DNA from: Dawidia soli
Lineage (GTDB): Bacteria > Bacteroidota > Bacteroidia > Cytophagales > Cyclobacteriaceae
Assembly (NCBI RefSeq): GCF_018598185.1
Contig: NZ_JAHESC010000007.1
Location: 62,001 to 126,000, forward strand
Direction: 5' to 3'
DNA: 64,000 nt
Part shown: positions 1 through 64,000 of the stretch, one piece after another
How the letters are laid out: each line of letters begins with the position of its first letter
How positions within the stretch are numbered: position 1 is the first letter of the stretch
Program-made: the position numbers and the translations under genes
The notes under the pieces: generated by a model
Seen by the model: the letters and a program-made list of their open reading frames with translations, nothing else
Told to the model about the DNA's origin: nothing
The model's database searches: none

Positions 1-87
1 GAAGGTAGTGTGAACATAGCCATGGGCGATCTTTTCCGGCATGGCAGCAAAAAGCGCGCGCAGCAAATCCAGCCGCAGCACGAGCAT
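1..87 (-). CDS. possible 5' end of a gene leaving the window
   Basis: An open frame runs leftward off the edge from an ATG at 87, giving 29 residues that begin MLVLRLDLLRALFAAMPEKI. It is in the same frame as the thioredoxin-fold gene that stops at 178, and the frame stays open between that stop and this ATG, so the true start could be further upstream. An overlapping frame on the same strand is also open. No family is recognisable in so short a piece, and no clear ribosome-binding site precedes the ATG. This is the weakest call in the list. Confidence 0.25.
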   Translation of the reverse strand, partial: MLVLRLDLLRALFAAMPEKIAHGYVHTTF

Positions 88-177
88 TTGGTGTATTATT
101 GTCCACACTTCTGCGGAAGCAGCGCGTCGTACACTTACATCGGATGGAAGTCCGATGTGCCTGGACCGGGGTGGAGA

Positions 178-1461
178 TCAAGGAAGCCGCTCCAGGGCCC
201 GCTGTATGTGCGTTTCGGTCGCCGCGCCGGTGTACCCCACGACCACTTCGCGCACAATGCCGGCGGTGTCAGTCAGTAAAAAGGTAGGCACCTGCATGCC
301 CGGATATGTTTTCTTTAATGTGCGATCGGCCACTACGATAGGGTAATCGATCGCCTGCGTTTCCTGATGTTTCTTTAAAGCGTCCGTATTGGTAACATAG
401 GGTTCGATGCTTACTACTGCCATAGTCGGTGTTGTGGATAGTTGTGCCAGAAAGGGAAGCACTTGGGTACAGGGCTTCCAGCCGACGGAGTTAAAAACAA
501 TCACGCCCTTTTGACCCTGTAGTGTTGTAAAAGACAGCGTATCGCCATCTACCCGTGCCAGCTTCCAGTTATAAATCGATTGCCCGACCAGGTTGTTCAT
601 GCCCGCTTGCTGGTTTAGTTTCTGCAGGCTATCGGTAAGCACGAGATTTGATGCCACGCCGCCCGTACGTGTTTGCAGGGCATCAATCGCGAGCGTGTCG
701 GTAAAATTGATGCGTTGATAGAGTACGGTTTCCTGTGAAGTATGGTGCGGCATGTCCCGCAGCAGTTTGATGGGAAGGAATGTATACTTATCCAGGTATA
801 CAACGTATCGCGAGACAAAACCCACGGTGTCTTTCTCCCACATCACGCCGGTGGCATTCAGCTCGAGGTAAAGATCTGGAAACACCACTTCGAGTCTGAG
901 CGAGTCGTCATCCTCTGTCGTCTGCAGGATGGCATTTCGTTTCAGGGCCTGTTCCATTACCGTTCGTATGCGCATGTATAAGGGGCCTATGACCCGGCCG
1001 GCTTCGTATGGGTGCAGTTGCGCATCGACGACCTGTAACGCATTGCCTTGCTCCTCGTCGACGCGCACCAGGTGTCTTCCGTCATACGACATATCTACCC
1101 GAAAGGTGTCTTCCAGGACAGCATATTGAAAGCTCGCGCCGTACAGGGTGTCGGCACGATTGGCAGATACCAGTTCTTGTACCGTCCAGGGCTCCAGAAA
1201 TACATTGCGCATGTTGGGTATACCGGTTTTGACTTCGGTAATGACCATCGCATTCCGGGCACGGTTGATCTCGGCGATGCCCCGTGCCGCTACCGCCCGG
1301 GCCGACAATGGTATCGACAATGTACCGGAGGGATGAGATGCCTTATGTTTTTCCTGGCCGGACACCTTTCCGTGGATAATTAACAGGAGAACCGTTAGCG
1401 AGAGAGTAGCCCATACGATAGGTCGGACAGGGGAGACGTTGGTAAGATCAGTGGCGAGCAT
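178..1461 (-). CDS. exported thioredoxin-fold (TlpA/AhpC-TSA-like) protein with a single active-site cysteine
   Basis: The product is 427 residues. A hydrophobic segment near residues 15-32 suggests a signal peptide or membrane anchor. Residues about 60-290 form an outer-membrane-lipoprotein-like N-terminal domain of the kind found before TlpA domains in Bacteroidota. Residues about 295-427 look like a thioredoxin fold, with the strand GVIVFNSVGWKPC and a later VPTFLLTD segment resembling the cis-proline loop. The usual WCxxC motif reads GWKPC, so Trp occupies the position of the nucleophilic Cys and only the second Cys remains. A disulfide reductase of normal mechanism is therefore unlikely; a chaperone-like or peroxidase-like role is possible. 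The gene stands alone on the minus strand. Family assignment is fairly safe, function is not. Confidence 0.7.
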   Translation of the reverse strand: MLATDLTNVSPVRPIVWATLSLTVLLLIIHGKVSGQEKHKASHPSGTLSIPLSARAVAARGIAEINRARNAMVITEVKTGIPNMRNVFLEPWTVQELVSANRADTLYGASFQYAVLEDTFRVDMSYDGRHLVRVDEEQGNALQVVDAQLHPYEAGRVIGPLYMRIRTVMEQALKRNAILQTTEDDDSLRLEVVFPDLYLELNATGVMWEKDTVGFVSRYVVYLDKYTFLPIKLLRDMPHHTSQETVLYQRINFTDTLAIDALQTRTGGVASNLVLTDSLQKLNQQAGMNNLVGQSIYNWKLARVDGDTLSFTTLQGQKGVIVFNSVGWKPCTQVLPFLAQLSTTPTMAVVSIEPYVTNTDALKKHQETQAIDYPIVVADRTLKKTYPGMQVPTFLLTDTAGIVREVVVGYTGAATETHIQRALERLP

Positions 1462-1752
1462 GGCGCGTTATAAAGGCGTGTTGCAAGGTATAGGTTTTCG
1501 TGTACCCGAATGTTTACTTAGGTACTACTTTCAACGGCATTTTTCAGGTGCATAGTATACGAGTGGGCTTTATTTATAGCACCGTCATGGCAAAGACCCA
1601 AGTTGCCCAAAAAAGGTAGTGTTTCTTCTTATACCAACGCGTTTTTTACCGCTCTTTTACATAAACGGAAGGTAATATAAAAGTTTGTTATTGTGCGGTA
1701 ATTCGAAATAAAATTCATGTATCTCATTTCTTACCAAAGTAAATTCTGTTTT

Positions 1753-1965
1753 ATGATGGAAGACCCTCAACTCCCCACGTCGCTGAAACCGTTCCGGAAC
1801 CTGACTGGCGCGGCTGAGAACGACCCTCCCCTGGACCCGAAGGAACGGCAGTTGCAATACCTGGACAATGCGGAGCTTTTTGAGATCCTGAATGCCGAGT
1901 ATATGGCCTATAAAGCATTTCATCAAAGCGTTGTTAACCGGGTGCAGACATTCCGGCATCCCTAA
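1753..1965 (+). CDS. small acidic protein directly upstream of fecR
   Basis: This is a 70-residue ORF with no signal peptide or membrane segment, rich in Glu, Asp and Leu in its second half. I prefer the ATG at 1753 (start MMEDPQLPTS) to the one at 1717, because the extra 12 residues look untypical. The stop lies 4 bp before the fecR start, so the two are probably co-transcribed. The position is where an ECF sigma-factor gene would normally sit, but the protein is far too short and has no sigma region 2 or 4 motifs. No family recognised. Confidence 0.5.
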   Translation: MMEDPQLPTSLKPFRNLTGAAENDPPLDPKERQLQYLDNAELFEILNAEYMAYKAFHQSVVNRVQTFRHP

Positions 1966-1969
1966 CGAT

Positions 1970-3004
1970 ATGAAGACGACGATTCACGACCTGGTACATC
2001 GGTTTCTGAACAACACGGCAACCGTCGGAGAGCGTGAACATGTCATGCGCTTGCTGGTAGAAGGCCGGCTGGGCAAACTTCTGGGCGAGCAAGTATACCA
2101 GCATCAACTGTTTTACCTGAACAATCCGCGTTTGCTGGCTGTTCCCCACGACGAGCGCCAACGGTCGGCCCATGTCAAACGCCGCACACTGGAAACGATC
2201 GTAGGAGTTACTGCAAACCCGGCATACCCCTGGCAGTCCTCGCCGTGGGTGGCCGCGGCGGCAATGTTGGTGGTTCTCGTTCTGGCGGTGATATGGGTGG
2301 CACAACAGTCGCATGCCGAGGTGCAGCAGATGGCTAAACGCCCGGCCGTCGAGCGCGAAGCCGTCTACCAGGGCCGTCAGTTCTTTCACCTGACCGACAA
2401 CACCGCCGTGACGCTGAACCATGGCAGCGAGCTGCGCTATAGCAGCGCACCGGGTGCATTCATGCGCGAAGTGACATTGAAAGGCGAAGCATACTTTGAC
2501 GTCGCGCACGACCCGACCCGCCCGTTTATCATACATGCCAACGGCGTAACGGTAAAGGTACTGGGCACTGCTTTCAACGTCAGGGCTTACACCGGCCAAC
2601 CCGAGGTAAGGGTGACGGTGGTCCGTGGCCTGGTGGACGTCCGTAAGCCGGGGAATTTCCAGACGCTGTTACATCCCGACCAGGAGCTGGCAGTCGATGT
2701 GGCTTCGGGGCACTTTGCCCGGCAGTCGGTCGATGCGGCCGAAGCGATCGGTTGGAACCGCGGCTTTATTATACTCGACAGCGTTGACCTGCAGACGGCC
2801 GCGGCCATCCTGGAAAAACGTTTCGGGCGAAAGATTACCGTAGAGGGTAGCGACATCGGCACCTGCCACATTGCGGCAGTGTTTGTAGAAGACGACGTAA
2901 CGCTTACGCGCGTACTGGACGCCATCACCCAGTCTTTACCGGACACTCACTATACGATATCGCCCGGTGGCGACGTGGTGTTACACACAACGGCCTGTCG
3001 TTAA
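1970..3004 (+). CDS. FecR-family anti-sigma factor (orphan)
   Basis: The ATG at 1970 gives 344 residues starting MKTTIHDLVHRF. A cytoplasmic N-terminal part (about 1-85) is followed by one membrane helix near residues 90-112 (AAMLVVLVLAVIWVA). The periplasmic FecR domain (about 135-235) shows the typical GEAYFDVAHDPTRPF and VKVLGTAFNVRAY stretches. A C-terminal DUF4974-like domain follows (about 265-340, with AAAILEKRFG). FecR proteins pass a signal from an outer-membrane TonB receptor to an ECF sigma factor. Here neither a sigma gene nor a receptor gene is adjacent; the only partner is the 70-residue ORF 4 bp upstream. The regulator it controls must be encoded elsewhere, or be lost. Family call is strong. 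Confidence 0.88.
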   Translation: MKTTIHDLVHRFLNNTATVGEREHVMRLLVEGRLGKLLGEQVYQHQLFYLNNPRLLAVPHDERQRSAHVKRRTLETIVGVTANPAYPWQSSPWVAAAAMLVVLVLAVIWVAQQSHAEVQQMAKRPAVEREAVYQGRQFFHLTDNTAVTLNHGSELRYSSAPGAFMREVTLKGEAYFDVAHDPTRPFIIHANGVTVKVLGTAFNVRAYTGQPEVRVTVVRGLVDVRKPGNFQTLLHPDQELAVDVASGHFARQSVDAAEAIGWNRGFIILDSVDLQTAAAILEKRFGRKITVEGSDIGTCHIAAVFVEDDVTLTRVLDAITQSLPDTHYTISPGGDVVLHTTACR

Positions 3005-3067
3005 TGCGGCCTGCCGATGGCGCATAGAGACTACTTTATACTGCACACTGACTGCGTTCTTTCACCG

Positions 3068-3094
3068 CCGGCGCGTCTCATCGCGCCGGACGGT
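3068..3094. terminator. GC-rich hairpin after fecR
   Basis: A perfect 8-bp stem CCGGCGCG/CGCGCCGG with a 6-nt loop lies 64 bp after the fecR stop. The run of T that follows is short and comes late, so termination is plausible but not certain. The rest of 3005-3438 contains one further strong hairpin and no convincing gene. Confidence 0.4.
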
Positions 3095-3227
3095 CGATTT
3101 TCCGGCCCCGGAAAAGTAAGGTGCACGCTGAGAGCCCACAGCCTGCCCGATATGCCGGATCGTTACTGATTGCAGTCGGCAACGATCCGCGTGAACGCAG
3201 TATAATCTATCCGACCCGCCACCTTGA

Positions 3228-3270
3228 CGAGTCCCCCGCGGAGCCTGTGAAAGCGGGGGACTCGTTTCTT
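3228..3270 (+). terminator. strong intrinsic terminator-like hairpin
   Basis: A perfect 12-bp stem CGAGTCCCCCGC/GCGGGGGACTCG (3228-3239 with 3253-3264) encloses a 13-nt loop and is followed by TTTCTT. It lies between fecR and the lipoprotein gene and would isolate the two transcription units. Confidence 0.65.
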
Positions 3271-3438
3271 ACATTTCTATTTATACAATCGTATAAGTAT
3301 GTATAACAACCGGGGCGGGCACTTTATTGTAAGCCTGTCTCACGATCTTTGTAGAAAAAATAATTCTGCGACAGGCCCTCCCTGGAGTTTCATTTTTTAT
3401 ACCTTTAAGCCATACACTTTTTTCTCCCGGTTTTATAT

Positions 3439-4614
3439 ATGGTAAGAATCTGTTTCCTGGCGGCGGCCCTGTGTTTGTTGCTGGGGTGTTCCGACAACGG
3501 ACGTACTCCAGATCATGGCGCGCCGCGGGGCTTTTATTATTGGAAGACGGAGGCGGGGGGCTTTGACTGGGATGACTCCACTTACCAGGCGTTGGATGTT
3601 GACCGGCTGTACGTGCGACTTTTTGATGTCGGCTGGAGCGAGGCGGACGGCGCACCGGTGCCGGTCGCGCCGTTAGACTATTGGGATCAGCCGTTGACGG
3701 ATACCTTGGATGTAGTCCCCGTAGTGTTTATAACCAACGAGACCTTTGCGCACCTGGATACGGCCGGAGCGATCGTGTTGGCGCAGCAGGTGCACCGCAG
3801 AATGATGGCTCAGCTAAAAGCAGCATCCGATCGGCAGTTTGATAACCTGATATGGGAAACCATGGAGGACGGTTATTTTAATTCCACTCCGTATAGGCAG
3901 AAGTCAAAACGTTTTGACGAATTGCATGTGCGCGATTCGCTACATGACGCTCGCCTGCAACGGCTGTCGGAGGTGCAGTTCGACTGTGACTGGACGGCCG
4001 GCACCCGGGCACACTATTTTGCTTTTTTGCGCGAATCGAAAAGGCTTTTTGCCGGTCAGCGAGTATCGTCCACCATACGATTATATCAATATAAATATCC
4101 CGTCAAGGCCGGCGTTCCCCCCGTGGACCGAGGCATGCTGATGTGCTACAATGCCGGCAATATAAAAGACCCTGAGACCGTCAATTCGATTTTTGATCGC
4201 CGGGAGATCATGCGCTACCTGGAAGATCAGCATGCCTACCCGTTGGCGCTGGACTACGCGTTGCCGGTGTTTGAATGGGCTGTATTATATCGCGACGGCA
4301 AGTTCCAGGCGATCCTCTCAACAGCGTTGCTGCAGGACGAATACGGGTATAAACGGTATTTGACGACCGTCAGCGATCTGCACGCTACCGTCTCAGAGGA
4401 TTTTACCTATGGCTACACCAGTCAAAGCATCTTCGTGCGACGGGGCGATGAGATACGGTTTGAACACCCTGCTATGAACGATGTGGCCGCCGTCGCGGCC
4501 TGGCTCCATGACCATAAACACACGGCCGACGCGGCCCTAACGTTCTATCATCTGAATGACCATGATCTTAAGAAATATTCTTCGGCGCTGGAAGATATGT
4601 ATCGCGCTTTTTAG
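3439..4614 (+). CDS. predicted lipoprotein of unknown function, possibly a TIM-barrel-like hydrolase
   Basis: The product is 391 residues. A lipoprotein signal peptide ends at the lipobox LLLGC, with Cys near residue 18, so the mature protein should be anchored in an envelope membrane. Regularly spaced strand-like stretches (LYVRLFDVGW, VVPVVFITN, VQFDCDWTAGTR, GMLMCYNAGN, LALDYALPVFEWAV) recall the predicted glycoside-hydrolase-like DUF3142 group, but this is a resemblance only. Its 3' end overlaps the next gene by 59 nt in another frame, implying tight co-translation. No homologue with a known reaction is recognised. Confidence 0.65.
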   Translation: MVRICFLAAALCLLLGCSDNGRTPDHGAPRGFYYWKTEAGGFDWDDSTYQALDVDRLYVRLFDVGWSEADGAPVPVAPLDYWDQPLTDTLDVVPVVFITNETFAHLDTAGAIVLAQQVHRRMMAQLKAASDRQFDNLIWETMEDGYFNSTPYRQKSKRFDELHVRDSLHDARLQRLSEVQFDCDWTAGTRAHYFAFLRESKRLFAGQRVSSTIRLYQYKYPVKAGVPPVDRGMLMCYNAGNIKDPETVNSIFDRREIMRYLEDQHAYPLALDYALPVFEWAVLYRDGKFQAILSTALLQDEYGYKRYLTTVSDLHATVSEDFTYGYTSQSIFVRRGDEIRFEHPAMNDVAAVAAWLHDHKHTADAALTFYHLNDHDLKKYSSALEDMYRAF

Positions 4615-6760
4615 CCTGCTGTCGTTTTTTACAACGGGTACCGGCTTACAGGCCTGCTATTGGCGGCCTGAGAATGAGGAGCTGCGCTATATGCTCTTCA
4701 ATCCCGACCTGTTGCAGAACCGGGCGTGGTGGAGTTTTTTTTATTCCGCGCATCTTCATGCCTTCGACGGACGATATTCTTCCAGCCGTGATGAGGACCA
4801 GCTTATTGCCGAATGGATTACGGCCGCCGGTGCCTCGCCTGGAGACACCACGGCCGCAAGGGCATGCGTTTTCGGTGAGCCTTCAGACTCCGCGCTGGCC
4901 GTAAACAACTTTTATCAGAAGTTACAGCAAAAGCCTGCGGTGTTTGCGTGTTTCAAGACTTTGAAACAATATGAAGGCCTGGCGGGATTTGAGTCCACCT
5001 GGAGCGATACAGGCCGGAAGTCGTCGTCGGGAGCCTATGATTCGGCACTGGAGCAGGTGTCGGCGCTGGTGGCACGCGAGCAGAATACGTTCCTGCAAAA
5101 GAAGTATGCCTTTTTGCTGACGAAGATCGCGTTTTATGCACCCGACCGCGCCCTGTTCAATGCAACCTACAACCGGTATTTTAAGAATGTTGCCACGCCC
5201 GGGGTACTGGATTGGTGGGCGATGCACTATAAAGCCATGATGCTGGAGGGTATTCATAACGACTCTGCGAATTATTTGCACGCCCGTGTGTTTTCACATG
5301 CCACGGCGAAAATGATGGTGTCGCGTCAATTCTATTCCAGCCGCGACATGGACAGTGTGTTGGCGTTGGCAGAAGATAACAGGAGCCGGGCTGACGTATA
5401 TGTGCTTCGGGAGACTATCAATCCCGGTCGCGGACTGGAAGGTATTCGCCAGGTGTATACGCTCGCGGCTGATCATCCGCACCTGCCGTTGTTGATCGGC
5501 CGCGAGGTAAACAAGTTTGAGGACTGGCTGGGCACAACGCGTTACGTTAACGCACAGGTTTCGCCGCGCGATTATTGGGGCAACCGACCCGTGACGGAGA
5601 ACTGGCAACGCGACCGCCTGTACCTCGATGAGTTTGTTAAAGCGCTCAAGACCATGGATGGTCTGGCCAGGCGCTACCCGGCATACCTTAATGTGGTACT
5701 GGCCAATCTCAGCCTGATGCAGGGCAACGGCAAGGCGGCCGCTGCATACCTGGATCGGGTTCCCACGGGTGATCCGGCCATGGCCTATCAGGTAACAGCA
5801 CTGCGCGCCGTGCAGATCACGCTGCAGGAAGATGTGCGCGACCGCGCAGTACAAGAGAAGCTGGGCGTATTATACAAAACGCTATTGGCGGATCGCAACG
5901 GCCAGTTCGAGTCGCAGAAAATTCTTTACTCCCTGAGCACGTATCTGCGCCATGTTTTCGCAAAGCGCGGAGTAGTAGGATTGGCCGGTTTGTTTGACAG
6001 CTATGCCCGCGAAAGATTTTGCTATTCCTGTATCACCTACGGCACGTTCGAATACACGTTCATCCGGTACCTGGACCGTTATGCATCGACGGCCGATCTG
6101 GAAGCATTGTTGGAAGTATATCGCCGTAAGGATAAAAATACGCTGGAAGAGGTATTGTTCAAGCCATATGATCATCCACACTATTTTGAGGACCTGCTGG
6201 TGACCAAGTATCTACGCCAGGGCGATGTCGCAAATGCGCTGGCGACGGTACGCAAGATCCCGGATGCATTTTGGTCAACCTTCAGCAATGCCCAGTACTA
6301 TCTTGACCGTGATCCGTTTACCGTAAACGCCGAGCTGCTGGCAGGACAGACAATGGTTACGTATACCAAGCGGGAGATCGTTGAAAAACTGTATGCCCTG
6401 GACACCGCTGCGAGGCAAGATCCTGCTCAACGTGCGCATAACTATTTTATGCTCGGCAACGCCTGGTTCACGTTCACAACGCACGCGTGGTTTATGCTGA
6501 GCTACGGCGACGGCTCGGCCACGCCGGACGAAGCGGTGTATGCCATAGGCTATACGAATGCCCGCAGGTATTTCAAAAAGGCGTTGGACGCCGAGCGTGA
6601 TCCCGAAAAACGGGTGAGAGCCCTTTATATGTTGGCTCTCTTAAGTGAAAGTAAAAAGGAAAAGCTTGTATACGCCCGTCAGTACGAGGAGTATGAAACC
6701 ACAGCGTTCTACGGCCGCCGTAATTGCCTGACCTTATACGACCTGGCAGAGAAGAATTGA
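4556..6760 (+). CDS. exported alpha-helical repeat (TPR-like) protein, partner of the upstream lipoprotein
   Basis: The product is 734 residues. An N-terminal hydrophobic stretch near residues 12-32, ending close to a Cys (LQAC), suggests a signal peptide, perhaps a lipoprotein one. The remainder is mostly amphipathic helices with spacing like a degenerate TPR or alpha-solenoid, rich in Tyr and Trp. No catalytic motif is evident. The start is ATG 4556 or ATG 4562, both inside the lipoprotein gene, so translation is probably coupled. I infer a two-component envelope complex: a lipoprotein domain plus a scaffold. Both are unknowns that should be studied together. Confidence 0.65.
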   Translation: MTMILRNILRRWKICIALFSLLSFFTTGTGLQACYWRPENEELRYMLFNPDLLQNRAWWSFFYSAHLHAFDGRYSSSRDEDQLIAEWITAAGASPGDTTAARACVFGEPSDSALAVNNFYQKLQQKPAVFACFKTLKQYEGLAGFESTWSDTGRKSSSGAYDSALEQVSALVAREQNTFLQKKYAFLLTKIAFYAPDRALFNATYNRYFKNVATPGVLDWWAMHYKAMMLEGIHNDSANYLHARVFSHATAKMMVSRQFYSSRDMDSVLALAEDNRSRADVYVLRETINPGRGLEGIRQVYTLAADHPHLPLLIGREVNKFEDWLGTTRYVNAQVSPRDYWGNRPVTENWQRDRLYLDEFVKALKTMDGLARRYPAYLNVVLANLSLMQGNGKAAAAYLDRVPTGDPAMAYQVTALRAVQITLQEDVRDRAVQEKLGVLYKTLLADRNGQFESQKILYSLSTYLRHVFAKRGVVGLAGLFDSYARERFCYSCITYGTFEYTFIRYLDRYASTADLEALLEVYRRKDKNTLEEVLFKPYDHPHYFEDLLVTKYLRQGDVANALATVRKIPDAFWSTFSNAQYYLDRDPFTVNAELLAGQTMVTYTKREIVEKLYALDTAARQDPAQRAHNYFMLGNAWFTFTTHAWFMLSYGDGSATPDEAVYAIGYTNARRYFKKALDAERDPEKRVRALYMLALLSESKKEKLVYARQYEEYETTAFYGRRNCLTLYDLAEKN

Positions 6761-6972
6761 CACGGTGTGGGGGGATCGCGTTTTCGGAATATCCGGGCGA
6801 GCCCTATACATGTCTTTCAGAGACAGAAGCCGCCCGCATCCTGGGGCGACTGGCGGAGCGTGTGGAAAGTGCGGCTGCCGGGAGAGCGGGTGGCGTCAGA
6901 GACTCTACAGTCCATGAGGCATATGCAGAGATCGTACAGCAAATGTGCAGATGCCGGGTCAACGCCTGTTGA
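6757..6972 (+). CDS. possible small ORF translationally coupled to the solenoid gene
   Basis: A TTG at 6757 overlaps the preceding TGA stop (TTGA) and opens a 71-residue frame. Its middle part has a natural-looking composition (SETEAARILGRLAERVESAA and further helix-forming residues), and it ends RCRVNAC. There is no ATG start. It could be a real coupled gene, the tail of a lost gene, or chance. From 6973 to 7322 I see only one strong hairpin and no gene. Confidence 0.3.
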   Translation: MTRCGGIAFSEYPGEPYTCLSETEAARILGRLAERVESAAAGRAGGVRDSTVHEAYAEIVQQMCRCRVNAC

Positions 6973-7238
6973 CTGATGTGGGCCGTGAAGCCTGGGAACA
7001 TACAGATCGTGAGAATTTTATTTAGTGATCGTGCGCGAGCGAAACATATACCTGCAGGACGTTATACGTCAGATTGCGCAGCGGATGAAGCAGGGGTAAA
7101 AAATCGGAAATTCCGGCTCAGCTGCCTGGGGGATACATTTCCCAGGCCCAGTGGTCGGTATTTTTTGTCATTTTATCCCCCTTTCGAAGGCCTGATCTCC
7201 GACGCCGGAATCCAGGTCTGGTGCGCACCTTTGTATCA

Positions 7239-7280
7239 TCCGGCGGGGCATGTACAGGTGCCTGACAGTGCCCCGCCGGA
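7239..7280. promoter_or_regulatory. 12-bp perfect hairpin in the leader of the PhnB-like gene
   Basis: TCCGGCGGGGCA (7239-7250) pairs perfectly with TGCCCCGCCGGA (7269-7280) around an 18-nt loop. A 6-bp inner pair GCACCT/AGGTGC partly overlaps it (7225-7230 with 7256-7261), so two alternative folds are possible. The hairpin ends 42 bp before the start codon and lacks a T-run, so it is not a standard terminator. Confidence 0.45.
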
Positions 7281-7322
7281 CGGAATATTCTAAAATGATA
7301 CAACCCCTTAAACAATTACAAC

Positions 7323-7808
7323 ATGAGCATGGTAGCAACCAATCAGAAAATTGTCCCTTTCCTGTGGTTCAATGGCAAGGCGGAAGAAGCGATGAAATTG
7401 TATACATCGCTGTTTGCCAATTCAACGATCGAGGCCATCAAAAAATGGGACGAAGGCAGTGGCTTTCGGGGCGTGATGGTAGGAACGATCGTCATTGACG
7501 GCCTGCGTGTCAACATGTTCGATGCCGGCCCGGACTTTACGTTCAGCGAGGCGGTTTCGTTCTTTGTGACCTGCAAGGACCAGGAGGAAGTAGACAAATA
7601 CTGGAACGCCCTGACCCGCGACGGCGGCGAGGAAAGTCAGTGCGGATGGTTAAAGGACAAATTCGGATTCTCCTGGCAGATCGTGCCAGCTTTCATGATC
7701 GATAAGATCAACAACGGTGAACCGAAACGTCTCGGCCAGTTGATGCAGGCTATGATGAAGATGCGGAAGCTGATCGTGGCCGACCTGGAGGCCGCCTACA
7801 ACAAATAG
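7323..7808 (+). CDS. PhnB-like VOC-family protein
   Basis: The product is 161 residues and belongs to the PhnB / 3-demethylubiquinone-9 3-methyltransferase-type branch of the vicinal oxygen chelate fold. Recognisable pieces are KIVPFLWFNGKAEEAMKLYT at the N-terminus, the central FNMFDAGP-like segment (VNMFDAGPDFTF), and the C-terminal SQCGWLKDKFGFSWQIVP, which is highly typical of this family. Members are small cytosolic dimers and most have no proven substrate. It is monocistronic, flanked by a leader hairpin and a strong terminator. Confidence 0.88.
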   Translation: MSMVATNQKIVPFLWFNGKAEEAMKLYTSLFANSTIEAIKKWDEGSGFRGVMVGTIVIDGLRVNMFDAGPDFTFSEAVSFFVTCKDQEEVDKYWNALTRDGGEESQCGWLKDKFGFSWQIVPAFMIDKINNGEPKRLGQLMQAMMKMRKLIVADLEAAYNK

Positions 7809-7866
7809 AAAAAGAATACGGCAGATTCACTTTCCAACGTATCTTTACACTACCGGGTCTACTATA

Positions 7867-7901
7867 CCACGCGTGACGGCAATATCACGCGTGGCTTTTT
7901 T
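7867..7901 (+). terminator. intrinsic terminator of the PhnB-like gene
   Basis: A perfect 10-bp stem CCACGCGTGA/TCACGCGTGG with an 8-nt loop is followed directly by C and seven T residues (7895-7901). Confidence 0.9.
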
Positions 7902-7925
7902 CGGGCAGTCCCAAAAGCATACGGT

Positions 7926-9014
7926 ATGAAAAGTGATTTGCAATTCAAGCTGCGGCAGCTCCTGGTCATCATCGGGTTGTGGATGTTCTTTGGCTTTATG
8001 CTGACGGTCTACGATCACCTGGTGCTGTTGTCGTATATCTCCCAGGGGCCGTCGCCGGCGTACTCGTTCTGGATAGCGGCCATGCGCAACGTCGGTGGCG
8101 GACTGATCGGCGGCATATTGGGGGGCAGCTTTATGACCTTCTATATTAACGTAAAGTACCAGGACAAGCCGTATGGTTATACCATTGTGGCGGTGAGCGT
8201 GTCGTTTGTATTGATCATTGCTTTGATCGCCGTGATCATGGGCATGACCATTGTACCGATGCGTACGGGCCGGCCCTGGTATGATCCCGCCTCGCGGCAG
8301 GCGTTGATCGCGTTCCTGCGCGACCCCGCGCCGGTCAAGGCATTGCTGGTGTGGTCGTTTATCGTGGCGGTTACGCAGATGTTAGTGCAAGTGAGCCAGA
8401 AGTTCGGGCGAGGCGCTTTCTGGAGCCTGGTGTCGGGTAAATACCAGATTCCCCGCGAAGAGACCCGTACGTTTATGTTCCTCGACCTGAATGCTTCTAC
8501 CGCGATGGCGGAGAAGATGGGCGATAAACAATACCATTTGTTACTCCGCGAATTCTTTGCCGACATTACGCAACCCATTTTGAACAATAACGGCTCCATT
8601 TATCAATACGTGGGCGACGAAGTCGTGATCGCCTGGGGCAACCAGGCGTCGGCCAATAACAATTGTGTGCAATGCTTCTTCGATATCCGGCAGGCGATTG
8701 CCGATAAACGCGAAAGTTACCAGGCACGGTTCGGCGTAGTGCCTTCGTTTAAGGCGGGTATACATTGTGGCAACGTGGTAGCGGGTGAAGTTGGGATCAT
8801 CAAACGTGATATAACCTATTCGGGTGACGTGTTGAACACCACATCGCGCATTCAGGGTATGTGCAAGGAGTTTAACACGGACCTGATCGTATCGCATGAC
8901 GTGGCCCGAAACCTGGATCTCTTTGATAAATACCGGCTGATGCCGCTGGGACATATTAAGCTGCGCGGCAAGGAGCACGAGCTTTTGTTGAACACGATCA
9001 TGCTGGTTGCCTGA
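7926..9014 (+). CDS. membrane-anchored class III adenylate/guanylate cyclase
   Basis: The product is 362 residues. Four hydrophobic segments (about 11-31, 46-72, 84-104 and 128-150) form a membrane module, followed by a class III nucleotide cyclase domain (about 175-355). Metal-binding Asp residues are visible in TFMFLDLNAST and YQYVGDEVVIAWG, and the transition-state Asn/Arg pair in LNTTSRIQG, so the domain looks catalytically complete. It should make a cyclic nucleotide from ATP or GTP on the cytoplasmic side. Substrate specificity cannot be assigned by eye. The membrane part resembles the small 4-TM modules often found on Bacteroidota cyclases. It is followed after 50 bp by a MATE exporter; a shared transcript is possible. 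Confidence 0.88.
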   Translation: MKSDLQFKLRQLLVIIGLWMFFGFMLTVYDHLVLLSYISQGPSPAYSFWIAAMRNVGGGLIGGILGGSFMTFYINVKYQDKPYGYTIVAVSVSFVLIIALIAVIMGMTIVPMRTGRPWYDPASRQALIAFLRDPAPVKALLVWSFIVAVTQMLVQVSQKFGRGAFWSLVSGKYQIPREETRTFMFLDLNASTAMAEKMGDKQYHLLLREFFADITQPILNNNGSIYQYVGDEVVIAWGNQASANNNCVQCFFDIRQAIADKRESYQARFGVVPSFKAGIHCGNVVAGEVGIIKRDITYSGDVLNTTSRIQGMCKEFNTDLIVSHDVARNLDLFDKYRLMPLGHIKLRGKEHELLLNTIMLVA

Positions 9015-9064
9015 AAATGTAGTACATTGATGCCCCGTTTTCTTAACCAGCGGGAATGTGCGCC

Positions 9065-10426
9065 ATGGCCGTATCTGCAGACCTCGGGAAAGATCCGATT
9101 CCTTCACTTTTCTTTCGCTACTATGTGCCTACGTTGACCAGCATTATGTCGGTTACGGTGCAGATGATCGTAAACGGGCTATTGTTGGGCCATTACGTGG
9201 GCAAAGAGGGGGTTGCCGCGGTGGGTATCTATGGCCCTGTGCTGACGGTCTTTATCGCCTTTGTCCTGGCCTTGACGATCGGCGGTGGCATTCTGATTGC
9301 CCACAGCATCGGTGCCGGTGACGGTGCGCGGGCGCGCGGGGTATTATGCTTTGGCACCACGCTGGCGCTGACGGCCGGCTTGGTCGTGGCGGTCAGTGCG
9401 CCGTTTGTCGCGGCACCGCTGGCGCGGTTCCTGGTGGGGGCCGAGCACGTGTCACTCGTGCAGAATACGCGGGATGTCATGCTTTGGGGCTTTGTCGGCA
9501 TGCCCGTGCTGTTTGTGCGCATTGTCTGGGGACACTTTGTCGTGAACGATGGCAGTCCGCGCGTGGCACGCAATGCGTCGCTGATAGCGGTGGCGTTGAA
9601 CATCGCCCTCGATTTTATAGTTATTGTCTGGCTGGGATGGGGCACTGCCGGAGCGTCGATTGCCACGGCATTGGGTAATGCCTTTGCGATGGGGTACTTG
9701 TTCTGGTATATCCGTCAGGGGCGTGGCCAACTGCACTTTGGTAACTTTCGGTTTACACTGTACTTTCCCGCGTGGAGGTTGCTGTTCCAGGCCGGTGTGC
9801 CGTCGCTTTTGTCGGAGCTGTCGTTTTCGCTGGGCCTGCTGATCATCAGCCGTAGTTTGGTGTCTTATGGTGAGTCGGCGGTAGCGGCATTCGGGTTGAT
9901 CAACCACCTGAGCTTTATCTTTCTTCGGTTACTAACGGCAGCCATGCTTGCTGCCTTGCCGATCATGTCATTCAACGTAGGAGCGCAGAAGCCGGCGCGC
10001 GTGTTGGCCATGCTACGGTTTGCCATGATGTTTTCGGTAGTGATCGGCGTGGCGGTTTGTGGTATCGGGTGGCTGGTGCCCGGGCTCCTGATACGCATCT
10101 TTTCGACTGAGACCACCGCGGCATTTGAGTCGCTGGCCGCGGGTGGGTTGTCGTTGTATTTCTTACTGTTTTTGGTGGCCGGCCCGAATTATATATTGGG
10201 TGCGTATTTTCAAAGCACGGGCAAGACGGCGATGTCGATTATCGTTAACCTGTTGAAAGGTGTTGTACTTGTCGCAGTGTTTGTATGGGTGTTGCCGATG
10301 CAGCACCCGGGACTGACAGGTATATGGTTGTCGCGCGTCGGAGCGGAGGCGGCAACGTTGATGCTGGTAGGGGGAATTACCTTCTTATACCGGCGGCGCT
10401 ACTATTCTCAAATCGTTACGACGTGA
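9065..10426 (+). CDS. MATE-family multidrug/sodium antiporter
   Basis: The product is 453 residues from ATG 9065, which has a GGGAA stretch 8 nt upstream. An ATG at 9056 in the same frame is the alternative. There are about 12 hydrophobic segments in two homologous halves. The first half opens with FFRYYVPTLTSIMSVTVQMI and the second with the LLFQAGVPSLLSELSFSLGL segment, the standard MATE arrangement. The predicted role is efflux of cationic or organic compounds driven by Na+ or H+. Length and topology are normal. Confidence 0.9.
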   Translation: MAVSADLGKDPIPSLFFRYYVPTLTSIMSVTVQMIVNGLLLGHYVGKEGVAAVGIYGPVLTVFIAFVLALTIGGGILIAHSIGAGDGARARGVLCFGTTLALTAGLVVAVSAPFVAAPLARFLVGAEHVSLVQNTRDVMLWGFVGMPVLFVRIVWGHFVVNDGSPRVARNASLIAVALNIALDFIVIVWLGWGTAGASIATALGNAFAMGYLFWYIRQGRGQLHFGNFRFTLYFPAWRLLFQAGVPSLLSELSFSLGLLIISRSLVSYGESAVAAFGLINHLSFIFLRLLTAAMLAALPIMSFNVGAQKPARVLAMLRFAMMFSVVIGVAVCGIGWLVPGLLIRIFSTETTAAFESLAAGGLSLYFLLFLVAGPNYILGAYFQSTGKTAMSIIVNLLKGVVLVAVFVWVLPMQHPGLTGIWLSRVGAEAATLMLVGGITFLYRRRYYSQIVTT

Positions 10427-10439
10427 TCGCGCTGTTCGG

Positions 10440-10832
10440 CTACACTTCGTCCAGCCACAATTCTGCGGTGGCCCGGTCGCGGAAGTTCTTTTTTGGAAAT
10501 TGCGTCGTTTTCGCCACCGAGTCGAGCTGCATTTCGGTCACGTCGTTCTGCATGATTTCGGCAACTTTCCGGACTCCTCCTTTAAGCAATAGTGTTTGCG
10601 CTTCTTCGTGTAGCTTGCGAAGTTCCTGCGGATGGGTTTTCATTTCCGAGGCATCGGTCAGCAAGGTGAAATTCTTTTTGAGCCCCGCCAGAGCTTTTTT
10701 CCAGTCGGCAACGTAGGTGGGTACCGCTTCGGGATTGCGCCAGAAGCCGATGATCTTCAGGTAAGCACGGTTCTTGTCCGGTGCGATTTCGATGATATAG
10801 TGTTTGTTGTTGCTGATGGTCGTCAGGCTCAT
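10440..10832 (-). CDS. SpoIIAA/STAS-like single-domain protein
   Basis: The product is 130 residues, soluble, with an alternating strand/helix pattern: YIIEIAPDKNRAYLKIIGFW, then a helix, then FTLLTDASEMKTHPQEL, then a long helix and a C-terminal RDRATAELWLDEV. This pattern and the ending match the small STAS-like / SpoIIAA-like proteins common in Bacteroidota. No phosphorylatable Ser in an obvious anti-anti-sigma motif is apparent. The gene is convergent with the MATE gene (13 bp apart) and distantly resembles the STAS-like gene at 23524-23952. Confidence 0.6.
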   Translation of the reverse strand: MSLTTISNNKHYIIEIAPDKNRAYLKIIGFWRNPEAVPTYVADWKKALAGLKKNFTLLTDASEMKTHPQELRKLHEEAQTLLLKGGVRKVAEIMQNDVTEMQLDSVAKTTQFPKKNFRDRATAELWLDEV

Positions 10833-10873
10833 ACAGAGAGGGTTGGGGGTGCTGGAAAGTAGCGCGACAATAT

Positions 10874-10889
10874 TACGGGTTTACCCGTA
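10874..10889. promoter_or_regulatory. palindrome upstream of the STAS-like gene
   Basis: TACGGGT-TT-ACCCGTA is a perfect inverted repeat 42 bp upstream of the STAS-like start. A run of T follows on the plus strand, but no plus-strand gene ends here. On the minus strand it sits where a promoter would be, so an operator is a reasonable but untested reading. Confidence 0.35.
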
Positions 10890-10909
10890 TTTTTTTATGC
10901 CCGGACCAA

Positions 10910-10941
10910 CAAAAACGGGCAGGGGAAAAACACCCTACCCG
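10910..10941 (-). terminator. terminator of the CsgG-like gene
   Basis: A 9-bp stem with one mismatch (10916-10924 with 10933-10941) lies 27 bp after the stop of the minus-strand gene. On the minus strand it is followed by a run of five T. Confidence 0.7.
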
Positions 10942-10967
10942 TTCTGAAAAGTTATGTTATCGGTGAT

Positions 10968-12674
10968 TTACCGGTGATATAGATAGCTCAGGCCGATGTT
11001 ATAATACAGGCCGCTGAGGTCTACGTTGCTATAGGGAACGATGCTGGCCGGGGCGGTGGCGTTTTTGGTATCGTCGTCCACGGTTACGTCGTACTTCCAC
11101 TTTTTGTATCGCATATGATCATACGACACCGAGCCGGACAGTACGAAACGCTTTATCGTCCATTGCACGCCCGCCTGGGCCGACAGGAAGATGGATGATG
11201 CATTTACCTTGTCGGACTTGCCTTCACTGATATCGCCGATGATGCTGCTCGGCACTTCCTGCTTGAGGCCGCCGTAGCCCAGCGACGGTCCCAGGGTGAC
11301 ATGGAGCTTTTCATGGATCAGTGGCAGCTCATAGAGCACTTCGAGGCGGCCGGTCCAGTTGTTGAGGTGATCCATGCGGTAAATGTCAAACAGCAGGGCG
11401 GTGCTCAGGTCTTTTACAAGGTTCTTCACGCCAAACCCAACAGTATAGATGGAGATGCTTTCAATGTCCTGGAAGCTGCCCAGCGGGGTCGTATCGACGT
11501 TATAGTCGCCGTGGTCATTGCGAACGGTGACCATACCGGCCGGCCTGGTGGCTTTGATCCGGGTGCCCAGGCCAGACTTATAACCGACTTTAACAAAACG
11601 CTTCCGTGCATCGCGGTCTTCATTGGTCTCGGTTATATTCAGCCCGGGTTCCAACTGGCCGATCCCGCGGTATACTTTACCCTCGGCATAGTCCTGGTAT
11701 ACGTTCGTGATGTGGATCCGGCCGAGAACTTCTTCTTTTTGGTTGATGTGGTCGCCGATCTTTTCCTCGACCAGACGGACGCATTTGTAGGCATCGCCTT
11801 TCTGGATGTTCAGGTCTCTGCCGGCGTCGATCACAACGTGGTTACCGTCTATTTTTTCGATCCGGGCCATATTCACGGTAGCGTCGCCACCTTTCGGCTC
11901 GCGTGCGAGCTTGCCCGCCATGTTTTTGGCATCGCCTTGCAGCACCCGGGCGGTAGCGCCGTGTTCAGCAGCGAAGGTGATCTTGATCTGGCCGATCACA
12001 CTATTGCCATCGGCGGACAAGACCTCGTAAAATTCCTGTTCGTGCAGGCCGTCGGCAGTGCCCTTGGTAACGGATACCTGGTTGGACGATACCTGTTTGT
12101 CAATACGGACTATCACGGGAAAGTACTTGTTTACCTGACTGGCCAGGTTTTGTGCCGTCAACTTGAGAGACTGGCGAATGGCCTCGTCGCGGTTGCCGGC
12201 CGTAGCATTGTGTTCGGCCTGAAAAGACTTTTCGAACTGGCCGGTTTCCAGGTTCAGGATCTTGAGCGTAGCGTAGGCGGTGGCAACGTAATAATGTTCG
12301 GTTGTGGTGTTGTTGCCCGACGTGCGGGTTTTCTCTTCGTGGTGTACGCGGGTCAGGTTGCCGGCGAGCAGGTATTTAGCGCCCGACATCTTGCCCAGGT
12401 CGATGGCCGACTTCGGATCGACGAAGTCTTTTATGGCCAGCTCGTTTTCGATCGCCTTCCACATTTCGCCGCTGCGCGTTACGACGGCGACCTTGTTGGC
12501 GTTTACCAACAGGTTGAGCGTGGCCTCGTGGAGGGTCCGTGCACGCTCCCGGGCGGACGGGTAGTCCTCCGATTGCATATCCTGGAAAATGATGTTGGGT
12601 CTTTCGGACTGGCTAAAGGCACAAAACGGGAAGCCGAGAAGTGATAACAGGAGGAAATGCCGAAGGCGGTTCAT
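10968..12674 (-). CDS. CsgG-like N-terminal domain fused to an outer-membrane beta-barrel-like domain
   Basis: The product is 568 residues with a signal peptide (about 1-21, ending FCAFSQ). Residues about 25-190 resemble the CsgG / curli assembly or FlgT-like fold: a mixed domain with DPKSAIDLGKMSGAKYLLAG and VATAYATLKILNLETGQ. A middle region (about 190-370) carries two repeated small beta domains (VSVTKGTADGL and VVIDAGRDLNIQKGDAYK). The last ~190 residues alternate hydrophobic and polar residues and end SGLYYNIGLSYLYHR, with an aromatic near the C-terminus like an outer-membrane barrel. A secretion or surface-assembly role is inferred. The gene is isolated, with its own terminator. Confidence 0.6.
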   Translation of the reverse strand: MNRLRHFLLLSLLGFPFCAFSQSERPNIIFQDMQSEDYPSARERARTLHEATLNLLVNANKVAVVTRSGEMWKAIENELAIKDFVDPKSAIDLGKMSGAKYLLAGNLTRVHHEEKTRTSGNNTTTEHYYVATAYATLKILNLETGQFEKSFQAEHNATAGNRDEAIRQSLKLTAQNLASQVNKYFPVIVRIDKQVSSNQVSVTKGTADGLHEQEFYEVLSADGNSVIGQIKITFAAEHGATARVLQGDAKNMAGKLAREPKGGDATVNMARIEKIDGNHVVIDAGRDLNIQKGDAYKCVRLVEEKIGDHINQKEEVLGRIHITNVYQDYAEGKVYRGIGQLEPGLNITETNEDRDARKRFVKVGYKSGLGTRIKATRPAGMVTVRNDHGDYNVDTTPLGSFQDIESISIYTVGFGVKNLVKDLSTALLFDIYRMDHLNNWTGRLEVLYELPLIHEKLHVTLGPSLGYGGLKQEVPSSIIGDISEGKSDKVNASSIFLSAQAGVQWTIKRFVLSGSVSYDHMRYKKWKYDVTVDDDTKNATAPASIVPYSNVDLSGLYYNIGLSYLYHR

Positions 12675-12875
12675 GTAGTGGTTACGTTAGATAGAAAATA
12701 CACATGCAAGGCTAAAGGTACGCCCCGGGAGGGATTTCGAATCTGGTAGAATCCGTAGGTTTCTTACACGTGCAATACGGTGGAGGAGGAAGCAGGGTAT
12801 ATCAGGACGCGTGTAAACTATACGATGGTTGAAATGAAGAATTGTACCTTTCGGAGGTGAACTGAAATAAGTGAA

Positions 12876-12905
12876 AGAGCCCCGCTGAAAAGCGGGGCTT
12901 TTCTT
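12876..12905. terminator. bidirectional terminator downstream of rsgA
   Basis: A perfect 9-bp stem AGCCCCGCT/AGCGGGGCT with a GAAA tetraloop (12878-12899). It is flanked by A-rich sequence on the left and TTTTCTTT on the right, so it can work on both strands. It lies 13 bp beyond the rsgA stop. Confidence 0.8.
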
Positions 12906-12917
12906 TCGATAAGCCTT

Positions 12918-13976
12918 TTAATACTTATACTTCTTGCGGTGGTTTTTGGCCTCACGCGCGATCTTGCCGAACTGTTTGTTCAGACGTTTTTTATCGGATA
13001 CATCGATCTCGAAGCGACGCATCTCTTTTTTCAATTTTAGATAGCTATCATACACCGCTTCGGAGAGCGAACCGTTGTGCAAGGCGGCCAATACAGCGCA
13101 GCCTTGCTCGTCGAGGTGTTGACAGTCCGTAAACCGACAGGACGCCGCGAGCGAACTGATGACGGGAAACAGGTCTTCCGAGGTTGCTTCGCCGCCGGTA
13201 ACTCCAAACTCACGCATGCCCGGCGTGTCGATCAACAGGCTCCCGTTGGGTAACCGGAAAAGGTCACGCGTGGTGGTTGTGTGCCGGCCTTTTTGGTTGG
13301 ACCCGCTGGTGGTGGCGGTTGCCTGTTGTTCCTGGTGTAACAGGGCGTTTAGTAACGAGCTTTTGCCGACGCCGCTCGACCCGATCAATACATAGGTATG
13401 GCCTGGCAACAGCAGCTCGTCCTGCAGTGCACGCATACCCACACCGGTATGTGTGCTGCAAAACAACACGGGAACACCACGCCCAAGGGCTTGCACGGCG
13501 TCGAGATAGGGTAGCGTGTCGTCTACCAGGTCGGTTTTGTTCAGCACGATGTTGGCCGGTATGTTACAGGCCGCCAGCTGCACCAGGTATCGTTCCAGGC
13601 GCATGACGTTGAAGTCACGGTCCAGGCCTTGTACAATAAATGCTGCGTCTATATTCGCGGCCAGCAGTTGGCGTTCGGTCGCAGCACCGGGGTTACGACG
13701 GGACAGCTCGTTGTAGCGCGGCAGTACGCTGATGATGTAGCCGGCCCTATCATACACCGTCAGCGTTACCCAGTCGCCTGTTTTCGGATGATCGGTAGAT
13801 GGTAAGTAGAGCAAGCGGCCCGAAAGGTCGCATTCCAGCTCACCTTCTTCGGTTACGGTATAGTACTTAAATCCCTTTATGCTAACGATGCGGCCTATGG
13901 TAAGATCCCGCGGTATTTCGATGGAAGTGCATGAATGGCGATAGCGTAGCCAGCCATACTGGTCTAATGATGTCAT
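12918..13976 (-). CDS. rsgA: ribosome small-subunit-dependent GTPase A
   Basis: The product is 352 residues. An N-terminal OB-fold is followed by a circularly permuted GTPase: G4 NKTD comes first, then the P-loop GSSGVGKSSLLNALL, then G3 DTPGMREFG. A C-terminal zinc knuckle has CRFTDCQHLDEQGC ligands. This order is diagnostic for RsgA/YjeQ, which helps mature the 30S subunit by testing the decoding site. The Lys-rich C-terminal tail (KNHRKKYKY) fits RNA binding. Length is normal. The 248 bp upstream of the gene contain nothing else recognised. Confidence 0.95.
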   Translation of the reverse strand: MTSLDQYGWLRYRHSCTSIEIPRDLTIGRIVSIKGFKYYTVTEEGELECDLSGRLLYLPSTDHPKTGDWVTLTVYDRAGYIISVLPRYNELSRRNPGAATERQLLAANIDAAFIVQGLDRDFNVMRLERYLVQLAACNIPANIVLNKTDLVDDTLPYLDAVQALGRGVPVLFCSTHTGVGMRALQDELLLPGHTYVLIGSSGVGKSSLLNALLHQEQQATATTSGSNQKGRHTTTTRDLFRLPNGSLLIDTPGMREFGVTGGEATSEDLFPVISSLAASCRFTDCQHLDEQGCAVLAALHNGSLSEAVYDSYLKLKKEMRRFEIDVSDKKRLNKQFGKIAREAKNHRKKYKY

Positions 13977-14224
13977 GGGTAATAAAGAATTTTTAGATCA
14001 CCTTGCCGAAGGGAAGATGACCTTGCCAGAGAATAAATTCAAAAGGGTGTAGAAACAAGACGGTAGGAACGTGTAATACGTTTACCTGCCGTCAGGCTAC
14101 CCTCATTCCGGCATGCGAAGGGCGATATGTAGTAGCGATAAATGCCATACAACGTAAAGATAGCAAAAGTTCGATAACATGACAACCGGTCGGTGGCTGC
14201 CGTGCACTTTGTAATGTCCCGTAT

Positions 14225-14454
14225 TCACTGGAAGAACGAGGCGATGATAAGGTAAATGCCGGCGATAAGACCAGCGATAATGTCGAAACTGGCGAGCGCG
14301 ATAATGAGCCGCAGGCGGCGCAGATTCAGCACGACAAGGACGATGTACGTAACCACGACGAGGATGCCGAGGATTAGCGGCGCAGATTCAGCACGACAAG
14401 GACGATGTACGTAACCACGACGAGGATGCCGAGGATTAGCTGCCAGTAGTCCAT
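14225..14454 (-). pseudogene. small two-helix membrane protein gene broken by a 62-bp tandem duplication
   Basis: From ATG 14454 (10 bp after the stop of the upstream TPR gene) the frame reads MDYWQLILGILVVVTYIVLV and then stops at 14374 after 26 residues. The cause is an exact 62-bp duplication, which shifts the frame because 62 is not a multiple of 3. Removing one copy restores a continuous frame of about 57 residues with two hydrophobic helices: the first as quoted, the second LIIALASFDIIAGLIAGIYL, ending ASFFQ. The alternative 78-residue frame starts with GTG at 14461 and reads the first copy out of frame, so its N-terminal 28 residues are an artefact. Function unknown. Confidence 0.75.
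14315..14438. repeat. exact tandem duplication, 2 x 62 bp
   Basis: The unit 14315-14376 is repeated without change at 14377-14438. It lies entirely inside the small membrane-protein gene. Perfect identity means the event is recent or the tract is unstable. Confidence 0.95.
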
Positions 14455-14464
14455 AAATCACTAG

Positions 14465-16168
14465 TTAAAATACGGATGCCGTTATCACCACGTCAGCGGA
14501 AGCAAATGCTTCCTGATATTTCTCTTTATACACGGATGCTTCCGCATTTTGTTGCGCCTGGAGGCTTTGAAATAGTCCCAGGAGGGACCATCCATTGCCG
14601 GGGTGCATCACCAGGTCTTCACGGTATGTTTTTTCAGCTTCTTCCGGCCTTTGCAGGGCGAGCAACCGGGCGCCCAAAAATTGCCGTGCCGGAATGAGCC
14701 AATCTTGCGGCTCGCGGTATACCATATTGTCCTCCTCTGCTATGGCGGCATTAAATGCTTTAATGGCAGCCTCATACTCTTTGTTCGCGAAAAGAATTTC
14801 GCCTTCTAATATAGATTTCGCAATGCGGCACGACTGCAACGGACTGTTAAAGGGCATTAGCCGTTTGGCGAGGTTTTCGTCCTGCGTCGCGGTTTCGATG
14901 GCCTGTAAGCATTGTACCGCCGACTGTCGGTTGTTCTTTCGTAGCGAGGCGAGTCCCCTGGCGAAGTTATCGAGCACTACGGCGTACTTCCATTGCGGGT
15001 CTATGGTAGGGGATTTTAAGATCTCATCCCACTGCCCTAATCGCACATCGGCTATTGTCGGTATCATATACACAAACTGTGCGTACAGGTCTTTTGAAAG
15101 GTCGCTGCTGGATGCCAGCTGCCTGTTGCGCGCACGCTGATATATTTGCTGGCCCCCGCGCTGCATTCCCGCCGTCATGGCACAGTAGGACTGCACGGCG
15201 AAGAAGTGCGGAGAGCGGTCGCGTCCAAGCCCCAATCCGGGTACCGCGGCATCGATGTTGTTGTTGACGGCGTTTGCTTCTTCGTTTATGATGACACCTT
15301 TTTGGAAGAGGCCGTTTCGCTGATACATGTGAGAGGCCATGTGTACCATGTGGCCAATACCTGGAATCTGATCTTTAAGCTCTTCCGCGGCCGCGAGGGC
15401 TTTGTCCGGCTGTCGCGATGCTTCTGTCAGGTGAATATAATAATGAAGGATGGCGGGGTGCTGGGAATGTTCGAGAACACGTTCACAGGCTGTTACCAGC
15501 TCGGGTGTCCATGGCCTGGGCTTTCCTTGCGCATCCCAGAAGTCCCACTTGTGTTCCAGCATGACCGCATCTACGTATAAGGCGGTGATATTATCGTCCC
15601 CGGGAAATTTCTTCCCGAGGTCTGCCAGTGCGAGGGCGTACGCCCGATCCAGCGACTGCCGGTCGGTATTCGAGAGGTCGTTGGAATAGCGCTTCTGCAA
15701 CGCCGCCATCAGCGATCTTTCCTTTTCCGAGGCGCCGGTCATTCGCTTTGTCATCGCGGCGACGATCCCGGGTACTTCGCTTTTCATTTTGTACACATAG
15801 GTGTTGTAAAATGGCCCCATGGCCAATGCCTGGCCCCAGTAGGTCATGGCACAATCGGGGTCCAGACGATTGGCTTCCTTGAAGGAGGCAAGGGCCTCCG
15901 TGAAATGGTAGCCATAATAAAAGCTAAGACCCTGGTCAAAATAGAATTGCACACTGTCTTTTGTTGTTGAGATCGTGCAGTGCACATCACCCCAGCCTTT
16001 TAGCGCGGTAATGAATTTGCCGTCGCTTCCCGGCCGGGTTTCCCCCGCGGGCGACGCACACAGGGTGATCTCCTGGGCGGAAGAGGCATCGGGCTCCCGG
16101 CCTTTGAATTCCCCGACGAGGGGGGCCAGAACCACGATGGGTATTACTATACAGGCAATGGTTTTCAT
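14465..16168 (-). CDS. exported tetratricopeptide-repeat protein
   Basis: The ATG at 16168 (MKTIACIVIPIVVLAPLVGE) gives 567 residues with a signal peptide. A longer frame to 16270 has an unlikely basic N-terminus and would cover the divergent promoter. TPR-like helix pairs are seen at about 85-135 (FYFDQGLSFYYGYHFTEALA), at 250-310, and near the C-terminus (LFANKEYEAAIKAFNAAIAE and EEAEKTYREDLVMHPGNG). Similar proteins are common in environmental bacteria without assigned function. It is probably co-transcribed with the broken membrane-protein gene 10 bp downstream and is divergent from arsR. Confidence 0.75.
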   Translation of the reverse strand: MKTIACIVIPIVVLAPLVGEFKGREPDASSAQEITLCASPAGETRPGSDGKFITALKGWGDVHCTISTTKDSVQFYFDQGLSFYYGYHFTEALASFKEANRLDPDCAMTYWGQALAMGPFYNTYVYKMKSEVPGIVAAMTKRMTGASEKERSLMAALQKRYSNDLSNTDRQSLDRAYALALADLGKKFPGDDNITALYVDAVMLEHKWDFWDAQGKPRPWTPELVTACERVLEHSQHPAILHYYIHLTEASRQPDKALAAAEELKDQIPGIGHMVHMASHMYQRNGLFQKGVIINEEANAVNNNIDAAVPGLGLGRDRSPHFFAVQSYCAMTAGMQRGGQQIYQRARNRQLASSSDLSKDLYAQFVYMIPTIADVRLGQWDEILKSPTIDPQWKYAVVLDNFARGLASLRKNNRQSAVQCLQAIETATQDENLAKRLMPFNSPLQSCRIAKSILEGEILFANKEYEAAIKAFNAAIAEEDNMVYREPQDWLIPARQFLGARLLALQRPEEAEKTYREDLVMHPGNGWSLLGLFQSLQAQQNAEASVYKEKYQEAFASADVVITASVF

Positions 16169-16274
16169 GGAGTAGTGTTCACAACGGAAGTTACGTCTTT
16201 TCGAGAGATTGTGTTCAGCTGGGTAAGCCATTACTTTCCTGTACGGTAACCAGCATATTGGAAGTGTCAATGAG

Positions 16275-16294
16275 ATAACGTAATATTACGTTAT
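16275..16294. promoter_or_regulatory. ArsR operator, 20-bp perfect palindrome
   Basis: ATAACGTAATATTACGTTAT is a perfect 20-bp palindrome ending 6 bp before the arsR start codon. It sits in the arsR / TPR-gene divergent region. Position and symmetry fit an autoregulatory operator for the winged-helix ArsR dimer. Confidence 0.8.
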
Positions 16295-16300
16295 AACGAT

Positions 16301-16627
16301 ATGGGATTAACCAAGTCAGAGCTTTTTAAAAAACGGCAGAACCGGATCGCCGTGCTGGCCAAGGCATTTGATCATCCGGCACGGGTGGCGATTCTGGAAT
16401 ACATACTGGCCCACGAAACCTGCATCTGCAATGACCTGGTGGATGTGCTGCCGCTGTCACAATCGACGATCACACAGCACCTGAAGGAGCTGAAACAAAT
16501 TGGGATCATCAAGGGCGAGGTGGAAGGCCCCAAGGTAAATTACTGCATCGATGAACATGTGTGGGAGGAAGCGAAAGACATGTTCATCACTATGTTTTCG
16601 AAGTTTGTGAAGAAGAACTGCTGCTAA
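16301..16627 (+). CDS. arsR: ArsR/SmtB-family metalloid-responsive repressor
   Basis: The product is 108 residues with a winged-helix domain: FDHPARVAILEYILAHETCI then DVLPLSQSTITQHLKELKQI then the wing VEGPKVNYCID. The ETCICNDL stretch matches the metal-binding helix position of ArsR (ELCVCDL type) and has two Cys. An extra vicinal pair ends the protein (FVKKNCC). It should repress the downstream genes until As(III) or a similar ion is bound by thiols. A perfect palindromic operator precedes it and a degenerate copy follows it. Confidence 0.92.
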   Translation: MGLTKSELFKKRQNRIAVLAKAFDHPARVAILEYILAHETCICNDLVDVLPLSQSTITQHLKELKQIGIIKGEVEGPKVNYCIDEHVWEEAKDMFITMFSKFVKKNCC

Positions 16628-16642
16628 TTTTTTTGACTAATT

Positions 16643-16662
16643 ATAACGTAATATTACAATAT
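16643..16662. promoter_or_regulatory. second, imperfect ArsR-type operator
   Basis: ATAACGTAATATTACAATAT keeps the whole left half and the start of the right half of the palindrome at 16275. It lies in the 41-bp gap between arsR and the arsenate-reductase-like gene, 6 bp before its start codon. It could allow separate control of the distal genes. Confidence 0.65.
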
Positions 16663-16668
16663 AGCAAT

Positions 16669-17295
16669 ATGAAACTTACCGATGCTCTATCGGCAACTGT
16701 GCAACAGCTTACGCAGGAATTTGATCAGATACCTGCCGAACGGAGGCCGGTTATTGGTGAACTGACGCAGTTCGTCCGGGAAAAGCTCGATGCGACCAGG
16801 CCCGTGTATTTGAATTTTATATGCACGCACAATTCCCGCAGAAGCCATCTTTCACAGATATGGGCGCAGGTTGCCGCGTATTATTATGGCATACCGGATG
16901 TGCATTGCTATTCAGGAGGGACAGAGGCCACGGCATTTAATCCCCGGGCGGTTAAGGCCATGCGGGAAGCCGGCTTTTCCATCGAAGTCGGCAAGGATGG
17001 CGATAACCCGGTGTATCATGTAAAGTTTGCAGACGATGCCCCGGCGATAACGGCTTTTTCAAAGAAGTATGATGATCCATTCAATCATAACCAGGACTTT
17101 GCGGCCGTCATGACCTGCTCGGATGCGGATGACAATTGCCCGGTGGTACTGGGGGCTACAAAGCGTATAGCGCTGCGGTACGATGATCCGAAAGAGTTTG
17201 ACGGCACGGAGCGCGAGGCGGCGAAGTACGCAGAACGGGTACGACAGATCGGACGGGAGATTTTGTTTGCTTTCTCACAAGTGAAGAACTCATGA
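16669..17295 (+). CDS. arsC: low-molecular-weight phosphatase-type arsenate reductase
   Basis: The ATG at 16669 gives 208 residues; an in-frame extension to 16561 runs back through arsR and is rejected. The N-terminal loop NFICTHNSRRSHLSQIW contains the Cys-X5-Arg-Ser active site of the LMW protein-tyrosine-phosphatase fold used by thioredoxin-coupled arsenate reductases. A further Cys pair in VMTCSDADDNC, about 90 residues later, could serve as the relay thiols. The predicted reaction is arsenate to arsenite. The stop overlaps the start of the broken ACR3 gene by 4 bp (ATGA), a typical ars operon junction. Confidence 0.85.
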   Translation: MKLTDALSATVQQLTQEFDQIPAERRPVIGELTQFVREKLDATRPVYLNFICTHNSRRSHLSQIWAQVAAYYYGIPDVHCYSGGTEATAFNPRAVKAMREAGFSIEVGKDGDNPVYHVKFADDAPAITAFSKKYDDPFNHNQDFAAVMTCSDADDNCPVVLGATKRIALRYDDPKEFDGTEREAAKYAERVRQIGREILFAFSQVKNS

Positions 17296-17617
17296 GTTCG
17301 GGTAAACGACTGGATTCCTGGACAGGTTCCTGACGCTGTGGATATTCCTGGCGATGCTCGCGGGCGTGATATTGGGTAACGTGCTGCCGGTCGAGAACGT
17401 AATGAACCACTTCCAGGTGGGAACGACCAACGTGCTGATAGCGGTGGGGTTGATTGTGATGATGTATCCTCCACTGGCGAAGGTGCGGTATGAGCACTTG
17501 GGAAAGGTATTCAGGAATGTAAAAGTGATCGGGCTGTCGCTGGTTTTGAACTGGGTGGTGGGACCGCTGCTGATGTTCTTGCTGGCGGTGTTGTTCCTGC
17601 ATGACAAGCCGGAGTAC
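17292..17617 (+). pseudogene. ACR3-type arsenite efflux permease, frameshifted and truncated
   Basis: From ATG 17292 the frame reads MSSGKRLD and stops at once. In another frame the sequence continues [20 protein letters not shown], exactly the ACR3 N-terminus, so one base is missing near codon 8. Homology then runs through [20 protein letters not shown] (including the conserved MMYPPLAKV segment) to FLHDKPEY near 17617. There it ends abruptly after about 105 of the usual ~350 residues, replaced by an unrelated 29-codon tail. About three transmembrane helices remain, so no transport is possible. The missing export step leaves the cluster dependent on another pump. Confidence 0.9.
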
Positions 17618-17654
17618 AGTGCTTTTGGAACGCCGGAGCGAAATGGTGGGAGTT

Positions 17655-17668
17655 TAGTTGCGTCTTTT
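17655..17668. repeat. 14-bp direct repeat, left copy
   Basis: TAGTTGCGTCTTTT occurs here, between the ACR3 breakpoint and sigZ, and again at 18252-18265 at the end of sigZ. Two identical 14-mers within 600 bp are unlikely by chance. Confidence 0.7.
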
Positions 17669-17717
17669 CAGGACCGGTTCCGTCAAGAGGGTATGAACCT
17701 GGATTAAATCGTATTCT

Positions 17718-18254
17718 ATGGACTCAGCTGTCGGTATTAATTTGAGCTTCTTTCAGGAGGAACTGAAAGGTTTTGTTTATAGGCGCGTCAAGGATCGGGC
17801 GCTGACGGAAGATATTGTGCACGATGTTTTTATAAAGGTGCAGACCAGGATCGGGCAGTTGCATGAACAACAAAAGCTGACGAGCTGGATCTACCAGATC
17901 ACACAAAATACGATCGTCGATCATTTCAGGAAGGAGTCGCGAAGCCTCCATGCAGACGATCTGGACTGGGAGAACGATGTACCGAACTTCAATGAATGCG
18001 TGACGCGATGCTTACAGGATATGATGGGTACCCTTCCGGACAAATACCGGGAGGCTATTCAGTTGGCCGACGTAGACAACCTGCCGCAGCTCGCGCTGGC
18101 GAAACGGTTGGGGATATCGTACTCGGGCGCAAAGTCAAGGGTGCAACGGGCACGGCAGATGTTGAAAGAGAAAATGGACGAGACGCTGATCGTGAAGACG
18201 GACTCGTATGGAAATGTGATCGTTTGCGAGGACCGTGGAAGTTGTTGTAGATAG
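17718..18254 (+). CDS. sigZ: SigZ-like ECF sigma factor with a cysteine-rich C-terminus
   Basis: The product is 178 residues. Sigma region 2 is at about 10-75 (DRALTEDIVHDVFIKVQ and the helix KLTSWIYQITQNTIVDHFRK). Region 4 is at about 105-160 (LPDKYREAIQLADVDNLPQL then AKRLGISYSGAKSRVQRAR). The C-terminal tail ends VCEDRGSCCR, adding three Cys that ordinary ECF factors lack. SigZ-type factors are often found in ars clusters of Bacteroidota. Here it follows the broken ACR3 gene, with no FecR or other anti-sigma next to it. I infer that the thiol tail may sense the metalloid directly. Confidence 0.82.
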   Translation: MDSAVGINLSFFQEELKGFVYRRVKDRALTEDIVHDVFIKVQTRIGQLHEQQKLTSWIYQITQNTIVDHFRKESRSLHADDLDWENDVPNFNECVTRCLQDMMGTLPDKYREAIQLADVDNLPQLALAKRLGISYSGAKSRVQRARQMLKEKMDETLIVKTDSYGNVIVCEDRGSCCR

Positions 18255-18265
18255 TTGCGTCTTTT
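18252..18265. repeat. 14-bp direct repeat, right copy
   Basis: Second copy of TAGTTGCGTCTTTT, beginning at the sigZ stop codon. Together the copies bracket sigZ, as might be left by a duplication or a deletion event that also removed the rest of ACR3. Confidence 0.7.
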
Positions 18266-18303
18266 GATGCGATGTGCCGTCTCGGAAACAAAATGTATAC
18301 GAG

Positions 18304-19209
18304 ATGAAAAAGCACAATTTACTTCTTCTATTTCTGTTGACCTGCATATATGCCAGCGCACAGAAGAATGCAGGCCGGCCGCTCGAGCCGTTAAGTGATC
18401 ATTACAAGGAACTTCAAGCTTTGCCGGCGACACCTAACCCGGCACGGGCCTGGATGGATACAGTCCGGTATCCGGCGACGGAGTATAGTGGTTCTATTGT
18501 TTACCTGCTGGTAAAACCGCATTATCTCACAGATGCCCAGGTGAAGGCGTTGAGCGAAAGCGTAAAATTTCCGGCAAATAGTTCGGACCAGGTGCGCAAG
18601 GAACTCGACTATATGCTGGACCTGCAAAGCAAGCGAACAGATGAACAGGTAAAGCGCGTGACCTTTCTTGGCGATATTGGTTACTGGCCCTCGGTTAACC
18701 AGGTGCCTACGCACGTGCAGTATCAGCAAAACCTGAAGGACCTGTTCTTTGAGGGCCGGGAATTGATGGGAGAAGCCATCAACGCCGGGAATTTCCCAAA
18801 GGTATCAAAGCTTTTGCAGGGTGTCATGCAAGACATGCGGATTATGGAGTTTACGATCAAGTATAAGCTGTTACGGGCCCGGCCGTATCACCTCGAACCG
18901 AAACTACAGCCGCTGATGAAGATCAATTCACCTTCGTTTGCGAGCGGGCATACGCTATGGGCATTCCTGCAGGCGTTCACCTGGAGCGAGGTGATACCAG
19001 AGAAACGAAAGGACTTTGTAGCATTGGCGGAAGAGATACGCCGGTCACGGGAGATCATGGGCATTCACTATCCAAGTGATAACGAAGCTTCGCGGCAGTT
19101 GTCACATCGGATGTTACAGTACTACCTGAACAATCCCGCCTTTCAGAGGGATCTGCGCGAGGCCGTGGCGGAATGGAACGTGGTGTCGCCAACGCTGGTT
19201 CGTAGGTAG
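18304..19209 (+). CDS. exported PAP2-family acid phosphatase
   Basis: The ATG at 18304 gives 301 residues with a clear signal peptide (MKKHNLLLLFLLTCIYASAQ). The three PAP2/class A acid-phosphatase motifs are present: KYKLLRARPY, SPSFASGHT and SREIMGIHYPSD. The catalytic His pair and phosphate-binding Lys, Arg and Ser are therefore intact. It should hydrolyse phosphomonoesters or lipid phosphates in the periplasm. It lies 49 bp after sigZ in the same direction, so it may be a SigZ or ArsR target; a link to arsenic is not established and phosphate supply is one possible reason. Confidence 0.88.
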   Translation: MKKHNLLLLFLLTCIYASAQKNAGRPLEPLSDHYKELQALPATPNPARAWMDTVRYPATEYSGSIVYLLVKPHYLTDAQVKALSESVKFPANSSDQVRKELDYMLDLQSKRTDEQVKRVTFLGDIGYWPSVNQVPTHVQYQQNLKDLFFEGRELMGEAINAGNFPKVSKLLQGVMQDMRIMEFTIKYKLLRARPYHLEPKLQPLMKINSPSFASGHTLWAFLQAFTWSEVIPEKRKDFVALAEEIRRSREIMGIHYPSDNEASRQLSHRMLQYYLNNPAFQRDLREAVAEWNVVSPTLVRR

Positions 19210-19223
19210 GTATTGAACGACGA

Positions 19224-19256
19224 AGTGAGGATCCCGGTGATCCTCACTTTTTTTGT
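19224..19256. terminator. terminator between the convergent phosphatase and cysteine-peptide genes
   Basis: A perfect 10-bp stem AGTGAGGATC/GATCCTCACT with a 5-nt loop (19224-19248) is followed by a run of seven T on the plus strand. The minus-strand gene stops 13 bp further on. Confidence 0.9.
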
Positions 19257-19260
19257 TGTA

Positions 19261-19461
19261 CTATTTAGTGCAGCATGCACTGCCGTCCGCGGGCTGTACG
19301 CAGCATGCGCCGTTGTTTTCATCGCTGGATTTGCTGGGCTCACAGCAAGCGGTCGCATCTGCTTTGGTAGGAGTACAACAGCGTGGGGCCAATGCTTCTG
19401 TAGCAGGCGGCGTTACGTTGCTTTTTGAGATCACCGGGATGTTTTCAAGTGTTGTTTTCAT
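19261..19461 (-). CDS. small peptide with four vicinal cysteine pairs
   Basis: The product is 66 residues, mostly Ala, Ser, Thr and Pro, with four CC pairs: PRCCTP, ACCEPS, ACCVQP and a C-terminal ACCTK. It has no signal peptide or hydrophobic segment. Regular CC pairs suit tight binding of As(III), Cd, Zn or Cu in a metallothionein-like way. The gene starts 12 bp after the ArsO-like gene on the same strand, so the two are one operon. No named family recognised; the role in metalloid buffering or delivery is an inference from composition and context. Confidence 0.7.
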   Translation of the reverse strand: MKTTLENIPVISKSNVTPPATEALAPRCCTPTKADATACCEPSKSSDENNGACCVQPADGSACCTK

Positions 19462-19473
19462 ATGGTTGGCGTT

Positions 19474-20805
19474 TTAGATCCGTTCATTACAGCATGACGC
19501 AACAGCCTGCTGACGTGGCGGTGTTCCACAGCATGCCGCCGCATGGACATTGCTTACGTTACATACACCCGTCTCGGGTAAGTCGAGCTCAACGTTTTGG
19601 GCTGCCTCCATATCGCCATCAATGTAGGCGGCAATGGAGCGTACTTGCTCGTAGCCTGTGGCCATGAGGAATGTCGGGGCGCGGCCGTAGCTTTTGGAGC
19701 CGGCAATGTAAAAGCCGCTGTCGGGGTGGCGGAGCTCTTTTTCGCCGTGGGGCCGTACAGTGCCGCAGCTATGGATGTTGGGGTCTATAAGATCGGCGAT
19801 GGCGGCAACGCTTTCGAGGGACGGATCGATGCTGAGGCGAACTTCGCGCAAGAAGGTGAAGTCGGGCCGGGAGCCGGTGTTGCTGATGATCTCGTCGATG
19901 CCGGGCAATGCGAGCGTATCGTCGTGTTGCAGGCCTATGATAGAAAGCCGACTACCCATGTTGACAATCTGCTGGATATGAAAGGGGGTATACAGGCTGA
20001 CGCGGTTCCCGTCAACCAGACGCGCTATCCGGATGCCGAGAGCACCGCGCGCTTCGAGGGCATCGTTCTCCCTTCCGCCATATACGTCATGGACATTGTT
20101 TTTGCGCAGCACCCAATGGATTTCTGTATCGTGGTACAGCTCTTTGAGCCTGTCAAGCTCGAGCACGGCGTTGATGGATGAGTGGCCGCTGCCGACGACA
20201 AGCACACTTTTATTTTTGTAACGGTCAATGTGGTCGTTCAAAATATCGGGTATGCCGTAAAAGATTTTGTCGGCATTCTCTTGCTCGCCGATAGCAAACG
20301 TTCCTCCCGAACCGACGGGGTTGGGTGAGCTCCAGGTACCGGATGTGTCGATGACGGCCTTTGCTTCATAGTGATGGACCTGGCCGTTGTGAATCACCTG
20401 GACGGTATACGGCAGGCGCTCGCGACCGGCGGTTTTCATTTTGTCGAGGCCGCGGCGGCCGATAGTCGTGACTTTGCTTTGAAGGCGGATATGCGGTTTG
20501 AGGGCGGCGAGTCCGGCGAGTGGCTTAAAGTATTGGTGGTAGAGCTCCCAGCCGGTGGGGATTGCATCCGAGTCCGGACTTTGCCACGGGGTTTGCTCAA
20601 GCAATTGGCGGGCCGCTTTGTCGATAGCATAACGCCACGGAGAGAATACACGAATGTGGTTCCAGGTCAGGATATTGGCGGCGACAGTGCGGCCGGCTTC
20701 GAAAAGCAAAAAGGGCTGTTTCCTGATCGTAAGGTGGGCAGCCGCGGCGAGGCCAACGGGACCGGCGCCAATGATTGCCACGGGAAATGAATTTGTTCTG
20801 TCCAT
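19474..20805 (-). CDS. arsO: ArsO-like FAD/NAD(P)-dependent oxidoreductase with a CC tail
   Basis: The product is 443 residues. The FAD-binding Rossmann motif is at the N-terminus (VAIIGAGPVGLAAAAHL), a second nucleotide-binding motif is mid-protein (VLVVGSGHSSINAVLEL), and a C-terminal flavoprotein segment reads DSGFYIAGSKSYGRAPTF. This layout fits the flavin-monooxygenase-like ArsO proteins found in ars clusters. The last ~30 residues add two vicinal Cys pairs (AACCGTP and ASCCNERI), absent from ordinary family members and matching the downstream peptide. The substrate is unknown. The gene symbol rests on family and context. The 272-bp gap to the next gene is AT-rich and lacks the arsR-type palindrome. 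Confidence 0.78.
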   Translation of the reverse strand: MDRTNSFPVAIIGAGPVGLAAAAHLTIRKQPFLLFEAGRTVAANILTWNHIRVFSPWRYAIDKAARQLLEQTPWQSPDSDAIPTGWELYHQYFKPLAGLAALKPHIRLQSKVTTIGRRGLDKMKTAGRERLPYTVQVIHNGQVHHYEAKAVIDTSGTWSSPNPVGSGGTFAIGEQENADKIFYGIPDILNDHIDRYKNKSVLVVGSGHSSINAVLELDRLKELYHDTEIHWVLRKNNVHDVYGGRENDALEARGALGIRIARLVDGNRVSLYTPFHIQQIVNMGSRLSIIGLQHDDTLALPGIDEIISNTGSRPDFTFLREVRLSIDPSLESVAAIADLIDPNIHSCGTVRPHGEKELRHPDSGFYIAGSKSYGRAPTFLMATGYEQVRSIAAYIDGDMEAAQNVELDLPETGVCNVSNVHAAACCGTPPRQQAVASCCNERI

Positions 20806-21077
20806 AGTAATAATGCTGTTTGCTTCTAAGACGGTGACTTTTAAAAAAGATGCAAGCGCGTGAATCTTAATTTAATTATTGGGATGACCCCGGACACTAT
20901 GGATTGTGTTTATGAGACACTTCTTCTCTGTGAATAAAAATGTAAAGTCACGATACTTTTTTCGTTATTCAATTGCGTAATTCACATAGGATAAAGAAGG
21001 ATTGTCACTTACAAAGAGATCACCGAGTATCCCGTAGAATACACACTTATTAGCGATCCTCTTAACAGACCCCCGAT

Positions 21078-23537
21078 ATGTCGCGAAACACAAATAAGTT
21101 TATTAACACCATCGACGAGTGTTTAACCAATGGTGTCAGGAACGGAATATTTCAGGTCGCTACGGAAGACGAAAGCTTGAACGGAAGGCAGGTGACGATC
21201 AATGGCAGGCAGGTAGTCAACTTTGGATCGTGTAGCTATTTGGGCCTGGAAATGGATGATCGGCTTAAACAGGGGGCTATTGATGCTACCATGCGGTACG
21301 GCACGCAATATTCCTCCTCGCGTGCTTATTCCTTCTGCCACCTGTATGAAGAATTGGAGTCGCTGTTTTATAAGATCTTCAATAACAACCCGGCCATATT
21401 GGCCGCCACAACCACCCTGGCTCACGTAGCAGCAGTTCCTGTTCTTGTGCAAAGCGACGATCTTGTTATTTTGGATCACCAGGTGCATGGCAGCGTACAA
21501 CTCGCGGCGCAGCTCGCGAAAGCTCAGGGAACACGGGTAGAGATGATCAGGCACAACCGCATGGATATGCTGGAAACGCTGATCAAAGAAAATCCGAACA
21601 AATACAATCGCATCTGGTACATGGCTGATGGGCTGTATTCCATGTACGGAGATTTTGCGCCAATGCAAGACATTGTTTTCCTGATGGAAAAGTATCACAA
21701 TTTCCATTTATACATCGACGATGCGCACGGTATGAGTTGGAAAGGAAAAAATGGCAACGGCTACGTACTCAGCCAAATCCCCATGCACCCCAAAATGGTA
21801 TTGACGACTTCGCTGGCCAAAGGATTTGGGACCGGGGGCGGTGTTACCGTCATGTCGGATAAGGAGATGATGCGAAAAATTCTGACGTGCGGAAGTTCCT
21901 ACACTTTCTCCGGTCCCGTGCAGCCTCCGATGCTTGGAGCTTCTGTTGCGAGTGCTAAAATCCATTTAACGGAAGAGATTGATATATTGCAGAATAGGCT
22001 GAAGAGTAAAATTGAATTAACCAAAGCGATAATAGATCAATATGCTCTCCCATTGGTTTACCCGTCTGACTCGCCCATTTTTTATCTTGCCCTCGGACTG
22101 CCCCGCACCGGCTATAATATGGTAAAGCGGTTGCTACACGATGGCTTCTTCACCAATATCGGCATTTTTCCTGGCGTGCCGGTCAATTGCACCGGACTGC
22201 GGTTGCCGATCACCAACGGGCACACGGAGCAGGATATAAGAAATTTGCTCGAAAGGTTCCATTATCACTTTCCGATGGTGCTGGAAGAAGAAGACATTAG
22301 CCTCGATAAAATAAGTGCCAGCTTTAAAGCACCCTTTACCGAAACGAAAAAACATTTCGCTTCCACGGCATTGACCGGCGAACAGGATACATTTCATGTT
22401 CAGCATGAGACAACGATCCACAACGTAGACCGGGGAATATGGGACAAGCTGTTGGGGCAAAGTACGTATGACTGGGAAGGATGTCGTTTTATGGAAGAAA
22501 CGTTTCGCGACAATGAAGAGGACGAAAATAACTGGCAGCTGCATTATTTGATGATCAGAGACTCGTCTGACAAAGTGATACTGGCGACCTTCTTTACGGA
22601 ATTGATCTGCAAAGATGACATGATCGCGCCGTCTGCGGTTTCAGAGCAGATTGAGGAGATACGAAAAAGATCCAAATACTACCTCACCTCGAAGGTGATC
22701 ATGATGGGTTCTCTGATCACAGAGGGAGAGCATTTGTTTCTGGATCGGAGCCATCCGTTGTGGAGGAAGGCGTTACTGGAAATGATCGTTGTCATGAATG
22801 AGGTGAAACAGAGATCAGGCGCCAGTATGCTTCAATTACGGGATTTGTATAGCGAAGACGACGAAATAGCCGATTTTTTAATTCGGGAAGGTTTTATTAA
22901 AGTAGAAATGCCTGAAACCCATAGGGTGTCCGATGTAAACACATGGCATACCGAAGAGGAATTCATGAAACGATTGTCAGGTCCCGAGCGCTGGCACTTC
23001 CGACGGAAAATCCAGGATAACAAGCATTTTTTTGACGTTTCGATATTGACCGGCGATCAAAAATTGCAAAAAGGAAAGGTCGAGGAATGGTACGGATTGT
23101 ATTCAAACGTAAAAGGGAAGAGCCTTGCTATTAATACGTACCCATTGCCCCACAAATTTTTTGAGAATATAGCCCTGCATCCTTCCTGGGAAATTATTCA
23201 GTTGAGATTAAAACGTGAATATGCTGAGAAGGAGCCGGTCGTGGCGCTGGGGTTCTGCTACCGGTCTGCGCAGAATAATTATGCCATTGTCCTGGTGGGA
23301 CTGGACTACGATTATGTGGTTAGCCACGGTTGCTACCGGCAGACGTTGTACCAGTCGGTTTTGCGTGCAAACGAGTTGCAGTGCAACGTTCACCATATGG
23401 GAATGGACGCCACCATTGAGAAACAGCGATTTGGAGTAGATGTTATTTCTAAAAGTGTTTATATTCAGGCTGACGACAATTTTAACCTGGAATTAATAGC
23501 GACGGTCTATTCTAGAAATACGCATGGAACGACTTAA
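21078..23537 (+). CDS. alpha-oxoamine synthase fused to a FemAB/GNAT-like acyltransferase
   Basis: The product is 819 residues. Residues 1-400 are a PLP-dependent alpha-oxoamine synthase (relatives: 8-amino-7-oxononanoate synthase, serine palmitoyltransferase, CqsA). LDHQVHGS, YIDDAHGMSW and the Schiff-base Lys in VLTTSLAKGFGTGGG are all present, so condensation of an acyl thioester with an amino acid is expected. Residues about 440-815 form a second enzyme of the double-GNAT FemAB/peptidoglycan-acyltransferase type (FRRKIQDNKHF, LGFCYRSAQNNYAIVL, YRQTLYQSVLRANEL), which could N-acylate the aminoketone product. Both start and end are cytosolic. It overlaps the STAS-like gene by 14 nt and heads an operon with a hybrid kinase. 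Substrates are unknown; sphingolipid/sulfonolipid-like or signal-molecule products are the main options. Confidence 0.85.
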   Translation: MSRNTNKFINTIDECLTNGVRNGIFQVATEDESLNGRQVTINGRQVVNFGSCSYLGLEMDDRLKQGAIDATMRYGTQYSSSRAYSFCHLYEELESLFYKIFNNNPAILAATTTLAHVAAVPVLVQSDDLVILDHQVHGSVQLAAQLAKAQGTRVEMIRHNRMDMLETLIKENPNKYNRIWYMADGLYSMYGDFAPMQDIVFLMEKYHNFHLYIDDAHGMSWKGKNGNGYVLSQIPMHPKMVLTTSLAKGFGTGGGVTVMSDKEMMRKILTCGSSYTFSGPVQPPMLGASVASAKIHLTEEIDILQNRLKSKIELTKAIIDQYALPLVYPSDSPIFYLALGLPRTGYNMVKRLLHDGFFTNIGIFPGVPVNCTGLRLPITNGHTEQDIRNLLERFHYHFPMVLEEEDISLDKISASFKAPFTETKKHFASTALTGEQDTFHVQHETTIHNVDRGIWDKLLGQSTYDWEGCRFMEETFRDNEEDENNWQLHYLMIRDSSDKVILATFFTELICKDDMIAPSAVSEQIEEIRKRSKYYLTSKVIMMGSLITEGEHLFLDRSHPLWRKALLEMIVVMNEVKQRSGASMLQLRDLYSEDDEIADFLIREGFIKVEMPETHRVSDVNTWHTEEEFMKRLSGPERWHFRRKIQDNKHFFDVSILTGDQKLQKGKVEEWYGLYSNVKGKSLAINTYPLPHKFFENIALHPSWEIIQLRLKREYAEKEPVVALGFCYRSAQNNYAIVLVGLDYDYVVSHGCYRQTLYQSVLRANELQCNVHHMGMDATIEKQRFGVDVISKSVYIQADDNFNLELIATVYSRNTHGTT

Positions 23538-23952
23538 CTTGAAAGAGTATAAAACAACGTCATTCTGGATGAGTGGGGTGGATGATGCGATCATCTTTTG
23601 GAATTATGCGCCGGGCCTGGAAATGGACATCGCCATTGCCCGGGAGTTGGTTCAGCATCGCCTGGAGTACACCCATGGCAAACCGATGTATGCAATGATC
23701 GACGTAACCAATTTAAAGGCAACCACGAAAGAAGCGCGTGATTTTATGAATAGCAGGGAGGGCGGCCTGAAAGGGCTTTTAGGAGGTGCTTTTTTGTCTA
23801 ATAACGTAGTTTCTACACTTTTGGTGAACCTTTATCTTAAAGTGAGCAGACCTGCCATCCCGGCCCGATTCTTTACCGATCGGGAGGAAGCATTGAGTTG
23901 GTTGTTAAAAATTAAGAAGGAAAACGCCCCACGTAAAGTAAGTACACCATAG
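23524..23952 (+). CDS. SpoIIAA/STAS-like protein
   Basis: The product is 142 residues, soluble, beginning inside the preceding synthase gene (14-nt overlap), so translation is probably coupled. The pattern of a strand, a helix (LEMDIAIARELVQHRLEY), then the strand YAMIDVTNLKATTKEARDFM, a further helix and FTDREEALSWLLKIKKEN matches the Bacteroidota STAS-like group. It resembles the 10440-10832 gene in layout and in its C-terminal motif. Such proteins may bind small ligands or partner proteins. Lying between an enzyme and a kinase, it could link the two. Confidence 0.65.
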   Translation: MERLNLKEYKTTSFWMSGVDDAIIFWNYAPGLEMDIAIARELVQHRLEYTHGKPMYAMIDVTNLKATTKEARDFMNSREGGLKGLLGGAFLSNNVVSTLLVNLYLKVSRPAIPARFFTDREEALSWLLKIKKENAPRKVSTP

Positions 23953-23974
23953 TGCATGCTTTAACACCAATATA

Positions 23975-25924
23975 ATGTCACAGATGGAGGGAAATGATAT
24001 GCAGACACGAACCACTGTTGTAGACACAGAACTTCTGCTGAAAGTGTCGGAATTAAGCGAGGCCATACTCCGTGGGGACTTTTCAAAACGCATTGTTAGT
24101 GATTTTGATGATAGTCCCCTGGCAAAAATTGCTGTTTACCTCAATCAGTTGTCGGATCAGGTACAGTTGAACAGCGAAAGGAAAACGCATGAGCAAACCG
24201 TCAATAGTTTTATCGATGTGATCAGCTCGTTTGCCAACCTTGATTTTACAAAAAAGCTTCCGATCTCGGAAAATGGCACTGTTATGGACGCCATAGCGAC
24301 GGGCATAAATATTCTCGGCGAAGAACTGCAACAGACCACTGCCTCTAAACTGGAATTGGAAACTGAGCGGAACAAGCTCAAAGAGGCTCAATCCATGGCC
24401 AAGGTAGGCAGCTGGGAGTTGGATGCTTCGTCGTTGACCTTGACGGCGTCTCATGAAGCATACCGGATTTTGGGGTTGGACAAAAATGAAAATCCCAACC
24501 TTTTTGAAGAGATCAGGAAAAAAGTACATCAGGAAAACTTACCCAGGCTTGTCTATCTGATCAGGTCGGCTATCGCAAAAAAAGAAGATTTTATCGTGGA
24601 GGTCAAGATCACCCTGGATAACGGTGTGGTAAAAGATGTGCTTTGTATTGGCGAGGTGCTTGCCGACGAAGACAGCTCGTTCGTAAATTTGAAGGGCACG
24701 ATCCAGGATATAACGGAGCGCAAGCAGATCGAGCAATCCTTAAAAGAAGCCAAGGAGTTTGCCGAGGAAGCAAACAATGCTAAAAGCAAGTTTCTGGCAA
24801 ACATGAGTCATGAAATGCGTACACCGCTGAATGGCATACTGGGACTCACGGAGATCATATTGGGCGAACAAGTTTCAGACGAGCATCGGAATTATCTTGA
24901 AATTATTCGTAATTCCGGCAAGAACCTCGCGCAGCTGATTAACGACATCCTCGATCTGAGCAAGATTGAAAACAAGAGGCTTCAGTTGGAAGATATCCCC
25001 TTTGATTTCCACAAGACAATTTTGGCCACCGTTAATTCGTATAAGTTTCTGGCTGATCAAAAAGGGCTTACGTTGTCCTGTCATATCGATCCGTTGATTC
25101 CATTGGAAGTAATGGGAGACCCGACGCGTGTCTCGCAAGTACTTACGAATCTGATCAGTAATGCCATCAAGTTTACAGAGGAGGGTAGTATCGCGGTCCG
25201 CTTTACGCTCCATGGTCGCAGGTCGGAGGAATTAACGATTCACGGTGCGGTGACTGACACCGGACCGGGAATACCAAAAGAAAAAATGGACGTGATTTTT
25301 CAAAGCTTTACGCAGGCGGATGATAGCATCACCCGGAAATACGGAGGCACCGGGCTGGGTCTGAGTATCGTAAAAAATTTGTTGACGCAGATGAATGGGA
25401 GTATTACCGTAGAGAGCCCGGCGGACCCGATAATAAATACCGGTACAACATTTCATTTTTCATTGATCTTAAAATCGTCGGGCCGGGCGCCAGCCGAAAC
25501 GCCAAAGTCGAGCCTGCCAGTGAAATTAGTATTTGAAAACCCGGCAGCTATTCTTGTGGTGGATGATAATCCAATGAATTTATTAGTGGCAAAGAAGATG
25601 CTGAAAAAGTTTGGTGCCCAGGTTACCATCACCCAGAGTGGATACGATGCGATCGACTTGATCAAGAGAACGCAGTTTGATATGGTGCTCATGGATATTA
25701 GAATGCCGGGACTCAATGGTTATGAGACAGCATCCGAAATGCGTAAACTGGATTTTAAAATGCCCATAGTTGCGCTGTCGGCCAATGGATATGAAGAAGA
25801 TTTGCGGAATAGTATAGAGTCGGGTATGAATGATCATATCACAAAACCTTATACGGAGGCACACTTGTTTGAAGTGGTAAATAAGTATATCACTATGGGA
25901 GCCATTTATTCAGGGAAACGGTGA
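23975..25924 (+). CDS. soluble hybrid histidine kinase/response regulator with HAMP-like and PAS domains
   Basis: The product is 649 residues with no membrane segment. In order: two HAMP-like stretches (about 20-60, SEAILRGDFSKRIVSDFDD, and about 85-125, NLDFTKKLP), a PAS domain (about 140-255, MAKVGSWELDASSLT to DITERKQIEQSL), HisKA (about 270-335, FLANMSHEMRTPLNGILG with the phospho-His), HATPase_c (about 380-500, NLISNAIKFTEEG, DTGPGI, GGTGLGLSIV), and a receiver (about 525-640, ILVVDDNPMN, MVLMDIRMPG, KPY). All phosphorelay residues are present. The gene follows the STAS-like gene after 22 bp. The signal must be cytosolic or delivered by a protein partner. No separate output regulator is in the operon. 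Confidence 0.9.
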   Translation: MSQMEGNDMQTRTTVVDTELLLKVSELSEAILRGDFSKRIVSDFDDSPLAKIAVYLNQLSDQVQLNSERKTHEQTVNSFIDVISSFANLDFTKKLPISENGTVMDAIATGINILGEELQQTTASKLELETERNKLKEAQSMAKVGSWELDASSLTLTASHEAYRILGLDKNENPNLFEEIRKKVHQENLPRLVYLIRSAIAKKEDFIVEVKITLDNGVVKDVLCIGEVLADEDSSFVNLKGTIQDITERKQIEQSLKEAKEFAEEANNAKSKFLANMSHEMRTPLNGILGLTEIILGEQVSDEHRNYLEIIRNSGKNLAQLINDILDLSKIENKRLQLEDIPFDFHKTILATVNSYKFLADQKGLTLSCHIDPLIPLEVMGDPTRVSQVLTNLISNAIKFTEEGSIAVRFTLHGRRSEELTIHGAVTDTGPGIPKEKMDVIFQSFTQADDSITRKYGGTGLGLSIVKNLLTQMNGSITVESPADPIINTGTTFHFSLILKSSGRAPAETPKSSLPVKLVFENPAAILVVDDNPMNLLVAKKMLKKFGAQVTITQSGYDAIDLIKRTQFDMVLMDIRMPGLNGYETASEMRKLDFKMPIVALSANGYEEDLRNSIESGMNDHITKPYTEAHLFEVVNKYITMGAIYSGKR

Positions 25925-26096
25925 TCTTTTTTTCATCAGCATACAGTTTGCCCCCACCGGCATAGGCTATCTAAAATTGGAACCGGATCGTTGCCCTTGT
26001 TCTCAATCTGGTTAAATTCATCCCTTAAAAAATGAAGTTCATCAGACAATCGGGGGATTGGTAATAAATCTTCTGGGGAAATTCTATTTTTGGAGG

Positions 26097-27122
26097 ATGG
26101 TTCGGATTAAAAGAACAGATGTAAAGAAGCTATTCATTTTTCTCTCGTCCACACTGATCTATGCATTGTGCCAAATGCTATTCAGCATTATTCTGATGAA
26201 GGAGGACTTGTGGAGTAATTTCCATATCCAGTTGTCAGCCCATTATACGGTAATATTCACGATGTGCATAGCTGATTACGGATTGTTAATATTGTTAAAT
26301 AAATATTTACCCTACTCGAAAAATATATTACTCCGAATATTGGCGGGACTCGCGGGGTTAACGATAGTATGCTTAGTGTTAATATGGTTATTTAATTACC
26401 TGATATACGACATATTTCAAATTTCTAAAGATGGGATGCCTTCTTTCCTGATAAAGTTTGCATTTGGTATGGCGGCAAATATTCCCATCTTATTGGTATT
26501 CGAGCTGATCTATTATTTTCAATCGGAACAAAAGGCCATAGCCAATTCTGAAAAAGCAAAACGTGAGGCGCTGTTATTTCAACACGAAACGTTGCGGGCG
26601 CAGATAAATCCGCATTTTTTGTTTAATTCATTGAACGTGCTGTCTTCATTGATATATATAAATCCTGACAATGCCAATAAATTCACAAAAGCGCTTTCCA
26701 AGACTTATCGGTATGTACTTTCCCTTAATCGTCGGCCGCTGGTTTCCGTTGCGGAAGAATTGAATGCGCTGGATCCGTATATTTTCTTGATGAAAATGAG
26801 ATTTGAAAATTCCTTTGTTTTCACGGTAAACAAAGTGTCTGGCCATGAAGAAAATAGCATTATTCCATTGACGTTGCAATTATTGATAGAAAACGTATTT
26901 AAGCATAACGTAGCAACAGAGGAAATGCCGTTAGATATAAAAATTGCGATCAACAGTGGATACATTACAGTGGAGAATAACATACAGCGGTCGAACGATG
27001 TGGAAAAAGGCGGGATCGGGCTTAAATACCTGGCAAAGCAATATGGATTATATGACAAAGAGGTCGTTTTTGAGCATACTGAGCACATGTTTGTTGTAAA
27101 AATTCCATACATCCAGCCATGA
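26097..27122 (+). CDS. LytS/YehU-type membrane sensor histidine kinase
   Basis: The ATG at 26097 gives 341 residues; upstream in-frame codons have no ATG. Four membrane helices (about 12-130) are followed by a short coiled segment and the His-kinase motif of this family, LRAQINPHFLFNSLNVLSSL. A compact ATPase domain then carries LLIENVFKHNVAT and GGIGLKYLAKQYG. It should phosphorylate the LytTR regulator encoded immediately downstream, whose start overlaps its stop by 4 bp (ATGA). Low-GC codon use compared with the flanking arsenic and peptidase regions is noticeable. Confidence 0.9.
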   Translation: MVRIKRTDVKKLFIFLSSTLIYALCQMLFSIILMKEDLWSNFHIQLSAHYTVIFTMCIADYGLLILLNKYLPYSKNILLRILAGLAGLTIVCLVLIWLFNYLIYDIFQISKDGMPSFLIKFAFGMAANIPILLVFELIYYFQSEQKAIANSEKAKREALLFQHETLRAQINPHFLFNSLNVLSSLIYINPDNANKFTKALSKTYRYVLSLNRRPLVSVAEELNALDPYIFLMKMRFENSFVFTVNKVSGHEENSIIPLTLQLLIENVFKHNVATEEMPLDIKIAINSGYITVENNIQRSNDVEKGGIGLKYLAKQYGLYDKEVVFEHTEHMFVVKIPYIQP

Positions 27123-27874
27123 ATTATCTGATAGTAGAGGATGAACGGTTTGCATACGAGGAACTGAAGCGTATGATGACAAAGTTGCGCCCTGATTATT
27201 TGTTGGAAACACGGACCAAAGCAGTCATCGATACTATTAGATTTCTGAAAGAATCTCACGTTGATCTGATCCTTATGGATATTCGCCTGGCAGATGGCAA
27301 CTGTTTCGAGATATTCAATCACGTAAAGGTATCCACTCCGGTTATATTTACCACCGCCTATGACGAGCATGCGATCAAAGCTTTTAAACTAAACAGCATC
27401 GATTACCTGTTAAAACCTTTTGACGAAAAAGAGTTAGACGCGGCATTGCGCAAATTTGAAGATATCTTTCACAATGACTCGTATAAAACCAGTCCTGGAA
27501 ATTTTGAACAACTACTCTCTCTCAAAACCAAGAATCGTTTCCTGATATCGAAGGGAGAGAACTATCATTATATCGAAACAACGGACGTTGCCTTTTTTTA
27601 CAGCGAGGAGGGAGTCGTGTTTCTGCATACATTCCAGAATAAACGGTATGTCATTAATTATACGTTAGACCAATTAGAACAACAACTTGATATTCGCTTA
27701 TTTTTTCGTGTATCGCGTAATTGTGTGGGCAATCTCAAAGCCATCGACAATGTTGCCAGATATTTCAATAGCCGGTTGAAGCTTTCCTTTTCGCCCGAAT
27801 GCCCACACGAAGTCCTGGTAAGCCGGGTACGTGTTCCAGACTTCCTGAAATGGATGGACGGAATTGTGGAGTAG
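27119..27874 (+). CDS. LytTR-family response regulator
   Basis: The product is 251 residues. The receiver domain (1-120) has the acidic pocket (IVEDER), phospho-Asp in LILMDIRLADG, and the KP motif in YLLKPFDEKEL. The LytTR DNA-binding domain (about 145-250) contains FYSEEGVVFLHTFQNKRYVI and RLFFRVSRNCVGNLKAI. It pairs with the kinase upstream. An obvious candidate target is the outer-membrane protein gene that begins 172 bp downstream. Confidence 0.92.
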   Translation: MNYLIVEDERFAYEELKRMMTKLRPDYLLETRTKAVIDTIRFLKESHVDLILMDIRLADGNCFEIFNHVKVSTPVIFTTAYDEHAIKAFKLNSIDYLLKPFDEKELDAALRKFEDIFHNDSYKTSPGNFEQLLSLKTKNRFLISKGENYHYIETTDVAFFYSEEGVVFLHTFQNKRYVINYTLDQLEQQLDIRLFFRVSRNCVGNLKAIDNVARYFNSRLKLSFSPECPHEVLVSRVRVPDFLKWMDGIVE

Positions 27875-28046
27875 CGACCGGTGTTGGCGATCCTGCGGGC
27901 AGATCTGTGAATTCAGTTTGTTCTACTCATACTAAACTTCATTCCGCTAATCCTGAAGTCAACGATTTTATAGCTTTCAACTTCATGGCATTCCTTCATT
28001 CTTTGATAAAAATTACGAATACGTGCGAATGCAAATTTTGAATCAC

Positions 28047-28979
28047 ATGAAGTTAATATCATTATTCTCAGTCACCTTGGTAACGTTACTAACCCTGGAG
28101 GGGAGAGCGCAGGAAGTGTCTTTCAGGACAGAGTACATCGGGAATTCTGGCTACTACTATCTGCCACCGGGCGACAAACCGAAAGAAAGGATTGGTGATG
28201 CCAATGGTTCTGCTATGGTCTACCAGGCATCGGTCAATGTACCATTATCCATGGAGTTAAATAAGAACAATCGGCCGACCGCTTGGGGTGTTGCTTTTGG
28301 CGGAGCATACGTTTCGTTGAAAAATGAAGATTTCAAGGACGAAATGATATCCGAAATCATGAATTTGCAGTTGGGGATCTATCATCTGCGCCCATTGAAT
28401 GATAAATGGTCTATGAGAGCAAGCGTTGGAATAGGTGTATTTACTCCGTCCACCGATTTTTCGAAGATCCGGTTCAAACATGTGCTTGGAAGTGGGGGAG
28501 TTGTTTTCATCCGTCACTTGAAACCGAACCTGGATATTGGTGGAGGCGCAGCCATCAATAGCGCGTTAGGTTATCCCATGATGTTTCCCGCCGTGTATGT
28601 TAAATGGAAACTTGATAAGAAATTCGATGTGAATATTGAGCTGGTAGAAGGTCTCGAAATAGCGGCCGGTTATGATTTTAATGACAGGCTCAAACTGTCC
28701 TATGCTCTTGAAATGAACGGCCAGGTTGCGTTGTTGGAAAGGGACGGCAAAGATGTGATATTCTCTCACCAATATATCGTTACGGGTTTTCGTCCCGAGG
28801 TAAAGTTGGCTAAGACGGGACTCTCACTGACCGGTATGGCGGGGTTAAACATATACCGCCCAGCTTCTTACACCGAGAGGACATTGAAAGGGGTTTTTGC
28901 GTCTGATAGTGATTATTATTTTTCTGTTTCCCCGTATGTGTCGGTTGGTTTAAAGAAGAAATTTAACAGGGTGAATTGA
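28047..28979 (+). CDS. outer-membrane beta-barrel protein (DUF6268-like)
   Basis: The ATG at 28047 gives 310 residues with a clean signal peptide (MKLISLFSVTLVTLLTLEGR, cleavage after RAQ). The body is a series of alternating beta strands (LGIYHLRPLNDKWSMRASVG, AVYVKWKLDKKFDVNIELVE) ending in YFSVSPYVSVGLKKKFNRVN, as in small Bacteroidota barrels annotated DUF6268. No catalytic motif seen. The position after the LytS/LytTR pair suggests regulated expression. From 28980 to 29283 I see no gene. Confidence 0.65.
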   Translation: MKLISLFSVTLVTLLTLEGRAQEVSFRTEYIGNSGYYYLPPGDKPKERIGDANGSAMVYQASVNVPLSMELNKNNRPTAWGVAFGGAYVSLKNEDFKDEMISEIMNLQLGIYHLRPLNDKWSMRASVGIGVFTPSTDFSKIRFKHVLGSGGVVFIRHLKPNLDIGGGAAINSALGYPMMFPAVYVKWKLDKKFDVNIELVEGLEIAAGYDFNDRLKLSYALEMNGQVALLERDGKDVIFSHQYIVTGFRPEVKLAKTGLSLTGMAGLNIYRPASYTERTLKGVFASDSDYYFSVSPYVSVGLKKKFNRVN

Positions 28980-29283
28980 AATAATGCCATCCGTGGTTAT
29001 ATTACATCAATGACGGGTACTGCATTCCGTTCGTGCGTTCAGTTCCTATCCGGTTCGCTTCGGAAATGGGGTGTGGCCATTAATTGACGGCGAACCGGCA
29101 ATCCGGCGCATTCGTGAGTAATTGAAGCGGCCCACCAGCGCGTCTGGGTAACGGTGACTTTTATGTGGGCGACTTTTGAGATGCCGGATGGTCGGGGACC
29201 CGCTGACGTGAAAATAATATCGGTGGTCCTCCCGTCGTGGCACAATTCTGGTTATAGCTGGGTATCGTTCTTATCCTTCGCCT

Positions 29284-30429
29284 ATGAACCTGACCTTCCA
29301 CTGGATCAATATCCTGATTCTTATCGGGGCCGTCAATGCCCTGGTGTTCTGTATCGTGTTGCTCTTCCAGCGGCGGCATCCCGGGGCAAAATACCTCGCG
29401 GCATTTGTTTTCGTCTTTGCTTATAATGGTTTCGAAACCTTTAACTGGAGTTCCGGGCTCGAAAACTATTATCGGTTCTTTAATATTTTCAGTTTTATCG
29501 TGATCTATGCCGTGGGCCCAAGTCTCTACCTGCACGTCTGCGCGCTGCTGGATCCCGAAAGGAAAGTCTCGGCGGGTGCAATAGCACGGCATTATAGCCT
29601 GGTTATTTTTCAGTTCGTTACACGCATTGTTGTTCTGGGGTATCATGTGCTGATCGTTAATAACGTCTTTGCACCCCCGGTATCGCCCGGGCAGCTTATG
29701 ACTATTATATGGACATACAGCGAACCGCTGAGCGTGGCGGTGTTCCTGGCTTATCTCGCGGCAACGCTGGTGCGGTTCCGGAACTATAAGGCGGCGTTTC
29801 AGCGGAAGGCGGGCGAGAAGCAGAAGCCTTTGTTGCGTTGGGTCACTACGTTACTGGCATGCTCATGCATGCTGGGCGTGGGATGGACATTAACCGTAAT
29901 TTTCTTGTACGTAATCCCGGTGGCGCCGGGCGATATCTATTACCCCATTGAACTCGGACTGGTGTTGTTCACGTATTGGATTGTACTGGATGGTTACCAC
30001 TCCGTGAAAGTACTGTCGGCTAAGCGGGGTGCGGTACGGCAGCCGGCAGCCGGCGATACCCATGAGCGCCATTTTGCAACGCTGCGTGAGGCCATGGAAA
30101 TAGAGAAAATGTACCTCGATCCCGAGTTGAGTCTGTCCAAAATGTCGGCCAGCACGGGCATTCCGGCAAAGACCATCTCGGCCGTATTGAACCAACACCA
30201 AAACATGAGCTTTGCCGACTTCGTGAACACCTATCGTGTGAAAGAGGTAAGCAATCGCATGATGGACCCGGCCAACCGGCAGTTCACGTTGTCGTCGCTG
30301 GCGCTTGATTCGGGCTTCAATTCACAGGCTACCTTTCAACGGGTCTTTAAAAATGTTACCGGCATGTCACCCCGGGTTTATATGCTGGAGCAAGGCCAAA
30401 ACCCAGGAGACCCCACGATACCCGGATAA
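29284..30429 (+). CDS. AraC-family regulator with a 7-TM N-terminal domain
   Basis: The product is 381 residues. Seven hydrophobic helices (about 8-240) are followed by a cytoplasmic AraC-type double helix-turn-helix (about 265-370): LSLSKMSASTGIPAKTISAV and LSSLALDSGFNSQATFQRVF, then KNVTGMSPRVYML. This membrane-sensor/AraC design is common in Bacteroidota. It lies 68 bp upstream of the large peptidase gene in the same direction and is a likely regulator of it. Confidence 0.9.
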   Translation: MNLTFHWINILILIGAVNALVFCIVLLFQRRHPGAKYLAAFVFVFAYNGFETFNWSSGLENYYRFFNIFSFIVIYAVGPSLYLHVCALLDPERKVSAGAIARHYSLVIFQFVTRIVVLGYHVLIVNNVFAPPVSPGQLMTIIWTYSEPLSVAVFLAYLAATLVRFRNYKAAFQRKAGEKQKPLLRWVTTLLACSCMLGVGWTLTVIFLYVIPVAPGDIYYPIELGLVLFTYWIVLDGYHSVKVLSAKRGAVRQPAAGDTHERHFATLREAMEIEKMYLDPELSLSKMSASTGIPAKTISAVLNQHQNMSFADFVNTYRVKEVSNRMMDPANRQFTLSSLALDSGFNSQATFQRVFKNVTGMSPRVYMLEQGQNPGDPTIPG

Positions 30430-30497
30430 AGACCTCTCAAATCCGGTTTTGAGAAGATTTAATACATGTTTTGCCGTTGCTTCGGATCAAAAAAGCT

Positions 30498-33365
30498 ATG
30501 ATGTTCCGAATGAACCTGATCGTGTCGGTGTTTGCCCTTCTGGGATATTGCGCGACGGCACAAGATCGATTTTTAACCCTTACCGGTACGGTAACCGATG
30601 CGCACACCGGCCAGGGGATCCCGTTTGCCAGCATATACCTCCGCACCGGAACTTCCGGTACGGCCACCAATACCGTGGGTGAATTTGTATTCAAATACCG
30701 CGACGCCAACGTTACGGATACACTTCTGGTATCCAGTATCGGGTACCGCCCATACCGGCAGCCGCTTCAGGCCATCGGCAAGGATATTGCCATTGCGTTG
30801 GAACCCGCTGCCGTGACGCTGGCAGGTGTTACGGTAACAGCCCGTACCGGGCTGGAGATTTTGAAGGAAGCCGTCGAAAAGATCCCGCAGAATTACGACA
30901 CGACTGCCGTACAGTATACCGCCTTTTATCGCGAGAACGTCTGGCTCGACGACTTCGAGCTCACGCAGGCAGAAGCCGTGCTGGACATCTACCGGCCCTT
31001 TAAAGCCGGCAAGGATCTTAACGAACAGATCCGCCTGGTGAAAGGCCGTAAAAAGAAAATGGACTATGGCCGTGAAGCGCAATTGTATTACTGGATGAAC
31101 GGCACCTCGAATGGTGCGCGGGGCAGCCTTTCGGAAGATCTGGTGAAATACTGCCGGGCCAAGTACAGTCCGCTCAACCCGGAGAACTACCGCTATTATA
31201 ACTATACGCATACGGAAACCATCCGCGAAGGCGACCGTGACCTGCTGGTGCTGGATGTAACCCCGCGCCGGAAAGCCCGGAAAGGCTACCTGCGGATGCG
31301 GCTCTTTCTGGATGACGCAACGCTGGCCATTGTGAAATATAACTTCGCACTGACGGAGGCGGGTATCCGTAGGGTGAGCCGTAAGGACAAAGGTCTTCTG
31401 TTTGCCATCATGTCGGCCGTGGTACACGTCAGTACGGAATATCATACGTTTCAATATACCGTATCCTACAGCAATCAAAATAACAAATGGTACCTGAACC
31501 GCGTTACGCGGCATTGGGAGATCCTGGTCGACAGCAAGAAGCGGAACTGGACAGACCGCCTGTGGCGCGCCGATATGGACCTGGTGATGACCGACCTGCG
31601 TACCGACAATGTGCAGCCGTTTACCGAAGGAGACATTGCCGGGAGCCAGGCGCCGATGCATACCATGATCGCTTCGGAATACGACGCGGCCTTTTGGGAA
31701 AACTATAACGTATTGAAAACGGAAGACACAGCCGTGCAATCCGCCGCGCCATGGCCTGCCACCGACACCATAGCGGTAGCCAGCGCTCGCGCGGCATCCA
31801 ACCGGCAGAACAGCTTTAGCCGTGCAGACACGCTCCGGGGTAAGCTGACACCGTTGCGTACCAATTATGATGTGACATTTTACCACCTCGATGTGGCTAT
31901 CGACCTGGACAAACGGTCGGTGCAAGGCCGCAGCCTGATTCGCTTTTCGGCCCGGCAACCCATCGCCCGCATGCAGGTAGATCTGTATGCCAACATGGCC
32001 ATCGACAGCATTGTGTTCCGCCATCAGGCCTTGCGTTACAGCCGCGAGTTCAATGCCATATTCATCGATTACCCCGAAACTATCCCGGTGGGGACAGAAG
32101 CGGAGGTGACCATTTATTACAACGGTGTTCCCAAAACGCCCGACAGGAGCATTCCGATGGATGGCGGCGTCTTGTGGGATAAAGACTCGCTGGGCAATAT
32201 GTGGGCACAGGTGGTTTGCCAGGGTTCGGGGGCCAGCCTGTGGTGGCCCAACAAAGACCACCAGTCTGACGAGCCCGACAGCATGAAGATCTGGATTACC
32301 GTGCCGGCACCGTATACCGAAATCTCCAACGGCAGACTGCAGCGCACCACACCGCTGCCCGGCAATCGCATGCGGTACGAGTGGTATGTGAGCTATCCCA
32401 TCAATAACTACAACGTGACCTTTAACATCGGCCAATACGCGCATTTCGAAGACCGCTATATATCCGATGATACACTCACGCTCGATTATTATGTAATGTC
32501 CTATAATCTGGAGCGAGGCCGGCAGATCTTCAAGCAAGTGCATCTTATGCTCAAAACCTTTGAAAAAAACTTCGGTAAGTACCCTTTCAAGCGCGATGGC
32601 TTTACGCTGGTGGAGAGTCTGTATCCGATGGAACATCAGAGCGGTGTTTGTATCGGCAAAATCACGCCGCAAAGCTCCACCGGCACCAACCGGTTGCTCT
32701 GGCATGAGTCCGCACACGAATGGTGGGGCAATGCCCTTACCGCGAAAGATATTGCCGACATGTGGATCCACGAAGGTTTTGCGACCTATGCCGAGATATT
32801 GGTGATAGAAGACCGGTTTGGAACAGAGCACGTGCAGGAGGCGCTTGACGACCAGATGAACGCCGTGATGGGCAACGAGCCGGTGATCGGTGTATACGAT
32901 GTAAACCATATCCACTACGACATCGGCGACATGTACAGCAAAGGCAGCCTGCTGCTGCACACCTTCCGCAGCGTGCTTCACAACGATACACTGTGGGTAA
33001 ACCTGCTTCGCGCCATCCAACAGAAGTTTCGCTATCAGACCCTCACCACCGACGACCTTGTAGCCTTTATCAACGACCGCACCCGTACCGATTATACCTA
33101 CCTGTTCGATCAGTACCTGCGCTACACCAACCTACCCAAACTCGCGGTGGTACTGAAGCAGAAGGAAGAATATCTTGAAGTAACCTATGCCTGGCAAGCC
33201 GATGTCAAGAACTTCCGGATGCCCGTCCGGGTTACCACCGCCCCCGAAAAGATGGGCTTCATATATCCCACCACGCGCCCCAAAACGATGGTACTGAAGA
33301 ACATGTCGGTGGAAGAATTTGATGTGGACACCGACAATTTTTACATCGATGTGCACGTAGAGTGA
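30498..33365 (+). CDS. exported CarboxypepD_reg-like / M1-type metallopeptidase fusion
   Basis: The ATG at 30498 gives 955 residues with a signal peptide ending LLGYCATAQ. Residues about 25-110 are a carboxypeptidase regulatory-like beta-sandwich (LTGTVTDAHTGQGIPFASIY). Residues about 110-390 resemble the DUF5686-type region that normally precedes an outer-membrane barrel. The C-terminal half is a gluzincin of the M1 aminopeptidase family: zinc motif HESAHEWWG with downstream Glu in HEGFATYAE, and a GAMEN-like loop YPMEHQSG. The peptidase should be active in the periplasm or at the surface. The join of a barrel-associated N-terminal region to an M1 domain is unusual. Start chosen because earlier in-frame codons are not ATG. 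Confidence 0.85.
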   Translation: MMFRMNLIVSVFALLGYCATAQDRFLTLTGTVTDAHTGQGIPFASIYLRTGTSGTATNTVGEFVFKYRDANVTDTLLVSSIGYRPYRQPLQAIGKDIAIALEPAAVTLAGVTVTARTGLEILKEAVEKIPQNYDTTAVQYTAFYRENVWLDDFELTQAEAVLDIYRPFKAGKDLNEQIRLVKGRKKKMDYGREAQLYYWMNGTSNGARGSLSEDLVKYCRAKYSPLNPENYRYYNYTHTETIREGDRDLLVLDVTPRRKARKGYLRMRLFLDDATLAIVKYNFALTEAGIRRVSRKDKGLLFAIMSAVVHVSTEYHTFQYTVSYSNQNNKWYLNRVTRHWEILVDSKKRNWTDRLWRADMDLVMTDLRTDNVQPFTEGDIAGSQAPMHTMIASEYDAAFWENYNVLKTEDTAVQSAAPWPATDTIAVASARAASNRQNSFSRADTLRGKLTPLRTNYDVTFYHLDVAIDLDKRSVQGRSLIRFSARQPIARMQVDLYANMAIDSIVFRHQALRYSREFNAIFIDYPETIPVGTEAEVTIYYNGVPKTPDRSIPMDGGVLWDKDSLGNMWAQVVCQGSGASLWWPNKDHQSDEPDSMKIWITVPAPYTEISNGRLQRTTPLPGNRMRYEWYVSYPINNYNVTFNIGQYAHFEDRYISDDTLTLDYYVMSYNLERGRQIFKQVHLMLKTFEKNFGKYPFKRDGFTLVESLYPMEHQSGVCIGKITPQSSTGTNRLLWHESAHEWWGNALTAKDIADMWIHEGFATYAEILVIEDRFGTEHVQEALDDQMNAVMGNEPVIGVYDVNHIHYDIGDMYSKGSLLLHTFRSVLHNDTLWVNLLRAIQQKFRYQTLTTDDLVAFINDRTRTDYTYLFDQYLRYTNLPKLAVVLKQKEEYLEVTYAWQADVKNFRMPVRVTTAPEKMGFIYPTTRPKTMVLKNMSVEEFDVDTDNFYIDVHVE

Positions 33366-33495
33366 TAGATCGGGGTCGGGTCTTAGAAGTAAGACATATT
33401 TAATGACAGAAATGAGATCGATCCTGATGGTTTTCCACAAAAAAAGCCTATGTTTGCATCCCTTTGGGAAATTAACACCGGTGTTGCCGAAGTTT

Positions 33496-33569
33496 CGGGG
33501 TGTAGCGTAGCCCGGTATCGCGCTTGGTTTGGGACCAAGAGGTCGTCAGTTCGAATCTGGCCACCCCGA
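33496..33569 (+). tRNA. tRNA-Pro (anticodon TGG)
   Basis: The acceptor stem CGGGGTG (33496-33502) pairs with CACCCCG (33562-33568), with discriminator A. The anticodon stem CTTGG/CCAAG encloses loop TTTGGGA, so the anticodon is TGG (33530-33532). The T-loop TTCGAAT is intact. CCA is not encoded. Confidence 0.95.
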
Positions 33570-33572
33570 CTC

Positions 33573-33616
33573 AGCCCGCCATGGTTCTGTTTCAGAGCGA
33601 TGGTGGGCTTTTTTTA
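33573..33616 (+). terminator. terminator of tRNA-Pro
   Basis: A 10-bp stem with one G-T pair (33573-33582 with 33600-33609) is followed by seven T residues. It begins 3 bp after the tRNA. Confidence 0.85.
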
Positions 33617-33898
33617 TAGGTTGGATTGTGCGTTAGAGAGTGTGTGCCAGCGGGCTACGTCGGGCAGCTCGGCTACTTTTTCCTTGTTGGCTCTATACCA
33701 TACACTTTTAGGGCGTTTTTTGGTGAACGACTGAATGAAATATCCCGCATCCAGCGACCGTGCGGTGGCGTCGAATGGCCCAAGGTAGCAACGTTGTTGC
33801 AATAGTCCTATTTCATTGGATTTCAGATATTTTCCCTTCAAATGGCCTGACCTGATACAAAAATAATTAGTTTTATTAACTAATTTATTTAGTTTCAT
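33614..33898 (-). CDS. small basic protein of unknown function
   Basis: A 94-residue frame from ATG 33898 (start MKLNKLVNK). The first 20 residues are Lys/Asn-rich and lie in AT-rich DNA; the rest has more normal composition (GLLQQRCYLGPFDATARSLD, then FTKKRPKSVWYRANKEKVAE). It is divergent from the 33923 gene and shares with it a pair of repeated operator-like sites, one of which covers its start codon. A much longer upstream extension is antisense to that gene and rejected. No family recognised. Confidence 0.4.
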   Translation of the reverse strand: MKLNKLVNKTNYFCIRSGHLKGKYLKSNEIGLLQQRCYLGPFDATARSLDAGYFIQSFTKKRPKSVWYRANKEKVAELPDVARWHTLSNAQSNL

Positions 33899-33905
33899 TA
33901 ACTTT
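33867..33905. promoter_or_regulatory. two copies of a 17-bp operator-like site between divergent genes
   Basis: TTAGTTTTATTAACTAA (33867-33883) is an inverted repeat (TTAGTT/AACTAA). TTAGTTTCATTAACTTT (33889-33905) repeats it with two changes, 22 bp downstream, about two helical turns. Similar TTAGT-rich sites are used by small winged-helix repressors, but none is encoded here. Confidence 0.55.
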
Positions 33906-33922
33906 GACAAAAGATCAGGAAT

Positions 33923-34348
33923 ATGGGAGCAGCAATTAAAATAGCATCCGGATTCGATGGGACCGCGCTTGAGGCGGCCCTGGAAGAGATGATCCTCGTG
34001 GCGGCCAGCTTGAAGGAGCACCGCAGGATCGCCGTAGACGTCGTTTTGAACGACGTGCGGGGATACGTTGCCCGGCAGCTTTCGATGGACGTTTCCGCCC
34101 AACAGCTGGAACAGATACAAGTTCAATTGGTAGCGTTCAAGGAATCGAATTTGCCACCCCGGTTTTGCAGGACGGTTTTCGCCGAGGCCCGCAAACGCGG
34201 CCCGGGATATATACATTTCCTGAACTTTACGCAGGATATTCACAAAATCGTACTCGGTGTGCTTCGCTCGGGGCAACTGGAGCTCGGTATCGGCGGCTTT
34301 GCGCCGTCGGAGGACTGGCATCCGGGGATTCTGTCTGTGGTACGATAA
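33923..34348 (+). CDS. hypothetical protein
   Basis: The product is 141 residues, soluble, mostly helical: a helix-rich first half (LEAALEEMILVAASLKEHRR), a middle segment RFCRTVFAEARKRGPGYIHF, and a C-terminal part ending HPGILSVVR. AGGA lies shortly before the ATG. No signal peptide, membrane segment or known motif. Promoter control by the repeated sites just upstream is likely. Confidence 0.5.
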   Translation: MGAAIKIASGFDGTALEAALEEMILVAASLKEHRRIAVDVVLNDVRGYVARQLSMDVSAQQLEQIQVQLVAFKESNLPPRFCRTVFAEARKRGPGYIHFLNFTQDIHKIVLGVLRSGQLELGIGGFAPSEDWHPGILSVVR

Positions 34349-34387
34349 TACGCGGAGTAACGCCTGTAATGCCAATAGCGTAGAGTT

Positions 34388-34756
34388 TATGTTACAACCG
34401 CGCGGCACCGTGTACGCCATTGATAAAAACATCGCACTGCTTATCGGACACCGCGTCGATCCTGGTCAGCCGAACGGTTTCCCGGGTGGATACCCGCATT
34501 GTGGTGGAAAACGAGGTCGACGATTATGTGAATCCCAACGATGCCCTCCGGGCAGTAGTGAATGATGCGGGTAACGATGGCGTTGGTGATCCGGAAGGCG
34601 ACTTCACCTAAGGTGCAGTCGGGGAGGGGCAACGCGATATTCAAAACATACTCCGGCTACAAGGGGACGAAAACACTGGAAGTACCCGTAGAGAGGCAGA
34701 GGTTGAAGCCCGGCGTATACCTGGTAAAAATTCCCTCGGCAAAGAACCACGCATAA
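34388..34756 (+). pseudogene. remnant ending in a T9SS sorting-domain-like segment
   Basis: Two open pieces in different frames follow each other. The first (about 34388-34611) reads through TASILVSRTVSRVDTRIVVE without a credible start. The second (34562-34756) ends FKTYSGYKGTKTLEV then LKPGVYLVKI, which looks like the end of a type IX secretion C-terminal sorting domain. No signal peptide or full-length protein can be assembled, so I read it as a decayed secreted-protein gene. It could instead be two unrelated short ORFs. Confidence 0.35.
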
Positions 34757-34771
34757 GAAATGGACGAAGTT

Positions 34772-36322
34772 CTAAGGACTATCGGCCGGGTTCACCGCTT
34801 TATTTTTTACAAACAAGAACGACATGAAAGCTCCCGTAAAACACAGCGCGGAAGATAATAGCATGATCTTCTTGTACGCATCGATGAAGCTTTCGTGATA
34901 ATACTTATTTATTTTTTCTTTATCCGCAGGGTTAACGTCATTCGGCACTGTGGCGTTTCCCAGGTTTACCGCCTCGGACATCACTGCGTGCCGGCCTGCA
35001 TTGGATAAATCGACGTTCTCCACGCGTGTCTGCAGCGCCGTAGAGAAAAGCAGCACGGCCAGCGCTCCGAAAATGGCGTTTGCCAGGACGTTCGAAATAC
35101 GGGTGAGTGCATTGTTAATCCCCGACGCTGTCCCCGAATATTGCTGACCGACAGAGCCCATGACCGTCGACGTAAGCGGAGCGACCGTGATCGACATCCC
35201 CAAACCGAAGACAAGTATTCCCGGAAAATAAGTTCCCCAATAGTCGTTGATGCCCCGGGTCTGGCCGATAAAGGCGAGCCACAGCAGGCCCAGGCCCGCC
35301 GTTGCGGGGCCGATGATCAGGAAGAGCCTGGGGCCGTAGCGGTCGGCCAGTTTGCCGGAGATCTTTGCCAGGGCGATCATCAGCAGCGTAAAAGGCAGGA
35401 ACGTAAACCCCGATTGCAGCTGCGTGTAGCCCTGTACCTGCACCAGGTTTAACGAAAGGAAAAGCATGCCGGCGCCAAGGCCCGCGTAAAGAAAGAAGGT
35501 GAGGAGGTTGGCGCCGCTAAAGGTGCTATTGCGAAACAGGTTCAGCGGCATCATAGGATATTGGCTGGTCTTCTCGATGACGAGAAATGCGATCAGCAAC
35601 AGCGTGCCCGTAATCAACGGCAGGTATACATGCCAGTGGTGCATCCCTTTCTCCGGCAGGCTCAGACAGCCGAAGGTAAGGGCAGCGAGCCCCAACGCAA
35701 TAACAATAGCGCCAGCGATGTCGATCGTGGGGTTGCTGTTCTCGTCTTTGGTTTCGTCGACCTTTGCCCACAAGATGAGGAATGCGGCGATGCCGATCGG
35801 AATGTTGATAAAAAAGATGTACCGCCACAACCCTGCGTCGGCCAGTGCACCGCCCAGGATGGGGCCGCCGACCGTTACCACGGTGGTGACAGACGACCAG
35901 GTGCCGATGGCCTTGCCGCGTTCGGTTTCATCGATAGAGGACGAGATCAGGGCCAGGCTGCCGGGTATCATAAAGGCGCCGCCGATACCCTGGATCACAC
36001 GGTATGCGATCAGCAGAAAAACGGTGCTCGCCGTGCCACACAGCGCCGAGCCCACCACAAAGATGAAGATCCCCACCATGAAGATTTTCTTGCGTCCCAG
36101 CTTGTCACTCAATGAACCGCCGATGAGAATAAGCGAGGCGAGCATCAGCAGGTACGCATTCAGTATCCAGAAAAGCTCGGCACTGGTAGCGTGCAGGCCC
36201 GCTTGCAGCGCCGGTAATACCACGTTTAACGCCGTGCCGTCTATAAAAGCCATAGACGATGCCATGATGGCCGCAGACATCACCCAGATACCTTTTGTGC
36301 TGTTCAGTTTTACGGTTGCCAT
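34772..36322 (-). CDS. DHA2-type (14-TM) MFS drug exporter
   Basis: The product is 516 residues with about 14 hydrophobic segments. Family signatures are FIDGTALNVVLPALQAGL in the first helix, GGSLSDKLGRKKIF in loop 2-3, AYRVIQGIGGAFMIPGSLAL in motif B and VGGPILGGALADAG in motif C of the antiporter type. It should export drugs or other amphiphiles using the proton gradient. No TetR or membrane-fusion partner is adjacent. Confidence 0.93.
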   Translation of the reverse strand: MATVKLNSTKGIWVMSAAIMASSMAFIDGTALNVVLPALQAGLHATSAELFWILNAYLLMLASLILIGGSLSDKLGRKKIFMVGIFIFVVGSALCGTASTVFLLIAYRVIQGIGGAFMIPGSLALISSSIDETERGKAIGTWSSVTTVVTVGGPILGGALADAGLWRYIFFINIPIGIAAFLILWAKVDETKDENSNPTIDIAGAIVIALGLAALTFGCLSLPEKGMHHWHVYLPLITGTLLLIAFLVIEKTSQYPMMPLNLFRNSTFSGANLLTFFLYAGLGAGMLFLSLNLVQVQGYTQLQSGFTFLPFTLLMIALAKISGKLADRYGPRLFLIIGPATAGLGLLWLAFIGQTRGINDYWGTYFPGILVFGLGMSITVAPLTSTVMGSVGQQYSGTASGINNALTRISNVLANAIFGALAVLLFSTALQTRVENVDLSNAGRHAVMSEAVNLGNATVPNDVNPADKEKINKYYHESFIDAYKKIMLLSSALCFTGAFMSFLFVKNKAVNPADSP

Positions 36323-36536
36323 CGTATCGTCGTTTTCCGTGGTTGGCGCATAACGTTAAAGATAGCAAAGTCTTGGTTTGCCACGGCGGTAAAACCACGC
36401 TGTTCGGTCTCAGGCCCCGGCGTGACAGATAAAGATTGTCATGCAAAAGGAGGAACGTTTATTTTGGTACTAAAGTATGAGGCGATCGTGTGCGCGTTCC
36501 CTCATATTTAGGAAGAACAATAAACGATGACATGCC

Positions 36537-37202
36537 ATGACACTCAAGGAAACACTGTCAGCACTTAAATCGCTGGCGAACGAAAAGATGTACACGCACA
36601 ACCTGAAACACGGGGCGGGCAAGGATCAATACGGGGTAAAGCTTGGCGACATCCGCACCGTAGGCAACAAGATCAAAAAGGACCATGCGCTGGCGCTCGA
36701 GCTGTGGAATACAGGGAACATAGATGCCCGCCTGCTGGCCGCACTGATCATACAGCCTAAGAAATTGTCCGTACAGGAACTGGATGAGCTTGTGAAGTCC
36801 ATCACGTTCGTGCAGGAAGCGGATTGGGTCAATGCGTATATCGTGAAAGATCATCCCGACCGGGAATCGGTTCGCGAGAAGTGGATGGATGCCGGCAATC
36901 CCTGGGCAGCGCGGGCAGGTTGGAGCCTCACCAGCGGCAGGATTGCACGGGAGCCCGACGGACTCGATCTGGACAAGCTCCTCGATCGCATCGAAGCGGA
37001 AATGCCGGCCGCTCCCCCCGAAGTACAGTGGACCATGAACACCGCACTGGCGCAAATCGGTATCCACCATCCCAAACTTCGCAAGCGAGCGCTAGATATC
37101 GGCGAAGCATTGGGCATTTACCGCGACTATCCTGTTTCAAAAGGATGTACATCGCCGTTCGCGCCTATTTGGATCAAGGAAATGGTCAATAGAAAAAAAT
37201 GA
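36537..37202 (+). CDS. AlkD-like DNA alkylation repair protein
   Basis: The product is 221 residues built of short helical (HEAT-like) repeats. It contains the conserved GVKLGDIRTVGNKIK start, ADWVNAYIVKDHP and AARAGWSLTSGRI segments of the DNA alkylation repair enzyme family (AlkC/AlkD). These remove bulky or cationic alkylated bases without base flipping. Shorter, stand-alone AlkD proteins of this size are usual in Bacteroidota. Its stop codon abuts the terminator of the convergent gene. Confidence 0.85.
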   Translation: MTLKETLSALKSLANEKMYTHNLKHGAGKDQYGVKLGDIRTVGNKIKKDHALALELWNTGNIDARLLAALIIQPKKLSVQELDELVKSITFVQEADWVNAYIVKDHPDRESVREKWMDAGNPWAARAGWSLTSGRIAREPDGLDLDKLLDRIEAEMPAAPPEVQWTMNTALAQIGIHHPKLRKRALDIGEALGIYRDYPVSKGCTSPFAPIWIKEMVNRKK

Positions 37203-37235
37203 TCTGCTGCGAACGGTGACATTGTTCGCAGCAGA
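37203..37235 (-). terminator. terminator of the DinB-like gene
   Basis: A perfect 12-bp stem TCTGCTGCGAAC/GTTCGCAGCAGA with a 9-nt loop. On the minus strand it is followed by a run of seven T, which lies inside the last codons of the convergent alkD-like gene. Confidence 0.85.
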
Positions 37236-37246
37236 CTGAATGTATG

Positions 37247-37864
37247 CTATTTGCCTTTCTTTGGAAAGGTAGGATTGTTCAGCACCTCTTGAACCTGGGC
37301 AGTGTGCCGCCGGCTGTGTGCCGCCATTAACAAGATCGTCTGATAAGTATCAAGTTTTCCGAATGGAAAGTCATTGTAATGGTTTCTCAGGTCGTCGGAG
37401 GTTGTTTTGATATACTTAATGTGGTTGTCGCGTTGCGTTTTGAATTCGGCGAGGGTGGCCTCGAAAGATCCGAACTTGCCGGAGGGTTTCATGGTTTCCT
37501 GCGCTTGGCGTTTCTGGCTGCGGTCCGCCACCATCTGTACCAGCTCTTCGTCTTTTGTCTTTATTTCGCTGCGTTTGGAAGGATCAGCCGGCTCTTTCAA
37601 CCCGGATTGAGCAAATTCGAATAGTTGCGACTCCGCCAGGGTAATGTGCTCCACGCATTCAGCGATAGACCAGCTGGTGGCGTCTGCTTTGAAGTTCAAT
37701 TGCTCGGCCGTGAGTCCCTTCACTTTCTTCAGCAGGTCCTCTTTTGTACCCTGCAGCAGGTCGAGGGCGTACTTCCGTTCTGCTTCGGTAAGGGTGGCGG
37801 CCGGACGGTCAAAACTCATGGCGATCGCGGCCACGGCAACAAGAACGAATTTGAATATTTTCAT
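37247..37864 (-). CDS. exported DinB-superfamily protein
   Basis: The product is 205 residues with an N-terminal hydrophobic signal (FKFVLVAVAAIAMSF). The DinB/YfiT-like four-helix bundle has metal-ligand His positions in WSIAECVEHITLAE and LLMAAHSRRHTAQV. Such proteins are putative metal-dependent thiol transferases, mostly uncharacterised. A signal peptide on a DinB protein is less common than the cytosolic form. Single gene with its own terminator. Confidence 0.82.
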   Translation of the reverse strand: MKIFKFVLVAVAAIAMSFDRPAATLTEAERKYALDLLQGTKEDLLKKVKGLTAEQLNFKADATSWSIAECVEHITLAESQLFEFAQSGLKEPADPSKRSEIKTKDEELVQMVADRSQKRQAQETMKPSGKFGSFEATLAEFKTQRDNHIKYIKTTSDDLRNHYNDFPFGKLDTYQTILLMAAHSRRHTAQVQEVLNNPTFPKKGK

Positions 37865-37957
37865 AATAGGGGTGGTTTTGTTTCACAAAGTTAATGTCCC
37901 AAAAACTGTGCGCAAGGGTGCGAATTAGACATTTGCGCGGGGTGATTAAGACAATAA

Positions 37958-38398
37958 CTAGAGATGATCAATAGGCTTGTGCCCGGCGGCATTGTTCTTT
38001 TCGTCAAGCGGAATGTAAGCGTTGTAGGCTACCTCCAGGATGTTTCCCTCAACGTCTTTGAAATAGAAGAAGAGCCCTCCAAACGGCGCGGCCGTGGGCT
38101 CCTGCAAGACTTCGACATCCCGGGCTTTTAATCGGTCGTGGATCGCGCGCACCTCCTGTTCCGAGCGCACATTATAGCCGATCGTTACCGCCCGAAAGCC
38201 GCTGCCCTCCGGTGGTATGCCGATAAACTTCGCCAGGTCCGGACGTTTACAAAGGCTGAAGAGAAAACCGTTCAGTTGATAGAAGACAATGTCTTGGTTT
38301 GCGGCTACCGGTTTCCAGTCCAGTATCTGCTCGTAGAATTTTTGCATAGCCGGCAAGTTATCGACGGCAATGGTCAGGACGCTTATTCGTTGTTCCAT
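37958..38398 (-). CDS. VOC-family (glyoxalase/bleomycin-resistance-like) protein
   Basis: The product is 146 residues with two beta-alpha-beta-beta-beta modules. The first begins VLTIAVDNLPAMQKFYEQIL, the second contains FFYFKDVEGNILEVAYN with the C-terminal Glu that usually binds metal. Specific substrate unknown. From 38399 to 38733 I see only a short GC hairpin (CCGGC-ATAAAA-GCCGG near 38630) and no gene. Confidence 0.85.
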   Translation of the reverse strand: MEQRISVLTIAVDNLPAMQKFYEQILDWKPVAANQDIVFYQLNGFLFSLCKRPDLAKFIGIPPEGSGFRAVTIGYNVRSEQEVRAIHDRLKARDVEVLQEPTAAPFGGLFFYFKDVEGNILEVAYNAYIPLDEKNNAAGHKPIDHL

Positions 38399-38733
38399 GA
38401 TGTATTGTTGGTGGTTGGTTAAGGGAAGCTAAAACTTTGGGCCAATGCTCAGAGGCCCCCTGGTTTTATGCAAATACTTCGCTTGTTTTCTAACGTCAGC
38501 ATACTAAATTTCTTTTCAAAGAAAAGTCTGAAATTCCGGCATGAGAAGAGCCCAACAGACCGATCGCGCGTTGGTCGTCGATAAATCGTTTCACGATAAC
38601 AAGAGCGTAAATCATGTTGTGAAACAAGACCGGCATAAAAGCCGGCGGATGAAGCGATTGGGAGCAATATTGTAATTGGCGCTCAGACTCGCCAGATGCC
38701 GGGGGGATCAGGCGCAGTGGTAGCAATCTTCAA

Positions 38734-38955
38734 CTACATTCTGACCAGCGTTGTCACATAGATAAAGCAGTGCCCTATAGGCTGCTTCAACTGTGCCGCA
38801 ACTCTGCCGTAATAGTGCCGCATCTCTGCGACAACCCTGGCTTTGTCCTGCACTATCCTGGCGTAAGCTCGCGCTGACGTCTTAGACTGGCGTGCTTGAA
38901 TCAATGCCTGGCAACGAGCAAACGCATGATCGAGAATCCCAAACGCACGCGTCAA
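38734..38955 (-). CDS. short hypothetical ORF or fragment
   Basis: A 73-residue frame with alternative-codon start and coding-like helical composition (ALIQARQSKTSARAYARIVQ, then VVAEMRHYYGRVAAQLK). The same frame stays open upstream of the start to about 39000 with no ATG, which suggests the tail of a damaged gene rather than an intact one. No family recognised. Confidence 0.3.
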   Translation of the reverse strand: MTRAFGILDHAFARCQALIQARQSKTSARAYARIVQDKARVVAEMRHYYGRVAAQLKQPIGHCFIYVTTLVRM

Positions 38956-38985
38956 CTCCTCCCTTGATATAGTCAGCGACGCAGA

Positions 38986-39319
38986 ATGCTTAACAGCCGG
39001 CGATATAAAGAACTGGGACTACCTCGCCCGCTCACCTTTGCTGGAGCGATTCAAGGGCAGGTCGCCGCCCGGGCAGAGGCACCGTGGCTGTTCGAAGCCA
39101 TGGCCAGTTATGCAGCAGAGCAATTTTCTGAGCCGGCAAATCTGCATACATCGTCGACAAACAGTACCCCACCGAGTTCATCGAAGCCACGTGGGGCACG
39201 ACGCACTGATTCAATTGCTGCGCACCAACGGTGATGTGCCTGCAACGCTGCACGTCGACGAACAGGAGTTCGAAACAAGGCTTTACCCGTACATCCAAAA
39301 GCGCTACTACCCGGATTAA
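38986..39319 (+). pseudogene. decayed gene with two apparent frameshifts
   Basis: Three plus-strand frames follow in order with natural-looking composition: LPRPLTFAGAIQGQVAARAE to about 39130, then AYIVDKQYPTEFIEATWGTT to about 39215, then LIQLLRTNGDVPATLHVDEQ onward to a stop at 39319 after QKRYYPD. Two frame changes would join them into one protein of about 110 residues. The family is unknown, and the reading could be chance. Confidence 0.35.
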
Positions 39320-39388
39320 TTTCACGCTCGTACGCACACGCGCGCTGTTTTTTGGTCGTTCTGTCCGATTATTCTTTATGTTTGAAGA

Positions 39389-40492
39389 ATGAACGATCAC
39401 ACACAGGCTGCGGGCTTACTGAACACCAAGCAGCATTACGAGATATTAGATGGGTTGAGGGGAGTGGCGGCGATCGCGGTAGTGGTGTTCCACTTCATGG
39501 AGATTGCCGTTCCCGATTACAACGACAACTTTATTGCACACGCCTACCTGGCCGTCGACTTCTTTTATTGTTTGTCGGGCTTTGTCATAGCCTATGCTTA
39601 CGACAACAAGCTGGCCGACATCGGCTTCGGCAGGTTTTTTAAACAACGGCTGATCCGGTTGCAGCCCTTGGTGATCGTCGGATCGATCTGGGGCCTCGTG
39701 GCATTTATCTTCGATCCCTTCAGCGATCTGTGGGTGAAGTATGCCGACAAGCTGCCCGTTGCTTTCGCGGCTTCATGCCTGATGATCCCCTACGCCTTCG
39801 TGCCCGAACGGTACTTTAATATATTCCACCTCAATCCACCGTCCTGGTCTTTATTTTGGGAGTATGTCGCGAGCATAGTATACGCCGCCGTGTTGATCCG
39901 GGTGGGCAGGAAAGTGCTGTGGGTATTGGCCGCGATCGGCGCCGGTGCACTGTTCTATGAAGCTCATGAGGCCACCAACCTCGGCGTAGGGTGGAGCGGT
40001 GATAACTTTTGGGGAGGAGGCATCCGGGCATGCTTCCCGTTTCTGGCCGGTATATTGGTATACCGCTCCCGGTATATCATTCGCAACAAGCTTGGCTTTT
40101 TGATTCCTACCGGTTTGCTGCTGTTAACTTTTCTGGTGCCCTTCTCGGCTCCGTATAACTGGGTCATTGAACCTTCCATCGTGATCGTGTATTTTCCGTT
40201 GCTGGTGGCAGTGGGTGCGGGCGCAGTGCCGGGGCCGCGTGCGAAACGCCTGTGCGAGCTCTCGGGAAATATATCGTATCCACTGTATATGATCCACTAT
40301 CCCTTTATCTGGATCTTTATGAGCTATGTCGAAACACACAAACCTACCTTGCACGAAATGAGCATCATTACCGTCGTCGGTACATTGTTGCTGATCGGCC
40401 TGTCATACCTGGTGTTGGTGTTTGTGGACATGCCCATACGCATGTTCCTAAAGAACAGGCTGAGGGGCTCGTCGTCGACCGTATCCGGTTGA
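39389..40492 (+). CDS. acyltransferase family 3 (OafA/YrhL-type) membrane protein
   Basis: The product is 367 residues with about ten membrane helices. It opens with the family hallmark EILDGLRGVAAIAVVVFHF, whose conserved Arg and His are catalytic, followed by AVDFFYCLSGFVIAYAY and FFKQRLIRLQPL. These enzymes move acetyl or other acyl groups onto cell-surface sugars. No glycan-synthesis genes are next to it, so the target is unknown. Confidence 0.9.
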   Translation: MNDHTQAAGLLNTKQHYEILDGLRGVAAIAVVVFHFMEIAVPDYNDNFIAHAYLAVDFFYCLSGFVIAYAYDNKLADIGFGRFFKQRLIRLQPLVIVGSIWGLVAFIFDPFSDLWVKYADKLPVAFAASCLMIPYAFVPERYFNIFHLNPPSWSLFWEYVASIVYAAVLIRVGRKVLWVLAAIGAGALFYEAHEATNLGVGWSGDNFWGGGIRACFPFLAGILVYRSRYIIRNKLGFLIPTGLLLLTFLVPFSAPYNWVIEPSIVIVYFPLLVAVGAGAVPGPRAKRLCELSGNISYPLYMIHYPFIWIFMSYVETHKPTLHEMSIITVVGTLLLIGLSYLVLVFVDMPIRMFLKNRLRGSSSTVSG

Positions 40493-40638
40493 TCCACACC
40501 CGCGGTCACTCGTGCGTCGTGCTTGCAGACAGGCTGGAAATCGTGGTTTTATGTTATTCAATCGTTTTAAATGCGATTTTGTAACAGAAAATTTCTAATA
40601 TTATCCACTCAAAGAGGAATAATCCTGACGCAACCGCC

Positions 40639-41217
40639 ATGCGTGTATTCAAAGTATATTCTGATGATAAACTGGTAGAGCTCATGCGGCAGCAGGATAT
40701 GGCTGCGTTTGATGAGATCTATTATCGTTATTGGAAGAAGCTGTATGCCATGGCCTATAATCGCGTACACGCAAAGATCGTGGCCGAAGAGCTGGTGCAG
40801 GAGATCTTCATAAGCCTGTGGGTGAACCGCGCCACCATGCAGGTACAAAATCTATCCGGGTACCTGTTCACCGCAACAAAGTATAAAGTCATATCCTACT
40901 ACGAGCGCCAGCTGACGCGAAAAACATACCTCGAAAAACAAACCGCGATCGTCCAGGACCGCGACGACACCACTGAGCAGACAGTACTGGTCAACGACTT
41001 GCACGAAGCGCTCGATCGCGAAGTAAATAAGCTCCCCGCACGCTGTCGCGAAGTATTTCGCCTGAGCCGCGTCGAGAACCTCCCCATCAAGCAGGTAGCC
41101 CTCCAAATGGGCGTATCCGAAAAAACTGTCGAGAACCAGCTCCTCAAAGCATTGAAAGTATTGCGTACATCCCTTCGCCACTACACCATGTCGGTTGTTA
41201 TGCTCCTTTTCTTATAG
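40639..41217 (+). CDS. ECF sigma-70 factor of a SusCD regulatory unit
   Basis: The product is 192 residues. Region 2: MAAFDEIYYRYWKKLYAMAY and AEELVQEIFISLWVNR. Region 4: LPARCREVFRLSRVENLPIK and ALQMGVSEKTVENQLLKALK. The ending has a hydrophobic tail (MSVVMLLFL) seen in Bacteroidota ECF factors of this group. It is followed by FecR, SusC and SusD and should direct their transcription when the glycan or other ligand is bound. The 206-bp gap to fecR is C-rich and holds two CACGACACAC copies. Confidence 0.93.
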   Translation: MRVFKVYSDDKLVELMRQQDMAAFDEIYYRYWKKLYAMAYNRVHAKIVAEELVQEIFISLWVNRATMQVQNLSGYLFTATKYKVISYYERQLTRKTYLEKQTAIVQDRDDTTEQTVLVNDLHEALDREVNKLPARCREVFRLSRVENLPIKQVALQMGVSEKTVENQLLKALKVLRTSLRHYTMSVVMLLFL

Positions 41218-41423
41218 TCTTATAGGTCAAATTCCGGCCCTTAACCTCGCACCCCTCGCAAAAAATCACGACACACGCATCTGGCGCCACCGCCAAAACC
41301 ACGACACACGGAATCATCAACCCAACACTTCTAACCACGCCCAAACATTTTCAAAAAAAAATGCCCCAGGCGTAGGGGAAAACGTTTGCTGACCGGACTT
41401 ACCTGCTAAATCGATATAGTGAA

Positions 41424-42476
41424 ATGAATAGCAAGGATGTTACCCCGGAACTTTTGCAGCGTTACCTGCAGCATGACTGCACGCCCGAAGAGGAAGCGCG
41501 TGTCAATGCCTGGTATGCCGCCCTAAACGACCGGGAGATTCACGTGCTGCCGCTCACACCGGCCCAGCAGGATCTGGTAGAGCGCAGCATGTTGCGGCGC
41601 ATCCGGCAAACGCTCGGTGAACACGCACCCATGCCGTATGTGCAACCCCAGCGTGCAAGACCATCCAGGCTGTTTTATCAGATTGCCGCGTCGGTCGCGA
41701 TCCTCGCGCTGGCCGCGGGCGCGTATTGGTTCACCACACGCATGCCGTTCCATTCCGGCCAGGTAAGCAGGGTCACCGAAACACGGCACGTGGTGAACAC
41801 TTCCAGGACCATCCTGCGTCAATCCCTGCCCGACGGATCAGTGGTATGGCTTCAACCCGGCAGCGAGATGGATTATCCCGCCGCATTTGCCGCGACCGAG
41901 CGCACGCTGCAGCTAAAAGGAGAAGCATTCTTTTCCATTGCACGCGATCCCTCCAAACCGTTTCTCATCACCTCCGGAAATGTCCTGACGCGGGTGCTTG
42001 GCACGAGCTTTAATATAAAGGCGTATGAGCATGCCCCCTCCATCGAAGTATCGGTAATGACCGGAAAGGTATCCGTAAACATTCAGGACTCTATAGATAA
42101 TACAACACACGCCGATGCATCGTCTGTATCGCTTGTCGCGCAACAACGTGCCCGCTATGTTAAAGCCCAGCACCGGCTGGAAAAGCAGGAAGGGCAGGAC
42201 CTGCCCGAGCTCGACATCTGGAAATCGACGTCGTTCGTCTTCGAGAACGAGCCGTTGCGTAACGTTCTTCCCCTCTTGAATGAAAAATTCAGTGTCCACA
42301 TCGAGACTGAAAATAAAGCGCTGATGAACTGCCTCTTACGGGCGGATCTAAGCAACCTGAACCTGCCCGACATTCTCGAAATGTTGAGCCTGTCGGTTGA
42401 TGCCACCTACGAACTCGAGGGCAATACCATTCGCTTACGCGGACAGGGATGCTCGCCATTACCCAACCCTAAATAA
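41424..42476 (+). CDS. FecR-family anti-sigma factor
   Basis: The product is 350 residues: cytoplasmic N-terminus (ELLQRYLQHDCTPEEEARVN), one membrane helix near residues 88-106 (IAASVAILALAAGAYWF), periplasmic FecR domain (LKGEAFFSIARDPSKPFLI, RVLGTSFNIKAYE) and a C-terminal DUF4974-like domain (PLLNEKFSVHIETENKAL). It should hold the ECF factor encoded upstream and receive the signal from the STN domain of the SusC protein downstream. Confidence 0.94.
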   Translation: MNSKDVTPELLQRYLQHDCTPEEEARVNAWYAALNDREIHVLPLTPAQQDLVERSMLRRIRQTLGEHAPMPYVQPQRARPSRLFYQIAASVAILALAAGAYWFTTRMPFHSGQVSRVTETRHVVNTSRTILRQSLPDGSVVWLQPGSEMDYPAAFAATERTLQLKGEAFFSIARDPSKPFLITSGNVLTRVLGTSFNIKAYEHAPSIEVSVMTGKVSVNIQDSIDNTTHADASSVSLVAQQRARYVKAQHRLEKQEGQDLPELDIWKSTSFVFENEPLRNVLPLLNEKFSVHIETENKALMNCLLRADLSNLNLPDILEMLSLSVDATYELEGNTIRLRGQGCSPLPNPK

Positions 42477-42595
42477 CGACTACATGCAAACAAAAAGACG
42501 AACTTGACCACGAACGACTACAGCCAAGAAAGAACAGAACAAGGCGATGCCATGCGTCGCGCTTGCATTAAGCAACCCCAAAACAAGGATTCAAA

Positions 42596-45500
42596 ATGAA
42601 ACAGTTTCTACAAACAAATGCCTGCCTGGGCAAAGTGATCCACATCACGCGCAGGCAGCTCGCTGTCATGTTGATGCTGACAGGAATTTCTTTTGCCGCC
42701 GTCAGTAAAGAGCAAAACCCTTTAGAGCGGGACGTTACCCTTAACTTCGAAAACATTAAGCTCGTAAAGGCGCTTGACGAAATTGAAAAGACCGTCGATG
42801 TTAAATTCATCTACAGCAAGAATTTCGTTTCCCTCAAGGAAGAAGTAACGATCAATGCACAGAACGAAAAGCTCTCCAGCGTATTGAACCGTTTGCTTAC
42901 ACCTTTTCACATTCAGTATGGTGTCGTAAAAGACCGTATCGTGTTGAACAAACGCAAAGACACGGCCTCGACACCGCTGACAAACCTCGGTACGCTCAAC
43001 GCGAACCTGTTTCAGCAACCCGACGATCTGTCGGCGCTGCAGGCGACCATCACCGGCACTGTATTCGACAGCGACGGACAGGCGCTGCCAGGCGTAAACG
43101 TGTTGGTGAAAGGCACTTCCAATGGAACTACGACCGACGCCAACGGTAAATTCTCACTGGCGGCAGATCCTGCCACGGCCGTCCTCGTGTTTTCGTTCAT
43201 TGGCTATACCACCCAGGAAGTCCCCGCCGGTGGCCGCAGCGTAATAGACGTCACGCTGGACGCGGATACCCGGACACTGAATGAAGTTGTCGTAGTAGGG
43301 TACGGTACCCAACGCAAATCAGACGTGACTGGCTCGGTAGGCGTGGTGAAAGGAAGCGACCTGCTGACGGCGCCCGTGAACAACGCCCTCCAGGGCCTCA
43401 AAGGTAAAGTGGCAGGCGTAAACGTATTCCTCAACTCAGGATCGCCTACCGCCAGCCCTCGCGTGGTCATCCGCGGTGTCGGCACCATCAATGCAGCCTC
43501 CGGGCCGCTGTTCGTCGTGGACGGCGTGGTCATGGAAGATATCAAATACCTGAACCCCAACGATATCGAAAGTATGGAAGTGTTGAAAGACGCTTCGTCT
43601 ACCGCTATCTATGGATCTCGCGGTGCCAACGGTGTGATCCTGGTTACGACCAAGCGTGGCGCCGCCACGGAAGGGATGGTCATCGGCTATGATGGCTTCG
43701 TCAGCGCCGGCCACATGCGCAAGGAAATGGACCTGCTCAACGCCAAGGAATGGCTGGACGTAGTACGGACCGGTATTGAGAACTCACCGAAGTACAATCC
43801 CAGCGCGTCACCTGCTTTCACGGCAAACGATCCTCGTTTGTTCGATGCCAACGGCAACCCGCTTTACGACACAGACTGGCAGAAGGAGGCTACTCGTACC
43901 GCCATATCGTACAACCACCAGTTGTCGATCCAGCAGAAAAGCGAAAAATCTTCTGTCGGCGCGTTCCTGAACTACTCGCGCATGGAAGGCATCATGCTCA
44001 ACAGCTGGATGAACCGCGTCAGCGGCAAGATCGCCTACGACGCCAATCCCACCAAGTGGCTTACCGTGGGTGTAAACCTGCTGGCGAACGTCATAAAAGA
44101 GAATGAAGTAGAAGAGACCGGTGGCCACCAGATGCCGCGCCGTACGATGATCGAAATGCCCCCGATCTTCCCCGTGAAGTTCCCCGATGGTACCTGGGCA
44201 GCCAGCAACATGGTGACCGACGCCTACAGCCTCGAGGCAATGGCCAACCCGGTGCACGTGTTGGAGACACAAGACCGCCTGCGCAAAAGAACACAGCTGT
44301 TTGGTAACGTATACATGACGTTCCACCTGCTGCCAGGCCTCGACCTGCGCACGCAATTTGGCTTCGACCAGAACGAACGCGACTTCCAGGAATACTCGCC
44401 CACCGACCTGGTGAACATCTCGTCGCCTAATGGCCGCGCACGCGTGGAATCACAACGCATAAACTACTGGCAAGAAGAGACTTACCTGTCCTACAACAAG
44501 GAGCTGGGTACCGACCACCGCATCAATGCCGTGCTGGGCTTGAGCTGGCAGGAACGCGTGTATGACCGGAATTTTGTCGAAGTAGAAGGATTCGCCGATA
44601 ACTTCTTCCGGTATAATCGCCTGCAAGCCGGTAGCATCCCGAAAGCTCCCGAGTCGGAATATGAAAAATGGGCCATGAACTCCTACTTCCTCCGCGGTGG
44701 CTATACCTACCGGGATAAGTATATGCTGACCGTGACCGGACGTGTCGATGGTTCTTCCCGATTCGGTAAGAACAACAAATACGCCTTTTTCCCTTCGGCC
44801 GGTTTGGGCTGGATGGTCTCCAGCGAACCCTTCATGCAGGATATCGCAAGCCTGACCGAGTTTAAACTCCGCTCCAGCTTTGGATATACCGGCAACACCG
44901 AAATCGGTTATTACCGGTCATTGTCTACCGTCGAGTCGGGTAACACGCTCATCAACGGAACACGCGGCACCGAAGCTCATTTAAGAGGAATCGCAAACCC
45001 TGACCTGAAGTGGGAAAAGACACGGCAATTCGACGTCGGCTTCAACATGGGCTGGTTCAACAACCGCCTGCAGCTTGAGTTTGACTACTACCACAGGCTG
45101 ACCACCGACCTGCTGCTGGATAGACCGGTGCCGTATTCGTCTGGTTTCAAGACCGTAACTGCCAACATCGGTTCCGTCTCGAACCGCGGTATTGAAGGTA
45201 TGATCACCTCGGTGAACGCTGAGACCAACGACTTCCGCTGGACAACCTCGCTCAACTTCAACCGCAACAAGAACAAGATTGAGAAGCTCGGTGAAAACGA
45301 CGAAGACATTTTCCCCGGTCCGAACTGGGTATCGGGCAGCCAGACCATCCTGCGCGTGGGCGAGTCGTTAAGCTCCTTCTGGGGTTACGAACGCCTGGGT
45401 ACATGGAGCACCGACGAGGCAGAAGAAGCGGCAGAGCGTGGCTATAAGCCCGGCGAAGCCAAACGCTCTGTCGAAAAGAAGATCATCGGAAAAGGTTTGC

Positions 45501-46018
45501 CTGACTGGACGGGAAGCTTTATCAACACCTTCCGGTATAAGAACTGGGATCTGACCGTCGATCTGCAATTTGTATACGGCGTAGACATCCTTCAGCAATT
45601 CTTCCACTCCACCGAAGACCGTTCAGGCATCGCCAACGGCTTACGGACGATCCTGACCGACAGCTGGACCCCTGAGCGCCAGAACACCATGGTGCAGGAG
45701 ATCCGTCACCAGGGCCGTGGTGGTCAGAACAGCGAGGTCGATAGCCATTGGGTAGCCGACGGCTCATACCTGCGCGGCAACTTGTTCTCCCTGGGATATA
45801 CCGTCAACAGCGAAATGCTGGAGCGCCTCAAGCTGCGCAACCTGCGCGTCTATGCTAACGTACAAAACGCCTTTGTGATCGACTCGAAAGAATTTAAAGG
45901 GTACGATCCGGAAGCTACTTCGTGGACAGGCAACGACGCACAGTGGGGCCAAAACATTTTCTTCTTCCAGTATCCGAAGCCTACAACGTATACGCTCGGT
46001 GTAAACCTGCAGTTCTGA
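42596..46018 (+). CDS. SusC/RagA-type TonB-linked outer-membrane transporter with STN domain
   Basis: The product is 1140 residues. After a signal region (RRQLAVMLMLTGISFAAVS), a secretin/TonB short N-terminal (STN) domain (about 40-110) provides contact to FecR. A CarboxypepD_reg-like domain follows (about 148-220, ITGTVFDSDGQALPGVNVLV), then the plug with SusC markers (EVVVVGYGTQRKSDVTGSVG; VLKDASSTAIYGSRGANGVI), then a large barrel ending TYTLGVNLQF. It imports a bulky nutrient together with SusD. No glycosidase, protease or inner-membrane permease is nearby, so the substrate is open. Confidence 0.96.
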   Translation: MKQFLQTNACLGKVIHITRRQLAVMLMLTGISFAAVSKEQNPLERDVTLNFENIKLVKALDEIEKTVDVKFIYSKNFVSLKEEVTINAQNEKLSSVLNRLLTPFHIQYGVVKDRIVLNKRKDTASTPLTNLGTLNANLFQQPDDLSALQATITGTVFDSDGQALPGVNVLVKGTSNGTTTDANGKFSLAADPATAVLVFSFIGYTTQEVPAGGRSVIDVTLDADTRTLNEVVVVGYGTQRKSDVTGSVGVVKGSDLLTAPVNNALQGLKGKVAGVNVFLNSGSPTASPRVVIRGVGTINAASGPLFVVDGVVMEDIKYLNPNDIESMEVLKDASSTAIYGSRGANGVILVTTKRGAATEGMVIGYDGFVSAGHMRKEMDLLNAKEWLDVVRTGIENSPKYNPSASPAFTANDPRLFDANGNPLYDTDWQKEATRTAISYNHQLSIQQKSEKSSVGAFLNYSRMEGIMLNSWMNRVSGKIAYDANPTKWLTVGVNLLANVIKENEVEETGGHQMPRRTMIEMPPIFPVKFPDGTWAASNMVTDAYSLEAMANPVHVLETQDRLRKRTQLFGNVYMTFHLLPGLDLRTQFGFDQNERDFQEYSPTDLVNISSPNGRARVESQRINYWQEETYLSYNKELGTDHRINAVLGLSWQERVYDRNFVEVEGFADNFFRYNRLQAGSIPKAPESEYEKWAMNSYFLRGGYTYRDKYMLTVTGRVDGSSRFGKNNKYAFFPSAGLGWMVSSEPFMQDIASLTEFKLRSSFGYTGNTEIGYYRSLSTVESGNTLINGTRGTEAHLRGIANPDLKWEKTRQFDVGFNMGWFNNRLQLEFDYYHRLTTDLLLDRPVPYSSGFKTVTANIGSVSNRGIEGMITSVNAETNDFRWTTSLNFNRNKNKIEKLGENDEDIFPGPNWVSGSQTILRVGESLSSFWGYERLGTWSTDEAEEAAERGYKPGEAKRSVEKKIIGKGLPDWTGSFINTFRYKNWDLTVDLQFVYGVDILQQFFHSTEDRSGIANGLRTILTDSWTPERQNTMVQEIRHQGRGGQNSEVDSHWVADGSYLRGNLFSLGYTVNSEMLERLKLRNLRVYANVQNAFVIDSKEFKGYDPEATSWTGNDAQWGQNIFFFQYPKPTTYTLGVNLQF

Positions 46019-46039
46019 TCACTTTAACTTGAACAGATT

Positions 46040-47644
46040 ATGAAAAAGATACATTTAATCATACTCCTGGCTGGGCTCAGCGCCTTTTCTTGTTCAGACT
46101 TTCTGGAGGAGGAGCCCAAAGATGAGATGTCGAGCGATCAGTTCTTTTCTGACCGCGACCATGCCTTCAACGCTGTGAACACGCTCTATCGAAACGGAGC
46201 TCCGCAGATGTTTGATGGCTCTGCATACGCAGGTACACCGGCCATTTTCTTTCAGGATATGTCTGGTTTCTTTGACAATCAATACAAAGGACAGGAAGTG
46301 CATGCCAGCCACGCACAGCAGTTGACCCTCAACGGCACGAACATTTCCGGATACCTGGACGACCGCTGGGCCGAGCTGTATAACGGTGTGGCACGGGCTA
46401 ACTTCGCGATCAAGAATATCGCGACGACCCCGGGACTTACCGAAGCGGAGATCGGTCAGCTGGAAGGCGAAGCCAGATTTTTCCGGGCATACGCCTACTA
46501 TTTCCTGGTGAGATTGTTTGGAGAAGTACCGCTTATTACCGAGCCCGTGGTATCGCTGGCCGACGAGGTGTACGTGGGAAGATCTCCCATTGCAGCGATC
46601 TATGACCAGATCGAGGCTGACCTGCTGTGGGCCGTGAACGAGAGCAATATGGCCGCCGTCACCATGGCCACCAACAGCGGCCGCGTGACAAAAGGCGCAG
46701 CAGCGACACTGCTGGCCGAAGTATACCTGACCATGAGCGGTTACCCGCTGCAGGAAGATCACTATGCCGACGCTGCCGCCATGGCACGACGCGTCATCAA
46801 CGGTGAGTTCGGCAGCTATAGCCTGACCCAGCATCAAATGGCCGGTGGCAACGTAGACCTGCCCAACAGCGCGTACAACCAGATCCGTCGCGCAGACAAA
46901 ACCGCCAACGAGTATATCTTCTACCGCGAGTACGATGCGGCGATCACCGCAAGCGACTACCCGCGCTGGACAGTTCCGGCCTTTGAAGGCTTCGAAGACA
47001 AGGTTGTAAAATACTCGGTAGTAAACGGTGCTTACCAGCCCGAAGACGAGTTTCTTAACATGTATGACCCGACAGAGGATTTACGCATCCAGGAGAAGCA
47101 GTATTTTCATACTACCATGAACGGCGCCGACGGCAATCCGGTAACGTTCCGCGAAACACCGTATATCTGGTTTGATGAGAACGCCCTGTTCACGACCGGT
47201 AACTCGGGCAAAGACGTGGCCATCTTCACGTACTCCGACGTGCTGCTCATTGCCGCCGAGGCCATCGCACAGTCCGAAGGCGTAACAGGAGAAGCTGTGG
47301 ATTATCTGACAGAGGTACGCGCGAGAGCATACTGGATGCAGGATCCCGCCGACGTCGCAGCCGACCTGGCAGGTCTGGCAACGCCGGAGTTTGTAGAGGA
47401 GGTATGGACCGAACGGAACCGCGAGCTGGTATTCGAGTTCAAGACCTGGTTCGATATCCTCCGCACGCAGCGCTATCCGCAGACAAGCGAAGCAAATCCC
47501 GGCGAAGTGACCTATGTCGACGTCGTGGGTGCTACCAATCCGTGGGGCAAGACCTATACATCTACGTATTTGTTACTGCCGTTGTCCAACAACGAAAGAC
47601 AACGCAATCCGGCCCTGGGAGATAACAACCCCGGTTATAATTAA
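46040..47644 (+). CDS. SusD/RagB-type substrate-binding outer-membrane lipoprotein
   Basis: The product is 534 residues with a lipoprotein signal (LIILLAGLSAFSCSDFLEEE, lipobox near Cys 18). TPR-like helices and the family motifs GEARFFRAYAYYFLVRLFGE, TKGAAATLLAEVYLTM and the C-terminal WTERNRELVFEFKTWFDILR are present. It forms the lid on the SusC barrel. It starts 21 bp after susC. No additional surface lipoprotein or enzyme follows before the double hairpin. Confidence 0.95.
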   Translation: MKKIHLIILLAGLSAFSCSDFLEEEPKDEMSSDQFFSDRDHAFNAVNTLYRNGAPQMFDGSAYAGTPAIFFQDMSGFFDNQYKGQEVHASHAQQLTLNGTNISGYLDDRWAELYNGVARANFAIKNIATTPGLTEAEIGQLEGEARFFRAYAYYFLVRLFGEVPLITEPVVSLADEVYVGRSPIAAIYDQIEADLLWAVNESNMAAVTMATNSGRVTKGAAATLLAEVYLTMSGYPLQEDHYADAAAMARRVINGEFGSYSLTQHQMAGGNVDLPNSAYNQIRRADKTANEYIFYREYDAAITASDYPRWTVPAFEGFEDKVVKYSVVNGAYQPEDEFLNMYDPTEDLRIQEKQYFHTTMNGADGNPVTFRETPYIWFDENALFTTGNSGKDVAIFTYSDVLLIAAEAIAQSEGVTGEAVDYLTEVRARAYWMQDPADVAADLAGLATPEFVEEVWTERNRELVFEFKTWFDILRTQRYPQTSEANPGEVTYVDVVGATNPWGKTYTSTYLLLPLSNNERQRNPALGDNNPGYN

Positions 47645-47656
47645 ACTGCACGATCA

Positions 47657-47689
47657 ATGTATACCGCAGCGAATACCTGCGGTATACAT
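47657..47689. terminator. 13-bp hairpin after susD
   Basis: ATGTATACCGCAG (47657-47669) pairs perfectly with CTGCGGTATACAT (47677-47689) around 7 nt. It lacks a T-run; it may protect the 3' end of the transcript or assist the next terminator. Confidence 0.6.
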
Positions 47690-47697
47690 GAATAAAC

Positions 47698-47728
47698 AAA
47701 AAAGGAGCACGACAAATGCTCCTTTTTT
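47698..47728. terminator. bidirectional terminator between susD and the SDR gene
   Basis: A 12-bp stem including A6/T6 arms (core GGAGCA/TGCTCC) with a 7-nt loop. Runs of A and T on the two sides allow termination of both convergent units. Confidence 0.88.
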
Positions 47729-47742
47729 GTTATAGAAACCGG

Positions 47743-48750
47743 CTAGGGTTGACCACCGCCTCCCGATGAACCATAGATCTGCCCGTTGGCATAGCTCGCA
47801 CTCGGGTCTGCAAGCTGCACGTAGATCGACGCCAGTTCCGCGGGTTGTCCGGGGCGGCCGAGCGGCGTTTCTCCTCCGAACTTTTCCAGCTTTTCCTGCG
47901 TGGCCCCGCCGCTCACCTGAAGCGGCGTCCAGATCGGGCCGGGAGCCACACCATTCACCCGGATACCCTTTGGTCCAAGCTGTTTGGCCAGCGATCGTAC
48001 ATAGTTCGTCGTAGCAGCCTTCGTTTGCGCATAGTCATAAAGCTCGGGAGAGGGGTCCATTGCCTGTACCGACGTTGTTCCGATGATCGCCGCGCCAGGC
48101 TTCAGGTGGGGCAGGGCCGCTTTAATGATCCAGAACGGAGCATATATATTCGTTTTCATGGTAGTATCGAAATCCTCCGAGCTGATGTCCAGAATGGAGG
48201 CCTTTGTTTGCTGACGCGCTGCATTGTTCACCAGGATGTCCAGGCCGCCAAGCCCTTTTACAGCTTCCGCTACCAGGCGTTTGCAAAAACTCTCATCGCG
48301 AAGGTCACCGGGTATGGCCACGGCTTTTCTGCCCTCGGCTTTGATCAGCTCGATCACTTCCCTCGCATCGGGCTCTTCTGTAGGATAGTAGTTGATGGCA
48401 ACATCGGCACCCTCTCGCGCATACGCGATCGCCGCTGCCCTGCCCATGCCCGAGTCGCCTCCGGTAATAAGTGCCTTCATTCCCTTTAGCCGGCCGGAGC
48501 CTTTATAACTTTTTTCGCCGTGATCCGGCCGCGGATCCATCTTCGATGCCAGGCCCGGCCAGGGTTGCGATTGGTGCTTGAATGGAGGTCTGGGGTATTT
48601 TGTCAGCGGGTCGTCAACATCTGCCGGCGCAGCGTCTCCTGCTGATGGCGTGGCCGACGCGACCGCGGGTACGGCAAGTGTTGCCAGGCCCACTCCCAGA
48701 TTGCCAATGGCTTTTCTACGACCGATCCTGTAGGTCTCTTCGTTCTTCAT
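47743..48750 (-). CDS. Tat-exported short-chain dehydrogenase/reductase
   Basis: The product is 335 residues. The N-terminus (GRRKAIGNLGVGLATLAVPA) has twin Arg and a hydrophobic stretch like a Tat signal, followed by a Pro-rich linker. The Rossmann core starts ALITGGDSGMGRAAAIAYA, with NNAA, the catalytic Ser in IIGTTSVQAM and YDYAQTKAA carrying the Tyr-Lys pair. The C-terminal segment ANGQIYGSSGGGGQP is typical of the subgroup. Tat export of a folded, cofactor-loaded SDR fits a periplasmic role. It lies 9 bp after the molybdenum-subunit gene and is probably the last gene of that operon. Confidence 0.86.
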   Translation of the reverse strand: MKNEETYRIGRRKAIGNLGVGLATLAVPAVASATPSAGDAAPADVDDPLTKYPRPPFKHQSQPWPGLASKMDPRPDHGEKSYKGSGRLKGMKALITGGDSGMGRAAAIAYAREGADVAINYYPTEEPDAREVIELIKAEGRKAVAIPGDLRDESFCKRLVAEAVKGLGGLDILVNNAARQQTKASILDISSEDFDTTMKTNIYAPFWIIKAALPHLKPGAAIIGTTSVQAMDPSPELYDYAQTKAATTNYVRSLAKQLGPKGIRVNGVAPGPIWTPLQVSGGATQEKLEKFGGETPLGRPGQPAELASIYVQLADPSASYANGQIYGSSGGGGQP

Positions 48751-48759
48751 GTTGATACA

Positions 48760-51024
48760 TTAGGGGTTATCAGATACTGTTTCGTTCTCCAGCAATTCAT
48801 TGAAGTGCATGGGGAGTTTATACAAGCGCTTGCCTGTGGCATGAAACACCGCGTTTGAGATCGCCGCCGGCATGGCCACCAGACCGATCTCACCAACACC
48901 TTTGATGCCGAGCTCGTTGATCAGCTCGTCTTTTTCATCGGCAAAGATCACGTCCAGCGCATGTATATCTGCGTGCACCGGAATGTGATATTCGGCCAGG
49001 TTGGGGTTTATATATTTTCCCAGGTTTTCATCGAGCATGCTTTCTTCGCGCAGGGCCTTGCTGATGCTCCACACCATCGATCCGAGAATTTGGCTGCGTG
49101 CCGTCTTGGGGTTGACGATCGTGCCGGCAGCCACTGCAGTTACCGCCCGGGTAACGTTGATGGTCTTGAGGTCTTTGTCTATTTCAACTTCTACAAATGC
49201 CGCGCTGTGCGCGGCCTTGCTGTACTTTCTGAGTTTTACTAAATGCGGCTTGCCCATGTTGGTGGTTTTGATGGGGCGGCCGTTGTTGGCCGCCACAACA
49301 TCTCCCAGGGAAACATACTTCGATGGATCGTGCCGGGAAGCGATCTTTCCGTCGCCGAACACCAGATCGTCGCCGGCAATGCCTTTTAACGGACTACCGG
49401 GTATGCGTTTTGCCTTTTCAAGTATTTTCTTCCGGAGGGCCTTTGCAGCCATAACAATACCCACACCGGTAGAGGCAGTGGCAGCTGAGCCCCCCTGAAA
49501 CATCGAGAAGGGGTGTTTGCTATCGCCATACTGAAACGTCACATCAGCAAGGGATACCCCCAGCGCATCCGCGGCAATTTGTGTCATCACCGTCATCGTC
49601 CCCGTACCGATGTCTGTCACGGCGTTGTTTAGGATCAGCTTGCCTTCGGCTGTCAGGATAGCTTCGACACGCGCCGGAAATTGATACGCATCCCAGATGC
49701 CGGTGGCCATGCCATAGCCGATCAGCTTATTCCCACGGGTCATGCTGCCCGGTATCGGATTGCGCTTTTCCCATCCGAATTGTTCGGCCGCCTTCAGGTA
49801 ACATTGTTTCAATTCCTTACTGGTAAAGGGCTTTCCCTTCGATGGATCGAGATCAGAGTAGTTTTTCAGTCGAAGCTCCAGCGGGTCTGTGTTCAATGCG
49901 TACGCCAGCTCGTCCAGCGTACATTCAATGGCATGCATTCCTGTACTACCGCCCGGCGCACGCATATCGATGGGGGTATGAACATCGAGTGGCACGAGCT
50001 TATACTCAAAAAGCGTGTTCGGAGCGGGATAAAGCCGATGACTCCAGTCCGACACAATTTCGGTATAGTCTTCGTACTGCGATGTCTCACCAATGGCGGC
50101 GTGGTTCAGGGCCGTGATTCGTCCGTTCTCATCGGCGCTGAATTTTAGTCGTTGAATGGTTTGAGGCCGATGGCAGAACGGAAACATTTGCTGACGGTCA
50201 AGGGTCAAACGAACACTTCGTTTCAATTGTAATGCCGCCAGCACGCATAAAAACAATTGGTACTGCGGGCGTAGTCCCGAACCAAAACCGCCGCCGACGA
50301 ACGGTGCCAGCACACGTACATTTTTGTAGTGAAGGCCAAATACATTGGCTACGAATAACTGATTGTTTATCGTGCCTTGTGTTTTGTCGTAGATGGTCAA
50401 CTTGCCCTCGCCCTCGTAAAGGGTCGTAGTGGCAAACAGTTCGAGCGGGTTGTGATGTTCGGCGCCGTGCTTTATTTCTACCGAGACCTTTACCGGCGAA
50501 TTATTATAGGCCTCTTCAAAATTTCCGGTGGGCTTAGGGGGTGGTGGCTTGAGAACCGACGCCATGCCGATCTTGGGCGCGCGTGCTTTTTCCAGGTTGT
50601 CGTCCAGGCACGCTGCAAAGGCCTCCGCCTGATACAGTACCTTGACGAGCGTTGCCGCATACCGCGCCGTTTCAAAATCCCGGGCTACGACCAGCGCAAT
50701 AGGTTGTCCGTTGAAGAGTACCTCGGCGTCGTGCAATGGTTTAAACACCGAACCGGGTGGCGCGTCCATATCCGCATATTGCATATCGAACCATGCAAGT
50801 TTGGGCCGGTTCTCGTGGGTAAATACTTCCACGACGCCGTCCAGCGTCATTGCCGCGCGCGTTTCGATGTTGATGATCTTCCCTCTGGTGATGGTGCTAT
50901 TTACGACGTAACCATACAGCAGGCCGTCCACAGGGTAGTCACCCGCGTATTGGGCGGCGCCGGTTACCTTCAGTTTGCCTTCCAGGCGGTTGATCGGTTG
51001 TCCTACAGAAGCGGTTGCAGTCAT
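48760..51024 (-). CDS. molybdopterin-binding large subunit of a PaoC-like aldehyde/xanthine oxidoreductase
   Basis: The product is 754 residues, the size of PaoC/YagR. Starting at INRLEGKLKVTGAAQYAGDY, it shows the molybdopterin signatures FVGGGFGSGLRPQYQLFLCV, RAPGGSTGMHAIECTLDELA and, near the end, IKGVGEIGLVAMPAAISNAV with the active-site Glu. It should oxidise aldehydes or aromatic heterocycles with water as oxygen donor. It follows the FAD subunit by 19 bp. No XdhC/PaoD-type chaperone gene is nearby. Its function depends on the 2Fe-2S subunit, which is frameshifted. Confidence 0.92.
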   Translation of the reverse strand: MTATASVGQPINRLEGKLKVTGAAQYAGDYPVDGLLYGYVVNSTITRGKIINIETRAAMTLDGVVEVFTHENRPKLAWFDMQYADMDAPPGSVFKPLHDAEVLFNGQPIALVVARDFETARYAATLVKVLYQAEAFAACLDDNLEKARAPKIGMASVLKPPPPKPTGNFEEAYNNSPVKVSVEIKHGAEHHNPLELFATTTLYEGEGKLTIYDKTQGTINNQLFVANVFGLHYKNVRVLAPFVGGGFGSGLRPQYQLFLCVLAALQLKRSVRLTLDRQQMFPFCHRPQTIQRLKFSADENGRITALNHAAIGETSQYEDYTEIVSDWSHRLYPAPNTLFEYKLVPLDVHTPIDMRAPGGSTGMHAIECTLDELAYALNTDPLELRLKNYSDLDPSKGKPFTSKELKQCYLKAAEQFGWEKRNPIPGSMTRGNKLIGYGMATGIWDAYQFPARVEAILTAEGKLILNNAVTDIGTGTMTVMTQIAADALGVSLADVTFQYGDSKHPFSMFQGGSAATASTGVGIVMAAKALRKKILEKAKRIPGSPLKGIAGDDLVFGDGKIASRHDPSKYVSLGDVVAANNGRPIKTTNMGKPHLVKLRKYSKAAHSAAFVEVEIDKDLKTINVTRAVTAVAAGTIVNPKTARSQILGSMVWSISKALREESMLDENLGKYINPNLAEYHIPVHADIHALDVIFADEKDELINELGIKGVGEIGLVAMPAAISNAVFHATGKRLYKLPMHFNELLENETVSDNP

Positions 51025-51043
51025 ATATACTTTTCGTTTTGGG

Positions 51044-52063
51044 CTAAGCAGAAGGTTGCGCTCCCGGCCGTTGCGAGTCTGGATTCAACGCCATCATTCC
51101 GTTTCGGATAATGGCCCGTTTCGCCAGGGTGATTTTAAAAGCATTATATTTATAGCCTTTCGCCCCGCGTAATAGAATGTCGGCTGCGCCGGCAAAGGCC
51201 TGTTCATTCGCTGGTTTGCCATGTAAGAATGCTTCTGCTTCTGTCACACGCCATGGCTTGTGCGCCACACCGCCCAACGCGATCCGAGCTTCTTTGATCG
51301 TGCCGTTGTCGAGCGTTAGTCCTGTTGCGACAGACACCAAGGCAAATGCATAGGAGTTCCGGTCGCGAACTTTTAGATACGAGTAATGCTGTGAAAATCC
51401 CTCGGCCGGCAGTTCCAGTGAGGTGATCACTTCACCGCGTTGTAAGGTATTGTCCTGTTCGGGAGTTTTGCCCGGCAGGCGATGGAAATCCTGAAACGCT
51501 ATACTTCGAGGTCCGGAGGGACCTGAAACGTGCACGGTCGCATCCAATGCTGCCAGGGCCACACACATGTCCGACGGAAACACAGCAATACATTCCGCGC
51601 TTGCGCCGAGGATGGCGTGCATACGGTTACGTCCCTTGATGGCCGCGCAGCCGCTCCCGGGCACACGTTTATTGCACGGTGCACAGGGATCATAGAAATA
51701 ATAGCAGCGGGTGCGTTGTAAGAGGTTGCCGCCGTTCGTGGCCATGTTGCGGATCTGTGCGGACGCCCCCGCCAGGATCGCTCGCGACAGCAGCGGATAC
51801 CGTTGCTCAATCAGCGGGTGATACGCCGTCTCAGCATTCGTCATAAATGCGCCGATCAGCACCCCGCCGTAGTCCGTCGCGTCCAGTCCCCGGTGAGTGG
51901 GGATCGAGTTTAGATCGACAAGCCGTGCTGGGTGCGTCAGGTTATATTTCCAAAGGTCGATGATGTTCGTGCCGCCGGCGACAAATTGTGCGCGGGCGTC
52001 GGCATATACCGCGGCCGTAGCGTCTGCCACCGTGGCGGCGCGTTGATACGTGAAGTTATTCAC
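51044..52063 (-). CDS. FAD- and 4Fe-4S-binding middle subunit (PaoB-like)
   Basis: The product is 339 residues, started by GTG at 52063, overlapping the preceding stop by 8 nt. The FAD-binding N-terminus has FVAGGTNIIDLWKYNLTHPA, then LSRAILAGASAQIRNMATNG. The Cys-rich insert (LLQRTRCYYFYDPCAPCNKR then VPGSGCAAI) matches the extra 4Fe-4S site of PaoB/YagS, absent from ordinary xanthine dehydrogenases. This supports the PaoABC branch. It transfers electrons between the 2Fe-2S and molybdenum subunits. Confidence 0.92.
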   Translation of the reverse strand: MNNFTYQRAATVADATAAVYADARAQFVAGGTNIIDLWKYNLTHPARLVDLNSIPTHRGLDATDYGGVLIGAFMTNAETAYHPLIEQRYPLLSRAILAGASAQIRNMATNGGNLLQRTRCYYFYDPCAPCNKRVPGSGCAAIKGRNRMHAILGASAECIAVFPSDMCVALAALDATVHVSGPSGPRSIAFQDFHRLPGKTPEQDNTLQRGEVITSLELPAEGFSQHYSYLKVRDRNSYAFALVSVATGLTLDNGTIKEARIALGGVAHKPWRVTEAEAFLHGKPANEQAFAGAADILLRGAKGYKYNAFKITLAKRAIIRNGMMALNPDSQRPGAQPSA

Positions 52064-52524
52064 CGTGGCCTCCGTTCTTTACCTCCATGATCGCATCGAT
52101 AATGCCGACGTTGGCACCGCACCGGCAAAGGTTGCCGCTCATCAGCTCTTTAACTTCTTCGCGCGTGCGCGCGCCCTTCCTGCAACATCCCGATGGCACT
52201 GCAGATCTGCCCGGGAGTACAGTATCCGCATTGAAAGGCATCGTGATCGATGAACGCCTGCTGCAGGGGATGCAACACATCACCGTCGGCAATACCTTCG
52301 ATCGTTGTGATCGATGCGCCGTCTTTCATCACCGCCAGCGTCAGACAGCTGAGGATGCGCTTACCGTCACACAGCAATGTACAGGCACCGCATTGGCCAT
52401 GGTCACAACCCTTTTTTGTACCGGTCAGCTTGAGATTTTCCCGTATAGCGTCCAGCAGCGATACCCATGGATGAATGTCGATCTCGTGGCGCCGCTGGTT
52501 GATGTTCAATGTAATGATTGGCAT
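52056..52524 (-). pseudogene. 2Fe-2S subunit of the PaoABC-like enzyme, frameshifted
   Basis: From ATG 52524 the frame gives the first cluster ligands (KKGCDHGQCGACTLLCDGKR and SC) and the first pair of the second cluster (FQCGYCTPGQICSAIG), then runs out of frame after MLQEGRAH and stops at 52150. In another frame the sequence continues TREEVKELMSGNLCRCGANV to 52056. The change occurs in a GC-dinucleotide run at 52160-52175; adding one GC pair would restore MLQEGRARTREEVKEL, the family consensus. So two bases are missing, or this is a sequencing error. Unlike E. coli PaoA no Tat signal is visible at the N-terminus. Confidence 0.85.
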
Positions 52525-52727
52525 AGTGTGCCGGGCCGAAAAAATCCTGCCGGGGAACGGCAGAGCGGCTGGAGAACCAAATGGCGATATAATTGGACAG
52601 ACGGGTGCAAAGCGCCGTAACAGGCCTGCCGCAGCGTAGGATCATTTCCTCCGTACGAGGAACCGCTTCGGTGGCGTATTTTTTTACCTACCGCACAATG
52701 AAGGTTCAGTTAAAACCATACAGCATC

Positions 52728-52925
52728 ATGAAAACAACAACAAGAGATAACGATGAGACTTCGGCAAACCATCCGGGAGTATCCGCCGAAGGACAGAAGA
52801 AGCCGGCGCAGGACCGTGCATCCAAAGAATTTGAAAAGGGCACCAGCAAGGCACAGCCGAATAAAAAGCCCGCCGGAAAACGCCTCGGAGACGAGTCTGA
52901 GATCGATGACGAGACAACTATATAG
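52728..52925 (+). CDS. small hydrophilic, disordered protein
   Basis: The product is 65 residues from ATG 52728 (MKTTTRDNDETSANHPG). It is rich in Lys, Glu, Pro and Gly, with no hydrophobic core, ending KRLGDESEIDDETTI. An in-frame ATG at 52698 is an alternative. Short charged proteins like this are frequent in Bacteroidota and are usually unassigned. A strong terminator follows 7 bp later, which supports a real transcript. Confidence 0.55.
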   Translation: MKTTTRDNDETSANHPGVSAEGQKKPAQDRASKEFEKGTSKAQPNKKPAGKRLGDESEIDDETTI

Positions 52926-52932
52926 CAGTAAA

Positions 52933-52962
52933 AAAGCTTGCAGACCGGAATCTGCAAGCTTT
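52933..52962. terminator. bidirectional terminator
   Basis: A perfect 12-bp stem AAAGCTTGCAGA/TCTGCAAGCTTT with a 6-nt loop. On the minus strand a run of T follows, so it serves the TonB-receptor gene that stops at 52989 as well as the small plus-strand gene. Confidence 0.88.
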
Positions 52963-52988
52963 GATAGGATGACGGCCGACGCGTTCGC

Positions 52989-55388
52989 TCAGAAGCTGTA
53001 CGCTATGCTGCACCGCACGTTCCGCGGCGCTTCCGCCTGGTAGCTGTAAACAGGCGACGGCGTTTCGCCATCCGCTTGTGTTACCCAATTTTCGTACGAG
53101 CCACTGTACAGGTACGCATCGAGCACGTTGAATACATTGACCGTAAACTTCAGGCGATCTTTCTCCCACGACAGGCCGGCGTCCAGTTTGTAGTAGTCCT
53201 CCAGATTCTTGCTGGGATCGGGCGCTGCGGTATAGTAGGTGGCGCGGTCGCCGAGGAATGTATAACCCACCGATGCGCCGAATCCCCTCAACGCACCGCC
53301 TTGTAGTTTGTAGGTCAGCCAGGTATTAAATGTTTGTTTGGCAAAGCCGGGCACCACGTCACCCTTCTCGGTAAAACCGGGCGTGCCCTTCGTTACCTTA
53401 GAGTTCATGTACGAATAATTAAAGATCGCATTCAATCCCCTCACAACAGTACCACGCAGGTCGAATTCAATACCCTGGGCGCGCTTCTGCCCAATGCCGA
53501 TCATATCGTTTCGATCGGACGTCAGCGTGTTGGCCGTGAGCTCGTCGTTCTTCAGGATGCTGAATGCCGACAAGGTTGTAGACCAGCCGCCACCCCAGTT
53601 CTTCTTGAAGCCAATCTCCCGGTTGTCACCCGTGATGGGCTTCACCTCGTCGCCCGGAACGCCCAGCGGGTTTTGCGGCAGGAATGCCTGATCGTACAGC
53701 GCATAGCCGGAGAGTGTCGGCGTGAGGGTCACGCTCAGGCCTAGGCGCGGCGTAACATGTTCGGATGTCTGCGGGGCACCGCCGTAGGTCACAATCGAAA
53801 TGTCGGTATAACGAAGTGCCAGCGTAAGCCTGATCTTGTTGTCAAGGAAGCCCAGCTCGTCTTGCAGGTAGGCGCTGGTATAGCGTGTGTCGTATAGTCC
53901 GCCCGTGATCTGCGCGCGCTCCTCCAGGGGCGTTTCGCGATCGAATTTCGGATAGCCTGCTCGCGGTACACCCAAGTCGGGATTGACAGGATCGAACGGA
54001 TGCGTCAGCGAGTCGAGGTTGTGGCCCTGGCTCCAGTCGGCCATATAGGCTTTGCGGCCGATGTCGATGCCACCCAATACACGGTGCCGGATCTTGCCGG
54101 TGGTAACGTCGCCGTTCACAAAGATCTGCCCGAGCGACATCTTGCTGTTGGCGTCCCAGATGCCTACGGTACGGATATAGGTGCCATCGTCGTTAAAGAT
54201 CGTCGGCCACATAGACGAGCCTTCCATGTTGTAAATAAACCGCGCTGCCTGGGCGGTGAGCTTCCAGCTGTCGGCCAGCTGGTGCTGCAGGTTCAGGTAT
54301 ACCGCGTGGTCGTTGATGACCGTCCCGGGCAGACCCGCCGGCAGGCTCGTAGCGTCGCGGTCGAATTCGGCATACCTGTTCTTGGCAAAGAGATAGAACG
54401 AGCCTACATCGCTCATATTGGCGCGCTGGTAATCGTACTCGAGCGTAAGCTTGGTCTTCTCGTCTACCTGGTAGGAGATCACCGGGGCCACGACATACCG
54501 GTCGTTGTATTCGTTGGGTCGAAAAGAGTTTTTGTTTTGCGCGGCCAGGTTGAGACGGTATAGCAGCTTTCCGCTCGACTCCAGCTTGCCGTCCAGGTCC
54601 AGCGTCGTGCGGAACAGGCCCCAGCTGCCCATCGTTACCGCGGCCTCGCCCTTGGTCTGGCCGGTAGGCTTTTTGGTCACGACGTTAAAGAGACCGGCCG
54701 GGTCGCCGCTGGCCAGCATAAAGCCCGCCGGACCTTTTACAAACTCCACATGATCGACAAAGGCCATATCTTCCGTCAGCGGGCCCCAGTACGAGTTTAC
54801 AATATTGAACCCGTTGCGGAAAGCCTGCAGCTGCGAGCCGCGGGCGCTCAGGTTGGCATACATGTCGCCCCAGTGCTCGGAACGTACCACGCCGCTCACG
54901 TTGCGGATTAAACCGTCGCTCATGCTGATGATCTGTTGATCTTTTAACACCTCGCCGGTCACGACCTGGATATTCTGCGGAGTCTCCAGCAACGAAGAGC
55001 TTAAGCGCAGCGACGAAGACGTACGGTCGGCCTTATACGAGTCGCGCGTGCCCGAGATCACGACTTCCTGCAATTCCGAGGAGTTTTCTTTCAACGAGAA
55101 ATTTACTTCGTTGTTCTGCCCCGCGGTGATCTCGATGACCTGCTGCTGGGTTTCCAGGCCGATAAAAGAAACGACCAGGGTATATGATCCCGGGGCAAGG
55201 TTGCCGATCTTGAAACGGCCGCGGCTATCCGCCACCGTGCCCTTTGACGTACCCTCGAGCAGCACGTTCACGAACTCCGCTGGCGAGCCATCAGAAGTTT
55301 TAACCGTACCACTTACCGAGCCGGTGGTCTGTGCAAACAGCACCGTACCACTCAGCAATATCAGAAGACTAAGCGCTAAACTTTTCAT
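52989..55388 (-). CDS. TonB-dependent siderophore receptor
   Basis: The product is 799 residues with signal peptide (LALSLLILLSGTVLFAQ). An N-terminal CarboxypepD_reg-like domain (about 22-105, GSVSGTVKTSDGSPAEFVNV) is followed by a plug with siderophore-receptor features (LLETPQNIQVVTGEVLKDQQ, SARGSQLQAFRNGFN, VEFVKGPAGFMLASGDPAGL) and a barrel ending RNVRCSIAYSF. The plug motifs match the FhuE/FpvA-type siderophore receptors. No siderophore synthesis genes are near, so it probably scavenges foreign ferric chelates. A tandem repeat lies about 100 bp upstream of its start. Confidence 0.92.
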   Translation of the reverse strand: MKSLALSLLILLSGTVLFAQTTGSVSGTVKTSDGSPAEFVNVLLEGTSKGTVADSRGRFKIGNLAPGSYTLVVSFIGLETQQQVIEITAGQNNEVNFSLKENSSELQEVVISGTRDSYKADRTSSSLRLSSSLLETPQNIQVVTGEVLKDQQIISMSDGLIRNVSGVVRSEHWGDMYANLSARGSQLQAFRNGFNIVNSYWGPLTEDMAFVDHVEFVKGPAGFMLASGDPAGLFNVVTKKPTGQTKGEAAVTMGSWGLFRTTLDLDGKLESSGKLLYRLNLAAQNKNSFRPNEYNDRYVVAPVISYQVDEKTKLTLEYDYQRANMSDVGSFYLFAKNRYAEFDRDATSLPAGLPGTVINDHAVYLNLQHQLADSWKLTAQAARFIYNMEGSSMWPTIFNDDGTYIRTVGIWDANSKMSLGQIFVNGDVTTGKIRHRVLGGIDIGRKAYMADWSQGHNLDSLTHPFDPVNPDLGVPRAGYPKFDRETPLEERAQITGGLYDTRYTSAYLQDELGFLDNKIRLTLALRYTDISIVTYGGAPQTSEHVTPRLGLSVTLTPTLSGYALYDQAFLPQNPLGVPGDEVKPITGDNREIGFKKNWGGGWSTTLSAFSILKNDELTANTLTSDRNDMIGIGQKRAQGIEFDLRGTVVRGLNAIFNYSYMNSKVTKGTPGFTEKGDVVPGFAKQTFNTWLTYKLQGGALRGFGASVGYTFLGDRATYYTAAPDPSKNLEDYYKLDAGLSWEKDRLKFTVNVFNVLDAYLYSGSYENWVTQADGETPSPVYSYQAEAPRNVRCSIAYSF

Positions 55389-55483
55389 GGTAATGATGTG
55401 TACTTGTGTAGGTTGGTTTCTGCGCGCAAGTATGCAACACCCACATAGGAATTACAACTCCTATTTAGAATAATTCTATACAA

Positions 55484-55541
55484 TACCCGGCCCAGGTCTA
55501 CACACTACCCGGCGCGGGTCTACACACTACCCTGTAGAGGT
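55484..55541. repeat. 22-bp tandem repeat, about 2.6 copies
   Basis: Unit TACCCGGCCCAGGTCTACAC plus AC (55484-55505) is repeated with two differences at 55506-55527, with a partial third copy to 55541. It lies between the receptor start and the end of the permease gene. It could contain binding sites for a regulator of the receptor. Confidence 0.7.
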
Positions 55542-55585
55542 TAGAGCTATACTTCGCAAAAGCGAGGGGAAACCAGGGAGATATG

Positions 55586-58189
55586 TTATTCCATCTTTAA
55601 CCCCTCTACCGCACGTAAGTGTAATACACGTCTGATCTGCGTGGCGATGACCGCCAGCACCAGACAGGTTAGGATGACCAGGGCTATAATAGTGCCGGAG
55701 TAGTCCAGGGGCATGGGGTAAGCAAAAAGCATATCCAGGTAAGCCCGTGAGAAGAAATAGCTCAGCGGGGCGCCCAGCAGTAGCGACACCGTCATCAACA
55801 CGGCATATTGACGCAACATCCCCATCGCTATATTCTCCACGCCGGCGCCCAGCATCTTGCGGATACTGAATTCCTTGATCCGTCCCGATACATTCAGCGT
55901 CACCAGGCCGTACAATCCCAGGCAAGCCAGCAAGACAGCGATGGAAGCTATGACCTTGTTGAAAGTCTCCGAACGATTCACACTGTTAAAGTAAGTTCCC
56001 CAGGCATCGGACTGATAGCCTCCCTGGAACGGGATCTCCGGGTAGAGCCGGGCCCATTGCCGTTGCAACGCCTCGTATGTTCGCGCTTCCGCGCCGCTTT
56101 CAACACGCAACGACAAATAGCGATAGTCTTCCCGCGTAGCCAGCGTAAAGACCATGGGCTGGATCTTCCGGAAGAAATCCCAATGATGAAAGTCCTGTAC
56201 CACGCCGATGATCTCATAAGGAGAACCGTTCACGTCGAACCGATGTCCGAGCGGTTGTTTCAAATTCAGCTCATGCACCAGCCGCTCGTTTACCACCAGC
56301 GCGCGACGGTCGTTTTCGGAATCTTCCCGAAAGCCACGCCCGGCGATCAATCGCAATCCCATCGTTTCAAAGTAGTGGGCATCGACCGCCAACCGGCCCG
56401 CCTCGTGGGAGTGGTTCGAAGATTGGCGCAGCAGTACCGGAGAGACCGTTTTTCCGAGGTGGTCGGTCGATCCCGACGACACGACGATACCCGGCTGCTG
56501 TTTCATCGCGGCGTGCAAACGGTCGAACGCCGCGGCGTCGGGAACACTGGCGTATACTACATGCTTCTGATCGTACCCCCAGCTTCGGTAATTCTGAAAG
56601 GCATTGTTCTGCGTAAACACAACGCCGGCGGTAATGGTGATACATGCCAGGATGAGCTGCACGCAAAGGAACACCCGCGTGAACGGATTGTGCTTGCCAA
56701 ACTGTAACGAGCCACGGAAGATCTTGACCGCATCGAAGTTTGAGATATAGAGTGCCGGATAAAGCCCGGAAACCAGGGCCGTAAACAACAGCAGGGCTGC
56801 CAGGAATACCCAAAGATCACCGTGTACCAACGGCAGCTCGAGCGGCCAACCCGTAAACTGTACGAACCAGGGCAGGAATGCAAAATAACAAAGGACAATA
56901 CCGATGCCCGCCGCAAAGGATGTGACCACGACATTTTCTGAAAGGAACTGCAGGATCACCTTGCGTCGGTTGGCACCGATCACTTTTCGGACACCGATCT
57001 CTTTCAAACGTTTCGACGCCGACACAATGGCGATATTGATATAGTTGAAACACGCCAGGGCAATCATAAAGATGGCAATGATGGGCATACCCATACGCCC
57101 CTCGGCATTGAAGTCATGCACGATAGCATCCCGCAGGTGGGAAGCCCTTTCATGCAACGAGGTGAGTGGTTCAAACGCAAAGGCAGCCAGGGGCCGGTCG
57201 GGCAGGGCTTCGTTTTGTAATGTTTGGTAGGGTTTCAGTTGCTGTTCGATCGTCCGCAGCCCGGCAGGATTCTCCACCTGTATAAAGGTAGCCGGCAGGA
57301 ACGCACGCCAGTCGTCCATGTCATAGGCGCCGTCGGCGACGTTGATGTTGTCGAAGTGAACCAGGAAGTCAAAGTCGAGGTCGTGCGCCTTGGGGAATGC
57401 CGCTGCCACACCCGCTACCGTAAAAGCCTTCTTGGTCGAGTCGTTGAAGATCACCAGTACGTCCCGGCCCACGGGATTGTCTTCACCAAAATACTTCACT
57501 GCCATGTCTTCGCTCAGCACCATGTTGTTCAGATCAGCCAGCGCTTCGGGCGAACCCCACTTAAGCGGGAACGTAAACATATCGAAGAAAGAAGGATCGA
57601 CGTACCGGATGTGCTCATGATATACATCATCTTCGTGTTTGACCACCACGCGGCCCTCTTCGATGCGGCAGACATTTTTAACCTGAACGAAATCCTCCCG
57701 GAGCCTTTCTCCCAGGGGCCGCGGCGCAAGACCATACTGTTGCGTTTCGCCGTCGTGCTCGGCTAAAATAGTCACCAGGTATACCGATTTTTTATGGACA
57801 TGGAACTGGTCGATGCTCCGGTCGTATAGCATGAAAGCATATACGATCAGGCAAATACCGATGGCAACGGATAACCCGAACACATTGATGAACGCCGTCA
57901 GCGGATTTCGCAGCAGGCCCCGCAGGGAGGTTTTGAAATAATTTCTGTACATAGGGAAGGAGGGTAGGGTGAATGAATGTCCAAGCTTCTTTAACAGCAC
58001 AGGCCGCAGAAGCTTAAGCGCTTCGACGGTATAGATCCTTTTTGCCTTACGCACGGTCCATCGTGCAACATTGTCATAAAAGAGCTCCTCCATGTCGCCT
58101 TCAATTTCTTCGAGATATTCCTTTTTGATAAAAAAGCGAAGGATGGCAAGGGGCCACCGGGGAGGACGCAGGGAATGGCGAGCGCTCAT
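55586..58189 (-). CDS. FtsX-like ABC transporter permease (MacB type) with permease prefix domain
   Basis: The product is 867 residues. A cytoplasmic prefix (about 1-85, LRFFIKKEYLEEIEGDMEEL) precedes two repeats, each with a membrane helix, a large periplasmic MacB-like domain and FtsX-type helix triplets (ASKRLKEIGVRKVIGANRRK in the first, SGRIKEFSIRKMLGAGVENI in the second). These permeases act with separate ATPases in mechanotransmission or lipid/antibiotic export. No ATPase gene is adjacent. It overlaps the PadR gene by 4 bp, the typical pairing in Bacteroidota. Confidence 0.92.
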   Translation of the reverse strand: MSARHSLRPPRWPLAILRFFIKKEYLEEIEGDMEELFYDNVARWTVRKAKRIYTVEALKLLRPVLLKKLGHSFTLPSFPMYRNYFKTSLRGLLRNPLTAFINVFGLSVAIGICLIVYAFMLYDRSIDQFHVHKKSVYLVTILAEHDGETQQYGLAPRPLGERLREDFVQVKNVCRIEEGRVVVKHEDDVYHEHIRYVDPSFFDMFTFPLKWGSPEALADLNNMVLSEDMAVKYFGEDNPVGRDVLVIFNDSTKKAFTVAGVAAAFPKAHDLDFDFLVHFDNINVADGAYDMDDWRAFLPATFIQVENPAGLRTIEQQLKPYQTLQNEALPDRPLAAFAFEPLTSLHERASHLRDAIVHDFNAEGRMGMPIIAIFMIALACFNYINIAIVSASKRLKEIGVRKVIGANRRKVILQFLSENVVVTSFAAGIGIVLCYFAFLPWFVQFTGWPLELPLVHGDLWVFLAALLLFTALVSGLYPALYISNFDAVKIFRGSLQFGKHNPFTRVFLCVQLILACITITAGVVFTQNNAFQNYRSWGYDQKHVVYASVPDAAAFDRLHAAMKQQPGIVVSSGSTDHLGKTVSPVLLRQSSNHSHEAGRLAVDAHYFETMGLRLIAGRGFREDSENDRRALVVNERLVHELNLKQPLGHRFDVNGSPYEIIGVVQDFHHWDFFRKIQPMVFTLATREDYRYLSLRVESGAEARTYEALQRQWARLYPEIPFQGGYQSDAWGTYFNSVNRSETFNKVIASIAVLLACLGLYGLVTLNVSGRIKEFSIRKMLGAGVENIAMGMLRQYAVLMTVSLLLGAPLSYFFSRAYLDMLFAYPMPLDYSGTIIALVILTCLVLAVIATQIRRVLHLRAVEGLKME

Positions 58190-58524
58190 ATCGTTTTCAG
58201 GCCGCCGGCCAGTTTAGGTATAGACTTCCAGAGATCGGCGCGAATGGCCTTTAATTCGGCCAGGGTGCGATGCGCCAGGCTGGTGATCTCGTAAATTCTC
58301 TTTCGTTTGCCCCCGCGTTGCGGGGTGGCCTCTCCGAACTCGGAGTTGAGAAAGCCCTTTTCTTCCAGGCGCTTTAATGCCGATTGTATAGAGCCCATGC
58401 TCAGGTCTTCATTCAGCCGTTCCTCCAGCTCTTGCTTGATCTTCAAGCCGTACGCGTCCCCCTGCAGCGCGGCTACCGTTAACAATACGAGCTCTTCAAA
58501 TTCACCGAGTTTGGTCTTCTTCAT
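58186..58524 (-). CDS. PadR-family transcriptional repressor
   Basis: The product is 112 residues with the PadR winged helix: LGEFEELVLLTVAALQGDAY, then MGSIQSALKRLEEKGFLNSE, then GGKRKRIYEITSLAHRTLAE. It should control its own operon with the FtsX-type permease and respond to envelope stress or a drug. Repeated TTGCA sites lie upstream. Confidence 0.92.
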   Translation of the reverse strand: MKKTKLGEFEELVLLTVAALQGDAYGLKIKQELEERLNEDLSMGSIQSALKRLEEKGFLNSEFGEATPQRGGKRKRIYEITSLAHRTLAELKAIRADLWKSIPKLAGGLKTI

Positions 58525-58569
58525 GGCAATGATCGATGTGACAAAGTAAATATAGGATATTAATCGTAA

Positions 58570-58614
58570 TTGCAGTTAATATGGTTGCATATTATCTGTA
58601 TTTGCAGTAAATAT
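58570..58614. promoter_or_regulatory. repeated TTGCAGT(T/A)AATAT sites upstream of padR
   Basis: TTGCAGTTAATAT (58570-58582) and TTGCAGTAAATAT (58602-58614) are near-identical direct repeats 32 bp apart, three helical turns. A partial TTGCATATTAT lies between them at 58585. The AT-rich block is the only distinctive sequence between padR and the sigma-54 activator gene (58525-58840). Confidence 0.5.
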
Positions 58615-58840
58615 TAATTTGCCGGCTGCGCAGTAGCAATCTGCGTAACCCCATTGATGTAATGGGATATCTTTACTAAATTTATAGGGAATAGCTCAGG
58701 ACGCCAGCTTTCAAGACTTTGTTGACAAGGCCTTTGCCGGATGGGCTGAGGTGGGAGCGTTGATAGTCGTTAAAACATCTGCGTCGATATTTATTGGGGA
58801 ATCATTTGGAATGCATGACATCAAAAGAGTTTGAGATCGG

Positions 58841-61399
58841 ATGCAGTGGGATATTTTACATTCAATTAATAAGGAGATCGTTCCGATACGCAGCAAGGAG
58901 GAAATGCTGCTTTTTATTAGCAGCACGCTAAAAAAATATATCGTGTTTGAGAGTGGATTCATCCTGCGACATAACCAACAGACCGGGCATTATTGGTCCT
59001 ACATCTTTCAAAAAACTGAAGAGCAACACATCGCCGGGTTCCTGGCGGGCAGCTTCGCCGCGGTAGGAAACAGAGATGCCCGGCAACTGCTTGCCGAGGA
59101 CGATTCCGTGATCACAGGCACAGGGGGTAAAGATTTTATCGCCCTTAAGCTCCTGGAAGGGGATGTACTGATCGGATGGCTGGTCCTGCTTTTCGCCGAA
59201 AACCGCCCGGTGCTGCCGGAAACCTCCCGCCTGCTGCAAGAGATATCCTGCTCTGTGTCGATGACGACGGCAAACATCATTGCCCGGGAGGAGATAGGCC
59301 GGCGTGAGCAGGAAACTTCCTTGCTGCTGTCGCTCAGCAACGACCTGGCTGCCGTCAAAAACCGACAGGAATTGGTCAAGGTTGTCAATGGACAAATAAA
59401 GCAGTTGTTCCCGGTTGAAGAACTTGGCTTTTTTACAATAGAAGAAGGGGGAGAGGCCTACCGATTCTTTGTTATCGCGATTTGTGAAAAAATAACCGAT
59501 CACCCTGACCTGAAGAAAACATTGGCTGAAAAATTTGATGTACATGATCCTTTGTTCAACGAGATCATGCAGTCGAAAGGACCGGTGGTGTATGATGTAG
59601 CAGCGTTAGCGGCACGGTCCGGCATGCCGTATTATGTTACCTTCTGGCGGGATACAGGTATCGGCCAGATGGTCATATCGGCGCTTCGCGCGGGTGGGAC
59701 CGATATCGGGGCGGTATTGTTTATTGTCAAAAAGGGCGCCGCGTTTGATCTGGCCGGCACGTTGCTGCAGGGTGTTTGCTCCCAACTGGCGCTGGCCGTT
59801 TCCAATATCGTGGCCAACGAAACTGTTCGCGAACGGGAATTGGAGAAAGCCAAACTATTGGAATTCAGCAATGCCGTCGCGTCCGTGCGCGACAAAGAGG
59901 TCCTGGGCAAGATCCTCCGCGTACATTTAAAAGAACTATTTGATATAGACGACTATGTCATTCACGCACTGAGCAAAGACAAAAAAACACACCGGCCGGT
60001 GCTGTTCGATCCGGCGGCCGACTTTGCCGCGCATCCCGATTTCGCCAAGCTGATCGATACCGACACCGGCGTGCAGGATGGCATCTTCAATACCATCCTG
60101 GAAGCTGACGATATCGTCATCTTTGACGTGACCAAGTGGTTTACCTCTCCCGCGCCCCCGACCTACTCCCGCGCCGCGGAGTCGGTAGGGTTGCGGACCA
60201 TGGCCGGCGTAGCGATCAGGCTCGGACGTGAGAATATCGCCGTCATGAATTTCCGATGGAACGACAACCTCGCATTCTCCATTCCGCGGCCCTTATTTAA
60301 GGGCATTTGCTCGCAAATAGCAATCACGTTATCGAACTTAATGGCGAACGAAGAAGTAAACCGCCAGTTGACCGAAATCGGCCGATACCGTGAGCAGTTG
60401 GAAGAAGAGAAAATCTATTTGAAAGAAGAACTCTCTACCACGCAAAACTGGTCGGAGATCATCGGCGGCTCCGGCGCAATACAGCAGGTCTTCCGTCTGG
60501 TCTCGCAGGTGGGGCCCACCGACAGCACCGTGTTATTGCTCGGAGAGACCGGCACCGGAAAGGAGTTGATTGCCCGGGCGATCCACGCGGCATCGCCGCG
60601 CAAAAATAAGCTCATGGTCAAGATCAACTGCGCGGCCTTGCCGGCCGGACTGATCGAAAGCGAATTGTTCGGCCACGAACGCGGCAGCTTTACTGGCGCC
60701 GTCGAGCGCAGGATCGGCAAGTTTGAGCTGGCCGACAAGGGCACGTTATTTCTGGACGAGATCGGCGAAATGCCCGTGGAGTTACAGGTAAAGTTGTTAC
60801 GCGCACTCCAGGAAAAGGAGATCGAGCGACTCGGCGGCAAAGCCACGATCAAGGTCAACGTACGGGTTATTGCCGCCACGAACCGCAACCTGGAGAAAAT
60901 GATGGCGGAAGGAAAATTCCGCGCCGATCTCTATTATCGCCTGAACATATTCCCGATTCACCTGCCACCGCTCCGGGAGCGGAAGGAAGATATCGCCGCG
61001 CTGGCACTGCACTTTGTCAAACGTTTCTCCAGGAAGTCGGGAAAGCCGATCACCAGCCTGAGCGGAAAAGTGCTGGCGGAGATGAAAAAGTATAGCTGGC
61101 CCGGCAATATACGCGAATTGGAACATGTGGTGGAGCGCAGCGTGCTCTTAACGCTAGGGCAGACCATCAAGGATATCCATCTTTCATCGCCCGCCAATGT
61201 CGCAGACCCGCCGGTGGAAGCGGACTTTAAGATCCAGTCGATCTTTGATAATGAGAAGGAGTATATATTGAAAGTGCTGCAACGCGTCAACGGCAGAATT
61301 GCCGGCGAGGGGGGAGCGGCTGATCTGTTGGGTATCCCCCCGAGCACGCTGAGTTCGAGGATGAAAAAGCTGGGGATCAGGCGACAGTTTCAAGGATAG
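58841..61399 (+). CDS. GAF-domain sigma-54-dependent activator (NtrC/FhlA type)
   Basis: The product is 852 residues. Three GAF-like sensor domains fill about 1-520, separated by repeated ANIIAREE / SNIVANETVRERELEKAKLL / SNLMANEEVN linkers. The AAA+ sigma-54 activator domain (about 545-770) has Walker A LGETGTGKELIARAIH, GERGSFTGAVERRIGKFELA-type loop 1 (GSFTGA instead of GAFTGA), Walker B GTLFLDEIGEMP and the arginine finger region FRADLYYRLNIFPIHLP. A Fis-type helix-turn-helix closes the protein (ADLLGIPPSTLSSRMKKLGI). It should activate sigma-54 promoters in response to a small ligand. A sensor kinase gene follows after 32 bp. Confidence 0.93.
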   Translation: MQWDILHSINKEIVPIRSKEEMLLFISSTLKKYIVFESGFILRHNQQTGHYWSYIFQKTEEQHIAGFLAGSFAAVGNRDARQLLAEDDSVITGTGGKDFIALKLLEGDVLIGWLVLLFAENRPVLPETSRLLQEISCSVSMTTANIIAREEIGRREQETSLLLSLSNDLAAVKNRQELVKVVNGQIKQLFPVEELGFFTIEEGGEAYRFFVIAICEKITDHPDLKKTLAEKFDVHDPLFNEIMQSKGPVVYDVAALAARSGMPYYVTFWRDTGIGQMVISALRAGGTDIGAVLFIVKKGAAFDLAGTLLQGVCSQLALAVSNIVANETVRERELEKAKLLEFSNAVASVRDKEVLGKILRVHLKELFDIDDYVIHALSKDKKTHRPVLFDPAADFAAHPDFAKLIDTDTGVQDGIFNTILEADDIVIFDVTKWFTSPAPPTYSRAAESVGLRTMAGVAIRLGRENIAVMNFRWNDNLAFSIPRPLFKGICSQIAITLSNLMANEEVNRQLTEIGRYREQLEEEKIYLKEELSTTQNWSEIIGGSGAIQQVFRLVSQVGPTDSTVLLLGETGTGKELIARAIHAASPRKNKLMVKINCAALPAGLIESELFGHERGSFTGAVERRIGKFELADKGTLFLDEIGEMPVELQVKLLRALQEKEIERLGGKATIKVNVRVIAATNRNLEKMMAEGKFRADLYYRLNIFPIHLPPLRERKEDIAALALHFVKRFSRKSGKPITSLSGKVLAEMKKYSWPGNIRELEHVVERSVLLTLGQTIKDIHLSSPANVADPPVEADFKIQSIFDNEKEYILKVLQRVNGRIAGEGGAADLLGIPPSTLSSRMKKLGIRRQFQG

Positions 61400-61431
61400 C
61401 CAGTAAACTTATCTAACCTACCAATCTTACC

Positions 61432-63624
61432 ATGTCAATCAGGAAACATTTTTTCTGTCATTTCAGCCGTGCTTCCTTCATAGCGCTGTTGCTCGCATTA
61501 ACCCAGCCTTCCGGTGCTCAGATTCAGTCGGCAAGCCTGGCACAGCAGCGATTGTTGTTGAAGCTGGCTTTTGCACACACGAATGTGGTCCGTGTCAACC
61601 AGATTGATATGGACAGCGCGCTGCGATTCGCCTGCAGGGGTACGCGCCTGAACGCCATGGTGTTGATCACGGAAAACTTTGACGACCTCGTTAAAACGGA
61701 AAACGGCTATCGGTTTTTAGCAGGCAAAGAAAGCATCGGCGATATGGAACGCTTGGCATCGGCTTGCAAAGGAAAAGAGCGCGCGAGGATGCATGCCCTG
61801 GTAGGATATTATTATGCATACCAGCCAGGAACGACAAAAAACGATCTCGACAAGGCGCTGACGTATCTTACACGTGCGGAAAAAGAGGCTGCGGCCTGGA
61901 ATGACGATAAAACCGTTTGTCACGTGTTATATGGAAAGATGAAATGTTACCTGGACTACGGAGAGGTCGATCTCGCCAGAAAAGCTTACGATGAGGCTAT
62001 TCGCGTGGCACAAAAGATCCATGACCGCCTGGAAGAAGCGCTGGCGCGGTACTATTGGGGAACATATAGTCCTTTTTCGCCATCGACGCTTAACGACAGA
62101 ATTCGCACACTCGCGCAGGCCGATAGCCTGTTTACGATCATCGATAGAACAGATCAACGTATCAACGTATTCATGAATATGAGTTATCTCTGCTTCGCCG
62201 CCGGAAGGGTGGAAGACTCCAAACGGTACGCTAGAGAGTCGTTGGCACGGCAGCAGATAATCGGCTTCCCGTTTACACATTACACGAATGACATGTTGGC
62301 ATTTTTAGAAGGGGCACAAGAAAACGATGCGGTGAGTTTGGAATTATCGTTAAAAACGATTGAGGGTGTCGAGCGAACAGGAGATAGCACCGGCTACGGT
62401 TATTTCTGCTATCGCGTCGCTTCATTTTATGCGAAACATGCAGGTACTATAGCACATTGGCCTTTTAAAGAAGAGGCGATCAAGGCGATTGATTGGTATC
62501 AGAAGGCAATACGTATGTTTGAAAATACCGGTGACCCGACGGCATACGCATGTGTAGACGGTATTTCGAACATGCTCAGGCACATGAATAAAAACGAAGA
62601 GCGGATTACGCTGTCACAATCGATATTAGCGAAAATCCCGACTCGCGATCCTTTGCGTTTACGCGACATTCATTTAAACCTGGCAGCCGCACATATGGAC
62701 TTGGGTAGAGCTTCAGAAGCAGAAGCATACCTTCATAAAGCCGAAGCGTTTCAGCATGAGAGTTCTGCTCGTTCCGGCGATATACGTCTTGGAGATTTCT
62801 ATCATAGCGCCGGGCTTATCTACGCCAAACTTGGCCAATTCAGGCGCGGGCGTTTTTATCTGGAAAAATATCTGAACGAACCTGTGATGAAAGGTCTGAA
62901 TGGTGTCGCGGAGGCGGAACTTGCACTGGCAAGATTAGATTCTTTGAACGGCGACTTCCGCAATGCATATCGGCATCTTTCCGCGTATAGAATGGCATTT
63001 AAAGACGTGACAACCGCTGTGCAGGCGGAATTGGTTCGCGAGCTGCAGATTCGCTATGAGACCGAACGGAAGGATAATAACATCCGGATATTGGAACAGC
63101 AGTCGGCATTGCACGAAGGCAAGGCCCGGGAAGAGCAATTTGCGAAACAGGTGGTGATTGCTTTTGCTACGCTTCTGGTTCTTTTTTTGATGGTCTTATA
63201 TAATCGTTTTCGCATTAAACAACGCACGAATAAACAGTTAACCGAGCAACAGGACGTCATCACCCGAAAGAATGAGGCCCTGGCCCAACTGGTGGACGAG
63301 AAAGAATGGCTGTTGAAAGAGGTTCACCACCGTGTCAAGAACAATCTCCAGATTGTCATGAGCCTGCTCAATACACAGGCCAACTACCTCGACAACGAAG
63401 CGGCCATGCAGGCCATTCAGGAAAGCCAGGAACGCATGTATGCCATCTCCCTGATCCATCAAAAACTATATCGCTCGCAAAAGAGCTCCCTGATCAACAT
63501 CCGCGAATATGTCGACGAATTGGTGGAACATATCGCCGGCGGATTAAGTCACAACAAGCGGGTTACATTTTCCATAAACATCGGTGAGCTTTCATTAGAT
63601 GCGTCTCAGGCTGTACTATGTTAG
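61432..63624 (+). CDS. TPR sensor histidine kinase of the HisKA_2 type, lacking its ATPase domain
   Basis: The product is 730 residues. A signal peptide (about 1-30) is followed by a long periplasmic TPR-like region (30-560), a membrane helix (about 575-597, VVIAFATLLVLFLMVLYNRF), a coiled coil and the HisKA_2 dimerisation box KEVHHRVKNNLQIVMSLLNT. Family members continue with a conserved LDxSQAVPxG then an HATPase_c domain of ~130 residues. Here the frame reads LDASQAVLC and stops at 63624. The kinase is therefore probably unable to phosphorylate itself. The break lies 11 bp from the end of a convergent gene. Confidence 0.85.
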   Translation: MSIRKHFFCHFSRASFIALLLALTQPSGAQIQSASLAQQRLLLKLAFAHTNVVRVNQIDMDSALRFACRGTRLNAMVLITENFDDLVKTENGYRFLAGKESIGDMERLASACKGKERARMHALVGYYYAYQPGTTKNDLDKALTYLTRAEKEAAAWNDDKTVCHVLYGKMKCYLDYGEVDLARKAYDEAIRVAQKIHDRLEEALARYYWGTYSPFSPSTLNDRIRTLAQADSLFTIIDRTDQRINVFMNMSYLCFAAGRVEDSKRYARESLARQQIIGFPFTHYTNDMLAFLEGAQENDAVSLELSLKTIEGVERTGDSTGYGYFCYRVASFYAKHAGTIAHWPFKEEAIKAIDWYQKAIRMFENTGDPTAYACVDGISNMLRHMNKNEERITLSQSILAKIPTRDPLRLRDIHLNLAAAHMDLGRASEAEAYLHKAEAFQHESSARSGDIRLGDFYHSAGLIYAKLGQFRRGRFYLEKYLNEPVMKGLNGVAEAELALARLDSLNGDFRNAYRHLSAYRMAFKDVTTAVQAELVRELQIRYETERKDNNIRILEQQSALHEGKAREEQFAKQVVIAFATLLVLFLMVLYNRFRIKQRTNKQLTEQQDVITRKNEALAQLVDEKEWLLKEVHHRVKNNLQIVMSLLNTQANYLDNEAAMQAIQESQERMYAISLIHQKLYRSQKSSLINIREYVDELVEHIAGGLSHNKRVTFSINIGELSLDASQAVLC

Positions 63625-63635
63625 CTTGCGCGATG

Positions 63636-64000
63636 TTAGTGCTTCACAACTTTAATCTTCTGGTTTCCACCGACGATGATCGTATACACACCCGCCGGTC
63701 GCTGTGTCATATCTACCTCCTGGCCATGGCCCGACAGGATGACGTGACCAAAGGTGTCGATGACCATCCACGCCGCCGTGGCCGAAAGGGTGTAACGACC
63801 CGTAGAAGGGTTAGGGTACGCCCGCACCGTAGACTCGTTACCCGCCGCGGCAAGCGATGTTACACGTACAGCGCTGGCACCCGTGCTGTTTACGCGGAGG
63901 CGGTCTACGTTCGGGCCACTGGAACCGCGGGCCGCCAGGCGGATGGTGTTGTTACCTGCCTGCAGCATCGCCGCCACGTTAACCGACGACCAGGTAGACC
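63636..64000 (-). CDS. C-terminal end of a secreted CBM / T9SS-sorted protein
   Basis: The gene enters from the right edge and only the last ~121 residues are visible. The first part (STWSSVNVAAMLQAGNNTIR, then GSSGPNVDRLRVNS) resembles the end of a family-6/35-like carbohydrate-binding module. The final ~75 residues, beginning VRAYPNPSTGRYTLSATAAW and continuing RPAGVYTIIVGGNQKIKVVK, form a type A T9SS sorting domain. The full protein is probably a surface or secreted glycan-binding or glycan-degrading enzyme exported by the type IX system. Confidence 0.85.
   Translation of the reverse strand, partial: STWSSVNVAAMLQAGNNTIRLAARGSSGPNVDRLRVNSTGASAVRVTSLAAAGNESTVRAYPNPSTGRYTLSATAAWMVIDTFGHVILSGHGQEVDMTQRPAGVYTIIVGGNQKIKVVKH

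Follow-up and report, generated by a model that had tools for sequence, protein, structure and literature searches.

The 64,000-nucleotide stretch of the Dawidia soli genome analysed here (contig NZ_JAHESC010000007.1, positions 62,001 to 126,000; hereafter the window) carries a regulatory cassette built around a fused aminoketone synthase-acyltransferase, whose conservation leaves little room for doubt. In the ORF list of the window, three plus-strand open reading frames form a tight operon at 21078-25924; they are labeled A (the synthase-acyltransferase fusion), B (a DUF7793 protein) and C (a hybrid kinase), and H denotes the HAMP-like module at the N-terminus of C. Genomes are designated by G numbers (G000 is the window's own) and loci by L numbers; f7 is one other family of Bacteroidota. 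The genes and their domains, with the basis of each assignment, are arranged as follows:

21078..23537, + strand: gene A, alpha-oxoamine synthase plus GNAT/FemAB-type acyltransferase region, 819 aa (ORF, Pfam, alignment, model)
21078..22337, + strand: A, alpha-oxoamine synthase (PLP) domain, residues ~1-420 (Pfam, alignment, Foldseek)
22365..23534, + strand: A, acyltransferase region, residues 430-819, predicted as two successive GNAT-like units (Pfam matches of homologues; reading of the model)
23524..23952, + strand: gene B, DUF7793 protein with SpoIIAA/STAS-like fold, 142 aa (Pfam, structure matches of the model)
23975..25924, + strand: gene C, soluble hybrid histidine kinase with HAMP-like, PAS, HisKA, HATPase_c and receiver parts, 649 aa (ORF, Pfam, H profile, hydrophobicity scan)
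24047..24394, + strand: C, HAMP-like module H, apparently in two copies, with approximate limits (H profile; limits borrowed from the L034 homologue)
24440..24703, + strand: C, PAS domain (Pfam PAS_3)
24779..24973, + strand: C, HisKA domain (Pfam)
25115..25468, + strand: C, HATPase_c domain (Pfam)
25550..25879, + strand: C, receiver domain (Pfam Response_reg)

The start of B overlaps the end of A by 14 nt, and 22 nt separate B from C. An earlier note on this DNA had described three overlapping or nearly touching genes, the first with all PLP-site residues and a FemAB/GNAT-type domain in the same chain, the third a complete hybrid kinase with no membrane segment; these readings were borne out, that of the acyltransferase domain by way of homologues of A. 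The HAMP-like N-terminus of C, absent from that note, is common to the sensors at other loci. As possible output of C, the LytS/LytTR pair and the DUF6268 gene that follow it (26058-28979) were rejected on grounds of conservation: with these genes as queries, no gene was marked as theirs beside the operon in L034 or L035. Elsewhere in the window, a short ORF at 17354-17707, flanked by an arsenate reductase-like and a sigma-factor-like gene, resembles a truncated arsenite transporter.

The synthase half of A has a Pfam match to Aminotran_1_2 (residues 45-394, E 3e-19), and residues K248, H137, D214, H217 and R375 are invariant in an alignment of 30 fusions; we take them to have roles at the PLP site, K248 presumably as the Schiff-base lysine and R375 as the carboxylate-binding residue. 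By its sequence and its structure matches, A is assigned to the alpha-oxoamine synthase superfamily of fold-type I PLP enzymes. The closest solved structure to this half in Foldseek is that of the alpha-oxoamine synthase Alb29 (PDB 8xha, 8xhk; 8xhk at E 1.4e-27, with 28% identity in the structural alignment), whose crystallised chain of ~400 residues lacks the acyltransferase region that is fused in A; CqsA structures ranked well below those of Alb29, serine palmitoyltransferase (SPT) and BioF. The best family match was NCBIfam NF005697 (PRK07505), a family named "hypothetical protein" with no function given, and at 267.9 bits A falls under its cut-off of 342. Assignments of A as hydroxyketone autoinducer synthase (NF005526; 78 bits against a cut-off of 428), as SPT (NF047599, NF047600 and NF047603; 150, 141 and 116 bits against 500, 640 and 670), as BioF (TIGR00858; 184.7 bits against 426) and as KBL/glycine C-acetyltransferase (TIGR01822; 121 bits against 493) were rejected, and no match to NF005526 above its cut-off was found in G000.

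The C-terminal region of the window copy (~390 residues) has no credible Pfam match of its own, and its assignment as a GNAT/FemAB-type acyltransferase is made by sequence through its homologues: at Pfam E-values up to 5, Acetyltransf_6 (PF13480) is listed for 29 of 35 homologous C-terminal regions (best E 3.5e-11) and FemAB_like (PF04339) for 12 of the 35 (best E 8.2e-9). In the AlphaFold model of A (mean pLDDT 88.5), two successive alpha/beta units can be read from the predicted secondary structure after residue 440. Viral GNATs and viral N-myristoyltransferases were among the structure matches to the whole model, matches that come without a printed aligned range; the best 50 matches in a PDB structure search with A all concerned the synthase half, and a comparison of solved structures with the acyltransferase-region profile gave three weak matches only (best E 0.1). 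Two A copies (L040 11785-14216 and L088 5934-8361), both beside B and H genes, are read as two ORFs, and a different type of fusion occurs in the same family as the window, where an alpha-oxoamine synthase forms part of a 1203-residue protein (L120 3931). In L065, A is followed after 5 bp by a fatty acid desaturase gene (7006-7917, E 5.6e-35), which hints at a fatty acyl chain in the product of A.

Gene B belongs to DUF7793 (PF25056; E 3e-29, 101.7 bits against a gathering cut-off of 26). Its model (pLDDT 90) matches SpoIIAA-like/STAS structures, among them 2q3l at E 3.5e-6; B has the fold of SpoIIAA/STAS proteins, yet DUF7793 is a family of unknown function. A Pfam scan of the window neighbours recognised no partner of the SpoIIAB/SpoIIE type. 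Near the A-B-H genes of L036, an ORF at 9902-11491 resembles by eye a receiver-PAS-SpoIIE-type phosphatase, and is a possible partner of the STAS-like protein.

In gene C, Pfam identified PAS_3, HisKA, HATPase_c and Response_reg domains, and a Kyte-Doolittle scan found no hydrophobic segment. In the window's family and in L033, the kinases that carry module H are of the hybrid, plain HisKA, HisKA_2 or HisKA_3 type, often with a PAS-like region in between (kinase types from inspected sequences, with Pfam applied to the window, L033, L036 and L053). In f7, H is followed by an AraC-type HTH_18 domain, identified by Pfam in L084 and L086, seen in the sequences of L081 and L088, and assigned in the other four loci by H match, length and position. 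With H joined either to varied kinases or to AraC domains, A, B and H are kept and the output is exchanged; as judged from these sequences, H and not the kinase is the constant part of the sensor. The unit of synthase, STAS-like protein and sensor that had been proposed as conserved therefore stands, with the correction that its constant part is a HAMP-like module with interchangeable outputs and not a hybrid kinase.

By hand count among the matches listed, in which weak matches fall last, full-length fusions are present in 33 of 196 genomes of the window's family; beyond these, G098 has a stand-alone synthase and G002 a partial fusion at a contig end. The acyltransferase region was found in 8 of 395 genomes across the phylum, the window's own and seven of f7. 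Three relatives were found by identity of this region: Parachryseolinea silvisoli (82%), Chryseosolibacter indicus (68%) and a Bacteroidota MAG (49%). For the linkage analysis, 46 fusion places were counted, consisting of the window, L033-L067 (two each in L038 and L040) and L081-L088; L068 and L069 (no acyltransferase half), L070 (contig end) and L031/L032 (the same places as L034/L035) were excluded. The earlier note had raised the co-occurrence of the three genes across Bacteroidota as a check, and a conserved association was found: 38 of the 46 places have B no more than 500 bp from A and 32 have an H protein within 5 kb of A, with both at 31 and either at 39. The note's refuting case, in which homologues of the fusion would mostly lack the kinase and the STAS-like gene, is not what these counts show. 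Neither B nor H occurs beside other alpha-oxoamine synthases in 20 control neighbourhoods from fusion-bearing genomes (~6 kb on each side). The H profile was seeded with 7 of the 32 H proteins, so that 25 were not seeds, and the B profile was built without the B copies beside the f7 fusions. Per genome, by hand count within the window's family, B is present in 31 of 33 fusion genomes vs. 15 of 163 others.

Adjacent B is missing from eight fusion places and H from fourteen. Among the places lacking B, L045 is cut by a contig end; the genomes of L059-L061 have a B-B-H cassette elsewhere (L094-L096) and that of L064 a separate B-H pair (L102); L044 shares its genome with another copy (L055), which has B; and L065 and L067 come from genomes with no B match. 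Among 15 further B loci, 11 have H beside B (4 of 6 in fusion-free genomes), and so do 6 of 13 short phylum loci, of which two overlap and show a single place and one retains an A fragment. These B-H pairs make the association of B and H broader than their link to A; the pair need not sense the product of A, which counts against H being tied to that product only. A stand-alone B-H cassette is seen in L098 (5813-9543), where B lies between two H proteins and A is absent. In L151 (738-1247), about 100 residues of A are left beside B-H and run into other sequence, which recurs in L149, where no A lies within the short flank; this sequence resembles a conjugation ATPase.

Protein distances within the cassette covary (Spearman 0.64 for A-B, 0.56 for A-H and 0.55 for B-H, over 38 and 31 places, reached by none of 2000 permutations), a covariation that is confounded with species descent. 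Paralogues in two genomes were compared at four places: at three of them, A and B have their nearest relatives at one locus or in one small clade, and L041 is the exception. Among the neighbours, which were viewed unsystematically, no constant export or import gene was seen.

In phylogeny, the synthase halves of A form one clade (48 rows, support 100/100), far from SPT, KBL, BioF and cysteate acyltransferase; its root is uncertain because of long branches. Within it, a main group of 41 rows (support 97/84) includes some fusions without B, and seven rows fall outside: the stand-alone synthases L068 and L069, the fusion L067, and L050, L058, L064 and L065. The neighbours of L067 and L068 are complete hybrid kinases, predicted to have 4 and 5 membrane segments, respectively; that of L069 has PAS domains and 3 predicted segments and runs into the contig end before a kinase domain is reached. 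The membrane segments of these neighbours had no credible NCBIfam match. No membrane kinase was noted alongside the other four of the seven basal rows (L050, L064, L058 and L065), and L050 and L058 have B.

The AraC-type loci of f7 share a promoter element. In seven of the eight, the divergent A/B promoter contains tandem repeats of the TTGTCAAWTCGGGA type, 21 bp apart; the eighth, L086, has one single weaker site. By weight matrix, a matrix built from the same sites that it scores, the tandem element also precedes the operon downstream of the AraC gene in five of eight loci (in L085 it lies inside an over-long ORF start), and a sixth case, L088, is found as a pattern with 3 mismatches. This operon encodes a MauE-like membrane protein and a small, secreted-looking, cysteine-containing DUF6520 protein (L081 5456-7329, L082 10187-12038 and equivalents); Pfam supports both calls in L082, the small protein of L081 falls below the cut-off, and elsewhere the calls follow position and the sequences seen. 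In three places, a third tandem copy occurs at a distance of 12-14 kb from A; it precedes matches to an ABC-three-component system (CTD12, DUF2326) in L143 (6891-6929) and a primase-like gene in L144 (6710-6748). At up to 3 mismatches, the pattern has 13 places in seven whole genomes, compared with 2 for the reversed pattern; the 13 comprise six A/B promoters, two sites before the MauE gene, three third copies and two elsewhere in G391, and G296 has none.

Outside f7, a scan of 1.06 Mb, covering L033 and loci of the window's family, gave no tandem site, and the promoter of the window operon is without any site; nor was a shared promoter repeat found in the window's family, where none of 25 divergent regions reached the 5% level. 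Single sites over threshold occurred in 4 of 38 non-f7 regions (L036, L046, L050 and L054), against 6.4% of shuffled regions. Taken singly, the repeat is significant in four of the eight f7 regions (equalled in 9, 15, 1 and 1 of 300 shuffles for L082, L084, L085 and L087), and the remaining regions gave 71 (L081), 235 (L083), 163 (L086) and 79 (L088) of 300; the support therefore comes partly from the recurrence of one word at several loci. Direct repeats ~21 bp apart are common binding sites of AraC-family proteins, and we read the f7 repeats as probable autoregulation of the A/B promoter by the AraC protein. Genes near the f7 cassettes include an S9 peptidase (L081) and a SusD protein with a TonB-dependent receptor (L143). 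An RteC-family regulator (PF09357) adjoins A downstream in the four f7 loci tested (L082, L086, L087 and L088); the RteC family is known from conjugative transposons.

What is observed here, namely a conserved gene set with its folds, the output swap and the repeated promoter sites, is in our view best explained, at about even odds, by an autoregulated circuit in which A would make an N-acyl aminoketone that B and H sense. From an amino acid and an acyl thioester, the synthase half of A would form an alpha-aminoketone whose amine the fused GNAT half would acylate, yielding a small N-acyl aminoketone from one polypeptide. This product would remain in the cell or re-enter it, where the soluble pair of STAS-like B and HAMP-like H, often with PAS, would sense it; H would relay its state to the attached output, a histidine kinase in the window's family and an AraC-type DNA-binding domain in f7. 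There, the AraC protein would act directly on the A/B promoter, closing a loop like that of LuxI/LuxR. That the product of A is the signal read by B and H is the most economical account of the output swap and the promoter repeats, and stands in our view at the midpoint between acceptance and doubt; the product, its binding by B and H, the binding of the AraC protein to the repeats and the positive sign of the loop are what we infer.

The strongest competitor, possible although short of an even chance, is local regulation without signalling: B and H would sense another cue (redox, membrane state or a nutrient) and switch on A, whose product would be a specialised metabolite or lipid, with the AraC protein as an ordinary local activator. 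The B-H pairs of fusion-free genomes (4 of 6 such loci) speak for it, as they must sense something without A, and so do the PAS domain of C and the divergent A/B promoter with its repeats, a layout that local regulators usually form with their targets. Against it, the sensor of the window is a hybrid kinase without an output domain of its own, the neighbours of the A relatives in L067-L069 represent a different sensor class, and the repeats shared with the adjoining operon in five of eight AraC-type loci indicate a circuit that controls more than A.

A different role for the cassette, which we regard as unlikely, would make A a one-chain SPT and bacterial ceramide synthase whose ketoceramide- or sulfonolipid-like bulk lipid is monitored by the kinase. 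According to the excerpted text of PMC11324152, ceramide synthesis in Caulobacter involves Spt and the N-acyltransferase CerS, and thus likewise joins an alpha-oxoamine synthase step to an N-acylation step; in contrast, A is one fused chain, is linked to regulators, and has a separate SPT in its genome. Profile searches found four further alpha-oxoamine synthases in G000, namely an SPT above its cut-off (738 bits against 640), a KBL above its cut-off, a BioF-like synthase below its cut-off, and a synthase matching the cysteate-C-fatty acyltransferase 28eh (E 2.5e-182). A is thus distinct from these four, a fifth such enzyme, and the genome has other candidates for bulk sphingolipid and sulfonolipid synthesis, which makes the plain sphingoid or sulfonolipid product offered as an alternative in the earlier note less likely. 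The low SPT scores of A and the restriction of full-length fusions to 33 of 196 family genomes, among the matches listed, count in the same direction; the desaturase gene beside A in L065 and the viral myristoyltransferases among the structure matches count in the other. Similarly, an ORF that overlaps the end of the canonical SPT gene of G000 (L089 2598-3719, contig C36) is GNAT-like by eye and a candidate N-acyltransferase of the ordinary sphingolipid route, yet a family search gave no match confirming it as a GNAT. Homology between this ORF and the acyltransferase region of A was rejected, the profile comparison being insignificant (probability 4.7%).

Finally, the acyltransferase half could place an aminoacyl group on the aminoketone, which would cyclise to a pyrazinone like DPO/AI-3; we hold this to be very improbable. 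FemAB proteins use aminoacyl-tRNA, and two of the 35 acyltransferase regions have weak arginyltransferase matches (best E 0.0019). The precedent is N-alanyl-aminoacetone, which cyclises to the autoinducer DPO as described in the excerpted text of PMC12930378. The better profile matches go to generic acyltransferase models, however, and viral myristoyltransferase structures match the A model as well. 

A farther-reaching reading, which we propose tentatively and at less than even confidence, is a new class of intracellular chemical signalling in Bacteroidota that would combine an N-acyl (or aminoacyl, then pyrazinone-forming) aminoketone made by a fused enzyme, a STAS-like receiver or presenter, a HAMP-like reader, interchangeable outputs, and direct autoregulation of the synthase promoter.

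Among known signalling systems, CqsA/CqsS of Vibrio and LqsA/LqsS of Legionella, which serve alpha-hydroxyketone quorum sensing, resemble the cassette in that a histidine kinase gene neighbours the gene of a PLP-dependent alpha-oxoamine synthase; membrane hybrid kinases are also found next to the A relatives L067 and L068. The comparison with CqsA/LqsA made in the earlier note holds as an analogy, but not as membership: A falls below the synthase-family cut-off and carries a fused acyltransferase, and its locus includes a DUF7793 gene and a soluble HAMP-like sensor or an AraC regulator. CqsS and LqsS are six-helix membrane kinases, as stated in the excerpted text of PMC3376566; C, the kinase adjacent to A in the window, has no hydrophobic segment. 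The AraC version of the cassette invites a second comparison. LuxI/LuxR is a one-component quorum-sensing system that pairs a synthase gene with a cytosolic DNA-binding regulator, and the AraC version shares this pairing together with likely operator repeats in the synthase promoter; it differs in its unrelated protein families, its extra STAS-like protein and a ligand that is so far a proposal.

To our knowledge, dedicated small-molecule autoinducer circuits have hardly been described in Bacteroidota. The cassette is not described among the titles and abstract openings listed in literature searches on CqsA/hydroxyketone, oxoamine synthase-acyltransferase, autoinducer synthase and STAS-kinase in Bacteroidota, and no paper was found on DUF7793. 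The cassette looks like an undescribed bacterial signalling system, one that brings its own candidate receptor and gives DUF7793 a possible role. The short promoter repeat of the AraC version makes a reporter test straightforward, and the occurrence of one sensor module on a kinase in one family and on a transcription factor in another constitutes a natural experiment in the change of sensor output.
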